From Prasinococcaceae sp. CCMP 1430 (taxonomy: Eukaryota; Prasinodermophyta; Palmophyllophyceae; Prasinococcales; Prasinococcaceae): DNA of 51,701 nucleotides. Under the pieces are notes generated by a model that did no database searches, was not told the origin of the DNA, and saw only the letters and a list, made by a program, of their open reading frames with translations. The DNA is taken from NCBI GenBank assembly GCA_013416795.1, contig RQSC01000002.1, positions 150,542 to 202,242 on the forward strand, written 5' to 3'. Position numbers and translations under genes: made by a program. This document shows positions 1-51,701 of this stretch, one piece after another; position 1 is the first letter of the stretch; every line of letters starts with the position of its first letter.

Positions 1-22
1 AACGAGCCGCGCGCTCGTGCCG

Positions 23-1714
23 ATGGAGACGCAGCCGCACGCGAACGCGCCGGGGGCCCCGCAGGCGGTGCTCCTGGTGGGATGCTGCGAGTGGGAGGCC
101 GCCGCCGCCGCCGGGGGCGCGGCAGCGACGGCCGCCAACCCCCCCGCAGGCGGGGCGGGGGCCGGCGCGGCCGCAGTGGACAGCCTCGTGACGCTTGCGC
201 TGAGCCGCGGCGCGCCGGCGCTCCTTCCCGTCGGCAATGTGCCGTTGCTCGAGTACTCGCTGCGCATGCTCGCCAAAGTGCGCACCTCCTCGGTGCTCGT
301 GCTTGTCGCTGGGGAGGCCGCAGCCAAGAGCGTCTCCGCGTACGTTTCGGAGCGTGCGCGCACGGACAAGGACAAGCAGCAGGTGGAGGTTATCGCAATG
401 CCTGAGGAATGCGGGTCGGCGGAGGCGCTCAGGCGCGTCGGGGGCAAGCTGCACGCTGGTGAGGTGATCGTGGTGGGGGGGGATGTTGTGACCGGCGTGA
501 GCCTACGCGAAGTCCTCGCAATGCATCGCGAGCGCGGCGCGGCGCTGTCGTCGATGTACGCGCCCGCGCGCTCCAAGAGCAACGACCCCAAGGCCAAGCG
601 CAGCCCCGCGGACTTGGTCGGCGTGCTGAGCGGGCGCGGGAGCGGCGGCGGCGCCACGCAGCTGCTCTTCTCCGCACCGGGGCCCCGTTCCGGCGGCGGC
701 GACGGCGCCCTGCGTCTGCGCCGTGCGGTGGCGCGCGCTGCAGGCTCGATGCGCATCCGCACAGACCTCTTCGACGCGCACGTACATGTCCTCAGCCGCG
801 ACGCGCTGGCCGTGCTGGAGTCGCGCCCGGCCATCCGCAGCATCCGCGAAGATCTCGTGCCACTTCTCACCCGCCACCAGATCGACGATGGGTTTCCGGA
901 GAGCCTCGTGCTGCCGCTGACGGACGTCGACGCTGCCGACGCAGGCGCGGCCGAGGATGGCGGCGCCAAGGGCGGGAAGAGCGGCGCGGACGGCGCCGAT
1001 GGCGGCGCGGACGTCGGTGTCGAGGACGCGGCCGCGATGCAGGAATCGCCCTCGCCCTCGCCGGCTCTGTCGCGTCAGGACTCAGCGGCGGACGTCACGC
1101 GCAAGGCGGCAAAGGATAGCATGGCGCACCTACGGGATCAGTTGCAGCAGATCGGTGGGCGCAGGGCCGTCGGGGGCTGCTGGGCGTACATTGTCACCGC
1201 GGCGGGCGCAAGTGAAGATGCCGAGGCGCAGGCGGGCACGTACTGCGCGGTGGTGGGCTCCTACGAGGCATACCTCGAGGCGAATCGCGACCTTGCGGGC
1301 CCCGCGGTGGGGCTTACCGGCCACGAGGTCACCGCACGGGACAACGTGCTCCATCCGAGCGTGCGGCTCGGGCAGCGCTGCACCGTGGGCGCTGCGTGCA
1401 TCGTGGGCGAGGGGTGCGTGCTCGGCGACAAGACCTCCGTGAAACGCAGCGTCATCGGGGCCAATTGCAAGCTCGGCAACGGCGTGAAGATCATCAACGC
1501 CGTCCTGCACGATGGCGTCAACGTTGGGGATGGCGTCACGATTCAGGGCAGCGTGGTCGCCAACGACGCCCACCTGATGGAGAAGGCGGTCATCAAGGAG
1601 TGCCAGGTCGGGGAGGGCTTCGTGGCCGCCTCAGGGATCGAGTACAAAGGCGAACTTTTGGCCAAGCGCGACGTCGTTGCGAGGCGCCCAAGCGCGATGA
1701 GCAACGCAGAGTAG
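23..1714 (+). CDS. EIF2B3: Translation initiation factor eIF2B subunit gamma
   Basis: eIF2B is the cytosolic guanine-nucleotide exchange factor for eIF2; gamma pairs with epsilon in the catalytic half. The uninterrupted 563-residue frame has two family parts. Residues about 45-300 are a nucleotidyltransferase-like fold with an LLPVGNVPLLEY-type start and a VIVVGGDVVTGV core. Residues about 440-545 are a left-handed beta helix of hexapeptide repeats, with the gamma-typical KRSVIGANCKLGNG and QGSVVAN stretches and a CQVGEGF ending. Human gamma is near 450 residues; the extra length is an Ala/Gly-rich N-terminal loop and an Asp/Gly/Ala insert at about bases 930-1080. I chose the first in-frame ATG (23). 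An in-frame GTG lies just before it, and the window edge hides any upstream exon. It converges with EFHB, with 140 bases between stops. Confidence 0.9.
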   Translation: METQPHANAPGAPQAVLLVGCCEWEAAAAAGGAAATAANPPAGGAGAGAAAVDSLVTLALSRGAPALLPVGNVPLLEYSLRMLAKVRTSSVLVLVAGEAAAKSVSAYVSERARTDKDKQQVEVIAMPEECGSAEALRRVGGKLHAGEVIVVGGDVVTGVSLREVLAMHRERGAALSSMYAPARSKSNDPKAKRSPADLVGVLSGRGSGGGATQLLFSAPGPRSGGGDGALRLRRAVARAAGSMRIRTDLFDAHVHVLSRDALAVLESRPAIRSIREDLVPLLTRHQIDDGFPESLVLPLTDVDAADAGAAEDGGAKGGKSGADGADGGADVGVEDAAAMQESPSPSPALSRQDSAADVTRKAAKDSMAHLRDQLQQIGGRRAVGGCWAYIVTAAGASEDAEAQAGTYCAVVGSYEAYLEANRDLAGPAVGLTGHEVTARDNVLHPSVRLGQRCTVGAACIVGEGCVLGDKTSVKRSVIGANCKLGNGVKIINAVLHDGVNVGDGVTIQGSVVANDAHLMEKAVIKECQVGEGFVAASGIEYKGELLAKRDVVARRPSAMSNAE

Positions 1715-1854
1715 GCAGGGGGACACCGTCGCTGCCCACCCTGCGATCGCTGCGCCGCTCGCTCGCGGCGACGAGCGGGGCCGTCTGTCACAGCATCTTT
1801 TCACGCACGCATCACCTACTAGGTACATTACATCGCGATGAAATCATTGCGCGC

Positions 1855-3836
1855 TCAGCTCATCTTGAGCACACATCGCCTGAATGAGTCAACGCTGCAG
1901 TGGCCGGCCGCCTGCCCGTCCATGCTCTCCGCCGCCGCAAACACCTCGTCGAAGTTGGGCACGTCGATCCCCGAGCCCTCGAAGAGCTCCTTCATCGCGT
2001 CCTTGTCGAGCACCTGGAGATAGTCCTCCTCCGCCACGTTGGGATTGTCCCCCGTGTACAGCAGGTGGGACGCGTTGGGCTCGTTGCCGTAATTTCGAAC
2101 GTCGGCGACCGACCTTGTCGACGGCGCGGGGATGTCCGTGCGAATGCTGGGCACGCCGTAGGAGCGGTCCTCCCCACCGACGTTGCGAAAGCCCCTGCGC
2201 AATGACTTTCCCAGGTTCGCGTCGGGCATCTGCTCCTCGATGGAGTAGTCGCCCACGATGAGCTCCCCCACACTCCACTCTTTCGTCCCGCTGCGTCGGC
2301 TGGGCACGCCGAAAGTGTGGGCATCGTCCGGCCGGCCGGCGCCGTGGCAGCCGAGCGTCTTGCAGCGTCCGAGCTCGTCCGCGTCCGCCAATTTGAAGTC
2401 CTCAATGCGCTTTGAAACGATGGTGGCATTGAGACCTTTGCCGTCGAGCGTAGGGTTGAGCGCCTTCGCCACGCCATCCGTGTGCTTCTCGCGCGCCGCC
2501 ATGCCGAAAGAGTGCGTCGCAGGGTCGATGTTCGCCGCTGCCCAATCGTACCCACGGCGGCGCTGCTCGCCGGGGTAATAGTCGCCGTGCGTGAGCACGT
2601 ACTGCTGGTGCTCGGTCGAAGCCGCGTCGGCCTCGGGCGCGCCCCCGCTGCTCTCGGCGGGGAATATGATCTTGAGCGCCTCGTTCGCCTTCGATTTCTC
2701 TACGGCACCCACCGGCCGCCCGAAGGGCACCTCCTCGCCCATGCCCTGGGGCAGCACGTGCCCGCGGTTCATTGACTTCCCGAGTGGCTCAAGCTTGGAC
2801 GAGTGATAGATGTCCTCCTGCCGCTCGAGCCGCCATCGCATCAGCTGCGACTTTGGGTACGACGCGATGACGTTGCCAACGCCCTCGCCAGGCTCGTTGA
2901 CCATGCCGAACGCCCCGTTCTCAGGCTGCGGCACGGGGTCGTCAGCAGCGCCCCAGTGCTTGCTGATGGCGCCAGGCTTGTGCTGCGCGCTCTTGCGGTA
3001 CCTGGAAGAGCATAGGCGGGAAGGGAGCAGGGCGCAGCGCGTCAGCGCGGGCGGCGCAGCGCGCAGAGCCAGGGGCGCAGCCGGCTGCGCGTCGGCATTT
3101 GCGGTACGGGCGAAGAACAGGGTTCGACCCGACGCGCGCGCGCGCGAGGAGCTGACGCAGGAGCAAGAGGCCCACGCGAGCGCGCCGCAGCCCGCCCCCC
3201 TGCGCGTGCGGGTCGTGAATTCGTGCCATGTTCGACCACGGCGGTGGGCGCCAGGCTCACCGGGGGCGCGCGGGGTGGCCTGTCTGGCGAGTCACACGCG
3301 CCCATCCCAACGGCGAGCGCGCGCCTCGCCCGAAAAAAGCGGAAAAGAGAGGGGGGGGGACACGCGCGGGACCGCGGGCGGCATGCACGCCGCGCGCGAG
3401 GCCGTCGTCGAGGCGTGCGGCTTTGTCGGGGTCGCGGAGGTTGACGGAGTGCGCTTCCGCGAGGGAGGCGGCCCGTCCACGCGAGCGAGCCTCCACGAGA
3501 GCTCCACCGGCTCTCTCGCTGCGGAGAGGCTCGTTGCGCTTGCGGCCGTGGCCGCGCCCGAGGCAAAGCTGCGCGCGCCTGCACCCGCCCCCCTCCGTGA
3601 TTCCCGCCTCGCGCGCTCTCGCCCACCCGCTCGCGTGTGCGCGAGTGGGTCCCGCCCTCGCCCTGTGCGCGTTGCGGCGCGACGCACTTCCTGATCTCAG
3701 CGGGCGTCTGCGGGCGCTCCATGCCGACATCCTGCTGCACGCACTGCTGTGCGCCCTCCGTGTTGAGGGCGCTCGCGCGGCCCGCGGCGGGCAGGTCGGG
3801 GTGCGTGTCGATGCCCATCTTCATACCTGCCGCCAT
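1855..3836 (-). CDS. EFHB: EFHB / CFAP21-like axonemal protein (two exons)
   Basis: EFHB (CFAP21, FAP21) is a microtubule inner protein of the B-tubule in ciliary doublets. Model: exon 1 3836-3688, intron 3687-3002 (GTGCGT...CCAG), exon 2 3001-1855, 431 residues. The splice restores TPAEIRKYRKS across the junction (two bases plus one), which supports it strongly. Family traits are the repeated HTFG(V/M) motifs, ADADELGRCKTLG, GISKHWG-like text written here as AISKHWG, and a C-terminal degenerate EF-hand region (KDAMKELFEGSGIDVPNFDEVF, read in two parts). Animal EFHB is about twice as long; the missing part is N-terminal, so this is either the core protein or lacks further 5' exons. ATG 3836 and 3824 are both possible starts. 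TGTAA lies 23 bases after the stop. Confidence 0.85.
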
Positions 3837-4843
3837 CGCCGCCGTGGGTGGGTGGCCCCCCAGAGCGGCGGCGCACCCGGTGGGCGCTGCACGCGCGGCC
3901 TGTGGCGCGCGCGCCGCGCACCCCCCCCCCGGCGCACGCGCCCAGCCGCGCGCGCGCGCGGGAGAGATCCCCCGCGATGGTCGGATTCAAACCACATCCG
4001 CTGCCATCCAATTTCCCCAAACTATACCCCTAACAAGCAACGTCGCCATCCGCGTTCGGACCGTGGGAGCACCGGGGTCAGGGATGGGCCGCCCCGGGTC
4101 TCACGACGGGTTCAAGAAAGTTTTTTTTTTTCGCGCGCGTGTGCGCGGCGTTGCCGCCACTGCGCGCACGCGCGCGTGTGTGCCCCCCCCACCCCACCCC
4201 ACCCCACCCCCACGCACACACGTGCGCGCGCGCACGCGGCAGCGCGCGGGACAGAAGAGGGAGGGAGGCGCAGCGCGGCGCGTCGCCTCGCCTTCCGGCA
4301 CAGGCGCCAGCTCCAGTGTCGCAACCGCCAGCGCCAGTGTCGCAGGCTCTCGCCCGCCCCCGCACCGCGCCCCCACACCGACCCCCCCTCCCGAGGGGAA
4401 CCAACAACAAAACGTTTGACTGGCCACCATCCCGCGCGCCCACCCGTGTCTGAACCAACGGCAAATCTCAAAATTCCCAACACTGGCAGTCGGCGCCCGT
4501 TCGGGGAACCGCGCGGGGGGAACCCGCGCTCGTCGCCGCGCGGCCGCGCGCGAAAAGGGACGAGACAAAGGCGAAGCGAGCGCGCGGCTGGTCAGATCCC
4601 ATGCGCGCGCCCGCGCCCGCGCCGCGCGCTCGGAGCTCTCCCGTGGCCTTTAAAGTCCACCGCGGCAATGCGGCGACGGCGGACCACCGCAGCCGCGCGG
4701 CCCGGCCGCAGCGCGGGATGCGCGCAGGCGGCCCATGGCGAGCGCGTTCGCCTGGCCGCGCGCCGCCGCCGGTCGGGGGGTAAAGGGGGGGGGGGGAGGG
4801 GAGTGCCTTGCCACAAGCCACAATCATTAAATGGTCGCTCGCC
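3837..4843. other. Intergenic region between EFHB and eIF3e
   Basis: About 1 kb upstream of EFHB and downstream of eIF3e (both minus strand). It contains a (CCCCA)n tract at about 4186-4212, a T run near 4121-4131, alternating CG tracts, and a relatively AT-rich patch at 3980-4035 that may be the EFHB promoter. I see no credible gene; long open frames here are arginine-rich by-products of GC content. Confidence 0.6.
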
Positions 4844-6465
4844 CTACGCGGACACTGCCTTCCGCTTGGCGTCCGCGAGCACGGCGCCGCCGAGCTGGTA
4901 GGTGCGCGCGGCCAGCCCCTTGGTCTTGTCGATGATCTTCTCGTACAGCGTGCTGGCCTTGGAGCCCATGATGACGGTGCCCGCCTGCGAGTCGATCTTG
5001 GCATCGAGGCCAGCATGGCGGATGAGGTTGACCACCCAGCGCTCGGCGTCCGCCTGGTCCATGTTGAGCTTCTCCCCCAGCATGGCAATGTCAATGACGT
5101 GGTGAATGCGGCAGTAGGTCTCGAAAATGAGGTGGCGCGCCGACTCCACGAACTCGTCCTTGCACGCCACCAGGAAAAAGTCGTTCGAGAGCACGTTGGC
5201 GCACTCGCGCAGGTGCTGCTGCGCGCCGTCGAAGTCGTACGAGACGTACAGGCACTCGAGGAACTCGCACACCGGGTCGGAGAAGGAGTGCTTCTCCATC
5301 TGGATCACACGAATCAGATCCTTCTGTGCCCCCGACCTGCGCTTGTTGATGACCACCGCGGTTGCGAGGTAGCGCAGCAGGTGCGGCGCGGTGGTCTGAA
5401 TGGCGTTGAGGTAGCGCTCCTGCATGAAGAGGTCCACGATCAGGTTGCGGCCGTTCTCGTGGTTGAAGAAGATGAAGAGCGCCCAGTGCAGCAGCCACGT
5501 GCGCTGCTGCAGCTGCACCAGCGCGCTGGGAAACGTGCGCGTGTCGATCGCCTCCTTGAGACGGTTGAGGTCGTCCAGCGCGACCTGCCAGTTCTGCATG
5601 AGGATCTCGGCACCCAGCTTGCCCCACAGCGCGTTGAACGCGCGCTCGGGGCTCTGCGTGAGCGTGCGGTAGTGGTACAGGAACTCGGCCGCCGCGGAGT
5701 AGTTGCCACAGTCGAACTGCAGCTTCGCAAAAGAATAGAGCGACTCGACCTGCTCCGTGCCCAAGCCGGCCTGCGCGAGGACCGCCAGGTTGTACTCGCG
5801 GTCCTGCTGCAGGTTGGCGAGCTTGGCCGGGTCCGACAGGAACTCAACCATGGGCGCGGCCTGCTCGATCAGCGTCTGCATCTTGACGAGCACCGACTCG
5901 CGCAGCTCCATCATCTCCTTCGGTGGCTCCTCCTTGCCCTCGAGCTCCTGCACAGCGAGCGCCGACGCGATCGCACGCAGGCCATACGAGCGGAGCGACG
6001 GTCAGAAAGGCCCTTGCTGGCGGCGACGGCGCGCGTGTTCTCTCTCCCGCGTTTCGGCGCGAGAGGGGGCTGGAATGGGCAGGTGGGCGGGGTGGGGGAT
6101 GGGCAGTCTAACCCCATCCACCCACCCACATGCGCACGCACGCACGCACAGCGCCCGTCCGCGCGCGGGTCCGCGAGCGCGCGCCTGCGCCTGCGTCTGC
6201 GTGCAGCGCCGCACTGCGCGCTGCGTGGCGACGCGCCGGTAGGGCTCACCTTGTAGATGTCGATGGCGAAGTCGATCATGTTGGTCTTCTCGAGCAGCGC
6301 GAGCTTGGCGCGCAGGACGGACTTCTGCTCGTAGCATCCCTGCGTTTGCAGGAACTCGAGCAGCGGCAGCACGAGGTGTTTGTCCAGGTGCTTGGCGATC
6401 GTGTGCGTGAGGTCGTGCGCGGCGACCGTCGCCGCCGCATCCGCCGGCGCCACTGCGGCGGCCAT
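4844..6465 (-). CDS. EIF3E: Translation initiation factor eIF3 subunit e (INT6), two exons
   Basis: eIF3e is a PCI-domain scaffold subunit of eIF3, which binds the 40S subunit and recruits mRNA. Model: exon 1 6465-6250 (72 codons), intron 6249-5948 (GTGAGC...TGCAG, 302 bases), exon 2 5947-4844, 439 residues against about 445 in animals. Exon 1 holds the diagnostic N-terminus (DLTHTIAKHLDKHLVLPLLEF). Exon 2 holds ECGNY-like DCGNYSAAAEFLYHYR, SEILMQNW-like GAEILMQNWQVALDDL, TWLLHWALFIFFNHENG and the PCI helices ending in KLNMDQADAERWVVNLIR and LDAKIDS. The start ATG at 6465 has A at -3 and G at +4. The intron keeps the spacing between the two conserved blocks equal to that of the family. No plant-specific extension is visible. 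Confidence 0.95.
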
Positions 6466-6773
6466 ATTGGCGCGCTCCCTCGCGCTCGCTCGCGCGGCGC
6501 TCCGGCGCGCAATGCTTCGCTGGATCGCTGCCTTGCATTCTGCACTCCCTGGAGCGCTGCGAGAGCTTGGGCTTGAAGGTGCAGTCGGCCACCTCGGCGG
6601 CTGCGAGGCGCCAAAAAGCCAAAAAAAAAAAAAGGTCCCTCCGAAAAGCAGCCGGAAAAGAGCCCTGTGACATCCGACCAGCAGGGACACACGCCCGTCG
6701 CAAAAACAAAACAAAAACAAAAAAAAAAACGCCGCGCGGCCGCGCAGGCCGTTCGGCATGCAGCCGCCGCCGC

Positions 6774-6797
6774 CGCGCGCGCGCGCGCGCGCGCGCG
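6774..6797. repeat. (GC)n microsatellite
   Basis: Uninterrupted alternating G/C dinucleotides, about 12 copies, directly after a (CCG)n stretch in the eIF3e-UROD intergenic region. Confidence 0.9.
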
Positions 6798-6857
6798 AAC
6801 CCTAGATTCGCATGCACGTCAATCGCCACGCCCAGATCGCAGCCGCAGCGCATGGGT

Positions 6858-6934
6858 GGATCGATGGATCGATCGATCGATCGATCGACGGGGCGGCAAT
6901 CCGCGCGTACGCTCCCACCCATCGATCGATCGAT
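6858..6934. repeat. (ATCG)n microsatellite in two blocks
   Basis: A GATC/ATCG tetranucleotide array at 6858-6888 and a second at 6920-6934, separated by unique sequence. The unit is self-complementary, so the tract can form cruciforms. Confidence 0.85.
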
Positions 6935-7322
6935 GGATGCACGCGCGCGTGCGCTCTGCGTCTGCACGAAGCCGGGCAGCGCCCGCGTTGGTTGTTTCAG
7001 TCGGTTGGTGCTCGCTCGTCTACATGGCGAGAGAGTACCACTCGTCGAATCGCCACATGTGCCCAGCTTTTCATTAGGTCAGGACTTGGCGCGCCAACCA
7101 AAACACACGCTGTCCGTCGTTCGTTGGATTGATTGTTTGATCGATGTTGATGACGGACGGGCTCTCACCCCGCGCTTGTGCCAGCCAGCGTTGTGCGAAT
7201 TCGCCGCCGGGCGGGCGGGGCGGCGACGCGAATGAGGAATTTCATCCCAGGGCGGGGGGAGGGATTCGGGCGTCGGGGCGGGCGTAGCGCGCCGCGGGGC
7301 CGCGTCGCGCGGCGGACGATGG

Positions 7323-10300
7323 ATGGGGGCGAACGATCCAGATTCCGGGCGCCGCGGGCCGCCATGCGAACGACTGCCGTCCGGGAACACGCGCTCTCCC
7401 ATCATCGCGCCCATCAGTCAGTCGGCCCAGTCGGCCGGGTCGCCCGCGGAGGGGTGGGCGCAGCTGTTCGCGCGAGGGCGGTGCGGCGCTGATGGGCCGG
7501 GGAGCTGGGGAGCAGAGGGGCGCGAGGAGGGGATCGCCACACCGCGCGAGGCGGCGCGCGCGAGGCGCGAAGGGCGAGGAAGCGCCCAGCCCCACCGGCC
7601 CTTCCCAAACCGCCCGCGGCAGCGCACGCGCCGCTTCGCCGCCGCTCGCGCGCGCGTGCGCGCGGCCGATGCGCCCTCGCAGCACCTGATGACGCGCGTC
7701 GCGCGCGGCGAGGCGACAGAGCGCACGCCGACGTGGCTCTTCCGCCAGGCGGGGCGGCACCTGCCCGAGTACAGGCAGTACAAGGAAGACACGGGGAAGA
7801 TGTTCCTCGACCTGCTCAAGGTGCGCGTCGCGCGAACGCGGCACGCAGGCGCACGACGCTCGCGCATCGGGCGCGTCGCGCCGCGCAGCGGTTGTGCGCC
7901 GCAGCCTGCCGCCTGGTGCAGGCGGCGAGGTCTCTGGGGACCTGAGAGGCTCGGGGACAGCGCTCGATGGTCGCTGACCCTCGCGCGTGGGCGCGCCCGC
8001 GCATACGCGCCCAACAGGACCCGCGCGACGTGACTGAGGTGACCATGCAGCCCGTCCGCCGCTACGACATCGACGCGGCCATCCTGTTTTCGGACATCCT
8101 CGTGGTCGCGGAGGCCCTCGGCACGCGCGTCGAGATGCCCGGCGGCGTGGGCATCCAGGTGCCCGAGCCGCTGCTCTCGCCAGCCGACATGTCTAAGATT
8201 GCCATGGACGGCGTGGACGTGCGGGACAAGCTGGGCTATGTGGTCGAGTCCGTCGAGAGCATCGTGGGCGCCATCGCCGCCGAGGGGCGCGGCGTGCCGC
8301 TCATCGGCTTCAGCGCGGCGCCCTGGACGCTCTTCTACTACATGGTGGGCGGATACGGCGCGCGCAACACGGACGCGGGGATGCGCTGGCTGCGCGAGTA
8401 CCCGGCGGACGCGAAGATGCTCATGGAGGTGCTCACCGTCACCGTCATTGAGTACCTCGACGAGCAGGCCAAGGCCGGCGCCGAGATGCTGCAGGTGTTC
8501 GAGGCGATGGGCAAGCACATCACGCCCGAGGCCTTTGACGACTTCGCGCTCCCCTACCTGCAGCGCATCGCCGCGGAGATGAAGGAGCGCCACCCGGACG
8601 TGCCGCTGCTCGTGTTCACACGCGACGCCATGTACGCCAACACGCGCATGCAGGAGGCCGGCTACGACGTCGTCACGCTGGACCTCTTTGCGGGGCGCGA
8701 GGAGACCCGCGCGGCGCTCGCCGCCGAGGCGCTTGCGGGCGGTGGCGAAGATGGCGGCGCGCTCGCCGAGGCGGCGGCGGCGGTGAGGGTGACGTCGCTG
8801 ATCCTGCAGGAGAAGTACGACGCCGCGCTCGCGTGCGACCCGCCGCCGAACGCGTTCCAGCGCGCGTACTGCCTCTACCGAAAGGGCGAGCAGGAGGCCG
8901 CGCTTGCCGTGCTCGAGGACGCCGGCACTGAAGACGCGGACGTGTGCCGGCTGCGTGCTCAGACGCTCTACCGGCTCGGGCGCGCGTCCGAGGCGCTCGC
9001 CGAGCTGCAGCCGCAGGTCACCACCGCACGCGGCGCACCGGACGCCGCCGAGATCGTCACGAACGCGCTGGCGTGCGCCGCCGCCGCCGCCGCCGCTGCG
9101 GATGGCTCGAAGGCTGCCGACACGGGGAGTGAGGGCGCAATCGAGGCGATGCTCGATGCGACCGGAGTGGAACCGCGCGACAGCTTCGAGGTGGCGTACA
9201 ACGTGGCGTGCGCCGCCCTCGCCTGCGGCGACGTCGCGCGCGCCGAAGAAATGCTCAACCTCGCGCTCAAGGTGGGGCGCGCCGCGCTGGAACTCGACGA
9301 CGCCGGCGAAGATGAGATCTCTGAGGAGTTGGCGCCGGCCGAAGTCCAGCTGGCGTACATCGCACAGCTCGGGGGGGGCGCGGAGGAAGCAGCCAAGGCG
9401 TACACAAGCGTCCTTGACGGCGGCGCTGACGCCGTGACTACTGCGGTCGCGGCCAACAACTTGGCTGCCGCGCGCGGCAAGCACGAGGTCTTCGACAGCC
9501 TCAAGCGTTTCGCAGGGCTGTTCGGCCCGAAGAAAAGCGCGTCCGAGGCGAACGCGATCGTGGCCTCGCTGGACACCCGGCTGGGCCCGGCCCAGCGACG
9601 CGCGCTCATGCGCACGCGCGCGCTGCTGCTGCTGCACGCGGGCAAGAGCGAGCTCGCGGGGCGCGCCGCGGACGCGTACGGCAGCGCGTTTCCCGACGAT
9701 GCTGCCGCAGCCATCCTGGCGGCGTCGCGGCCAGGTGTTTCCCCGGGCGTCGCCGATGATATGCTCAGCAGCTACGCCGGTGGCCAGCGTGGGCCCGCCG
9801 CCGCTGCTGCCGCCCACTGCGCGCGCGCCGAGCTTGCCGCGCGCGCCGGGCTGCTGGAGGAAGCAGCCGCGGCGCTCGAGGCGGTCGCGGAACTGATCAA
9901 GTTGACCCCGCCTGTTGTGGCAACCCTCCTCGACGTGTACGGCAGGCTGGACGATGCAGAGCGCTCCGCGGCGACGCTGGAGCGCGCGCTCTCCCCGGGC
10001 GGTGGCGGCGGGGACATGGCCCTCCCCGCCGAGCTGCTGCGCGGCGCTGCCGAGCGGCGACAGGTGGAGGGGAGGCATGCGGAGGCGGCGGAGCTTTGGC
10101 AACGCTGCGAGGCGCGCGCGGCGCGCGGCGACGAGGGTGATGACACGCTCGCGCGGCTCGCGCGGGCGGGCGCGGTGGAGTGCCTCGCGAGCTCTGGGCA
10201 GGTGGGCGCCGCCGAGGAGCTCGCTTCCGGCCTCGCGCCCGTGCCAGGCGCCGAAAAGCTCAACCCCGAGGCGCTGCTCTCAGCGCCAGTGCGTGAGAGG

Positions 10301-10678
10301 GCAGATGCGGGCAAGGTCGGGTCGACGGCCCTTGAGGGGGGCGAGAGCGCCGGGTGTAGCGGCGAGGCGGAGCAGCCCCGCAAGCGCAGGGTCATGTCAG
10401 AGCGGCGGAAGGAGCGCAAGCGCCTGCGCCGCCTGCCCAAAGGCTTCGATCCGGCCAACCCGGGGCCGCCGCCCGATCCGGAGCGCTGGCTCCCGAAGCG
10501 CGAGCGCTCAACATTCCGCCGCAAGCGCAACAAGAAGGTCACGGGAGGGCAGGGAGCAGTCAATGTGGAATCCATGGGCAAGCTCGACGCCGCCACGCAG
10601 GAGGCCGCCAAGACACAACAGGCGCCCTCGCGCGGCAGCGGAAAGAAAGGCCGCAAGCAAAAGGGGGGCAGGCGGTGA
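7323..10678 (+). CDS. Chimeric reading frame: truncated uroporphyrinogen decarboxylase joined to SRP72
   Basis: Exon 1 7323-7820, intron 7821-8017 (GTGCGC...ACAG), exon 2 8018-10678, 1052 residues. Residues about 123-405 are UROD (uroporphyrinogen III to coproporphyrinogen III, plastid heme/chlorophyll pathway): [10 protein letters not shown] with the substrate arginines, FSDIL with the catalytic Asp, and [11 protein letters not shown]. The frame then passes without a stop, at about 8700-8785, into SRP72, the TPR scaffold of the signal recognition particle: [18 protein letters not shown], many TPR helices, and the SRP72 C-terminal basic motif [13 protein letters not shown] near residue 983. 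UROD lacks its last ~125 residues, including the LQGNLDP and GHG(L/V)YP blocks with the active-site His. SRP72 lacks roughly its first 60. The conserved UROD start is ATG 7689; 7323 adds an Arg/Ala-rich stretch ending VRAADAP that could be a transit peptide. It could be a real fusion, a pseudogene, or an assembly deletion joining two neighbours. Confidence 0.8.
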
Positions 10679-11281
10679 AGTCCGAGCGGGTGTCAGACGA
10701 GGTGGCGTACGCCGCGTGCGGTGTGTGCGCTTGTTGCGTCGGACGCGTCGACTGCGCCGCTCGGTGCTGGTGTAGCACGTTTCGAGGGCCCATGGCGCGC
10801 ACACAAAGTACAGTAAGAGTCCACTCGCCCGCCCACGCCTCAGAGAAGACGCGGCCGCTCATTTGGCACTTGCGCTGGCGGCAGCGCGCCCGCGGACGCG
10901 AGGTCCCCCAGCGCGTCTGCGTGCATGCGCGCGGCGCGATCCATGGCGCGCCGGAGGTGACACTCGGTAGCAACTACGCCGCGGAAACGGCATCGAGGTC
11001 TGTTTGGTGAGATTTGATGAAAAAATCGGAGGGGATGTTGCGCCACCCCGCAGCCAGACCTGGCGCATCGCGCGCCCCTCTCCACCCCCACAAAACACGC
11101 GCACCACACACGCTGACGCGTGCCACCGCGCTGGGGCGTGCTGCGCGCTGCGCGATCCTGCGCGCCTCGAGCAGGTCGCGCGCGCGCTGGGCTGCGCGCC
11201 TTGCGGACCGTGCAGCGCGACTACGGCGGGCACAGAAGTGCCGGCGCTGAGGTGCGCAGCGTATCTGTGCGAGCTGCCAGA
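10679..11281. other. 3' flank of SRP72 and upstream region of the MgtE-like gene
   Basis: About 600 bases with no recognisable gene. It contains GTAC-bearing sequence near 10808 and a short A run (11022-11027). Open frames on both strands are arginine/cysteine-rich and lack family features. Confidence 0.5.
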
Positions 11282-12480
11282 ATGGTGCAGATCGGCCGAT
11301 CGAGTGGCATGCGCGCGCGTGTGGCGCGCACGATGCCTCACGCGCGCATGGTGAGCGCGTCTCCGCCGCAGGCGCGAGCAAGGCGGCGATGTGGGTGCGC
11401 TGTGGACGCGAGCGCCAGGGGCGCGCGGCGGGGCGCGCGGCTCGGCGGGGCACGGAAGCGCAGCCTGCTCAATCATGCAGTTGGGGAGGGGCCCGCTGGG
11501 ACATCGGACGCTCCCGACGCTGCCGCGCTGCAGAGGGAGATCGTTGCGTTGCGGGAGGAGCTCTCCGCACTGCGTGGCCGCGGGGACGGGGAGGCTCGTG
11601 GGTTGGGCGACGGCGACAGCGGGGGCGATGTGAGCGTTCCGGCGAGCACGACGATAATGACCGAGGCGTTCGTCCGCGGACGCTGGCTGTGCGCACTTTT
11701 GATTTTGCAGAGCTCCTCGGGGGCCGTCCTGCAGGGCTTCGAGAGTCTTATTGAGGACCACATCGTCATCACATTCGTAAGTGGGACGGGGGCGGACTGG
11801 GGATATAGTCGAGTGCGGTGTGAAGAATGGCGCGTGAAGAGGTGTTGAGAGGCGCCGACTTGTGCGTGTGCCCGCGCGCCCCATGGCATGCTTGTGGAGC
11901 GCTGACAGGAGCGACCAATAGTTTTTGACGATGCTCGTCGGTGCAGGCGGCAACTGCGGCAACCAGAGCGCGATAAGGTGAGTGGAGAGTGCAGCTGCGC
12001 ATGCACCCGGGGGTGGGCGCGGGCGTGGAGAGGCGATCCCACGCGATGCCGCGCGGTGCGATGTGATTTCACGTGAGCGGCGCGCCCGAGCGCTGCGCTT
12101 GGTCCTTCGCTGACGCGCACACACGTCGCAGCGTAATCCGCTCGCTCGCCGTCGGCGACCTCGACCTCAGCGGCGATGCGTTTCGGCGCACGATGTCGCG
12201 GCAGGCGCGCGTTGGCGTGCTGCTCGCGCTCGCCACGACGAGCGTGGGCGTCGCGAGGGTGCTCGTGACTGACGGCGAGCTGCAAAACGTGCTGGGCATC
12301 TCGGCGTCGCTGTTCGCCATCGTCTTCACCAGCACGCTGCTCGGGGCTGCGCTGCCATTTGGCTTGGGCAGGTTTGGAGTGGACCCCGCCAACGCTGGCA
12401 CCACCATTCAGGTCGTGATGGACGTGCTCGGCGTCGCAACCACGTGCGCGGTGTGCTCCCTCGTGTACAGCTACACGTAG
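11282..12480 (+). CDS. MgtE-type divalent cation (Mg2+) transporter domain protein, three exons
   Basis: MgtE/SLC41-type channels carry Mg2+ across membranes. Model: exon A to 11776, intron 11777-11921 (GTAAGT...ATAG), exon B 11922-11977, intron 11978-12131 (GTGAGT...GCAG), exon C 12132-12480, about 299 residues. Joining the exons gives the unbroken MgtE core: GFESLIEDHIVITFFLTMLV, then GAGGNCGNQSAISVIRSLA, then FRRTMSRQARVGVLLALA and a last pair of membrane helices (GTTIQVVMDVLG). GGNxGNQ is the family signature. Only one MgtE half (about five helices) is present, without the bacterial CBS and N domains. A short predicted coiled coil (QREIVALREELSALRG) precedes it. The N-terminus is Arg/Ser/Ala-rich and could be an organelle presequence. 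The start is uncertain: in-frame ATGs occur at 11282, 11312 and 11333. Confidence 0.78.
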
Positions 12481-12492
12481 AGGGTGGCGGGA

Positions 12493-12507
12493 TGTACTGT
12501 ACTGTAC
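12493..12507 (+). terminator. Triple TGTAC, candidate polyadenylation signal
   Basis: Three head-to-tail TGTAC pentamers begin 13 bases after the MgtE-like stop. Green algae use TGTAA as their main poly(A) signal; TGTAC is one base away and recurs after several genes in this window. Function is inferred from position only. Confidence 0.45.
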
Positions 12508-13010
12508 ATATTGTAGTAATACACAGCCACACGGCGCTCGCGCTCGTGTCTATGCCAAGCACGCGTGCGCCCGACGCCACGCGCCTATGCTCGGTAGATA
12601 CGATGCCTCGGCGCACCACGGCTACGCCGTCTGTCGAGGGAAGAGGGTCCACTGTCTCCCCGATTCTCTGCCTATTTCAAAACCCTTTTGTGTGAACCCG
12701 AACGTTGGCGCACAGCTCGGGAGATCCACCGCTCGAGGTCGTAGCGGGGTGTGGTGCAGGTGGGGGGGCTGTGGAGGGGTCGCGCCACACCTGTGAGGTG
12801 GCGGCAGCGGGCGGGACGCCGGCTGGGGCGAACGACCGAGGCCGGAGGCGGCAGGCACGTGGTGCGCATCGCGCGGTGGCGGTGGGCTTGTGGACGGCGG
12901 GAGCCGCGCGCGGCGATCGATGGCCGCGCGCGCGTCGGCCGTCGCCGGGAGGCATGGGGCCCGGCGAGTGAGGCCCCGCGAGGCGCGCGCCGCGCGCCGT
13001 GCTGCCGCAG
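12508..13010. other. Upstream region of the DUF2993 gene
   Basis: This segment must contain the missing 5' exon of the DUF2993 gene. The best candidate is ATG 12920, encoding MAARASAVAGRHGARR up to 12967, followed by GTGAGG and a 43-base interval ending CCGCAG at 13010. That intron would be much shorter than others here, so I leave it as a proposal. Confidence 0.35.
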
Positions 13011-13733
13011 TGGCCGTTCGGCCCGCCACCTGGCGCGCCGCCCGACCTCTCAGGCGCTGTGGTTGCGCGCGCGGCCGAGGCCATTCTGCGGGCAGGGCTC
13101 GTCGAGTGCGGCAGTGTAGACGTCGAGTGCGACGCCTCCGCGCTCGGCCTGCTCGCGGGCAGCGTCGACTCGGTGCAGCTCTCCGGTACGCGCTGGCGAT
13201 CACCGAAGGGGCTCACAGCGCGGCGCTTAGCGGTGCGCGTCGGTGCTGGGCAGCTCGACACATCCGCGCTACTGAGCCGAGGCGCAATCGAGCTGGCGGA
13301 GCCGAAGCCCCGCGGCAGTGCGACCATCGCCTTCGACGTGGCCGACTTCGGGAACTTGCTGAGGCACCCGCTCATGCTGGCGGCGAGCGCCGGCGTGGCA
13401 GATCTGACGGGCGATGGTGTGAGGCTCGCGCGCACTGCCGGGCAGGGGGACGCGATCGAATTCCAAGCGCGGCCCATCGGCAGCAGCGGCACGTACGCGC
13501 CGTACGCGCTGCGCGCCGCCTCCGATGCCGACGGCGGAGTGAGGGTGACTGCACTGGCAGGTGCGGACGGCGCCCTGGCGCAGGGGCTGCAGTCAATGTT
13601 TGCATCCCTCACCCTCGACCTGCAAGGCTCGCAGTTCACTTTCAAGCAACTGGCGGTGGATGCCACGGGCGAGGTCACGCTCGAGCTGCGCGTGCTTGTG
13701 GAGACCTTCCCGTCGCCGGTGCCGCAATTCTGA
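13011..13733 (+). CDS. DUF2993 (LmeA-like) protein, 5' partial
   Basis: The main exon codes 240 residues after a likely acceptor (CTGCCGCAG, ending 13010). It matches the DUF2993 pattern: an amphipathic N-terminal helix (AVVARAAEAILRAGL), a core with LLAGSVDSVQLSGTRW and SPKGLTARRLAVRVG, and a C-terminal beta-rich half ending VTLELRVLVETF. In bacteria and plastids such proteins are lipid-binding, membrane-associated and mostly uncharacterised; the cyanobacterial origin of the family suggests plastid location, but no complete transit peptide can be assigned. An in-frame stop at 12969-12971 rules out simple upstream extension, so an upstream exon is required. It converges with the ELO gene; two TGTAC motifs lie at 13804-13814. 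Confidence 0.65.
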   Translation, partial: WPFGPPPGAPPDLSGAVVARAAEAILRAGLVECGSVDVECDASALGLLAGSVDSVQLSGTRWRSPKGLTARRLAVRVGAGQLDTSALLSRGAIELAEPKPRGSATIAFDVADFGNLLRHPLMLAASAGVADLTGDGVRLARTAGQGDAIEFQARPIGSSGTYAPYALRAASDADGGVRVTALAGADGALAQGLQSMFASLTLDLQGSQFTFKQLAVDATGEVTLELRVLVETFPSPVPQF

Positions 13734-14043
13734 GGCGCGCCCCGGGTGGGTGCGCCGACCGCGCGTGCGCGCGCGCACCCAGCTGTGACTGTATTCTCCC
13801 ATTTGTACATGTACCCGGTGGTGACCGCCCATTGGCTTTACCACGACGCCCGCACCCCACTATCCGTCTGATCTCGGGTGCGAGCGCCGGCCAGAGCCGT
13901 GAGCTCTCGCACTCGCGCCGATGGAGGTGGCGGCCGCGCGCTGCGCCTGCGAAGGAGTATAGAAGTGGGCGTTTACTAGCGGCAACCTGTGCGCGTGCGT
14001 GTGCGCGGTGGTGTGCGAGCGAGCGCGTGGCGGTGCGCTCAGT
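13734..14043. other. Shared 3' flank of DUF2993 and ELO genes
   Basis: A convergent intergenic region of 310 bases. The ten-base palindrome GTACATGTAC at 13805-13814 supplies TGTAC on both strands and could serve as a poly(A) signal for both neighbours. No gene is seen. Confidence 0.5.
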
Positions 14044-14940
14044 TTACGCGGACTTGGACTTGGACATCCTCTTGGGCACCACCCACCGCTGGACGTAGAA
14101 GTGGCCGAAGAGACCGAGCAGCGAAACCATGTACCAGAAGAGGAACGTATTGATCCAGCGCGGGTACGGGCCGTCCGTCACCAGGTTGTACGTCGCTTGG
14201 AAGAGGTTGAGCGAGAACTGCAGCATCTGCATCTGCGTGAGGTACTTGCCCCACCAGAGGTACTTCTTGCGCGAGTCCTTGCCGACGAGCGACGAGCACA
14301 GGTAGTAGAAGTACATGACCACGTGCACCCACGAGTTCATGGCCGCGCTGAAGTAGGCGTCGCCGCCCGGCGCGTGGTAGGTGATCGCCCACCAGATGGC
14401 AGCGATCGAGCCGTGGTGGTACACGTGCAGCACGCTCACCTGGCGGTACGAGCCCTTGGCGATCATGATGAACGTGTCGAAGAACTCGTACATCTTCGAC
14501 ACGTAGAACAGCCAGAGGACGTTGGCCATGCCCACCTCGGTCGGCGAGTACGGATTGCCCCACAGCGAGTAGTTGTTTGCGATGGCCTCCTTGATGCACG
14601 TCAGGCACATGTAGAGCGAGAGCGCGCTCAGGAAGGCGTTGTGAAAGATCATGAAGGCGCGGAAGGGCGCCGACGGCTTGGCCGGCTCGCCAACTGCGGG
14701 CGCGACGGCGTTCTTGAGCACGGCGAGGCCGACGACGGCGAGGTAGGCGCCGATCGCCGTGACGACGGGCGTGGGCGATCGCACGAGCGGGAGGTCCACC
14801 GTGAGCGGCGACGCCGGGTCGAGCGCGCAGCCGAGCTTTCCCTCCATCACGCCAAAGACGCCGTCCCTCACGGCCGCGTCGTACGCGCCGACGGCCGGGT
14901 GCGCGAGCAGCTCGCGCGCCGCCGCCATCGCCGCCACCAT
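14044..14940 (-). CDS. ELO-family very-long-chain / PUFA fatty acid elongase
   Basis: ELO proteins are the ER 3-ketoacyl-CoA synthases of fatty acid elongation. The single-exon 298-residue frame contains the family core in order: a membrane helix; then FYVSKMYEFFDTFIMIAKGS; the catalytic histidine box HVYHH at residues about 171-175; MNSWVHVVMYFYYLCSS; and QMQMLQFSLNLFQATYN. The HVYHH box and MYEFFDTF place it with the polyunsaturated (delta-5/delta-6 type) elongases of microalgae rather than the HxxHH saturated ELO group; substrate cannot be decided from sequence. About seven membrane segments are expected. The C-terminus KRMSKSKSA is lysine-rich, compatible with an ER retrieval signal of the K-x-K type. 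I chose ATG 14940; 14928 is an alternative. The frame remains open far upstream, but that part is low-complexity. Confidence 0.9.
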   Translation of the reverse strand: MVAAMAAARELLAHPAVGAYDAAVRDGVFGVMEGKLGCALDPASPLTVDLPLVRSPTPVVTAIGAYLAVVGLAVLKNAVAPAVGEPAKPSAPFRAFMIFHNAFLSALSLYMCLTCIKEAIANNYSLWGNPYSPTEVGMANVLWLFYVSKMYEFFDTFIMIAKGSYRQVSVLHVYHHGSIAAIWWAITYHAPGGDAYFSAAMNSWVHVVMYFYYLCSSLVGKDSRKKYLWWGKYLTQMQMLQFSLNLFQATYNLVTDGPYPRWINTFLFWYMVSLLGLFGHFYVQRWVVPKRMSKSKSA

Positions 14941-15815
14941 CGCGCGTTTCCGCGCGCGGCGAGCGCGTCTCGCGTCGCCGCGCCCGCGCCCGCGCGGAGC
15001 AGAGCCGCGGAGAGAGGGGTGGCTGAGGCGCGCCGGCCGCCGGTGAGGCGGTGCGCTGCGCTGCGCACCGACCGACCCACCGCCCAATGCATCCATCGAT
15101 TGATCCTCTGATCGTCTTTCCCCGACCGACCGGCCAGACCGGCCAGACCGGAGGATCGATCGAGGACGGGAACGGGAACGAACAAAAGGCCACGGACTCG
15201 GAAATTCGCGGAGGAGAATCGATAGGGAACTGCCGCGCGCCTCGTCGGTCGGTGGTCGGCTGGCTGGCAGGCCTGGGGCAGGCTGGTGGCCCTGCCCGCT
15301 TCGGTCGGGCTCCCGGCCGGCGGCGGTGTGGGGCCGCGGCCGCGACGGCCGTGTCTGTCCTCTGCGCGGTCGGTCGGTCGTGCGCGCGCGAGAGAGAGAG
15401 GGAGGGAGCGAGAGCGGGTGCGTGTCCCGGTCCGGCCGAGATGCTCGGCGCCGGCGTCGGCGTGCGGCGCGCCGACGGCCGCACGTTTCGGGTCGGATCG
15501 CCCGCGCGCGGCCGCAAACCCACACACAGTCTGTAGACTAGGACTACAAAACGAAAACTAAAAATAAATAAAAATAAGATAAAAATGCGTCCGCGTTCCC
15601 GTAAAAGCGCGGCAATGCGCGCGCGGCGCCGCCGTCGACGCGCGCGGCGGAAGGCGTTTCGACACGGCGATGCGCGTTTCCGGAAGGCAATTTCGGACGG
15701 GTGCGACGTTGTCGAGCGCCGCGCGCGCGCGAGCGAGCGGCGCGGGCGGCGCGAGGTGGGGTGGGGGGGAGGCGGCGAGCAGGCCACGGACAGGCAAGGA
15801 CGCGGGCGCGTCGCG
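14941..15815. other. Upstream region of the ELO gene
   Basis: About 870 bases. It includes GATCGAT elements near 15098 and 15155, an AG-rich tract (about 15390-15405) and an AT-rich island at 15535-15590 with several AAATAAATA-like stretches. No complete gene is seen; the long open frames on both strands are compositional. Confidence 0.5.
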
Positions 15816-15997
15816 CGCATCGAGGACGTCCGGCAGGCCGCCGCTGTGGCTAAGGGCCGCAAGGTGGCTGACGGCGTGTACGCGATGGTCGTTCCCGGCT
15901 CGGGCCTCGTCAAGGAGCAGGCCGAGGCCGAGGGTCTGGACAAGGTGCTCGTCGAGGCTGGCTTCGACTGGCGCGAGCCCGGCTGCTCAATGTGCCT
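15816..15997 (+). pseudogene. leuC: Orphan internal exon of isopropylmalate isomerase large subunit (LeuC-like)
   Basis: Some 60 codons encode [20 protein letters not shown], then [20 protein letters not shown], then [17 protein letters not shown]. This is the C-terminal part of the aconitase-like domain of 3-isopropylmalate dehydratase (leucine biosynthesis, plastid in plants), including two of the three Cys that bind the 4Fe-4S cluster (CSMC). The fragment stops at the undetermined base 15998; the expected LAMNPD continuation is absent to the right. To the left there is no acceptor and no upstream LeuC sequence, only the ELO upstream region. It is therefore either a gene remnant or a piece of a LeuC gene stranded by an assembly join. 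The reading frame itself is undamaged. Confidence 0.75.
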
Positions 15998-15998
15998 N
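15998..15998. other. Single undetermined base (n) at the LeuC break
   Basis: One N lies directly after the CSMC codons of the LeuC fragment. Homology ends here abruptly, so this may be a contig join with a nominal gap of one base. Confidence 0.6.
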
Positions 15999-16491
15999 CG
16001 CCGCTCCGCGGGCACGCGCGCGCGCGTGCGTTCGCAACAGAGCTACAGGACAGCGGAGTGGGGTGCACCCTCGCGCGCGAACGTGTCCACGTGCCAGCAC
16101 GAAGCGCACAGCGGCGCGCTGCTCGCGTCGCCCGGCGCGCGCCGCGGGCCGTGTCGCGCGCAGCGCAGAGTGGCGCGGCGCACGCAGGGCTCTGGTCCAC
16201 GGGAGGCAAGGCTTTGCCACCCCTCCTGGGTTTCCCACGCCCGCGCCCGCACGCGCGCAGGTTGGCGCCCCGCCCGGTGCGCTGTGTGGCGCGGGTCGCC
16301 CTCGTCGCGTCCGAAAGGGTGGTAAAATGCACCGCCTGCACATCAGACAGCATTTCAGTCATGTGGCGTCGTGGCAACTGGCTAGCTAACTCTAGAGAGG
16401 TGGCGCGAGAGCTTCGATGTTGGCCATCTTGTCGAGTCGAGAGCTCGCGCCCGCGGCCGGGCGTCCATAGGCATGCGCGGGTCTGGTCTTG

Positions 16492-16769
16492 TCAGTAGTC
16501 GCCCGCGCCATCGCGCTCCGCGGCTCTCGGCAGGAGCAAGTCGGCATGCCACAGCTCCCAGTCCCACAGCGCCTCCCAGTTCGCATCCGCGGTGGCGCCG
16601 ACACGAACGACCGCGCCGGAGTCGGGCCGCTGCGCGTACAACGCCAGCACTTGGACTGGCTGGTGATTGAGACGATGGGCCAGGTCGAGCCGAACCATCC
16701 CGCCGCCGAGCGAGAGTTCCACGGACGGCGTGAAGGACAGGTTGTTGTTGTACACATCAAATCCGCCCC
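16492..16769 (-). pseudogene. Coding-like segment antisense to the SSI 5' end, unidentified
   Basis: Read on the minus strand, a frame with strong G/C preference at third positions encodes a well-mixed sequence: GGFDVYNNNLSFTPSVELSL, then MVRLDLAHRLNHQPVQVLAL, then WEALWDWELWHADLLLP, ending at TGA 16494-16492. A possible acceptor (GACAG) precedes it at about 16770. The alternating hydrophobic pattern would suit a membrane beta barrel, but I do not recognise the family. The plus-strand translation of the same bases is unlike any starch synthase N-terminus. An upstream exon on this strand would have to lie inside or beyond the SSI gene, so it is probably a fragment, an inverted remnant or a nested 3' exon. 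Confidence 0.35.
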
Positions 16770-18516
16770 TGTCGTCCCTGTCGCCCCGGCCCCGGCCGTA
16801 CCTGTCGCAGCGGCAGCGGCGCCGCCCGCGCCTGTTGAGGCGGCGCCCGTGGCGGCGTCGGACGCATCGGCGGCCGGCGCAGCGGCCGCCCTCGCGACGA
16901 TCATTGCCGACGAGGTTGCGACCGAGGAGGCGGCGAGCGCCGCAATCGTCCACGAGGTCGAGCAGGCGGCGACGGCTCGCAACATCGTGTTCGTGGCGTC
17001 CGAGGCGGCGCCGTACTCCAAGACGGGCGGGCTTGGCGACGTGTGTGGTTCGCTGCCGCCCGAGCTCTCCAAGCGCGGCCACCGCGTGATGGTAGTCGTC
17101 CCCCGCTACTACAACGACGAGGCGAAGCAGAAGGGCACGTACGCCAACGCGACTGACACGGGCGTGCGCGCGAACATCTGGGCGTACGGAGCCAACCACG
17201 AGGTCGGCTTCTTCCATGAGTACAGGGACGGCGTGGACTGGGTGTTCGTCGACAACCCGGTCTACCAGAGGGAGGGCAACCCGTACGGAAACAGCTACGG
17301 CGCCTTTGATGACAACCAGTTCCGCTACGTGCTCTTCACCATGGCCGCATGCGAGGCCCCCCTCATCGTGCCGTGTGGCGGTATGCCCTACGGCGAGGAC
17401 GTGGTCTTCCTCGCCAACGACTGGCACGCGGCCTTCACGCCCGTGCTGGTAGCCGCCAAGTATCGCCCGCACGGTGTCTACACCCGCGCTCGCACGCTCC
17501 TCGCCATTCACAACCTTTCCCACCAGGGAGTGGAGCCCTCGACGACCTTCGACGGCCTCGGGATCGACGGCGAGTGGTACAAGGCGCTCGAGTGGCAGTT
17601 CCCGGAGTGGGCGAGGGCGCACGAGCTCGACGAGGGCCTCGCGGTAAACCTCCTCAAGGGCGCCATCGTCACATCGGATAGGATCATCACCGTCTCGAAG
17701 GGGTACGCGTGGGAGATCACGACAGTCGAGGGCGGTTGGGGGCTTCAGCACGTCATCCAGAGTCGGGAGTTCGTCCTTGACGGCATCACCAACGGCATCG
17801 ACGTCGAGGACTGGAACCCGGCGAATGACGAGCACACTGCCGCTCCGTACACGGCCGATGACCTATCCGGCAAGGCGGAGTGCAAGCTGGCGCTGCAGCG
17901 CGAGCTTGGGCTGCCCGAGCGCGCGGATGTCCCGCTCATCGGCTTCATCGGGCGCCTCGACTATCAGAAGGGCCCCGATGTGATCCTGGACGTGTGCGAG
18001 CGCATCCTCCGACACAACGACGTGCAGCTGGTCATGCTCGGAAGCGGCGACAAGGACATGGAGGCGCAGATGCAGACCACCGAGAATGAGTTCCGTGAGA
18101 GGTTCCGTGGCTGGGTCGGCTTCTCTGTGCCCGTGTCTCACCGCATCACGGCAGGCTGCGACATTCTGCTCATGCCGTCGCGCTTCGAGCCTTGCGGCCT
18201 GAACCAGCTGTACGCGATGAGGTACGGTGCCGTGCCGGTCGTTCACGCGACAGGCGGGCTGCGCGACACCGTGCTTCAGTACAACTCGTTCGCCCATGAC
18301 GGCGAGGGCGACGGCACCGGCTTCTCCTTCCAGCCTCTGAGCGAGGAGGGGATGCTCAACTCGCTGTTTGAGGCCGTGGAAGTCTACAGGCATGACAAGG
18401 CGGCGTGGGAGCGCATCATGAAGCGCGGCATGACACAGGATCTGACATGGGGGCGCGTTGCGAAGGACTACGAGCAGGTTTTCGAATGGGCACTCGCTGA
18501 TCCCCCCTTTTGCTAG
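16546..18516 (+). CDS. SS1: Soluble starch synthase, SSI type (GT5)
   Basis: Transfers glucose from ADP-glucose to alpha-1,4-glucan chains in the plastid. The GT5 catalytic domain is complete: KTGGLGDVCGSLP at about residue 159 (ADP-glucose binding; the VCGSLP form is typical of SSI rather than GBSS or SSII), NDWHAA, IHNLSHQGVEP, GALEW-like KALEWQFPEWA, NGIDVEDWNP, GFIGRLDYQKG, GWVGFSVPVSHRITAGCDIL, PSRFEPCGLNQLYAMRYG and ATGGLRDTV near residue 567. A Pro/Ala/Val-rich linker (about bases 16760-16960) precedes the domain. The frame has no introns after this point. The start is doubtful: ATG 16546 is the first in frame, but bases 16546-16750 look non-family and overlap an antisense coding-like patch, so the true transit-peptide exon may lie elsewhere. 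Confidence 0.9.
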   Translation: MPQLPVPQRLPVRIRGGADTNDRAGVGPLRVQRQHLDWLVIETMGQVEPNHPAAEREFHGRREGQVVVVHIKSAPVVPVAPAPAVPVAAAAAPPAPVEAAPVAASDASAAGAAAALATIIADEVATEEAASAAIVHEVEQAATARNIVFVASEAAPYSKTGGLGDVCGSLPPELSKRGHRVMVVVPRYYNDEAKQKGTYANATDTGVRANIWAYGANHEVGFFHEYRDGVDWVFVDNPVYQREGNPYGNSYGAFDDNQFRYVLFTMAACEAPLIVPCGGMPYGEDVVFLANDWHAAFTPVLVAAKYRPHGVYTRARTLLAIHNLSHQGVEPSTTFDGLGIDGEWYKALEWQFPEWARAHELDEGLAVNLLKGAIVTSDRIITVSKGYAWEITTVEGGWGLQHVIQSREFVLDGITNGIDVEDWNPANDEHTAAPYTADDLSGKAECKLALQRELGLPERADVPLIGFIGRLDYQKGPDVILDVCERILRHNDVQLVMLGSGDKDMEAQMQTTENEFRERFRGWVGFSVPVSHRITAGCDILLMPSRFEPCGLNQLYAMRYGAVPVVHATGGLRDTVLQYNSFAHDGEGDGTGFSFQPLSEEGMLNSLFEAVEVYRHDKAAWERIMKRGMTQDLTWGRVAKDYEQVFEWALADPPFC

Positions 18517-18686
18517 CTCAAGCTGAAGTGCAGTAGCGAGACTCTGGTGAGGAACACGCCCGCATGTGCGCACGTAAGTTGTTTGAGAGATACACGAGGC
18601 GAAGGAGTCCTGCGCTAGAAGCAAAGTAGCGACCGAAGAGTGCAGTATGCGCTCTACCGCAGGCGCGCGCGGCCGAGCCATCGAGG

Positions 18687-20405
18687 TCAGCCCGCGCGCT
18701 TGCCGGCCGAGCGTCCTCGCCTGTGGCCCTCCAAGCGAGCGCGCTCCTGGTACTCCGCCTCAGCCTCGTCCGCGCTGTCTGCGATGTCAGTGTCCGACTC
18801 GGAGTCTGAACGCCGCGCTGAGAATTCTGCCGCATAATCCTCATCTGCAGAATCGTCAATGCCACTGTCGCTTTGCGTCTATTGCCGCGCATCGCCAGCA
18901 TGCCGCTGTGTTAGGGTAAATCTTGCAGACTGCAGCAAGCGAGGGCGGTGACGAGCGAGGGGCGATTTGCGACACCAGCGAGGGACGGGGTTGCGTACCT
19001 CAATCTCGCCCCCTTCCATGTCCTCAGACTCCGACTGACTTGTATTCGTCTCCTCCTGGATCTGCGCATCGCGTGAGCGCTTGCGTCCTCGCTCGTCATC
19101 GCTGGTGGTCCGAGCGCCCTCCCCCTCGGATTCACTGACCTCAGTCGTCGCCTCGCCGTCGTCGCTGCCATCTCCAGCGTCGTTGCCGTCGCTCGTCGGC
19201 TCGTGACTGCCGTTCTCCGCATCCGCGCTGGGAACGTCAATCCCCTTCGCAGAGCGCCCACGCCGCAAACCGCACCTGAGCGCTTCGGTCGGTAGCATGT
19301 GTCGCGCTTCGTCGGCAGTATCGGCTCGCGCGCTGGCGCGCCTGCTCCGCTTCCCACCGCCCTCCTCAGCGTCTTCAAACAGGGCGTCGTACGCGTCCGT
19401 CGTGTACGACACAATTTTGCGCGCGCGCCGGCTGCGCCCAGTTTCTGAGGCAATCACGAGCGCGAGTTGCTCGTGCGTCCTCGCCTCCCGTCGGCGCGCG
19501 TCCCGCCGGCGCCGCTTTTCGTCGTTCTCGTGGTCCTCCAGCGCCTCTTGCAAAATGTCTGAGAGCTCACCGTCACAGCGTTTGAGGCGTCGAGCAAACT
19601 CGGCCGTTTCCTCGACGCCCGTGGCCAGCACCTCGAGCTCACCACCGAGAGGAGGAGGCACGAGATCATCGCGCATCCGGCGCGCCTGCCACTTGCACGG
19701 GCTCACGCCGTACAGGCGGACGCCAAGCGGCGAAGCCTCGTAAAAGTACTCGCGCCCGGACGCATCGACGTACACCGGCTCATCCCTGAGTTCCGGCGGC
19801 GGGCGTTGGCCGCGCGGCAGCTCCCCCCTCTCATAGGCGGCGTGATGCTTCGCCCAGTTCGCGATTTCATCCGCGACGTCACCTCCGGTGTGCAGCACAA
19901 AGTGGCATAAGGCCGACAGGACGTCCGCGCGGGAATCCGCGGGCAGCGCCGCGTACGCCTCCCATGCCGCATCCACGCCGCGCTCCTGGGGCGCGAGTGG
20001 GCAGTCCCCCGCGCTGTAGTGGCCCCAGTACTCTGCACACGCCCACGCGAGCTCGGCAACGAAGGAAACGTCGCAAAAGCTCTCGAACGCACCAACAAGC
20101 TCGCCCCAGTCCGCCAGCGTGTCGGCAGCGCTCGCTCCCAGCCCCGATGGCACAATCGGCGGCTCGGGGAGCCTCCTGGCCCTGTTCTGCGGCAGCACCG
20201 CCTTGAGGAGCGGCAGGTGCACCGCCGCAAGCACTGCCGCCGCCGCGCCACGCCTGCTGGGATCGCGAAGCGCGTGCTCGATCGTCGCGTGGCCGAGCCT
20301 CGCGGCGACTAGGGCCTCGAGCGCCGGATTTGCGTCCTCGAAGACGACCACGAAGGAGAAATACTGCGCGGTGAGCTCCTCGAACGTCGCCGCTTTGGCC
20401 GCCAT
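18687..20405 (-). CDS. DDT-domain-like nuclear protein with acidic tail (two exons)
   Basis: Model: exon 1 20405-18999 (469 codons), intron 18998-18879 (GTACGC...ATAG, 120 bases), exon 2 18878-18687, 532 residues. The splice replaces an Arg-rich read-through by a clearly coding acidic tail (SDSGIDDSADEDYAAEFSA...), in phase. The N-terminal half has helices resembling the DDT/WHIM-type modules of chromatin remodelling subunits: SADTLADWGELVGAFESF, SRADVLSALCHFVLHTGG, and VYVDASGREYFYEASPLGVRLYG, similar to the LGxDxxGxxYWxF turn. A basic charged-helix stretch follows (EDHENDEKRRRRDARRREAR), then Ser/Asp/Glu-rich low complexity. Nuclear location and chromatin function are inferred; the family match is by pattern only. 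ATG 20405 has a good context (GGGCGATGG); upstream frame extension to 20744 is not family-like. Confidence 0.6.
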
Positions 20406-21267
20406 CGCCGCCCCCCGCGCGCACGCACCCGGCGGACGCCCAGCGCCGGCCTCCGCGCGCGCAGTGCGATCAGGATGTCGACTTCGTCGCCGCGCGCGGG
20501 GGCAAAGCGCACGCCAGGGTGGCGCCCCGCGCCGCGGGACGTGCCGTGTGGCGGGCGCGCACCGCGCCAGCGCCTCGCCCGCACTGCTCCCCCCCGCCGC
20601 CATTTCCCGCCATTTTTTCCACCCGAACTTTTGATGGCATTTTCGTGCAAAAAATCCGTCGCTTCCGAGCGATGCACTGCTGCGAAAAGTCCAGCGGGGG
20701 AAAAACGCGCGGATTGCGTAATCATCCCCTTCAGTGCATTCCACCGAATGCGGTGCAGCTCAAGATTCAAACACGCGGGCGGGGCGGAAAAAAATGCGCA
20801 TGCGCGCCGCGGCCGAACAGCCGCGCGGATTCTAAATCTAAATCAAAATCAAAATCTAAACTCGATCACGATTTACTGTACATGCGCGATGCACCGGACT
20901 CGCCGCCATTTTTATCAAGGAAAATAGAGCGGAAATCATCGCGGAAAAAAGAGCCGTTGCGCCCGTTGGGTGGGGACAGGGTGACGGTGGAGGGCGCGGG
21001 TGAGGTGGGCGAACGGTAGGGGGTGGGGGGTGGGGAAGAGGGGGGTGGGTAGGCGCGGAGGGGCCCAGGGGCGCCATAGCGCATCATCGGGGCGGGAGGA
21101 GACTACCGGGCGCGTGGGAGGGTCCGGGAAAGTCGGGCAGGCAAGCGCGCGCCGGCGCGACAGCGCGCGCCGCCGCGCACCCGCGCGGCAGCAGCCTCTG
21201 CGCCGCGCCCGCGGGGTGCGCGGGAGGGAGGGAAGCGGGGCGGGCGCCCTCCTCGCGCTGAGCGGAG
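20406..21267. other. Divergent promoter region
   Basis: The 860 bases between the DDT-like gene (-) and the coiled-coil gene (+). It includes an AT-richer block at 20600-20960 with a run of AAATC/AAAATC units near 20833-20862 and a G-rich tract near 21007-21050. No gene is recognised. Confidence 0.5.
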
Positions 21268-22597
21268 ATGGCGACGATGGAAGACCTCGCCAAGCGTCTG
21301 AGCTTTGGCGACGCAACCGTCCACACGCCCGACGGTGGGCTGGCGCGCGCGCGCGACGTGCTCGCCGCTGTCACGGCCGGCACGCCGCCGCTCAGCGCGG
21401 CAGCGGACCAGGACGCCGCGCAGGAGGACCCCGAGGAGCGCGACGCAGCGGCCCTGAGGAGGGCACTGCGCGAGCGCTACGATCGCCCCCGTGCGCGCGT
21501 TTCGGAGATGGTCGCGCGCTGCGCGGCGGCGCACGCCGCAGGGGAGCTCGTCGCGGACAGCTTCGCGGCGCATGAGCTCGAGTCGTCGCGCGCCGCGCTG
21601 AAGCGCGACTTCATCGAGCTCAGCACGCAGCAGGAGGTGCTCTCGCTGCTCCTGGGGGCCAAAGGTGGCATGCCGTCTGTGGTGGCGGACGTGCAGCTTG
21701 GCAGCGTAGAGGACCTGGAAGCTGCACTTGCCGAGCACAAGGCGGCGAAGAAGGAGGCCAAGTCGGCCGCGCGCGCTGCGCTCGAGCGCGCACAGGGGCT
21801 CGTTGACGAGGTTGCGTCTGCTCACGAGGAGTACGAGGAGGAGCGGTCTGCCCTCATGCAGGCGATCGACGCCCTTGAGGCAGCTCAGCGGGAGCGCGAG
21901 GCAGCAGAGGCCGCCATGCCCTCGCCGCAGCCCGCCGAGGTGGTCGCGTCCGTCGAGCGCATCGCTGCGGACGCATCGGAGGCCGAGGCCGAGGCGCGCG
22001 CGCTCGCCGCCGCCATTTCCGCCGATGAGGAGGAGATTGCGTCACTTGAGGCCGATCTCCTCCCGCTGGAGGAGGAGCTCGGGGATCTTCGCGCCACCAT
22101 TGACGCCGAAGAGGCGGCTGCCGCCACGGAGGAGCAGCTCGGGGCCAAGAAGGCGCGCTCGAGGGAAATGCACGCGTGGTATTCGCAGATGGCGCAGCTC
22201 GTGGCCAATCTGGTGCGTGTGTGCGCTTGCCGCAGCTTACTCTCGCCGCGCGCTCGCACACGCGGGCTGCGCTCGTTGCCTATCCAACGCCGCGTTTCGC
22301 TGACGCGTGGCAATTCCGCTGTCTGCGCAGGGCGGTGCGACTCTCGTGAGAGACGAAGGAGACGAGGAAACGTCCGACGTGCTGCGCCTTCAGATCACAA
22401 CATACGTGAAAGACGGGCAGGTGCCCCTCAATCACGAGCTCACGCTCGCATTCGCGCCTGGCACCACTGAGCTCGCCGGCGCCTCGCTCAGTCCCGCGGA
22501 CACGCCCATAGACGACCTTGTCGAGGCCGCCAAGACAGACGCTCACCCACTGGCTTTCATTCTGCGCGAAGTGAAGGCAAAGCTCGCAGGCTGCTAG
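21268..22597 (+). CDS. Coiled-coil protein with C-terminal globular domain (kinetochore-like architecture, unidentified)
   Basis: Model: exon 1 21268-22212, intron 22213-22330 (GTGCGT...CGCAG, 118 bases), exon 2 22331-22597, phase 0, 403 residues. An N-terminal helical region is followed by long Glu/Ala-rich heptads (about residues 120-305), then a small alpha/beta domain read across the splice: MHAWYSQMAQLVANLQGGAT, then LRLQITTYVKDG, LNHELTLAFAPGTTELAGAS and PIDDLVEAAKTDAHPLAFIL. A coiled coil ending in such a domain resembles Spc24/Spc25- or KNL1-like kinetochore proteins with RWD folds, but I cannot assign an orthologue. The splice is well supported because it joins both parts of the globular domain. 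The start ATG has G at -3 (GAGATGGCG). TGTAC follows the stop by 27 bases. Confidence 0.6.
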
Positions 22598-22819
22598 AGA
22601 GTGAGCCGAGCGTAGCCGCCACTTGTACTTAGGCCACACAGTCTTAAGACCACAGAGACGTATCGGACACGCTCGAGACACGTGTAGCCAAGCCATTAGC
22701 CAGTGGCGCTGCGTGGAACAGAACATCTTCGCAGCGGGCAGCGCGTCCCATCACCCGCCGCCGCCTTTACCGCCAAGGTGAAATGCACAAGATCGGGAAG
22801 CGCGTACACATCTGATGAA

Positions 22820-24565
22820 TTACTCGGTCCCCGACTCCCACTTCTCGAGCATGAATCTGTCCCAGTCGTTGGCGCACCAGATTTGCCCGCTGCCGAATGC
22901 GCGTTGCGCCTGCTTCTTGAGTAGCCCGACGTGCCGCTTGTCCTCTTGCATACCGTCTCGCCCTTCGCTCTCGAGGTCAGCGGCAGATTCGGGCGGGGCC
23001 TCGAAGCGGGCAGAAAAGTGAGTGAGCACCAGGTGGCGCGCGCTGCAATCACGCGCGAAGCGGCCGGCCATGCCCGCGGTCGAGTGGCCCTTGCGCGTAG
23101 CATCGGCGATTGCCCGTCGCATCTCGGACGGGTCGTTCTCTGGGCCGTCCGCGAACGTCGCCTCGTGCACGAGCAGGTCCGCGTTGCGCGCCAGCCGAAG
23201 TATGCCACGCGGCTCGTACGTATCGCCAAGAACCACGACCTTGCGGCCGCGCCTGGGCTTGCTCAAGACGTCTTCGGGTTGGATCACCTTGCCCTCGTAC
23301 TCGACGCTCTCGCCGCGTGTAAGGGCCTTGAAGAGCGGCCCTGGTGGCAGACCCAGCGCGCGCGCGGCGTCGGGATTGAAACGCCCGCGGCGAGACGCTT
23401 CGACGAAGGCGTAGCCGATGCACGGCACCGCGTGCTTCAGCGGCGCGGCGTGCACCGAGATGCCCAGCTCGTCGTCGGCGCAGACGTCCCATTCGAGGCC
23501 ATGCTCGAATGGCACGCGCCACTCCTGCCCGCTGCGCGTGGGACGCGCCGACGGCATCAGCGCCGCAGCGTCCGGGTTCACCTTCCCGACCAGCTCCCGC
23601 ACCACGATGGTGCCGTCCTTGTTCCCGCTGCGCCCCTTCTCGCCGAGTCCCTGCGCCTGCTCCTCGTCGACGAGCTCGGTGATTATCACCGGCATCGACA
23701 AGCGCGTGTACGAAGTAGCGAGCGCGGCGCGCACATACGTTGCCAAGCCCTTGGGGCCGTACAGCCGCAAGGGCGTGCGCTTCTCCGGCGCCTCCTGCTT
23801 CTGGACCGCGCTCAGCCCGCAGATGAGGCCTGGCAGGCCAAAGATGTGGTCGCCGTGCAGGTGTGTGATGAAGACGCGGTCAATTTTGTTGAGCTTGACG
23901 CTCGCGCTCTGCATGATGCGCATCTGAGAGCCCTCGCCGCAGTCGACCATCCACGAGGTCGTTGGGGTGTTGAGCGCGATGCAGCTCACGCTGCGGCGCA
24001 GCGTCGGCGCACCGCCACTCGTGCCCAAGAAACACAACTCGAGCCCGGTGGGGATGCCCAGGTGCGCCCCACGCTCGAGGCGAACCACCTGGCCCGAACG
24101 ATGGCGGTATCGCTCCGTCACTTCGCTGTTCGACGGCTGCCAACGCCCGTCGCTCCGCTCGCCCTGCGCGCCGCCTCCCGACGCATGCCGCTGCTCCTGC
24201 TGCGCCTGCCCCTCTGCACGCGGCTCAAGTTCGAGCTGTTCGCCCGCGTGCCCGCCACCGCCGTTGGGCGAGTCGCTCTCCTCACCCATGGAGCGCGTGG
24301 CCGAGACAGCAGCGGCGCTCGCCTCGCCCTCTGCCCGTAGCGCCCCCGCGAGCAGCTCGACGAGCTGTGCTTTCCTCGCGCCTGCATGGCGCACGCCTCG
24401 CCTGTCGAGCTCCTTGCGCAGCTCGGCCACGCGCATCTTCGCGAGCGCGGCCGGCGCAGCCGGCGGGGTGTCGCGCGTGTCCGCCGCAAGCTCGACGCTC
24501 GAGCCAGCAGCCGCGACGAGCGCCGGTCGCCTCCTCGCCAGCCCAGCCCACGGCGCGCCGCGCGC
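22820..24565 (-). CDS. tRNase Z (RNase Z, short form) with N-terminal SAP motif, 5' end in gap
   Basis: A metallo-beta-lactamase-fold endonuclease that removes 3' trailers from precursor tRNAs. Motifs in order: ELCFLGTSGGAPTLRR; the zinc motif FITHLHGDHIFGLPGL (near 23840-23870); YGPKGLATYVRA; KHAVPCIGYAF; VVLGDTYEPR; LLVHEATF; RKGHSTAGMAGRFARD; LVLTHFSAR. One catalytic domain makes it the short (ELAC1-like) form. Before it, KMRVAELRKELDRRGVRHAG and KAQLVELLAGAL form a SAP motif (a DNA/RNA-binding helix pair), then a Gly/Glu/Gln-rich linker. The 5' end enters the 193-base N gap at 24566, so start and targeting peptide are unknown. TGTAC lies 12 bases past the stop. Organelle targeting is likely but not shown. 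Confidence 0.9.
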   Translation of the reverse strand, partial: ARGAPWAGLARRRPALVAAAGSSVELAADTRDTPPAAPAALAKMRVAELRKELDRRGVRHAGARKAQLVELLAGALRAEGEASAAAVSATRSMGEESDSPNGGGGHAGEQLELEPRAEGQAQQEQRHASGGGAQGERSDGRWQPSNSEVTERYRHRSGQVVRLERGAHLGIPTGLELCFLGTSGGAPTLRRSVSCIALNTPTTSWMVDCGEGSQMRIMQSASVKLNKIDRVFITHLHGDHIFGLPGLICGLSAVQKQEAPEKRTPLRLYGPKGLATYVRAALATSYTRLSMPVIITELVDEEQAQGLGEKGRSGNKDGTIVVRELVGKVNPDAAALMPSARPTRSGQEWRVPFEHGLEWDVCADDELGISVHAAPLKHAVPCIGYAFVEASRRGRFNPDAARALGLPPGPLFKALTRGESVEYEGKVIQPEDVLSKPRRGRKVVVLGDTYEPRGILRLARNADLLVHEATFADGPENDPSEMRRAIADATRKGHSTAGMAGRFARDCSARHLVLTHFSARFEAPPESAADLESEGRDGMQEDKRHVGLLKKQAQRAFGSGQIWCANDWDRFMLEKWESGTE

Positions 24566-24758
24566 NNNNNNNNNNNNNNNNNNNNNNNNNNNNNNNNNNN
24601 NNNNNNNNNNNNNNNNNNNNNNNNNNNNNNNNNNNNNNNNNNNNNNNNNNNNNNNNNNNNNNNNNNNNNNNNNNNNNNNNNNNNNNNNNNNNNNNNNNNN
24701 NNNNNNNNNNNNNNNNNNNNNNNNNNNNNNNNNNNNNNNNNNNNNNNNNNNNNNNNNN
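24566..24758. other. Assembly gap (193 N)
   Basis: A run of Ns that removes the first exon or N-terminus of the tRNase Z gene and part of its promoter. Flanks are extremely GC-rich, which likely caused the gap. Confidence 0.99.
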
Positions 24759-24952
24759 CGCTCGCGAGCGCACGCGCACGCGCGGCGGGAGCGGGAGCGG
24801 GAGCGGCGGCAGGAACGGCCGTGGCGGCGGCAGCAGTGGCGCTGCAGGCGGGGCTGCGCAGCGCACGCAGGGTGTGGCGCACACGGATAGCGCACGCAGC
24901 TTCGTAGCCGGTGCCCTCGCGCAGGGATTAGGCCGTGAGGTGGCGAGCGGCG

Positions 24953-25429
24953 ATGTTCGGCTACCCGAGCGGCGGCGGCGGCGGCGGGGCGATGGCGCCG
25001 CCGCCTGCGCCTGGAGGCAGGCGCCTCGCCGAGCACTTCAGCCAAGTGCAGCTGCGTGACGGCAAGGGGCAGGGCGAGAATGGAGGCTTCATGTACGATT
25101 TGCCCGATGACGCGGAGGACATGGCCGCCGACGGAAGTGGCGACGGGATGCAATGTGGCTCAGACGGCGGTGCGCAAGGGGGCGGGTCCAAAAAGGGAGG
25201 GGGAGGCATTATTGGCGAGTTCAATTGGGAGGGGAGGGGGCCTCAGCCTGTGTGCATGCATGCAGCGCAATGGGTTCCCGCACGAGGCTTGTGCGCCGAG
25301 GCGGGCGGGGGAGGGGGCTGTGGCAGGGGCGCTCAGGGTGTGGGGGGGGAGGGGGAATGGGGGGGATGGGAGCGGCGACAGGCCCGTGGTGTGGAGGCAA
25401 TGGCTGGCATCGTGCCAGCAACCTGGTGA
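24953..25429 (+). CDS. Hypothetical protein, small, Gly-rich
   Basis: ATG 24953 (GGCGATGTTC) opens a 158-residue frame starting MFGYPSGGGGGG, with RRLAEHFSQVQLRDG and ENGGFMYDLPDDAEDMAADG in the first 60 residues, which look like real protein (mixed composition, acidic patch). From about 25180 on, composition is Gly-rich and low-complexity and may be intron or UTR. I do not recognise a family. It is divergent from tRNase Z across the N gap and convergent with the membrane protein gene. Confidence 0.35.
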   Translation: MFGYPSGGGGGGAMAPPPAPGGRRLAEHFSQVQLRDGKGQGENGGFMYDLPDDAEDMAADGSGDGMQCGSDGGAQGGGSKKGGGGIIGEFNWEGRGPQPVCMHAAQWVPARGLCAEAGGGGGCGRGAQGVGGEGEWGGWERRQARGVEAMAGIVPATW

Positions 25430-25650
25430 AGAACAATACAGGGGGCAAAAATTACAAGCATAGCAGGGAGAGTCGGCGGAGGCGGTGCGCTGCGCTGGCT
25501 CGCGCAGACCCGACGAGACCGCGGCGGGATATTGCACCGCATGCGACGGTGGACGCGCCATCTCGCCGGGCTCGATCGTGGTCGCGTCGTCCTGTGGATC
25601 CCCCGGCCTCGCGGGCGGAAGTATAGCCGCCGCGCTGGCCACGGACGAGC

Positions 25651-26445
25651 TCAAGCGCACAGCTCCATCGCATCCTGGGGGTGCGAACCAGCGGTGTCCG
25701 CCCTCTGCCGCGCGCGCCGCCCGTTTCCAGGTCTCCCCTGCGCTGCTCTCGCTGCCACAGGCTCCCCTGTCGCCTCTGCCATCCCGACCCCGTGCATGTC
25801 GGCGAGTTTTTCACGGCCGCCCTGTATAAGTGTCCTGTTGAAGACGCCGCCAAGGCCGTACGCAGGCAGCATGCGAATGGACCGCGCGGCGCACGCCGAT
25901 GCCGTGGATCCCCTCAGGCTTCGTAGCCTCTTCAGCATTGGCGTCTTGGGCGACGAGGCGTACGAGAGCGCCAGCACGTGCAACGGCGTGCACAACAACT
26001 GCATTGCGGACGGCGTTGTGAGCTGTGCGACATTGGCCGCCGAATCGGTATCCAGACCCGCCGCGCGCTCGAGCGCCGCTGCAAACACGGCAGGCACAAT
26101 GAAGGCGCCGCCGATGGTCAAGATATCGCGCCCCGCAAAGAGCGCGTACGATATGGGCGGCACGGCGGTGACGCAGCCGCCGTACATGCGCGCGAAGGCG
26201 GCGTCCTTGGCGACACTGGCGCCCATGTTCACCGCCGTCGTGGTGGCGAACTTTGCCGAGGTGGCGACAGCGGCCGAGCAGCGGGTGCGCTCCGCGACGA
26301 CGTCCATCAGGTTCGCTGCGATGTACGTTGAACCGTACACGCCGGCGACCATGCGAGTCGACGGGGCCAGCATGGCAGTCACCGGGTTTTTGAGGGTTGC
26401 AGAGCCGATGCGAATCGCGGCCTTGAAGACACCCTCGGCGCCGCC
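25651..26445 (-). CDS. Conserved multi-pass membrane protein, unidentified, 5' partial
   Basis: From a likely acceptor (GCGAAG, exon from 26445) the frame codes 264 residues: GGAEGVFKAAIRIGSATLKN, then PVTAMLAPSTRMVAGVYGST, YIAANLMDV, TAVNMGASVAKDAAFARMYG, PPISYALFAGRDILTIGGAF, a hydrophobic stretch, LTTPSAMQLLCTPLHVLALS and RSIRMLPAYGLGGVFN. Three or four hydrophobic segments with conserved-looking KDxxFxRMYG, FAGRDxLT and TPLHxLALxY motifs suggest an organelle inner-membrane protein of the kind found in fungi and algae; I cannot name it. An in-frame stop lies just before the acceptor, so upstream exons exist and would lie to the right, where base 26984 is undetermined. The last ~50 residues after IQGGREKL are less convincing. 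TGTAA occurs 195 bases downstream. Confidence 0.6.
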   Translation of the reverse strand, partial: GGAEGVFKAAIRIGSATLKNPVTAMLAPSTRMVAGVYGSTYIAANLMDVVAERTRCSAAVATSAKFATTTAVNMGASVAKDAAFARMYGGCVTAVPPISYALFAGRDILTIGGAFIVPAVFAAALERAAGLDTDSAANVAQLTTPSAMQLLCTPLHVLALSYASSPKTPMLKRLRSLRGSTASACAARSIRMLPAYGLGGVFNRTLIQGGREKLADMHGVGMAEATGEPVAARAAQGRPGNGRRARQRADTAGSHPQDAMELCA

Positions 26446-26983
26446 CTTCGCAATTCATGTGATGCGCACAGTCGAGAGCGACCGCGTCAGAGCGAGCGAG
26501 CGAGCGAGCGCCCCGCGGGACGCGCTCCCTGCTGTGTGGCGCGGCAGCGCTTGGCGGGCGCCGCGCCGCACCACCGCGCCCCAGCGGCGCACGCTATCGC
26601 GGGCAGGCCGCACTGCCACGCGCGACACCCGCCCCGCGCGCCGCGCTCTCTGCGGGACGGATGAGGGGAGTATCGGGAGCGCTGTGCGTGCGTGTTCATT
26701 TTTTCCCGCGGGCGGCTTTTTGGCAGTTTTTTGCGCGAAAACAAAAACGGCAGGTGCGATTCGGCAATTTCGGATGGCGCTGTGCGCAGGGAAAAAAAAA
26801 AAAAGGACGCGAAACGCCCGTGCGCGACCTTCCCCACATAAACATGCCAAGAAACGCCGGCTGGGGCGCGCGTGTGCGCGCGGGGCCCCAGCCGGCGTGT
26901 GGCGTGCCTCCCCCCCCCCCTCCTCCCTGCCGAGCCTCGCCTCGCCTCCGAGCGGCGCGGCCTGCGCGGCCGCGGCGCGCGCG
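26446..26983. other. Intergenic region upstream of the membrane protein gene
   Basis: 540 bases that probably hold unassigned 5' exons of the minus-strand membrane protein. It shows an (AGCG)n stretch near 26490-26510, T-rich patches at 26698-26735, an A13 run at 26790-26802 and a C-rich run at about 26909-26921. Nothing else is recognisable. Confidence 0.45.
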
Positions 26984-26984
26984 N
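26984..26984. other. Single undetermined base (n) at the ankyrin break
   Basis: One N lies directly before the first ankyrin codons. As at 15998, homology begins exactly here, which suggests an assembly join. Confidence 0.6.
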
Positions 26985-27657
26985 GCCAGACTTCGAGGGC
27001 GACACGCCTGCGCATTTCGCAGCTTCGTGGTGTGAGGACAGCTGCCTTCAGCTGCTCCTCGAGGCAGGCGCAGACAAGGACAGGCCAAGCGACGACGGCA
27101 GCACGCCTCTGCATCTTGCAGCCGCGCCTATGTATCACGAAGGCGATGCAGGCCGGGCAGGCCGCACAGGTGAGCGTGTCTCTGCCAATCACAGATGCCT
27201 TCAGCTACTGCTCGAGGCAGGCGCCAATATAGACAAGGCAGATCAGTGGGGCAGTACGCCCCTGCATCTCGCAGCTGAGCTGGGCCATAAACGCTGCCTT
27301 CAGCTGCTCCTCGAGGCGGGGGCGAGCATCGAGGAAGTAGACGGCGACGGCTGCACGCCTCTGCATCTCGCAGCTGTGCGAGGCTCACATCGCTGCCTTC
27401 AGCTGCTGCTCGAGGCGGGGGCGAACATCGAGGGAGTAGATGGCAACGGCAGAACGCCTCTGCATGTCGCAGCTGAGCGGGACCAGAAACGCTGCCTTGA
27501 GCTGCTGCTCGAGGCGGGCGCGAAAGAAGATAAGGTAGACGATAACGGCAGGGGGTCCGATGTCTGGCCAGGCCAGGCCTGGCGTGCCCTGCCCGGTGGT
27601 TGGCAGGGCGCGCGCCCCTCGGGGCGGTTCGCGCGCGCGCCGCCGCGAGCCGTTTGA
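26985..27657 (+). CDS. Ankyrin-repeat protein fragment
   Basis: The frame opens at the N (26984) with DFEGDTPAHFAAS and holds about five ankyrin repeats of 33 residues, each with TPLH(L/V)AA and CLQLLLEAGA(N/S/D). Repeats 2-3 are separated by an abnormal ~19-residue insert (PMYHEGDAGRAGRTGERVSA). The last unit ends at DKVDDNGR and switches at once to low-complexity sequence (about 27557) before a stop at 27657. There is no start codon and no proper ending, so this is a fragment of a larger gene, a decayed copy, or part of a collapsed repeat array. At DNA level it is a tandem ~99-base repeat with a near-invariant CTTCAGCTGCTSCTCGAGGC core. Function unknown; ankyrin repeats bind proteins. Confidence 0.7.
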
Positions 27658-27811
27658 TGGGTGAGAGGATCCGAGTCGTGGGGCGGCGCGCGAACGCGCT
27701 TCCCGACGCCGAATGCACGAATGATCCAGGAAACGGCATCCGCGGCGGTGGTGCTGAGAGCCCCCTCCTTGCTGCATTATCCGTACCGGCGCCCGCAGGC
27801 GTTGCTGGCGC

Positions 27812-28606
27812 GTGGCGGGCGCGCCACAGCGCGCGCGTGCGGGCGCAGGCGCGCCTCGGTCCGCCCCGTCCGACCATGGCAACGGCGGCGCGCCTGACGA
27901 GCGCGCGCTGGCCGCGGCCGCGCTCTCGGCGACGCTGTGCGCGGCGCCGGTCGTGCCGCAGGCGCTGGCGATCCCGCAGACTGCGAACGAGGACTACTCA
28001 TACAGGTGCGACCAAAGCGTGTGCGCCACATGCACGCCCGCCCTCGCCGCCGTGCGCGAGCGCCCCGGCTGCGCGAGCGGCGGGCGCTCCGCGCTCGCGA
28101 CGGACCGCCGTGCGAGCAGACGTGGTGCGCGCCCACTGCGAAGCGTCCGCGCGCTGACGCCGTGCTCGCTTCCTCTCGCCGCCGGCGTACGCTCGTGCAG
28201 GGACTTTTCCGGGCAGGACTTGAGCGAGGAGGCTGCCGCCGCGATGCGCACGACCGCGGTGCAGTTCGCGAAGGGGCAGATGCAGGGCGCCGACTTCACG
28301 GACGCCAAGTGTCGCGGCGTGTCGTTCTTCGGCGCGATGATGAAGGAGGCCAAGCTCATCAACACTGACCTGAGCTACGCCAACCTCGGCCAAGCCAACC
28401 TGACGGGCGCCGACCTGTCGGGCGCGGTGCTTGAGGGCGCCATCTTCTCGTCTGCCGTCCTCGACGGGACGAACATCGAGAACTCGGACTGGTCCGAGGT
28501 GCTGCTGCGCGCGGACGTCAATGCGAAGCTGTGCGCCTCGCCAACTGCAAAGGGCGTCAACCCAGTCACCGGCGTGGCCACGCGCGACTCGCTCTTCTGC
28601 GACTGA
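27812..28606 (+). CDS. Pentapeptide-repeat protein, probable thylakoid lumen protein (two exons, 5' uncertain)
   Basis: Exon 1 ends at 28005, intron 28006-28200 (GTGCGA...TGCAG, 195 bases), exon 2 28201-28606; the junction restores EDYSYRDFSGQDLS. Exon 2 carries pentapeptide repeats A(D/N)(L/F)xx (MQGADFTDAK, DLSYANLGQANLTGADLSGA, VLEGAIFSSAVLDG), then a C-terminal LCASPTAKGVNPVTG segment typical of plant and cyanobacterial lumen pentapeptide proteins (TL15/TL17 group). Just before the mature part, ALAAAALSATLCAAPVVPQA ending ALA resembles a lumen-targeting signal with an A-x-A cleavage site. No in-frame ATG exists: 27812 is a GTG and a stop lies at 27755-27757. ATG 27721 starts a transit-peptide-like frame in another phase, so a short intron or a sequencing error is likely near 27780-27900. 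Function of the family is unknown. Confidence 0.75.
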   Translation: MAGAPQRARAGAGAPRSAPSDHGNGGAPDERALAAAALSATLCAAPVVPQALAIPQTANEDYSYRCDQSVCATCTPALAAVRERPGCASGGRSALATDRRASRRGARPLRSVRALTPCSLPLAAGVRSCRDFSGQDLSEEAAAAMRTTAVQFAKGQMQGADFTDAKCRGVSFFGAMMKEAKLINTDLSYANLGQANLTGADLSGAVLEGAIFSSAVLDGTNIENSDWSEVLLRADVNAKLCASPTAKGVNPVTGVATRDSLFCD

Positions 28607-28916
28607 GAAGCTCACGCGTGGGTGGCGCCAGGGCCGCCCGGTGCCCCACGCACCCCGCCCCACCTCGCTCTCCCCGCGCGCACGCGCGATGGGAGGTTTG
28701 TTGTTATGTACCAGCGTCTCCTGTGACCACAAGGCTCGCGAGCCTCGAGCACCCGTCATGTGCGGCTGACGGTCCGCCGCTGTTGTTCTGCGCGCACATG
28801 CCTGCGTCCCACAGCTCGTACAATCTAGCTAGCCAGTCGCGCGAGGAGTGACACAAGACCGGTCTGTTCTTATCCGATTTGGTAGGGGGCGGAGGTGCCT
28901 GGGTGGGCCCTCGTCT
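28607..28916. other. Convergent 3' flank with TGTAC on both strands
   Basis: 310 bases between the pentapeptide gene (+) and the long coiled-coil gene (-). TGTAC occurs at 28707-28711 (+) and 28822-28818 (-), each about 100 bases past the respective stop. No gene is seen. Confidence 0.5.
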
Positions 28917-31900
28917 CTACGGAGTGCCGCCCTCCTCGGCCGTCGCCGTCTTAGCCTCCTCCGCCTCCCACGTCTTCGCAATGGCGTACTGCAGAGTCAC
29001 GGCGAAGGCCCACCTGCGCAGCAGGCCGAGAGGCTTGGAGGCTTCGAGAGCCTCCGAGTGGCTGACCGTCTCGAGGATCTTCGTGCACATGGTGAGGCGC
29101 TTGGCGCGCTTGGGCAAGAGCAGCTCCCGGATGTCGCGATGCAGCGCGGCCTTCATGTCGTTGAGGAGGCTGGTCTTGCTGCGCAGGTTGAGTTCCATGC
29201 CAAGCCTGCACAAGTGCCACAGTTCGTCACGCTCCGCGGGATCGACCGGAATTAAAGTTTTCGAGTCGAGCGCCCTTTTGATGCCTGGCTTACCAACAAC
29301 CAGCAGCGATGCAGCCACCACCCTGAGGACGTCCTCCGGCGGGTCTCTGTACGATCTGATCTCCTCCAAATCCCTCATCATGGTCTTGAGCACGCGTGTG
29401 ACGTGGACGGCGATGCCCTGCAGCGCAAAGGACGCCTCATCGAGCGGCATGAGCTTGCCAGATGCCACGATCGCCTCCACGCTCTCGTCTGACTCGAGCA
29501 CGCCGGTGATCCACGCCCATCTTTTGCGCCAAACTTTACGCGCGACTGACATCGCTTCGTTCATGACCTCCATCGCCTGCTGTACATGTGCAGACGTTGC
29601 GTGTGGCGCACTCCGAAGGTCCCAGGAGAACACGCCCCAGCTCACGCGTTCGTCGCTCATGGGCAGCAAGAGAATCTTCCCGACGTGGCGTGCCTCTCCG
29701 TGCTTGTAGCACTTCTGCTGCCCGATCACAATGCGCGCGGCGAGGCGCTCTTTCCCGTCGGCCAGCCCGTGCAACACGTCGCAGCCGCCCACGGGCTCCA
29801 GCTCTTCGTCTTCCTCCACCATCGAGCCCATGTCCGCCCGCACACGCACAGCTGTGCGGTTCGGCAGCGTCTCGGCGTACTCGCGGACGTATGAGCATAA
29901 CTCGTCTTCGTCGTGGGCCTCACGCATCTTCGCAGCCGCCTCGCGCGCCAAGGTGACGATCATGTGCTCGTCGACGTCGTGGGCCGTGCCCGTCTGCTGG
30001 CCGCCGACGTTCGCGGCCGTCTTCCTATACAGATGCGCCGCGTCCGCCATGAGGCCCAGGATCGTGGCGGCGCGTTCGTACCCTCGTGCTGATGTATCCG
30101 CGTGGTGCTGCAGCGCACCGGCGGCGAGCAGGGCGGGCTGCGCCGACAGGATTGCCGCAGCAACGCGCGGGTCGGCGCTTTCGAGCGCGGCCGAAGCTGA
30201 CGCAGGATCATCGTCTGCGTCATCGAGGGATTCGAAGAGTGCTCGCGCGGCCCCCTCGGTCCCTGCGCTGGCGTCCACGTGGTTCGAGTTGAGCTGTTCC
30301 CTCAGCGCTGCAACTTCCGCCGCGTCGGCGAAGTCCGCTGACAAGGAGAGCGCCTCCTCGCGTTCGTGCTCGACCTTATCGGCCGCCTTGACCATGGCAT
30401 CGACCTCGACGTTGCCGCTCTTCCGCAACAGATAGCAAACCGCGCCCGCCATGGGCTGCGAGGTGCGTGCCAGCGCCTCGAACATGACGCCACGGTGGTC
30501 CGGGGCGACGGCCTCGAGCGCTCTCGCCGCTGTCTCCGGCAGCATGTGCGCCGCCATTTCGCCCAGATCCTCTGGATCCTGCAGCGCGAGACACTCCGTA
30601 ATGGGCCCTTCCACCGCCGCAGGCAACGACGACAGCGCGGTGGCCGCTTCCGAGCGGAGCATCCTGAGGATCATTTGCGCCGCCTCGGTGGTGCTCTTTT
30701 CTGCCGCAGCCGCCAGCCGGCCGGTGATCGAGTTCGGGTCGGGCGACTGAATTGACGGATCGAAAGCAAAGCGGGCGAAAGGCACGTCCAGGACCGCCGC
30801 CATGCGCCTCTTTGTACTCTGAACCTTTTGCAGCTGCGCGGCCTTGAGCGTCTCGGCTTGCGCTTTGGCATCCTCGATCGCCCTGGCGGCATCCCTAGTC
30901 GCGATGGCCTCGGCCTCCAGCGCGCGGGCTTGGGCGGCGCTCAGCGCCTCCTTCAGGACAGCGCGCTCGTCCCTCTCAGCTCTGAGCGCCGCCTTGGCGA
31001 CGCTCAGGTCAGTCTCGCAGCGCTGGAAATCAGCCTTTGCCTGGTCGAGTGCCATCTCGAGCTCCTGGATGCGCTTGGTCGCTACGTCGAGCTCCGCCTG
31101 CTGCCTCTTGATTTGCTTTTCGTCCTCGGCATCATCATACGTCGCGATGGCGGCGATCGACTGACCGAGCGCCGCCTTCAGCTTCGCACGGACGGCCGCT
31201 TTCTTGGCGTCTCCCTCTACTTTGGCACGCTCCGCCTCAATGGCTGCTTTTAGCCAGCTGTCGAAGCCGACGTGGGCCGCCTTGAGCTCTGCGCGTGTCG
31301 CCGCGAGCTCGCGGCAGTAGTAGCTGAGATCGCCCGCGAGCATGTCTTGGAGCAGCGCCTGCAGGAGCGCGTTAAGCGGTTTGAGATCGCCGGGGCCTCG
31401 CGGCGCGACCGTGCGCAGCCAGCGCGCGAGCTCGAGGATGTCGGCCTTGCCAAGCGGCGTCGTCCCCTTGCTGCCAACGGGAGGCGCCCCGCCAGGCTGC
31501 GCTGCCGCGGGCACCGTTTGCGCGGACAGGGGCGCACCCGCGCTCAGAATCTCCCACGCCACGCTCGCCGCGAGGCGCTCATCATCTGTGCCGCCCGTTG
31601 ACGCATCCTCCACCGGCGGCCGCTCGAAGCCGAGCGCCCCGACGTCGAACGCGCCCGTCTGGTCTACGTTCACGCGCGCGACGGCTCCGTAGCTCAGGCG
31701 CTGGTACTGCGAGCGCCCGCAGCGAGGCAGCGCGGAGCGTTCGCTTACGATTAGCACGCGCACCCGCGTGCGCGCAGTGACGACACTCGTCAAACGCCCT
31801 CTGCCTCACGACCCAACAGGTGCGCGCGGCCGAGGTCCGCTCTCGCTCCCTCGCTCCGGGCCGCCGCGCTACGTACCTCGTTGGTCCACTGCGTTCCGTC

Positions 31901-32116
31901 GGCGTCGTGATGGAAGGCTGGCACCACGTCGTAGTGCCGCACTGCCGCGCTCGTCCAGCCGCCGCGTCCTCTGCCGTCGCCGAGGTCTCCAGCGGCGTTG
32001 AAGTAGTAGCGTCGCAGCAAGCCCGACTCGGACACCTCGGACTCGGTGCGCGACGTGCGCGAGAGGAGCGACGAGCGCGACGTTTGTCGGTGCAACGCTG
32101 GGGGCGGGAGCGCCAT
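28917..32116 (-). CDS. Long coiled-coil protein with dynein-stalk-like C-terminal region (two exons)
   Basis: Model: exon 1 32116-31877 (80 codons), intron 31876-31707 (GTACGT...CGCAG, 170 bases), exon 2 31706-28917, 1009 residues. The splice gives GTQWTNEYQRLSYGAVARVN, in phase. After a globular N-terminus, residues about 220-400 form a long coiled coil (LKAAIEAERAKVEGDAKKAA, KRIQELEMALDQAKADFQR). The middle part is helical and Ala-rich. The last ~250 residues contain DEASFALQGIAVHVTRVLKT, MMRDLEEIRSYRDPPEDVLR and VVAASLLVVGKPG. The helix plus (E/D)hxSYxxPPxxVxxV and LLVG pattern recalls the coiled-coil stalk and microtubule-binding domain of dynein heavy chains, found in some ciliary proteins. 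That resemblance is tentative. I do not recognise an orthologue. ATG 32116 has a C-rich context but is the only start that fits. Confidence 0.65.
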
Positions 32117-33652
32117 CTCGCGCCGTTCGGCCGCGGCGCCGGCGCCGGCCCTCGCTCGCCGCCCCGCCCGCGCGCGAGCCCGAGCTGTCTCGTTTTGCGG
32201 CGCGCTTTTTTTTTTTTCTGAGGCGCCGATCGGCGCGCGCGCACGCGCGCCTGCGGCAGGACGGGACCCGCCTTCACGCGGCGAGGGCTCCTGCTGCCAA
32301 CCTCCCGTCCTCGCTCGCCGCCCCGCCCGCGCGCCCGCGCGCCGGCGCCCGCGGCGCGAGCAAGGACGGAGGGAAAGAGCCTCGCGACGGGGTGGGGGTG
32401 GGGGGGGAGCACCGCGCGTGAGCGGGCCGCTCTGGCAAGGGCGGGGGGGGGGGGTCCCGACACCCCACTACCTCGCCACTCCGCAGCTCCCGTGAGTGAG
32501 TGCGCTCGCGCTCGCGCGTGGAACCCTTACTACGTAACCACCTCCCCGGCGCCACGCGCGCGTTACCGGATCCGTCGCGTGCTCGCGCGCGCGCGCGCGC
32601 GGGTTGAGGCGCGCCCGCGGGGGAACCGCTGCGACGCGGGGCGGGCGCGCCCGCGGCCCACACGCGGCAAGGTCAAAGTCCATGGGGCGGAGGTACGGGT
32701 ACATCATACATATGTAGGGTTTGCATACATCGCAAATGCAATGTCGGGTTTGGTGTCCCGAGGTCGGGAGGGGAGGTCGAGGGCGCGCACTCATCAGTCG
32801 GCGCCGGCGCGCCGTTCCCCGGCTGCGTGCCCCCGCTGCGTGCGCGGATCGCAGCGCAGACCGACCGACCGACCGACCGAGGGCGGCCGTGTGTGCACAT
32901 CGCGCGAGCGACGCTGGCGAGTGGCGAGTGGCGTGAGGCGAGAATCTTCTTGGTGGGTGGGCGTGGGGGCACCATCAGTCAGGGTGAGTCGGTTCGGGGC
33001 TCGGCCAGGGCGGAACCCGGCCGGGCCCCGCCCGGCCAGCGGCCGTTGCCACGTGCGGGGGCCTGGCCGGTTGACGGACGGGTCGGGCTGGCTGGCCGGC
33101 GGGCAGATTTGACGGCGGCCGGATGGCGTGGCCGCTGGCCTCTGCAACGGCCACGGCCGCCGGGATCGGCAGCGGCACGCGTGGAGAGCCTCAAGGGGAG
33201 GCGGAAGAGGGGCGCACCATTCCCCGCGCGCTGCGCGCGTTTTGAATGGAGGAGCGTGCGTGAGCCGCGCGAGCCGCGCCTGTGCTGAGGTAGGCGCCCC
33301 GCGCGCGCGCGCGCGCACGCGCGCGCGTGCGCGCGCGCTCGCGTGCGCGTAGGGCGCCCTCGCCGGCGCGGGCGGCATGGCGGTGGATGCTGAGGCCGGC
33401 AACGGCGGTCTGGAGAGGGCCAATCGTGGCGACGCCGGCGCCAGCGGAAGGTGCGCGGAGCAAGCGCACACGCACTCGCGGCATCGTGCGCGCGCGCGCG
33501 CCACGGCGAGGTTGCGGCCCCGCACGCATGCACCGAGCGGCCCTGCGCGCGCAGGCATAGGTGTGCGCCAGCGGGCACTGACGTCCGCGCTCCCTCGTGC
33601 GCTTGCGCGCAGCGGCGGCAGCCCCAATGCGGCGCTGTCGCGTTCGGACACG
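32117..33652. other. Divergent promoter region upstream of the coiled-coil and SulP genes
   Basis: 1.5 kb. Contents: a T12 run near 32206-32217, G-rich tract 32439-32453, alternating CG tracts at 32584-32600 and 33301-33350, a small AT-rich island with ATACATATG at 32698-32745, and a (CGAC)n stretch at about 32862-32880. The frame before the SulP ATG stays open to ATG 33377 but reads as Arg/His-rich non-family sequence, so I treat it as 5' UTR. Confidence 0.5.
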
Positions 33653-35839
33653 ATGGCCGAGCGCATGCGCTCGCGAGGCGCTTTTCCGATGCCAACGCGC
33701 GACGAGATGCGCAAGCGGGTGCGCAGCCTGCTGCCCGTGCTCGAGTGGGGGAAAGACGTCTCCCGCGAGTCCTTGAAGAACGACGTCATCGCCGGTCTGA
33801 CCGTCGGCTGCATGCTGGTTCCCCAGTCAATGGCCTACGCGCTCCTCGCCGGGATGCCCATGATCTACGGCCTCTACAGCTCGTTTGTGCCGCTCGTCGT
33901 GTATGGATGCTTGAACACCAGCCGCGTGCAGGCCGTTGGCCCCGTGGCTATGGATGCCATGATGACGGCGTCGGTGGCCACCAACATCCTCGGAACCGAG
34001 CGCGCGGCGCAGTGCGATCCGTTGGTTCCCTCGACGTGCGGAGAGTACATCGCGCTGGCGCTGTTGCTCGCATTCTTCACCGGTCTGTTGCAGATGTGCT
34101 TCGGCGTGTTCCACCTGGGCATCATAGTCAACTTCCTGTCGCACAGCGTCATGTCAGGCTTCACCTCTGCTGCCGCGCTCGTCATCGGCCTCTCGCAGTG
34201 CAAGTACCTGCTTGGCGTGGATGTGCCGCGCCAGACGTACGCCTGGCAGACTGTGTACAAGCTCGCGAAGGCCATACCTGACCTTGACCTGAACAACTTG
34301 CCGGTGGCCATCATGTGCTGCGCAATCATCTATGGGCTCAAGTGGTGGAAGAAGACGCGGTACAAGAAGTCAAACCCGAGCAAGGCGCATCAATACTTCA
34401 AAATCGTGTGCGACCTGTCGGCGTTGATTAATACCGTCGTGGCTGCTGTGGTCACGTTCGTGATGTACAAGTCGGGGGTGGAGATTCCCATCGTCGGCGA
34501 TGTACCCTCCGGGTTGCCCGCGCCAGAGTTGCCGGCATTCAATGACTTCACCGACTACGGGCAGGTGATATCGGGCGCGTTGATCATTGGTCTCATCGGC
34601 TTTCTAGAGCTCATTGCTATCGCCCAGACGTACGCCAGCGAGCGCGGCTACGAGGTGGACACGAATCAGGAGTTTCTGGCGCTGGGTGCGGGCAACATGC
34701 TGGGTAGCTTGTTCAGCTCGTTTCCCATTGGAGGGTCGTTCTCGCGCACGGCCGTCAACGGGTCATCAGGCGCGGAGACGCCATTGTCGGGCTTGATCAC
34801 AGCCGCGGTCATCCTCCTCGCCGTGACAGCGCTGTCAAGCACATTCTTCTACATTCCCATGTGCTCGCTGGCGGCCATCGTTGTGGTGGCCGTGAAGGAT
34901 CTCGTGAAGGTGAGCGACTTCAAGGAGGCGTGGCGCGTGTCCAAGGCGGATTTCGCGGTGATGTTGGCGTCTTTCGGCTTCACCTTTGGCCTCGGCGTGT
35001 GGCAGGGCATCGCCGTGGGCGTGATCATTTCGCTGGCAATCACCGTGAAGCATTCGGCGTACCCAAACATCGCGTCGCTCGGGCAGGTGCCCGGTACACT
35101 CGTGTTTCGCGACATGCGCCAGCGCAAGGGCAAGTCGCGCCTCCTGACCTTCGATGGCGTGGTGCTGCTGCGCGTTGATTCTGAGCTCTACTTCGCCAAC
35201 TGCGGGTACGTCAAGAACCAAATCATGGAGCGCGTTAAGGAGGAGGATGCGCATGCAGTGATCCTCGACGCCGGCGGTGTCAACACCATCGACCTCAGCG
35301 GGCTCCACATGCTCAGGGGCCTCGTCGAGGATCTCGAGCACAAGGGCGTGACGTTGCTGCTCGCGCATCTTAAGGAGCCCGTGCGCTTCAGCATGAAGAA
35401 GGCGGGCTTCTTTGAGCCGCTCTCCGACGGCGGGGTCATATCCAAGAGCCACTGCTTCTCGCACGTGAGCGACGCGGTCACCCAGGTGATGGGTGCCAAG
35501 GACATGAACCTGCGCCACGCGCCCTCGCACAGAGAGCTCATGGCAATGTGGGAGGACAAGGAGCGCACTGACAACCTCGCCTCAAGCGCCGACGAGCTGG
35601 AGAGCGTCGCCGAGCAGACGAGTGCGCTCAACGCCGAGCAAAGGGCGCTCACAAAGAAGAAGCTCGACGTCAGCAGCGAGATGTCCGCAGAGCAGAAGGC
35701 GTACATCGAGCGGGAGCTCCAGCGCGGCTCGCTCAGCCAGAACCAGGGCAACGTCCTCGGCGCCGACAGCGTGGCTGTGTCCATCGACGAGGACAACAAC
35801 AGCAGCGAAAAGGGCAAGGACATCAAGCGGCGAAAGTGA
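33653..35839 (+). CDS. SulP/SLC26 family sulfate transporter with STAS domain
   Basis: Plasma-membrane anion transporter of the SulP family, in green algae mostly proton-coupled sulfate uptake. The single-exon 728-residue frame carries the family core: DVIAGLTVGCMLVPQSMAYA and LLAGMPMIYGLYSSFVPLVV near residue 60; QAVGPVAMDAMM; GFTSAAALVIGLSQCKYLLG; GFLELIAIAQTYASERGYEV; NQEFLALGAGNMLGSLFSSF; and PIGGSFSRTAVN. About 12 hydrophobic segments follow. The cytosolic STAS domain spans residues about 490-615 (VVLLRVDSELYFANCGYVKN, VILDAGGVNTIDLSGLHML). The tail is charged and ends SSEKGKDIKRRK. ATG 33653 (A at -3, G at +4) is preferred; an in-frame ATG at 33377 would add a low-quality extension. A SAC1-like transporter lies 7 kb downstream. 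Confidence 0.93.
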   Translation: MAERMRSRGAFPMPTRDEMRKRVRSLLPVLEWGKDVSRESLKNDVIAGLTVGCMLVPQSMAYALLAGMPMIYGLYSSFVPLVVYGCLNTSRVQAVGPVAMDAMMTASVATNILGTERAAQCDPLVPSTCGEYIALALLLAFFTGLLQMCFGVFHLGIIVNFLSHSVMSGFTSAAALVIGLSQCKYLLGVDVPRQTYAWQTVYKLAKAIPDLDLNNLPVAIMCCAIIYGLKWWKKTRYKKSNPSKAHQYFKIVCDLSALINTVVAAVVTFVMYKSGVEIPIVGDVPSGLPAPELPAFNDFTDYGQVISGALIIGLIGFLELIAIAQTYASERGYEVDTNQEFLALGAGNMLGSLFSSFPIGGSFSRTAVNGSSGAETPLSGLITAAVILLAVTALSSTFFYIPMCSLAAIVVVAVKDLVKVSDFKEAWRVSKADFAVMLASFGFTFGLGVWQGIAVGVIISLAITVKHSAYPNIASLGQVPGTLVFRDMRQRKGKSRLLTFDGVVLLRVDSELYFANCGYVKNQIMERVKEEDAHAVILDAGGVNTIDLSGLHMLRGLVEDLEHKGVTLLLAHLKEPVRFSMKKAGFFEPLSDGGVISKSHCFSHVSDAVTQVMGAKDMNLRHAPSHRELMAMWEDKERTDNLASSADELESVAEQTSALNAEQRALTKKKLDVSSEMSAEQKAYIERELQRGSLSQNQGNVLGADSVAVSIDEDNNSSEKGKDIKRRK

Positions 35840-36046
35840 CGTGGGCGCACGCGCCGCACCCCGCGCTGCGCGACGAGCGCACGCGCGCCCCCGGGCCGCC
35901 GCCGCTGAAGCTAATACCTCGACCAGTCGCGTCCAGCCAGAGGGCCGCGCGCTCGAGCGAGCACGCGCCGCGCAACCCAGCCCCGATCGCACAGCGCCCG
36001 TCACATAGACCAGGCGCCAGGTGACAGGGTGATCGGGGCGCGGAAG

Positions 36047-36049
<3 letters not shown>

Positions 36050-36090
<41 letters not shown>
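36050..36090 (+). repeat. 41-base poly(T) tract
   Basis: An uninterrupted run of 41 T, 41 bases before the start of the p25-alpha-like gene and 210 bases after the SulP stop. It is striking in such a GC-rich context. It could be a retroposition tail scar (poly(A) on the other strand), a promoter element or a slippage-prone microsatellite. Confidence 0.9.
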
Positions 36091-36131
36091 CGGGCGGGCG
36101 CCGCCCCGCGGCGAGGCCGCTCTGCGGCGCG

Positions 36132-39100
36132 ATGGCCGCTAGGCCGGCAACGGGAGGCGCGCCGGCGGGCGCACCCACGCACGACGGCACCTTCAGCAGC
36201 GAGATGGCGGAGCACCTGCCGCACGGGACCGCACTGGTGTCGCCTATGGCGGCCGCCGCTGCAGCAGGCCCCCTCGCTGCCGCTTTTCAGCGCTACGCGC
36301 GCCCCGACGGCACCGTCTCGAGAGCAGAGCTGCTCTTCGCGCTCACGGATCTCGACGCGGGCAGCCATCTTGGCGGTGCGGCGCGATCGGCTCGCGCCTT
36401 CGACGCCGCCCTATCGGGCGTCGCGCCGGCTGGGGTCGCGGATGCCGTTGACCGCAGGTACACTTTCGAGGAGTTTTGCTCGATGTATGCGAGCGTCCAG
36501 TACAAGGCGATTGCTGGCGCGAGCTCGCCGCGCACAGATGCTACCACGACGCAGATGCGCGCGCTCCAGCGTAAGGTGCGCGACGTCTTCCGCGCCGTTG
36601 CCATCGCAGCGGATGATGCCGCCGAGGCGATCACGCCAATGAGTGCCCTTCGGCTACCCTTCGAGGCGTTCGAGCGTCTGTGTGTCTCCAGCAGCCTCGT
36701 CGATCGCAGGCTCTCAGAGACGGGCCTCGCGGTGCTCTTCGCGTCGGCGAAGAGCGAGCGCGACGAGCTCACCTTCGACCAGTTCTTAGGCGTGCTGTCG
36801 AGGATTGCAGAGATGAAGGGCATGCACCTGGAAGACCTCGCGCACCAGCTGCGATCCGCGGCGCGAGCGACCATCAACACCTACAAGGCCAAGCGTGATA
36901 CCGGGAGAGCCGGCGGCGCCGAGAAACCTTCGACGGGGGCCCAAGCCGTAGCAGCAGCGATGGCGCACGCCGAGCACGGCGCACAGGCTGGAATCGTCGC
37001 CGAGAATGACCGCCTGCATGAGGAGGAGATGCGCAGGCGCCGCGAGGCGCGCTGGGCGGCCCCGGTGTGGAACCAGAGCCCGGCCGCGCTCGGCAGGGGC
37101 GAGAGCAAGGATGTGCCCTCGCACATTGCCAGTGGCGGCAGGCCGTTCACAGCGCCGGCCGGCGGACGCTCGGGGGCGCTCACGCCCGCAGACGTCTTTC
37201 GCGCGCTGGATGCGAAGGACACAGGCTTGCTCACGCGGGACGAGGCGGTCATGTTGCTCGCACAAATTCGAGTCTTCGACAATGCAGCATGCCAGGTTGC
37301 GGCTGACTCGGCCGCGCATGAACTCGCGAGGTCGCTGAGCGTGCGAGCTGGCCCCGGTACGCGTTGCGTCGGGTTCGACCAGATTTCTCAGCTGATCAAG
37401 GCCACCAGGCGCAAGTTGGCCCGCGAGAGCAAGGGTGCGCCCTCACCGCCAAAGCCGATGCAAGTGCCCGAGACAGTGCCGGAGGGCCTCCATGCTGCCT
37501 TCGTCAGCTTCGCGGTCAAGGCCAAGGCAGCCCAGGTCGTTGCGGCTGCCAATAGTGGTGTGCGCACGCCCGAGAGCAAGAGGTCTGCACGTTCTGCCCC
37601 CCCGCGCATTACGATTGCGCAATTCCTGGACTGTTGCGCGTCCGCGCGGCTCGGGCTCGAGCCAGCCAGTGGTCGCGCAGACCCGCGCATCGTTGCGTTT
37701 GCGCGGTGTGCGGCGCCAGGCCGACGCACCCTTGATTTCCCCGCTTTCTGCGAGGCGAGTGCGCTGGTTGCGACTGAGGGTGGGAACGTTGCCGGCGGAT
37801 TCGAGGAGGTGGCTGTGCGGATCATAGCGGCGAGCAAAGGCGTCGAGGCGGACATCGCCGCGTCTCCGGTGAAGGCAGCCGCTGCGAGCGGCACTGGCGG
37901 CGCAGCCGTCACCATCTCGCTGATCTTCGAGCGCTTTGCGCGCGACGGCCTGCTCAGCACAGCCGATGTGCCCTTTGCAATCGGCGATCTCGGACTCCTC
38001 GCCAACACGGAGAGCTCTGCGATTGGTGCATTCCTCTGCAGGGAAGTTTCGAAGCGCGCTGGAGCGAGCGCGCATGCCGCGTTGTCGCTGGACGACTTTG
38101 CAGCCCTGGTGGGCTCCGTGACGTCTGCGAGGGCATTGCCTCAATTCAGGCAGCCTGGGAGCGGTGCGGGCGATGCGGGCGCCCCGATGGTCCCACCGAG
38201 CACCTACAAGGGCCACGGACGCCTGAAGGCGGTATTTGACACCGCGGCGGCGGCGCAAGTCGCTTCGACGCCCGGCCTTGGGAGCCCTCTGTCGCCTGCC
38301 GACAAGGCGCGCGCGCTCTCCTTGGCGCAGTTCGTTCGCCTCTGCACAGACGCCGGCCTCTGTGGCGGCGAGGGCAAGACCTGCAGCCTCCCGACCTACG
38401 ATGGGCTCACGATTATCCACGCGCGCAGCCGCAAGGCCGCGCTTGAGACTAGCAGGGCGGAGGCGATGCCGTCCACCGATGGGCCTCTGTCGCCACGAAC
38501 GCCACGCCAGCGCGGGGCGACACGCCGCCTCGGGTGGGCTGGATTCCTTGTTGCGCTATCGGATATCGCTCAAGCGCGGGATGTTGCAATGCTTCGCGTG
38601 GTTGATGCGGTGCTCAATCTTGCGCCTGCCACGCCCTCGCCGGTGCCTTCGAGCGCCCGAGCTAAGGCCAAGGCGAGCCCAAAGGGTACTCCCGCTGAGG
38701 CCCGCCTCGCGGCTCAGCGCAAATCTCCGTTTGCTACAAAGCCATCCAAACTCAGGCAGCCATCGCCTGGTGTCAAGTCACCCGAAAGCAGGACGCTCTC
38801 AGAGAGCAAAGCCGCGCGCGGGGCGGAGCAGCCGCAGCGGGCGAAACAGCAGAAGCAGCGGGCTGAGAAGGAGCGCGAGGCCGAGCATGACTTGGCCGAG
38901 CAAGCGCGCAGTGCGCTCGAAAATGCAGTAGAGAAGGCATTCGCGAAGCGAGCAGGCGCCTCGCCCGTCCTTGGCGCTGACGACATTGGACTCGTCCTGG
39001 TCGAGGCGGGCGCCCTCAGCCGTCAGGTTGGCCTGGGTTGTGCCGGCGAGGTTGCCAGCGTGCTCGCGCAGAGCAATGCGGCGATGGAACCGGTCGATGT

Positions 39101-40241
39101 TGCGACGGCAAAATCGCAGGCCCTCGCTGTGGCGGAGCTCGAGAGCGCGCGCGGGCAGGAGGCGGCTGCGATGGCCCCCACTCCCGAGTTGCGAGCATCC
39201 GACGCCGTGCGCAGGGCCTTTGACGCGACCGGTAGTGGCGAGCCATGCGTCGTGACTCCCGGGGGCTTCGCGCTCGTGTGCGAAGCGTGTGGCTGGGTGG
39301 AGGCGGGCACACCGGGTGCGGGGGCGGCGGCGATCGCGATGGCGGCGGCGGCAGAGCCTGGCGCTGACGGTGGCGATTTGGAGGCATTCGCCACGGCGCT
39401 GGCTGCCATCGGCCCTGCGGTCGGGTTTGCTACACCGGATGCTGTGCTGGGTGCCATTGAGGTACACTTCGCCGATTCCGACGAGCAGGCGGCGCCACTG
39501 GAGGCATCGGCCCCTGACGCTGCCGATGCGGTGCACGCATCCCCTCAAGTATCGCTCGAGGTGGACGACCTCGCTGTTGCCAACGCCTTCGCCGAGCACG
39601 GCACTGTGGGTGGCGCTGCGGGCGTCACCGCACGCGGGCTCTATCTTACGCTGGGCGACGCAGGCGTATTCGATGGCATCGATGCATCATTCGCCGGTGG
39701 CTTCTTGTATGAGGTCATTACGAGCAACCCACCAGGACCGACAGGCATCCACCTCGACAACGCGCTCGTTCTCGCAATGGAGCTGCGACAGGCTGCCCAG
39801 GACGCTGGGGCGGGCGCGCCCCTGCCCCCCGAGATGCCTGCCAAGCTGCCCTTCGAGCGTATTCTGCGCAACACATTCATGCATTCGGTCAGCGCGCAGA
39901 CTGGGGCGGTTAAGGATGCCATGACCAGCGGCACGATGATGCGACTTCTGAAGGGTTCGGGTCTGCTTGAAGATGGGAAGCCCTCCATGCGCGGCCTCGA
40001 CGTCATCTATTGCGTCGCGAGGAGGTCCGACGGTGCAAATCTCGGGTACGGTCGCTTCAGGCTCGTGCTCGCCCACGTCGCGCAGATCAAGGAGATGGAG
40101 TTCGGTGACGTGGTCAAACGCGTCGCAGAGCGCTACGAGGCCTCGGTCGGTGGGCCGCTCGTGGCACAAGAGCAGGCTCGGCCGCTCGCCCTGCCGCCCG
40201 ACAGCGGGTCGAAGGGGGGGTGTCGGTGCGCGATCATGTAG
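36132..40241 (+). CDS. Large tandem p25-alpha (TPPP)-like protein with C-terminal CAAX prenylation motif
   Basis: An intronless frame of 1369 residues. TPPP/p25-alpha proteins bind tubulin and are common in flagellates. The clearest domain is residues about 142-230: VRDVFRAVA..., RLPFEAFERLCVSSSLVDRR, then ELTFDQFLGVLSRIAEMKG. Similar units with an F-x-x-(L/F)-C...AG...F-x-x-hL-x-x-hA pattern recur at about 452-553, 697-818, 1026-1097 and 1243-1325 (RILRNTFMHS, MRLLKGSGLLEDG, YGRFRLVLAHVAQIKEMEFG). Shorter related units of 70-80 residues lie between them. A basic Lys/Arg/Glu linker sits at about 845-935. The protein ends CRCAIM: CAIM is a classical CaaX farnesylation signal, with a nearby Cys that could be palmitoylated, so membrane anchoring is predicted. 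Whether it acts on axonemal or cortical microtubules is inference. The first ATG after the poly(T) tract was taken as start. Confidence 0.7.
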   Translation: MAARPATGGAPAGAPTHDGTFSSEMAEHLPHGTALVSPMAAAAAAGPLAAAFQRYARPDGTVSRAELLFALTDLDAGSHLGGAARSARAFDAALSGVAPAGVADAVDRRYTFEEFCSMYASVQYKAIAGASSPRTDATTTQMRALQRKVRDVFRAVAIAADDAAEAITPMSALRLPFEAFERLCVSSSLVDRRLSETGLAVLFASAKSERDELTFDQFLGVLSRIAEMKGMHLEDLAHQLRSAARATINTYKAKRDTGRAGGAEKPSTGAQAVAAAMAHAEHGAQAGIVAENDRLHEEEMRRRREARWAAPVWNQSPAALGRGESKDVPSHIASGGRPFTAPAGGRSGALTPADVFRALDAKDTGLLTRDEAVMLLAQIRVFDNAACQVAADSAAHELARSLSVRAGPGTRCVGFDQISQLIKATRRKLARESKGAPSPPKPMQVPETVPEGLHAAFVSFAVKAKAAQVVAAANSGVRTPESKRSARSAPPRITIAQFLDCCASARLGLEPASGRADPRIVAFARCAAPGRRTLDFPAFCEASALVATEGGNVAGGFEEVAVRIIAASKGVEADIAASPVKAAAASGTGGAAVTISLIFERFARDGLLSTADVPFAIGDLGLLANTESSAIGAFLCREVSKRAGASAHAALSLDDFAALVGSVTSARALPQFRQPGSGAGDAGAPMVPPSTYKGHGRLKAVFDTAAAAQVASTPGLGSPLSPADKARALSLAQFVRLCTDAGLCGGEGKTCSLPTYDGLTIIHARSRKAALETSRAEAMPSTDGPLSPRTPRQRGATRRLGWAGFLVALSDIAQARDVAMLRVVDAVLNLAPATPSPVPSSARAKAKASPKGTPAEARLAAQRKSPFATKPSKLRQPSPGVKSPESRTLSESKAARGAEQPQRAKQQKQRAEKEREAEHDLAEQARSALENAVEKAFAKRAGASPVLGADDIGLVLVEAGALSRQVGLGCAGEVASVLAQSNAAMEPVDVATAKSQALAVAELESARGQEAAAMAPTPELRASDAVRRAFDATGSGEPCVVTPGGFALVCEACGWVEAGTPGAGAAAIAMAAAAEPGADGGDLEAFATALAAIGPAVGFATPDAVLGAIEVHFADSDEQAAPLEASAPDAADAVHASPQVSLEVDDLAVANAFAEHGTVGGAAGVTARGLYLTLGDAGVFDGIDASFAGGFLYEVITSNPPGPTGIHLDNALVLAMELRQAAQDAGAGAPLPPEMPAKLPFERILRNTFMHSVSAQTGAVKDAMTSGTMMRLLKGSGLLEDGKPSMRGLDVIYCVARRSDGANLGYGRFRLVLAHVAQIKEMEFGDVVKRVAERYEASVGGPLVAQEQARPLALPPDSGSKGGCRCAIM

Positions 40242-40391
40242 GGGCTGTCGCAGGCTCTGGGTGGGGCAAGCGAGGCGGCGCGCCTGGGTGCACGCAAGCG
40301 TGACGCGCCGTCTGCCCATTGAACGCATTTGCCTTTCATTAATCCACACAAGAGGGCGCCTCAGTCAGTCGGCGCGCACGCGAGCTCCGTG

Positions 40392-42182
40392 TCAGGGTGC
40401 GAGCGTCAGCGTCGCCACGCACTCGGCATGGTGGCTGTGTGGGAAAAGGTCCAGCACGGTGATACCCTCCAGGTCGTACTGGAACTGCGGCTTTGAAGAT
40501 CTGTACGCGCCGTGTTTCTTCTTCTTTGCGCTCGCCTCGGCCGCCTCGGCGTTCGACTGGTCGGCGCCGGCCTCGGGTGGGGTGTCGCCCTCACCTGGGC
40601 GCACGGGCGGGGCGCACAGAACCTGGAGATCGCGCGCCATGGTGCTCGGATTGCAGCTCACGTACACGATGCGACGTGCACCGCAGCGCCGCAACCAGCG
40701 CAACAGCTTGCCACTCATGCCCGGGCGGTTGGGATCGGTGATCACCACGTCGGGATTCGGCAGCGCGTTGTCGAGATCCTTCATGGCAGACCCGAGATCG
40801 CCGAGGTGGAAGGTGGCGTTGGTGATGCCGTTGTCAGCAGCGTTTTTGTTGGCGTCCTCGACAGCGCTCGCGGACAGCTCAAAGCCGTGGACCTCCTTAG
40901 CTCCTCGGGCCATCGACAGGCCGATGGTCCCCGTGCCACAAAAGAGGTCCAGGAGGGTCTCATCAGGCCGCAGGTCGGCAGCCTCAGCGGCCAGCTCGTA
41001 CAGGCGCTCTGCCTGCTCGGTATTGGTTTGGAAGAAGGAATTCGCGCTGATGCGAAAACGCAGGCCGCGCAGCTCCTCGACAATGTAGCCAGCGCCCTCG
41101 AGCGTTCTCTCACCGACCGACGGCTGCGCGCCGCCGCCACCGCGCCCGCCCCCTCGCGGCGGCGTGACGTTGTGCACGACTGTGCACACTTCGGGCACCG
41201 TCTCGACGAGCTCGCGTGCAAGGACGTCGAGCTCAGCGTGGCGCTCATCCGTTGCCGTGATGATGTTCACCATCACGCCCGCCCGCGATGGGTCCGCCGG
41301 GTCCTTGCCCGAGCGCACCATGAGATGCCGTAGGAAGCCTGTGTGATCCACAGGGTCGTACGCCTGGAGGCCGAGCTCCTGCGCACGTGCGGCGACCAAC
41401 TTTAGCACGGCATTGCCGGGCTCGCTCTGAATCTCGCAGCGGCGGATGGGCACCACCTTGTCGAAGCGCCCCGGCGCGTGCAGCCCCATGAAGAAGGGGC
41501 GCTGCTCCTCCTCGGCGCCCGCAGCGCCTCCTGCATGGATGGAGCCTGTTTCGCCGTCGCCCTCGACGCCGCCCCCGGAGGCACCATCGCTGCCGGCCAC
41601 ATCCTCCGCCTTATCCTTGGCGGCCTTGACGCGCTTGGTGGGCTTGGCGGCCGTCCACTGGCGCGTCGAGAGGGAGAACTCCATTTTGTTGCGATAGCCG
41701 TACTCACTGGCAGCGCCTACGGTGGGCTCATGTACGAGCGTCTCGGCGGCGGCGCGCTCCCACCTGCCGACGCGCTGCATCAGGTCGACCACCTGTGCGC
41801 GCTTGTGGCGCAGCTGCGCGTCGTAGTCGAGGTTCTGCAGTTTGCAGCCGCCGCACGTGCCAAAGTGCTCGCACCGCGCCTCCGCTGCGTCAGCGTGCGG
41901 TGACAGTGTCTGCAGCTTGAACGCCTCGAGGTAGCCGCGGCGGCGCTTGGAGACGCGCGCGACAAGCCTCTCGCCCGGAAGCGCGCGCTCGCAGAAGACC
42001 ACGACGCCCTCGTCCGTGCGGCACACGCCGAGACCGCCATACGCGAGCGAGTCGCACGTGAGGTTTATCTCCGCGTTCTTCTTGGGCAGCGGGGCGCGCT
42101 CCCGCTGCTTCTGCTGCTGCTTCTCCTCCCCCCCGCCCCCGCGCTCCCCGGGGGCAACAGCGGCAGCCGCCGCGTGCGCGCG
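40392..42182 (-). CDS. RNA uracil-C5 methyltransferase (TrmA/RlmD-like), 5' partial
   Basis: SAM-dependent enzyme making 5-methyluridine in tRNA or rRNA. The 596-residue frame has a TRAM-like N-terminus (AEINLTCDSLAYGGLGVCRT), a 4Fe-4S cysteine cluster C-x6-C-x2-C (CEHFGTCGGCKLQNL), YGYRNKMEFS, RFRISANSFFQTN, the SAM motif LLDLFCGTGTIGLSMA, VVITDPNRPGM, and the catalytic cysteine block VYVSCNPSTMARDLQ, then LDLFPHSHHAECVATL. An acidic insert at about bases 41510-41640 is extra to the bacterial enzymes. The frame is open without ATG up to a stop at 42185-42183 that coincides with a possible acceptor (GAGTTAG), so a 5' exon is missing. Whether the substrate is tRNA U54 or rRNA, and in which compartment, is not decidable here. 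Confidence 0.88.
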   Translation of the reverse strand, partial: RAHAAAAAVAPGERGGGGEEKQQQKQRERAPLPKKNAEINLTCDSLAYGGLGVCRTDEGVVVFCERALPGERLVARVSKRRRGYLEAFKLQTLSPHADAAEARCEHFGTCGGCKLQNLDYDAQLRHKRAQVVDLMQRVGRWERAAAETLVHEPTVGAASEYGYRNKMEFSLSTRQWTAAKPTKRVKAAKDKAEDVAGSDGASGGGVEGDGETGSIHAGGAAGAEEEQRPFFMGLHAPGRFDKVVPIRRCEIQSEPGNAVLKLVAARAQELGLQAYDPVDHTGFLRHLMVRSGKDPADPSRAGVMVNIITATDERHAELDVLARELVETVPEVCTVVHNVTPPRGGGRGGGGAQPSVGERTLEGAGYIVEELRGLRFRISANSFFQTNTEQAERLYELAAEAADLRPDETLLDLFCGTGTIGLSMARGAKEVHGFELSASAVEDANKNAADNGITNATFHLGDLGSAMKDLDNALPNPDVVITDPNRPGMSGKLLRWLRRCGARRIVYVSCNPSTMARDLQVLCAPPVRPGEGDTPPEAGADQSNAEAAEASAKKKKHGAYRSSKPQFQYDLEGITVLDLFPHSHHAECVATLTLAP

Positions 42183-42337
42183 CTAACTCAAAGCATCACG
42201 AAGTGTGCATATTTATGGCCCTCCCCTCGGGCGCGCACCGCGCTCGCTGTGGCGGCGCCCACCTCCCCGCAACCCTCCGCGCGCGCGCGCGGACGTGGCG
42301 CCGCCTGCGGCGACGCGCAACGAGGGTCTGCGTTTTG

Positions 42338-42380
42338 GGGTTTAGGGTTAGGGTTCGGGTCCAATGTTTAGGGTTAGGTT
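42338..42380 (-). promoter_or_regulatory. Telomere-like TTTAGGG repeats / telo-box upstream of the methyltransferase gene
   Basis: Two clusters, TTTAGGGTTAGGG at 42341-42353 and TTTAGGGTTAGG at 42367-42378, separated by 13 bases with a degenerate unit (TTCGGGT). TTTAGGG is the plant-type telomere unit. On the minus strand the AAACCCTAA core matches the telo-box seen in plant promoters of translation-related genes, and it sits 155-200 bases upstream of the methyltransferase frame. A short interstitial telomere remnant is the alternative. Confidence 0.6.
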
Positions 42381-42389
42381 TTGCACTGT

Positions 42390-42407
42390 ACTGCAGTCGA
42401 CTGCAGT
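42390..42407. repeat. 18-base perfect palindrome
   Basis: ACTGCAGTCGACTGCAGT is identical on both strands. It lies 10 bases beyond the telomere-like repeats, in the 410-base interval between the methyltransferase and transporter genes. It could be a dimeric transcription-factor site or a cruciform. It also reads as overlapping restriction sites, but nothing around it looks like vector. Confidence 0.6.
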
Positions 42408-42595
42408 CACTACTGTGTGTTCGTTCCACCGACCAACGTCGTCTGATGGCCTGGAGCCGGGCGTCGGTCGTGCGATGGCGTGCGTGCGGCGTATCAACTA
42501 GTCTGATCCTTATCGCATGCGAGGCGCGTGCGTTGGCGCCCCTCGTTGGCGCCAAAGCGCGCGTGGCGAGCGTGCGCCTGCATCCTCATTGTCTC

Positions 42596-45500
42596 TCAGT
42601 CCGAGGATGCCCCCGCGTGCTGCCCCCTGCCGCCGAAGAGCTGGAAGCGGCGCCTTCCGCCGCTGCTCGCCCTGTTGCCGCTCGAGGATGCGCTGTCAAC
42701 AGCGTCGCCGCGCTGCCCCTCCTCAGAGAGCGCGCCGCTGGTAGGGCCCGTCGATTCGACCAAGCCGTGCCTGGCCCTCCTGTTTTCTCCGGAGCAGCAC
42801 AAGCCGCAGGTGAGCCAACGAGGCAGCGCGAGGCACGGTGCTCGCGCGCCCGGCGCATCGCCACCACGCGAGTAGGTGCAGCATCGACCGCAGCGCTTGG
42901 CAACGGAAGCCCCAAAGACGATGGCCAGCACAAAGCCGCCGCTGACGGCCCAGACGATAAAGACGGACGGCGTGCCCAGCACGATGACAACGATGCTCAC
43001 CACCAGCTGCCACAGCTGCATTGGCCCACCAAAGCGGATGAAGTCCCAAAATCTATAGCCGCCGGCACCGTACACCATGAGGTTGGTCTGATAGCCGAAG
43101 GGGCTCGCGAAGCTTGCAGAGGCGGCAAGCATGACGTTGAAGGACATGTTAAGAACGTCAGTGCCGGCATTGGTGGCGGCGTCTGCCGCGACGGGAAACA
43201 TGAGGGCCGCGGCGGCATTGTTGCCGACGATGTTCGCGAGGACGATAGTGCCCACGTAGATAGCAACAAGCAGGCCTGTTTCTCCCGTGCCAGTGGCATC
43301 CGCGGCATCCACCAGCCATTTCGCGAGGTTGCCAGCGACGCCTGAATTCTCCAAGGCGTTCGACAAGCCGAAGGCCGACGCGATGGTGACGATCACCTGC
43401 CAGTTGACGCTATCGCGCGCCTGCTGCTGGGTGAGGCATCCCGTGATGATCATAAAGCCAGCTGCGAGAAGTGCGGACGTGAAGAGCGGCAGCACGTTGG
43501 CCACGGCCAGCGCGATCATGGTGATAGCCGCCGCACTCGCGACGTACAGCAGGTGGAAGCGCGGCGGCATCGAGTTGCGGATCTCAGACACGAGCGCGAA
43601 GGCCGGGTCTTTGCCGTGCGAGCGCATGAAACTCGGCCCCGTGTCCAGCAGCAGCACGTCGCCCGGCCGAAAGCGAATGGCGCCGATCTGCTCGTGCACT
43701 CGCTCGCCTGCGCGATGCACGGCAATGATGACAGCGTCGTAGCGCGTGCGGAAGCGCGCGTCCTTGGCGGTGTGCCCCACCAGCTCACTGTGCTGTGCCA
43801 GCACTGCCTGCACCAGCCGGCGCTCGGCCTTGGCCATTTTGAGCTTCGAGGTCTGGTCGTCCTCCAAGGGTACCAGCCCGGGCACACGCCTTAGGGCCGC
43901 CACACTCGCTAACTCGCCCGAGAACCACAGAATGTCGCCCACGCGCAGCTTGTCGTCGCGATCCGCCACCACGATGGACGGTTCCGAGGTTGTTGGCGCG
44001 ACGCCGCCTTCATCCACCAGAGGGACACTCACGGACGGCGATGGGGGCGGCGCCTCCACATCCACACCGTGACCGTTCGTCGCGGCATCGGCGGGAGGAG
44101 GATCGCCGCCTGTCGTCTCAGTACCATTCACGCCGCCGTCATTTGCCTCGCCCTCAGCCTCGGCCTCGGCCTCTGGATGACGCTCGATGGAGGCGAGGAA
44201 CAGGCCGGGCAGGCCACGCAGTCCAGCCTCCTGCACAGTCTTGCCGACGATGGGCGAGCCGCGCGCCACGCGCATCGCAATCATGAACTCGATTTCGGAG
44301 CTGCGCGAGCCCTGCACGATCTCGAGGTCGCGGTGGCACTCTCGCAGACTGGCCGGCTCATCCACGTTTGCTGCCAATGTAGCGGTGGAGGGCGCCGAGC
44401 CATCACCGCTGGCGGCGTCCTGGGAGCCTTGCGCCGCCTGCGTCGCAGCGGCCGAGTCATCCGTTTGTGAATCAGCGGGGGCATCGATGGTCACCGACGA
44501 GAGTTCAACCCCAGACGCGCCCCCATTTTGCGCCTGCCGAGTTCCGTCCACGGCGTCGCTGCTAGTGCTCGCGTCGCTTGTCACAGCAGGTGCAGCAGGA
44601 GTCACAAAACTGCTCGCGATGCGGCTGAACGCCCAGCGCGACGGCAAAGCCACCGACGAGGCTGCATCGCTGGCGGCGGCATCGTCTTCGGGCACATTGC
44701 CGGCGATGAGCTCCAGGAGCGCAGAGTTCGCTGACACTTGCATGATGATGATGTCACCCCGTTCGAGCTCCGTCTGCCCAATTTGGCCGTGCAGCTGCTC
44801 TCCTCGGCGCGCAATGGCGATGATCGCGGCGCCGTAGCGCCTTCGGAAGCCAACCTCTCGAGGCGTGCGCCCAATCAGGTGCGAATCAGGGCGCACGGCC
44901 GCCCGCGCCATGCGCAATCCCGGCGGGGGAAGGCTCGGATGGGGAGCAACGGCTGGCGTGCCCGCGTATTCCCCGCCTGCTGCGATCGGCGCTGTGAGCG
45001 CTCGCTCCTCCTCTTCCTCAGAGAGCACGCTGTAGCCATCGGGGGCACGCGTGAAGCTCATCCCTCCCTCGCTGCGGGCGTAGCGACCTGACGGCAGCGC
45101 GAAGGACGCCTGCCTCGCACCGAACAGGCGTTCCTCGAGCGCCCGCTCTTGCGTGTCGGAGCCCTCCAAACCAACCACTCCGATGTCGGACGACGCGCGG
45201 AGCGCAGTAAGATCGGTGGGCCCCTGCGCGTCTCTGAGGAGAGGCTGCCCCGGGCGTAGCTGGATGCGGTCGAACAAGTTTTTCTTGATGCGCAGCTCCT
45301 GCGGTAGCTCATTTGGTAGATGCTCGGGCAGTTTTGGCAGGTGCAGATCCAGGTCGTTCGCTGCGCCTCGAATGAAGCCGCTCCGGCCGCCGAAGCGCAT
45401 CGCGCTCGCCGTCGCGGCACCGCTCGTGGAGGCGCCCCCTTCAGCGTCGGCGCCCCCATCAGCGTCGGCGCCCTCGACGGCGGCTGACGGGTCCTCGCTA

Positions 45501-46498
45501 ACATCGTGGTCGTGCTCGTGGTGCAAGGGTTCCAGGCCATACGCAGCGGCCACCTCGCCGAGTTTTTCGGCCATGCCGGTGAAGTGCAGCACGTCGCCCT
45601 CGTTGACCACGAACTCGGGCCCGAGAGCGCGCACCAGCATGTCGCCGCGCCGCGCGGATACCAGGTAGAGGCCCGGCAGTCCACGCAGGCCGCCCTCAGC
45701 CACCGTGCGCCCCACGGCGGGGCTGCTCGGGCGCACGCGTGCGGCGACCACCAGCTCGCCCGTGGCACCTCTCGGCCCAGCCGCCGCTTGAGCTGCTTCG
45801 TCGTGCTTGCGACGCGCGCCGCCGGCCAGCAGCCACGGCGACACCAACAGTATGTACGCGAGCCCCGAGAACATCACGGGCACGCCGAATGGGCTCAGGT
45901 CGAAGATGCCGATCGCGGGTTGGTCGGGAAAGCGCTCCTCGTAGAGTCCGGACACCACCAGGTTGGTCGACGTCCCGATGAGTGTGCACGTGCCGCCCAG
46001 GATGGACGCGAAGCTCAGCGGGATGAAGAGCTGCCCCGGTGCGAGCTTGATGCGCGCTGCCCACTGCTGGACGATGGGGATCAGAATCGCCACGACCGGC
46101 GTGTTGTTGAGAAATGCGGACACCACCGCAACGGGCGCCATCAGCCTGAACTGCGCCGCGGCTGCCGTCTTGGGCGCCCCGAGGATGCGCTGCATGTAGT
46201 AGTCCAAGCCTCCGGTGTTGTTGATGCCCGCCGCCACCGCGAAGAGCACGCCCACCGTCAGCAGCCCCTGGTTGCTGAAGCCCTCGAGTCCCTCCGCCAC
46301 GGTTATGATCTTTGTCGTGGCAAGTATGAGCGCCAGCGCGCCCAGGAGCGCCATGTCGGGCTTGGCGTAGTCGAAGAGCATCAGCACGAACGCGATGACG
46401 ACGCACACGGTGGTGTACCACGCCTCCCATCCCCACGAGGGGGTGTCATCGCCCGGCGGCGGCGGCGGCGGCGGCACGGCCGCCTCGTTCGACGCCAT
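42596..46498 (-). CDS. SAC1/SLT-like SLC13 (DASS) sodium/sulfate-type transporter with four TrkA-C domains
   Basis: Divalent anion:Na+ symporter family member; the closest known architecture is algal SAC1 and SLT proteins of the sulfur-starvation response. The 1300-residue single exon has N-terminal membrane helices with GLLTVGVLFAVAAGINNTGG, SAFLNNTPVVAILIPIV and LGGTCTLIGTSTNLVV (SNT-type signature). Four RCK_C/TrkA-C units follow between them and the C-terminal half: GELVVAARVRPSSPAVGRTV..., RAAVRPDSHLIGRTPREVGF, MRVARGSPIVGKTVQEAGL and VLAQHSELVGHTAKDARF. Then come C-terminal helices with WQVIVTIASAFGLSNALENS, ANIVGNNAAAALMFPVA and SPFGYQTNLMVYGAG. Long Ser/Ala/Asp linkers separate the TrkA-C units. 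The tail is Cys- and Gly/Ser-rich. ATG 46498 is chosen; ATGs near 46573-46582 are alternatives. Confidence 0.92.
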   Translation of the reverse strand: MASNEAAVPPPPPPPGDDTPSWGWEAWYTTVCVVIAFVLMLFDYAKPDMALLGALALILATTKIITVAEGLEGFSNQGLLTVGVLFAVAAGINNTGGLDYYMQRILGAPKTAAAAQFRLMAPVAVVSAFLNNTPVVAILIPIVQQWAARIKLAPGQLFIPLSFASILGGTCTLIGTSTNLVVSGLYEERFPDQPAIGIFDLSPFGVPVMFSGLAYILLVSPWLLAGGARRKHDEAAQAAAGPRGATGELVVAARVRPSSPAVGRTVAEGGLRGLPGLYLVSARRGDMLVRALGPEFVVNEGDVLHFTGMAEKLGEVAAAYGLEPLHHEHDHDVSEDPSAAVEGADADGGADAEGGASTSGAATASAMRFGGRSGFIRGAANDLDLHLPKLPEHLPNELPQELRIKKNLFDRIQLRPGQPLLRDAQGPTDLTALRASSDIGVVGLEGSDTQERALEERLFGARQASFALPSGRYARSEGGMSFTRAPDGYSVLSEEEEERALTAPIAAGGEYAGTPAVAPHPSLPPPGLRMARAAVRPDSHLIGRTPREVGFRRRYGAAIIAIARRGEQLHGQIGQTELERGDIIIMQVSANSALLELIAGNVPEDDAAASDAASSVALPSRWAFSRIASSFVTPAAPAVTSDASTSSDAVDGTRQAQNGGASGVELSSVTIDAPADSQTDDSAAATQAAQGSQDAASGDGSAPSTATLAANVDEPASLRECHRDLEIVQGSRSSEIEFMIAMRVARGSPIVGKTVQEAGLRGLPGLFLASIERHPEAEAEAEGEANDGGVNGTETTGGDPPPADAATNGHGVDVEAPPPSPSVSVPLVDEGGVAPTTSEPSIVVADRDDKLRVGDILWFSGELASVAALRRVPGLVPLEDDQTSKLKMAKAERRLVQAVLAQHSELVGHTAKDARFRTRYDAVIIAVHRAGERVHEQIGAIRFRPGDVLLLDTGPSFMRSHGKDPAFALVSEIRNSMPPRFHLLYVASAAAITMIALAVANVLPLFTSALLAAGFMIITGCLTQQQARDSVNWQVIVTIASAFGLSNALENSGVAGNLAKWLVDAADATGTGETGLLVAIYVGTIVLANIVGNNAAAALMFPVAADAATNAGTDVLNMSFNVMLAASASFASPFGYQTNLMVYGAGGYRFWDFIRFGGPMQLWQLVVSIVVIVLGTPSVFIVWAVSGGFVLAIVFGASVAKRCGRCCTYSRGGDAPGARAPCLALPRWLTCGLCCSGENRRARHGLVESTGPTSGALSEEGQRGDAVDSASSSGNRASSGGRRRFQLFGGRGQHAGASSD

Positions 46499-46721
46499 CG
46501 CCTCGCCCTTCCCTCCGCCCCGCTTCGCCCCCCGCGGGGCGGCCGCGCCCGCGTCGGTCCGTCCGCGCACCATCATCATCATCCCCCACACACCCACCTC
46601 CCCGTGGGCCCGCCGCGCCGCACGCGCGCACGCTGCTACCACCCACGCGCAGCACTTTTCGGCGCCGTCGTCGCCGCGTCTTTGGGTTACACCCAAACCT
46701 CAACGCAGGTCAATTTCAAGG

Positions 46722-46738
46722 CCAATCTCAACGCCAAT
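46722..46738 (+). promoter_or_regulatory. Two CCAAT boxes
   Basis: CCAAT at 46722-46726 and 46734-46738, twelve bases apart, within a short imperfect repeat of CAACGCCAATTTC-like units (46701-46760). They lie between the divergent transporter and ABCF genes. A promoter role is inferred from motif and position. Confidence 0.4.
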
Positions 46739-46790
46739 TTCAGCGCCAACGCCGACGCCAAGCGACCAGACGAGAGCCAGGGAGAATGAG

Positions 46791-46812
46791 ATGTACCATC
46801 CGGATGGTACAT
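46791..46812. promoter_or_regulatory. 22-base perfect palindrome in the divergent promoter
   Basis: From 46791 to 46812 the sequence equals its own reverse complement, centred on CCGG, with GTAC near each end. It lies 53 bases beyond the CCAAT boxes and about 390 bases before the ABCF start. GTAC is the core bound by plant and algal SBP-domain factors (for example copper or nutrient regulators), so a dimeric binding site is a reasonable guess. A second small hairpin (CAAATG-CCG-CATTTG) follows near 46845-46859. Confidence 0.5.
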
Positions 46813-47198
46813 GTGCTGCAATGTCACTCATCATGCATCAAATGCAAATGCCGCATTTGTAGACCCTTTTTACACTCCGTTCGACATCGAGCTGACGTGT
46901 GGTGAGGCGCACGAGGTGTTTTTTCCCCTCTTTTTTCCGTCTTCGGATGGACTCGCGGCGTTCGTTTTGATGGGGGGGGCGCGCGTTCGGGATTCGGGCC
47001 GGCGCGGCGGCTCGCACCGATGCGCTGTGCGCGCGCGCGCGCTGTGTGCGTACGTGCGTGCGCGCGGGCGCTGCGTGCGTGAGTGCGTGCGTGCATGCGT
47101 GTCCGCGCGCGTGCGAGCGCGGGCGCGTGTGCGGACCTGGGCGTGGATGTGTGGCGTGCGTGCGTGCGTGTGCGATCCTGCTCGCGATCGCGATCGCG

Positions 47199-48176
47199 AT
47201 GATGGCAACCGCCGCGGTCGTGCCGTGAGCGCGATCGCGGTCGATCGCGGTGCGGGGCGCCGCCGCGAGCGGTGGTGCTCGCACGCCTGCTCACCCGGGC
47301 GTGCGCCACATCGCGAGGCGGAGCGCGCCGCCAAGAAGGCGGCGGCGGCAGACGAGGCCGAGCCGGCGGCCGCGGACGTGGCGGCAGAGGGTGTCGCTGC
47401 GCTGTCGGTGGAGGGCGCCGTCGAGGCCGCGGATGGCGACGCGGGCGCCGCCAAGCCCGAGAAGAAGAAGCGCGAGTCGCGCTTCGGCAAGAAGGGCAAG
47501 AAGGCCAAGGAGGATGCCGCGCGCGCCGAGGCGGAGCGCGCGGCGGCCGAGGCGGCGGCCAAGGCCAACGCCAAGGGCGACCGCGGCGGACGCGAGCACC
47601 TGGGCTTCTTCGAGCGAACGGGGCCCAACGCGCCGCGCCGCCGCAACCTGAACATGGACATCCACATCGAGAACATCACGCTGGCGGCGGGCAACGCCGA
47701 GCTGATCTCGAACGGCGTGCTGCGGCTGGTGTACGGCGTGCACTACGGCCTGGTGGGGCGCAACGGCGTGGGCAAGAGCACGCTGCTGCGCGCCATCACC
47801 AGCGGCGAGGTGCAGATGCCCGATTTCCTGTTCACCATCCACGTCGAGCAGGAGATCCAGGGCGACGACCGCACGGTGCTGCAGACCATTCTTCAGGTGG
47901 ACAAGGAGCGCGAGTGGCTCCTCGCCAAGGAGGAGGAGCTGTGCGCGATGGACGACGAGGAGGCCGAGCGCTACGTCGCGGACGGCGGCGTCGACCTCAA
48001 CGAGGTCTACGAGCGCCTGGACGAGCTCGACAGCGACTCGGCCGAGAGCCGCGCGGCTGCCATCCTCGCTGGCCTGGGCTTCGACCACGAGGCGCAGAAC
48101 AGGCCCACGCGCGAGTTCTCCGGCGGCTGGCGCATGCGCATCGCGCTCGCGCAGGCGCTCTTCCTCAAGCCCGATC

Positions 48177-48207
<31 letters not shown>

Positions 48208-49771
48208 GGATGTCTTCGCGCTCACCTGGCTGGAGGAGTTCCTGAGCACGTGGGAGCGCACCATCGTCATCGTGTCGCACGACCGCGGCTTCCTCAACAC
48301 GGTCACCAACGCCACCGCGCACCTGCACCGCAAGCGTCTGTGGTACTACGGCGGCAACTACGACACCTTCATCAAGGTGCGCGCGGAGCACAGGGCGAAC
48401 CAGATGTCGACGCACAAGGACCAGACCGCGCGCGCCGACCAGCTGAAGCGCTTCATCGCCAAGTTCGGCCAGGGCCACAAGAAGATGGTCAAGCAAGCGC
48501 AGTGCCGCATGAAGAAGCTCGACAAGCTCAAGGAGGAGATGGTGACGGTCGACTGGGACGACGCGTCCCTCAAGATCAACTTCCCGGCGGCCACGCCGCT
48601 GCCGCCGCCGTGCGTGTCGGTGGTCGACACGGCGTTCGGCTACGAGCCGGGCAAGACGCTGTACGAGAACCTCAACTTCGGGCTCGACTGCGACAGCCGC
48701 GTGGCCATCGTGGGGCCCAACGGCGCGGGCAAGTCCACCTTCCTCAAGCTGGTCATGGGCGAGATCATCCCCACGGAGGGCTGGGTGAACCGCCACTGCA
48801 AGCTGCGCCTGGCGATGTTCTCGCAGCACTCGGTGGAGAAGATGGACGTCGAGGCCGACGCGGTGACGCACATGCGCCGCCTGGACGAGGACATGCCGCT
48901 CGAGGAGGCGCGCGCCTTCCTGGGGCGCTTCGGCCTGAGCGGGCAGCTGGCGACCAACCCCATCAAGAACCTCTCGGGCGGGCAGAAGAGCAGGCTGGCC
49001 TTCGCCGAGCTCGCGTGGAGGCTCCCGCACATCCTGCTCTTGGACGAGCCCACCAACCACCTCGACCTCGAGACCATCGAGTCGCTCGCGATGGCCATCA
49101 ACGCCTTCGAGGGCGGCGTGGTGCTCGTATCGCACGACGAGCGCCTCATCTCGCTCACGTGCGACGAGCTGTGGTGCGTGCACAAGGGGCAGGGCGGCAA
49201 GCCGGGGTCTGTGTTCGTGTATGACGGCGACTTCGACTCGTACCGCGAGATGCTCAAGAACGACTTCAAGGAGCAGGCGCTGCTCAAGTCGGGGAAGTCC
49301 AAGAAGAAAGGCGGGAAGGAGGCCGAGGTCGCCAAGGCGGGCAAGCAGCCCGAAGTCACCAAGGCCGCGCCGGGCGCCAAGCCGGTCATGGTGCCGCCCA
49401 GACCCGGCGCTGCGCGGCCAGCGGCGCCCGCGCCCGCGCCCGCCGCGTCGGTGGCGGGCGGCGGCGGCGGCGGCTCGTGGAGCGCGGCGCGCGGCGACGG
49501 GGGCGGAAGTGGCGGCAGCAACGGGTGGCGGGGCGGCGGTGATTCGCGGGGCGCGCCCAGCAGACCCGCGGCAGAGCCCGCGAGGCCCAACAATGGCTAC
49601 GTGGCACTTGGCCGCGGCACCAGCAAGGGCGGCGGCGGTGGCTGGGGCGGCGGCGGTGGCGGTGGCGCGGGCGCGGCGGACGACGCCTGGGACGACGAGC
49701 CTGCTGCGCTGGCGCCAGCGCCAGCGCCGCGCGGCAGCTACGTGCCGCCGCACCTGCGGAATCGCCAGTAG
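47199..49771 (+). CDS. ABCF (GCN20/ABCF1-type) ATPase with Gly-rich YVPPHLRNR tail
   Basis: Soluble twin-ATPase acting on ribosomes, as GCN20/ABC50 relatives do. Domain 1: VGRNGVGKSTLLRA (Walker A), EFSGGWRMRIALAQA, LLLLDEPTNHLD. Domain 2: VGPNGAGKSTFLKL, NLSGGQKSRLAFAELAW, LLLDEPTNHLDLE, VSHD. A linker follows domain 1 (KRFIAKFGQGHKKMVKQAQ). The N-terminal Lys/Ala/Glu-rich segment precedes DIHIENITLAAGN. The C-terminus is unusual: basic, then Pro/Ala, then Gly/Ser/Arg-rich low complexity, ending SYVPPHLRNRQ, like the N-terminal motif of DDX3/Ded1 helicases. A likely 5' model is exon 1 47199-47224 (MMATAAVVP), intron 47225-47322 (GTGAGC...GGAG), exon 2 from 47323, 824 residues; the total is in phase but the acceptor is weak. 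The open frame further upstream is repetitive and not family-like. Confidence 0.9.
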
Positions 49772-49887
49772 GAGGCACGGCGGCGGCGCGCGCGCGAGCA
49801 ATGTATCATAAGACCGGGTGTGTCTACAACCGCCCTGGCGCGTTGCTGCGCACGCGCCTATGGCGAGCGGCATCCCCGGCGTGGGGC

Positions 49888-51701
49888 TCACCCCGAGTCG
49901 CTGTCGTCGTCGACCGTCTTGAGCACGCCGGCATCGACGAGCGCCTGCAGCGAGGCGAGCACGTCCTCCTCCGCCGCGTGCTCCGCGCACGCCTCCGCGG
50001 CCTCGCGCACGCCCAGCAAAGCGCCGTGGGTGGCGCCCAGCGCCGCCTCCAGCGCGGGCGCCACCTCCAGCGGAAAGCACAGCGCGCCCTCCACCTCGGC
50101 GCCAGGCTCGTCGCCCTCCATGTGCAGCTCGCGCGGGTTGGCGAAGGGGTGGTACACCACCGCCTCACCCCCCTCGATCACCAGCCGCCCCGCGCCCGCG
50201 AAGGCGGCGCGCACGGCGCCGCCCGTGCGCACGGTGGCGTCGGCGCCGCCGGGGCCGCCTGCGCCCGCCGGAGGCACCATGCGCTGCGCCATGAAGCGCG
50301 CGCACATCTGGTCGGCCGCGGAGTCCACCGGCATGGCCGACACCACTTTGCGCACCATGCGCTCGATTTGGGAGAGCAGCGCGCCGCGCCGCGAGCCCCC
50401 GTCACCGCCCTTGCTCGCGCCCTTGCCGCCGCCGTCCGCACCCTCCCGCTCGCCGCCGCCGTCTTCGGCGTGCACGACGCCCAGGTGGTCGAAGACGTCC
50501 CGCGGCACGCACCTGCGCAGCGCCTCGTTCTCCTCGGCGGCGGTGGCCAGCGCGCCCTGCAGCGCCAGTTGCATGAAGTCCGCCCACGTGACGCGGTGGC
50601 CGCTCGACACGGTGACGTGCAAGGAGTGTTCGTCCGTGTCCGCCACCGCCGCCTCGTGGATGGTGCCGCGTGGCATGTAAAGCACGTCGCCCGGATGCAG
50701 CGTGACCACCGCCGGCGGTGGCAGGTCCTCCGGCACGAAGTCCGCCGAGCTCTCGCGCGGCCAGCGCTCCTGGCCCGCCGCCTGGCGCGGGTACACGTGC
50801 CAGCGCTTGGTGCCCTCCAGCTGCAGCACGAAGGCGTCGATGTCGTCCCAGTGGGGCGCGAAGCCCTGCGAGCGCGGCGGGGTGAGGTACGCGTTGCAGC
50901 CCACAGCGCAGCCGAAGTGGCGCTCGAGGCCCGCCAGGAGCGACTGCAGCGCGTCGCTCCAGCGCTGGGGGTGCAGCACGCGCAGCGAGCACCCGCGCGA
51001 CTCGAAGAGCTCCCACACGCGGTCGGGATCGGCGCGCTCGCCCGGCGCGCCGTTGTGCACCACCTTCTCGCGCAGCGACTCGTCGAAGCGCACGGCGTCC
51101 ACGTTGTACCGCCACACGAGCCCCCGCTCGCGGCGCAGCAGCGCATCGACGTCGGCCTTGCAGAAGAAGCCGCGCAGGTGGCCGCGGCCGCGGCCCTTGC
51201 ACAGCAGCGGCCGCCGCTCGAAGTAGCGCTCCCAGAACGCCGCGGGCGGCACCGGCGCGAGGAGCCAGCCGAGCAGCGACTCGGGCGCGTCGGTCGCGTC
51301 GGCGGCGGCGCACGCGAGCGGGCCGGGGGGCGGGTTCTCGCGAGTGAGCAGCGACTCGGGCGCGTCGGCGGAGGCGGTGGCGGCGTCGGCGACGTCGAGC
51401 ACCTTGGCGATGGCCGCCTTTGCCGCCGCGTCGGTGGGCGGGAGGGGGGGACGCTTCTTCGAGGAATCAGGCCGCCTCCTGCCCTCCCCCTGCAGCACCT
51501 TGGCGGCGACCGCGTGTGAGGGGGTGGTATGTTGTGTGTGTGACCGCTGCTGCTGCGTATCTCTCTGCGCCTGCGCCTGCGCCTGCCTGCGCTGTTTCTT
51601 GCCGCTCGGCCCGCTCACGGACCGGGGTTGGGCGGTGGGAGCCGGCACAGGCGCGGGCCGCGGCGCCGCCTCGCCGCCGCCAAACGCCGCGCCGGCCGTG
51701 C
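49888..51701 (-). CDS. RIOX1: JmjC-domain oxygenase, NO66/RIOX1-like, 5' end outside the window
   Basis: Fe(II)/2-oxoglutarate oxygenase of the NO66/MINA53 group, which hydroxylates ribosomal protein histidines and has been reported to demethylate histone H3; nucleolar or nuclear in animals. Features: LLGWLLAPVPPAAFWERYFE and RRPLLCKGR (the entry motif of the family); GCNAYLTPPRSQGFAPHWDD with the HxD iron ligands near 50,840-50,855; FVLQLEGTKRWHVYP; VTLHPGDVLYMPRGTIHEA with the distal His near 50,655. Then come the helical dimerisation part and a C-terminal winged-helix-like region ending VLKTVDDDSDSG. The N-terminus is Arg/Gln/Ser-rich and nuclear-localisation-like. The first ATG is not in view: the frame is open to the window edge. 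The stop lies 117 bases from the ABCF stop (convergent). Confidence 0.9.
   Translation of the reverse strand, partial: TAGAAFGGGEAAPRPAPVPAPTAQPRSVSGPSGKKQRRQAQAQAQRDTQQQRSHTQHTTPSHAVAAKVLQGEGRRRPDSSKKRPPLPPTDAAAKAAIAKVLDVADAATASADAPESLLTRENPPPGPLACAAADATDAPESLLGWLLAPVPPAAFWERYFERRPLLCKGRGRGHLRGFFCKADVDALLRRERGLVWRYNVDAVRFDESLREKVVHNGAPGERADPDRVWELFESRGCSLRVLHPQRWSDALQSLLAGLERHFGCAVGCNAYLTPPRSQGFAPHWDDIDAFVLQLEGTKRWHVYPRQAAGQERWPRESSADFVPEDLPPPAVVTLHPGDVLYMPRGTIHEAAVADTDEHSLHVTVSSGHRVTWADFMQLALQGALATAAEENEALRRCVPRDVFDHLGVVHAEDGGGEREGADGGGKGASKGGDGGSRRGALLSQIERMVRKVVSAMPVDSAADQMCARFMAQRMVPPAGAGGPGGADATVRTGGAVRAAFAGAGRLVIEGGEAVVYHPFANPRELHMEGDEPGAEVEGALCFPLEVAPALEAALGATHGALLGVREAAEACAEHAAEEDVLASLQALVDAGVLKTVDDDSDSG

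Follow-up and report, generated by a model that had tools for sequence, protein, structure and literature searches.

A five-module EF-hand-like and p25-alpha protein with a candidate CaaX box in Prasinococcaceae sp. CCMP 1430

The window analysed here, a stretch of 51,701 nucleotides from Prasinococcaceae sp. CCMP 1430, contains a single uninterrupted frame on the forward strand that runs from an ATG at 36132 to a TAG at 40239-40241 and encodes 1369 amino acids (Table 1). The gene is preceded by a SulP sulfate permease gene and followed by a convergent tRNA (uracil-5)-methyltransferase-like gene, the stop codon of which lies about 150 bases past it. Elsewhere in the genome (G000:C26) there is a one-module paralogue of the third module of the protein, the frame of which continues via a hydrophobic stretch into a proline-rich region. 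The two share 52% protein identity over 246 residues, with dN of 0.38-0.44 and dS of 1.1-1.7, and their divergence is greatest at third codon positions, followed by the first and then the second. As dN is lower than dS, and third positions are the most diverged, the pattern of substitution identifies the frame as a coding sequence under purifying selection rather than one that happens to be open in GC-rich DNA. The frame, this divergence and the lobe profiles described below bear out the first-pass annotation, which had described a single intronless frame of 1369 residues with at least five p25-alpha-like units.

The protein comprises five two-lobed modules, in each of which an EF-hand-pair-like lobe precedes one of the p25-alpha (TPPP) type. 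Proteins usually carry such a two-part module in one or two copies, and it contributes to the cohesion of microtubules. The several shorter related units that had been noticed among the p25-alpha-like ones are indeed present, but they are the EF-hand-pair-like lobes, one ahead of each p25 lobe, and the layout is more regular than had been claimed. The linkers between the modules are irregular in length (101, 21, 91 and 30 residues), and the third of these contains 20 lysine or arginine residues. The p25 lobes are only 14-26% identical among themselves and differ in charge: those of modules 2, 3 and 5 are basic, that of module 1 is slightly acidic overall and that of module 4 is strongly acidic.

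Table 1. Features of the five-module gene. Positions are those of the window; aa, residues of the protein; shuffles, the number scoring as well as the lobe.
Feature	Position	Strand	Basis
Whole coding frame, 1369 aa + stop TAG	36132..40241	+	Reading frame; paralogue divergence
Module 1, EF-hand-pair-like lobe (aa 46-134)	36267..36533	+	Leave-one-out 17.7 bits, 0/1000 shuffles; no PS00018 match, without canonical calcium loop
Module 1, p25-alpha lobe (aa 135-242)	36534..36857	+	Pfam p25-alpha above cut-off (whole protein); leave-one-out 53.1 bits
Module 2, EF-hand-pair-like lobe (aa 344-437)	37161..37442	+	Weak Pfam EF-hand_6; leave-one-out 16.5 bits, 0/1000
Module 2, p25-alpha-like lobe (aa 438-565)	37443..37826	+	Leave-one-out 16.6 bits, 0/1000
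Module 3, EF-hand-pair-like lobe (aa 587-683)	37890..38180	+	Leave-one-out 25.0 bits, 0/1000; 52% identity to C26 paralogue
Module 3, p25-alpha-like lobe with inserted loop (aa 684-828)	38181..38615	+	Leave-one-out 7.0 bits, 1/1000; paralogue at G000:C26
Linker 3-4 (aa 829-919), Pro/Ser/Lys-rich, pI 11, basic, disordered-looking, MAP-like	38616..38888	+	Composition
Module 4, degenerate EF-hand-pair-like lobe (aa 920-1013)	38889..39170	+	Leave-one-out 6.5 bits, 11/1000; model confidence low in places
Module 4, degenerate acidic p25-alpha-like lobe (aa 1014-1109)	39171..39458	+	Leave-one-out 8.7 bits, 0/1000; AF2 model matches TPPP3 (1wlm Z 11.1, 2jrf Z 10.4)
Module 5, EF-hand-pair-like lobe (aa 1140-1229)	39549..39818	+	Leave-one-out 11.3 bits, 0/1000; AF2
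Module 5, p25-alpha lobe (aa 1230-1334)	39819..40133	+	External profile 23.5 bits, 0/500; AF2 model matches TPPP3 (2jrf Z 13.0)
C-terminal CAIM, candidate CaaX box, preceded by CR (GGCRCAIM)	40227..40238	+	Motif letters

When the whole protein was scanned with Pfam, the p25-alpha model exceeded its cut-off once, in module 1 (residues 179-254, 24.9 bits versus 22.6), with a match that extends only to position 104 of the 153 in the model. In scans of isolated modules p25-alpha fell below the cut-off in module 1 and nothing was returned for modules 3 and 5, while no lobe attained the cut-off of a Pfam EF-hand model in either form of the search. The Pfam check proposed earlier is thus positive for module 1 in the context of the whole protein, but not for the other units. 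As the curated model misses most of the units here, current counts of multi-p25 proteins in algae may be too low. A zinc-ribbon match within the p25 lobe of module 4, also below the cut-off, was taken as chance.

To analyse the lobes individually the protein was cut by eye into ten, the cuts being fixed before the tests but on the same sequence, which somewhat favours the leave-one-out scores; external profiles do not share that weakness in their content. The leave-one-out profiles recovered all ten lobes. No shuffled sequence in 1000 scored as well as the lobe itself except for the p25 lobe of module 3 (one) and the EF lobe of module 4, the weakest of its type (11). A profile of one lobe type scored the partner type far lower, and the lobes alternate in order. 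An external p25 profile, in which two further genes of this genome were combined with human TPPP and TPPP3, recovered the p25 lobes of modules 1 (41.0 bits), 5 (23.5), 2 (8.2) and 3 (3.5), each with a score that none of its own 500 shuffles reached; the p25 lobe of module 4 was not recovered. Similarly, an external EF-lobe profile derived from the same two genes recovered the lobes of modules 3, 1 and 2 (no shuffle in 500 as good) and module 5 (six in 500), but again not module 4. A profile of the protein's own five p25 lobes returned TPPP as the top match among 177,635 PDB sequences (E 4e-4); a search of PDB sequences with the whole protein gave nothing useful. When lobe 1 was left out and the profile was built from lobes 2-5 and the C26 paralogue, designed PPR repeats were matched and TPPP was not. 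Thus, three things tie the sequences of the degenerate lobes to TPPP: lobe 1, the scores that lobes 5, 2 and 3 obtained with the external profile, and the predicted structures.

Structure models were generated with AlphaFold for modules 4 and 5, using single-module alignments because multi-module alignments put module 4 out of register; the input alignments included genuine p25 proteins, and the models are thus not an entirely independent check on the sequence-based assignment. Both modules are predicted to fold into paired helix-loop-helix lobes (mean pLDDT 79.3 and pTM 0.70 for module 5; 72.3 and 0.53 for module 4). The modelled p25 lobe of module 5, compared by VIA-align, matched a chain of the C1 central-pair structure 7n6g (Z 13.8), TPPP3 (13.0 and 12.2), TTLL11 on a microtubule (10.2) and the central pair of the ciliary tip (10.0); no generic EF-hand scored above 8.5. 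For module 4 the order was TPPP3 (11.1 and 10.4), the ciliary tip (8.6) and TTLL11 (8.3), the next match, at 6.7, marking the ceiling for generic EF-hands. Foldseek alone placed the same TPPP3 entries on top with weak E-values (best 0.029), and the structural case therefore rests on rank and Z. The structure prediction suggested by the first-pass annotation accordingly agrees with it, in that the predicted p25 lobes of both modules match TPPP3 above generic EF-hands. Together, Pfam (for module 1), the external and leave-one-out profiles, the PDB profile search and the predicted structures support the view that the repeated units are p25-alpha-like.

The same genome encodes two simpler relatives, one an EF+p25 gene that contains an intron (G000:C2:619751), the other an intronless EF+p25+p25 gene (G000:C75:1133250). 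As in the five-module protein, the EF-hand pair comes ahead of the p25-alpha lobes, of which there are one or two, but these relatives have one module, lack a CaaX motif where the end is known and, in their EF lobes, carry canonical calcium loops. In contrast, a PS00018-type calcium loop is absent from all EF lobes of the five-module protein, the nearest being DAKDTGLLTRDE at residue 360 in module 2, which is near-canonical. Judged from these residues, its EF loops have lost the canonical calcium ligands. A 64-residue piece on a further contig (C37) is 94% identical to module 5, and a scan of viral contigs revealed no relative of the protein. The array was probably generated when an EF+p25 gene of the kind represented by the two simpler relatives underwent internal tandem duplication, and such a duplication followed by loss of the calcium sites would be the simplest history.

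The C-terminus reads GGCRCAIM. The CRCAIM end reported earlier is confirmed, with CAIM, a C-terminal Cys-a-a-X sequence, directly before the TAG. CAIM suits the preference of farnesyltransferase. It follows a short flexible tail, a second cysteine stands two residues upstream of the CAIM cysteine, and the closeness of the convergent neighbour's stop leaves little space for another exon. It could be argued that the motif is nevertheless fortuitous and that the protein is not prenylated. At this composition a loose CaaX is expected at about 0.26% of protein ends (about 0.03% for the strict form C-x-[VIL]-[MSQ]), so that some will occur by chance among thousands of genes. Furthermore, the paralogue at C75, the same-genome relative with a readable C-terminus, ends in TAAEAA. 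The genome encodes the alpha subunit common to farnesyltransferase and geranylgeranyltransferase I (FTase/GGTase-I) and contains an ICMT-like match, but six-frame, exon-wise searches, which spliced exons can escape, found no beta subunit of either CaaX enzyme and only a Rab-type beta. The FTase-beta query was an approximate one, put together from segments that are conserved across the family, and picked up the Rab GGTase beta as well as a weakly matching frame that resembles oxidosqualene cyclase; a PDB search with an N-terminal fragment of the Rab GGTase beta was uninformative. It should be emphasized, however, that the gene for the alpha subunit implies a beta partner, which such a search can miss. 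We consider lipidation of the candidate CAIM box to stand at near even odds, and a chance motif to be an equally weighty explanation, which would leave the reading of the protein set out below intact apart from its last step.

We propose, with a probability of roughly 55%, that the protein is an extended flagellar microtubule-associated protein that occupies several protofilament grooves and is possibly tethered to a membrane. In Tetrahymena TLP1 and TLP2 the TPPP-like domains were recently placed between protofilaments, on the outer surface, at the ciliary tip (PMC11642885). By analogy, several p25 lobes, of which those of modules 1, 3 and 5 are the best candidates, would be seated in successive inter-protofilament grooves, with the basic linker 3-4 perhaps assisting microtubule contact and the acidic module 4 acting as a spacer. 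One molecule would then staple a broad patch of the lattice, in the manner of TLP2 and its two TPPP-like domains, while the EF-hand-pair lobes would work independently of calcium. The CAIM end may supply a prenyl anchor that ties the array to a membrane, a step for which the evidence is the motif itself. Genome searches returned 12 dynein heavy chain matches, indicating that the organism carries flagellar genes, and the occurrence of p25-alpha tracks flagella (PMC12731214). The flagellar genes, the binding mode of TLP1 and TLP2 and the concatenation of units in CFAP115 together favour such a clamp. Against it are the single module above the curated p25-alpha cut-off, the low identity among the p25 lobes, through which tubulin contact may have been lost in some, the presence of EF-hand-like arrays inside microtubules as well, as in CFAP115, and the FTase beta that the exon-wise searches did not find. 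The fuller proposal, in which a prenylated five-p25 array clamps protofilaments of the flagellum, perhaps at its tip, and inserts its lipid into the flagellar membrane as a one-polypeptide microtubule-membrane tether, is doubtful.

The possible location within the microtubule merits consideration. A string of EF-hand-like units could run along a luminal protofilament, one module per tubulin dimer, as a microtubule inner protein. TtCFAP115, which has four EF-hand-pair domains compared with one in Chlamydomonas FAP115, is a direct precedent for such concatenation along the lattice (PMC10105768), and the five-p25-lobe profile did match Leishmania CFAP115 weakly (E 0.019), while a p25 profile matched RIB57 (E 0.006). 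In the same PDB profile search, however, TPPP outranks CFAP115, and the known TPPP-like domains sit on the outer surface (PMC11642885). The irregular linkers suit a regular 8-nm track poorly and a CaaX end makes little sense inside the lumen, making a luminal position unlikely. Less probable still is a non-flagellar scaffold of the cortex or membrane cytoskeleton, in which the lipidated CAIM would be the main targeting signal and the EF and p25 lobes would serve as adaptors without tubulin binding. The CRCAIM end, the encoded alpha subunit and ICMT match, and the degeneracy of several lobes are consistent with this proposal, but the correlation of p25-alpha proteins with flagella (PMC12731214), the dynein set of the genome and the Rab-type enzyme as the only prenyltransferase beta found argue against it.

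The flagellar microtubule-associated protein that we favour would be informative in two respects. A naturally occurring array of five units would be a test of whether more p25 lobes lengthen the microtubule arc that is wrapped and, if the CaaX box is real, the protein provides a concrete candidate for a flagellar microtubule-membrane tether. With its short p25-alpha region, EF-hand-pair-like lobes and lack of a C-terminal GxGxGxxGR motif, the protein is a TPPP-like protein of the short, multidomain type of chlorophytes. It is not a long-type TPPP, given the missing motif and the truncated p25-alpha match, nor an apicortin, as the Pfam scan contained no DCX domain at E values up to 10. The PS00018 result separates it from calcium-binding EF-hand proteins. 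Human TPPP and TPPP3, which are of the long type, resemble it in the predicted fold of the p25 lobe, but have a single domain with GxGxGxxGR and no EF lobe. TtCFAP115, too, strings together EF-hand-like units where a homologue has a single one, but is an inner protein built of EF-hand pairs, and the profile match of the algal protein to its Leishmania relative is weak. Tetrahymena TLP2 (TTHERM_00370820) is likewise a long protein of flagellar context with several TPPP-like domains and long linkers; it wraps and bridges the central-pair microtubules, spanning eight protofilaments (PMC11642885). TLP2, however, combines an N-terminal ARM domain with two TPPP-like domains that a long helix connects, whereas here five modules each have an EF lobe, and Pfam finds no ARM match, only 45 residues lying ahead of module 1, so that the protein is not a TLP2 orthologue. 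The statement of the first-pass annotation that no protein of this layout had been described is too strong in the light of TLP2 and of the chlorophyte multi-p25 proteins reported by Orosz in 2012, in which Chlamydomonas XP_001691800 has two p25-alpha domains and an EFh region and Micromonas XP_003058058 has three with EFh and COG4942 (PMC3498115); double and triple p25 types also exist elsewhere. Compared by description, these proteins likewise unite multiple short p25-alpha domains and EF-hand regions in one green-algal protein, but with two or three p25-alpha units in place of five EF+p25 modules, most of them below the cut-off, and a CAIM end. In the literature searched we found neither five p25 modules with a CAIM end nor a paper linking TPPP, p25alpha and prenylation. 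Thus, what is new here is the five modules with a CAIM end, while the combination of multiple p25 domains with EF-hands was already known in chlorophytes.

The five-module p25-alpha-like protein ends in CAIM, a candidate CaaX box. The sole protein prenyltransferase beta subunit found in the assembly of this genome was of the Rab geranylgeranyltransferase type; despite this, an FTase/GGTase-I alpha subunit is present in the same assembly.

Features in the window and elsewhere in the assembly (G000, C, contig; L, extracted stretch with its own numbering)
Feature	Location
SulP sulfate permease with STAS domain	33377-35839
41-T run	36050-36090
CitMHS/TrkA-C transporter	42596-46696
Rab geranylgeranyltransferase beta	G000:C17:52488-53414
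Module-3 paralogue (C26)	L004:1498-2409 and L013
Partial module-5 copy	G000:C37:107766-107957 (= L005:1501-1692)

The two transporter genes, which lie about 7 kb apart at most, enclose the five-module gene and the methyltransferase gene, and would form a small sulfate-transport cluster if the CitMHS/TrkA-C protein is a SAC1/SLT-type sulfate transporter. The T run lies upstream of the five-module gene, with 41 bases between it and the start codon; the remaining A/T homopolymers of at least 12 bases in the window reach only 12-13 bases.

The module-3 paralogue is part of a longer frame that further on encodes a hydrophobic segment and long proline-rich repeats; no Pfam domain was found in the module part of this frame or in the scanned 500-residue stretch. 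Residues 1166-1229 of the five-module protein are 94% identical to the C37 copy, which adjoins a Maf-like coding frame on the opposite strand and an N in the assembly; this copy is either a recent partial duplication or an assembly artefact.

The predicted model of the module 5 p25 lobe matched chain 5Z of PDB 7n6g, the Chlamydomonas C1 central pair model, with a Z score of 13.8 at an identity of only 2%; a p25-like protein may occupy this position.
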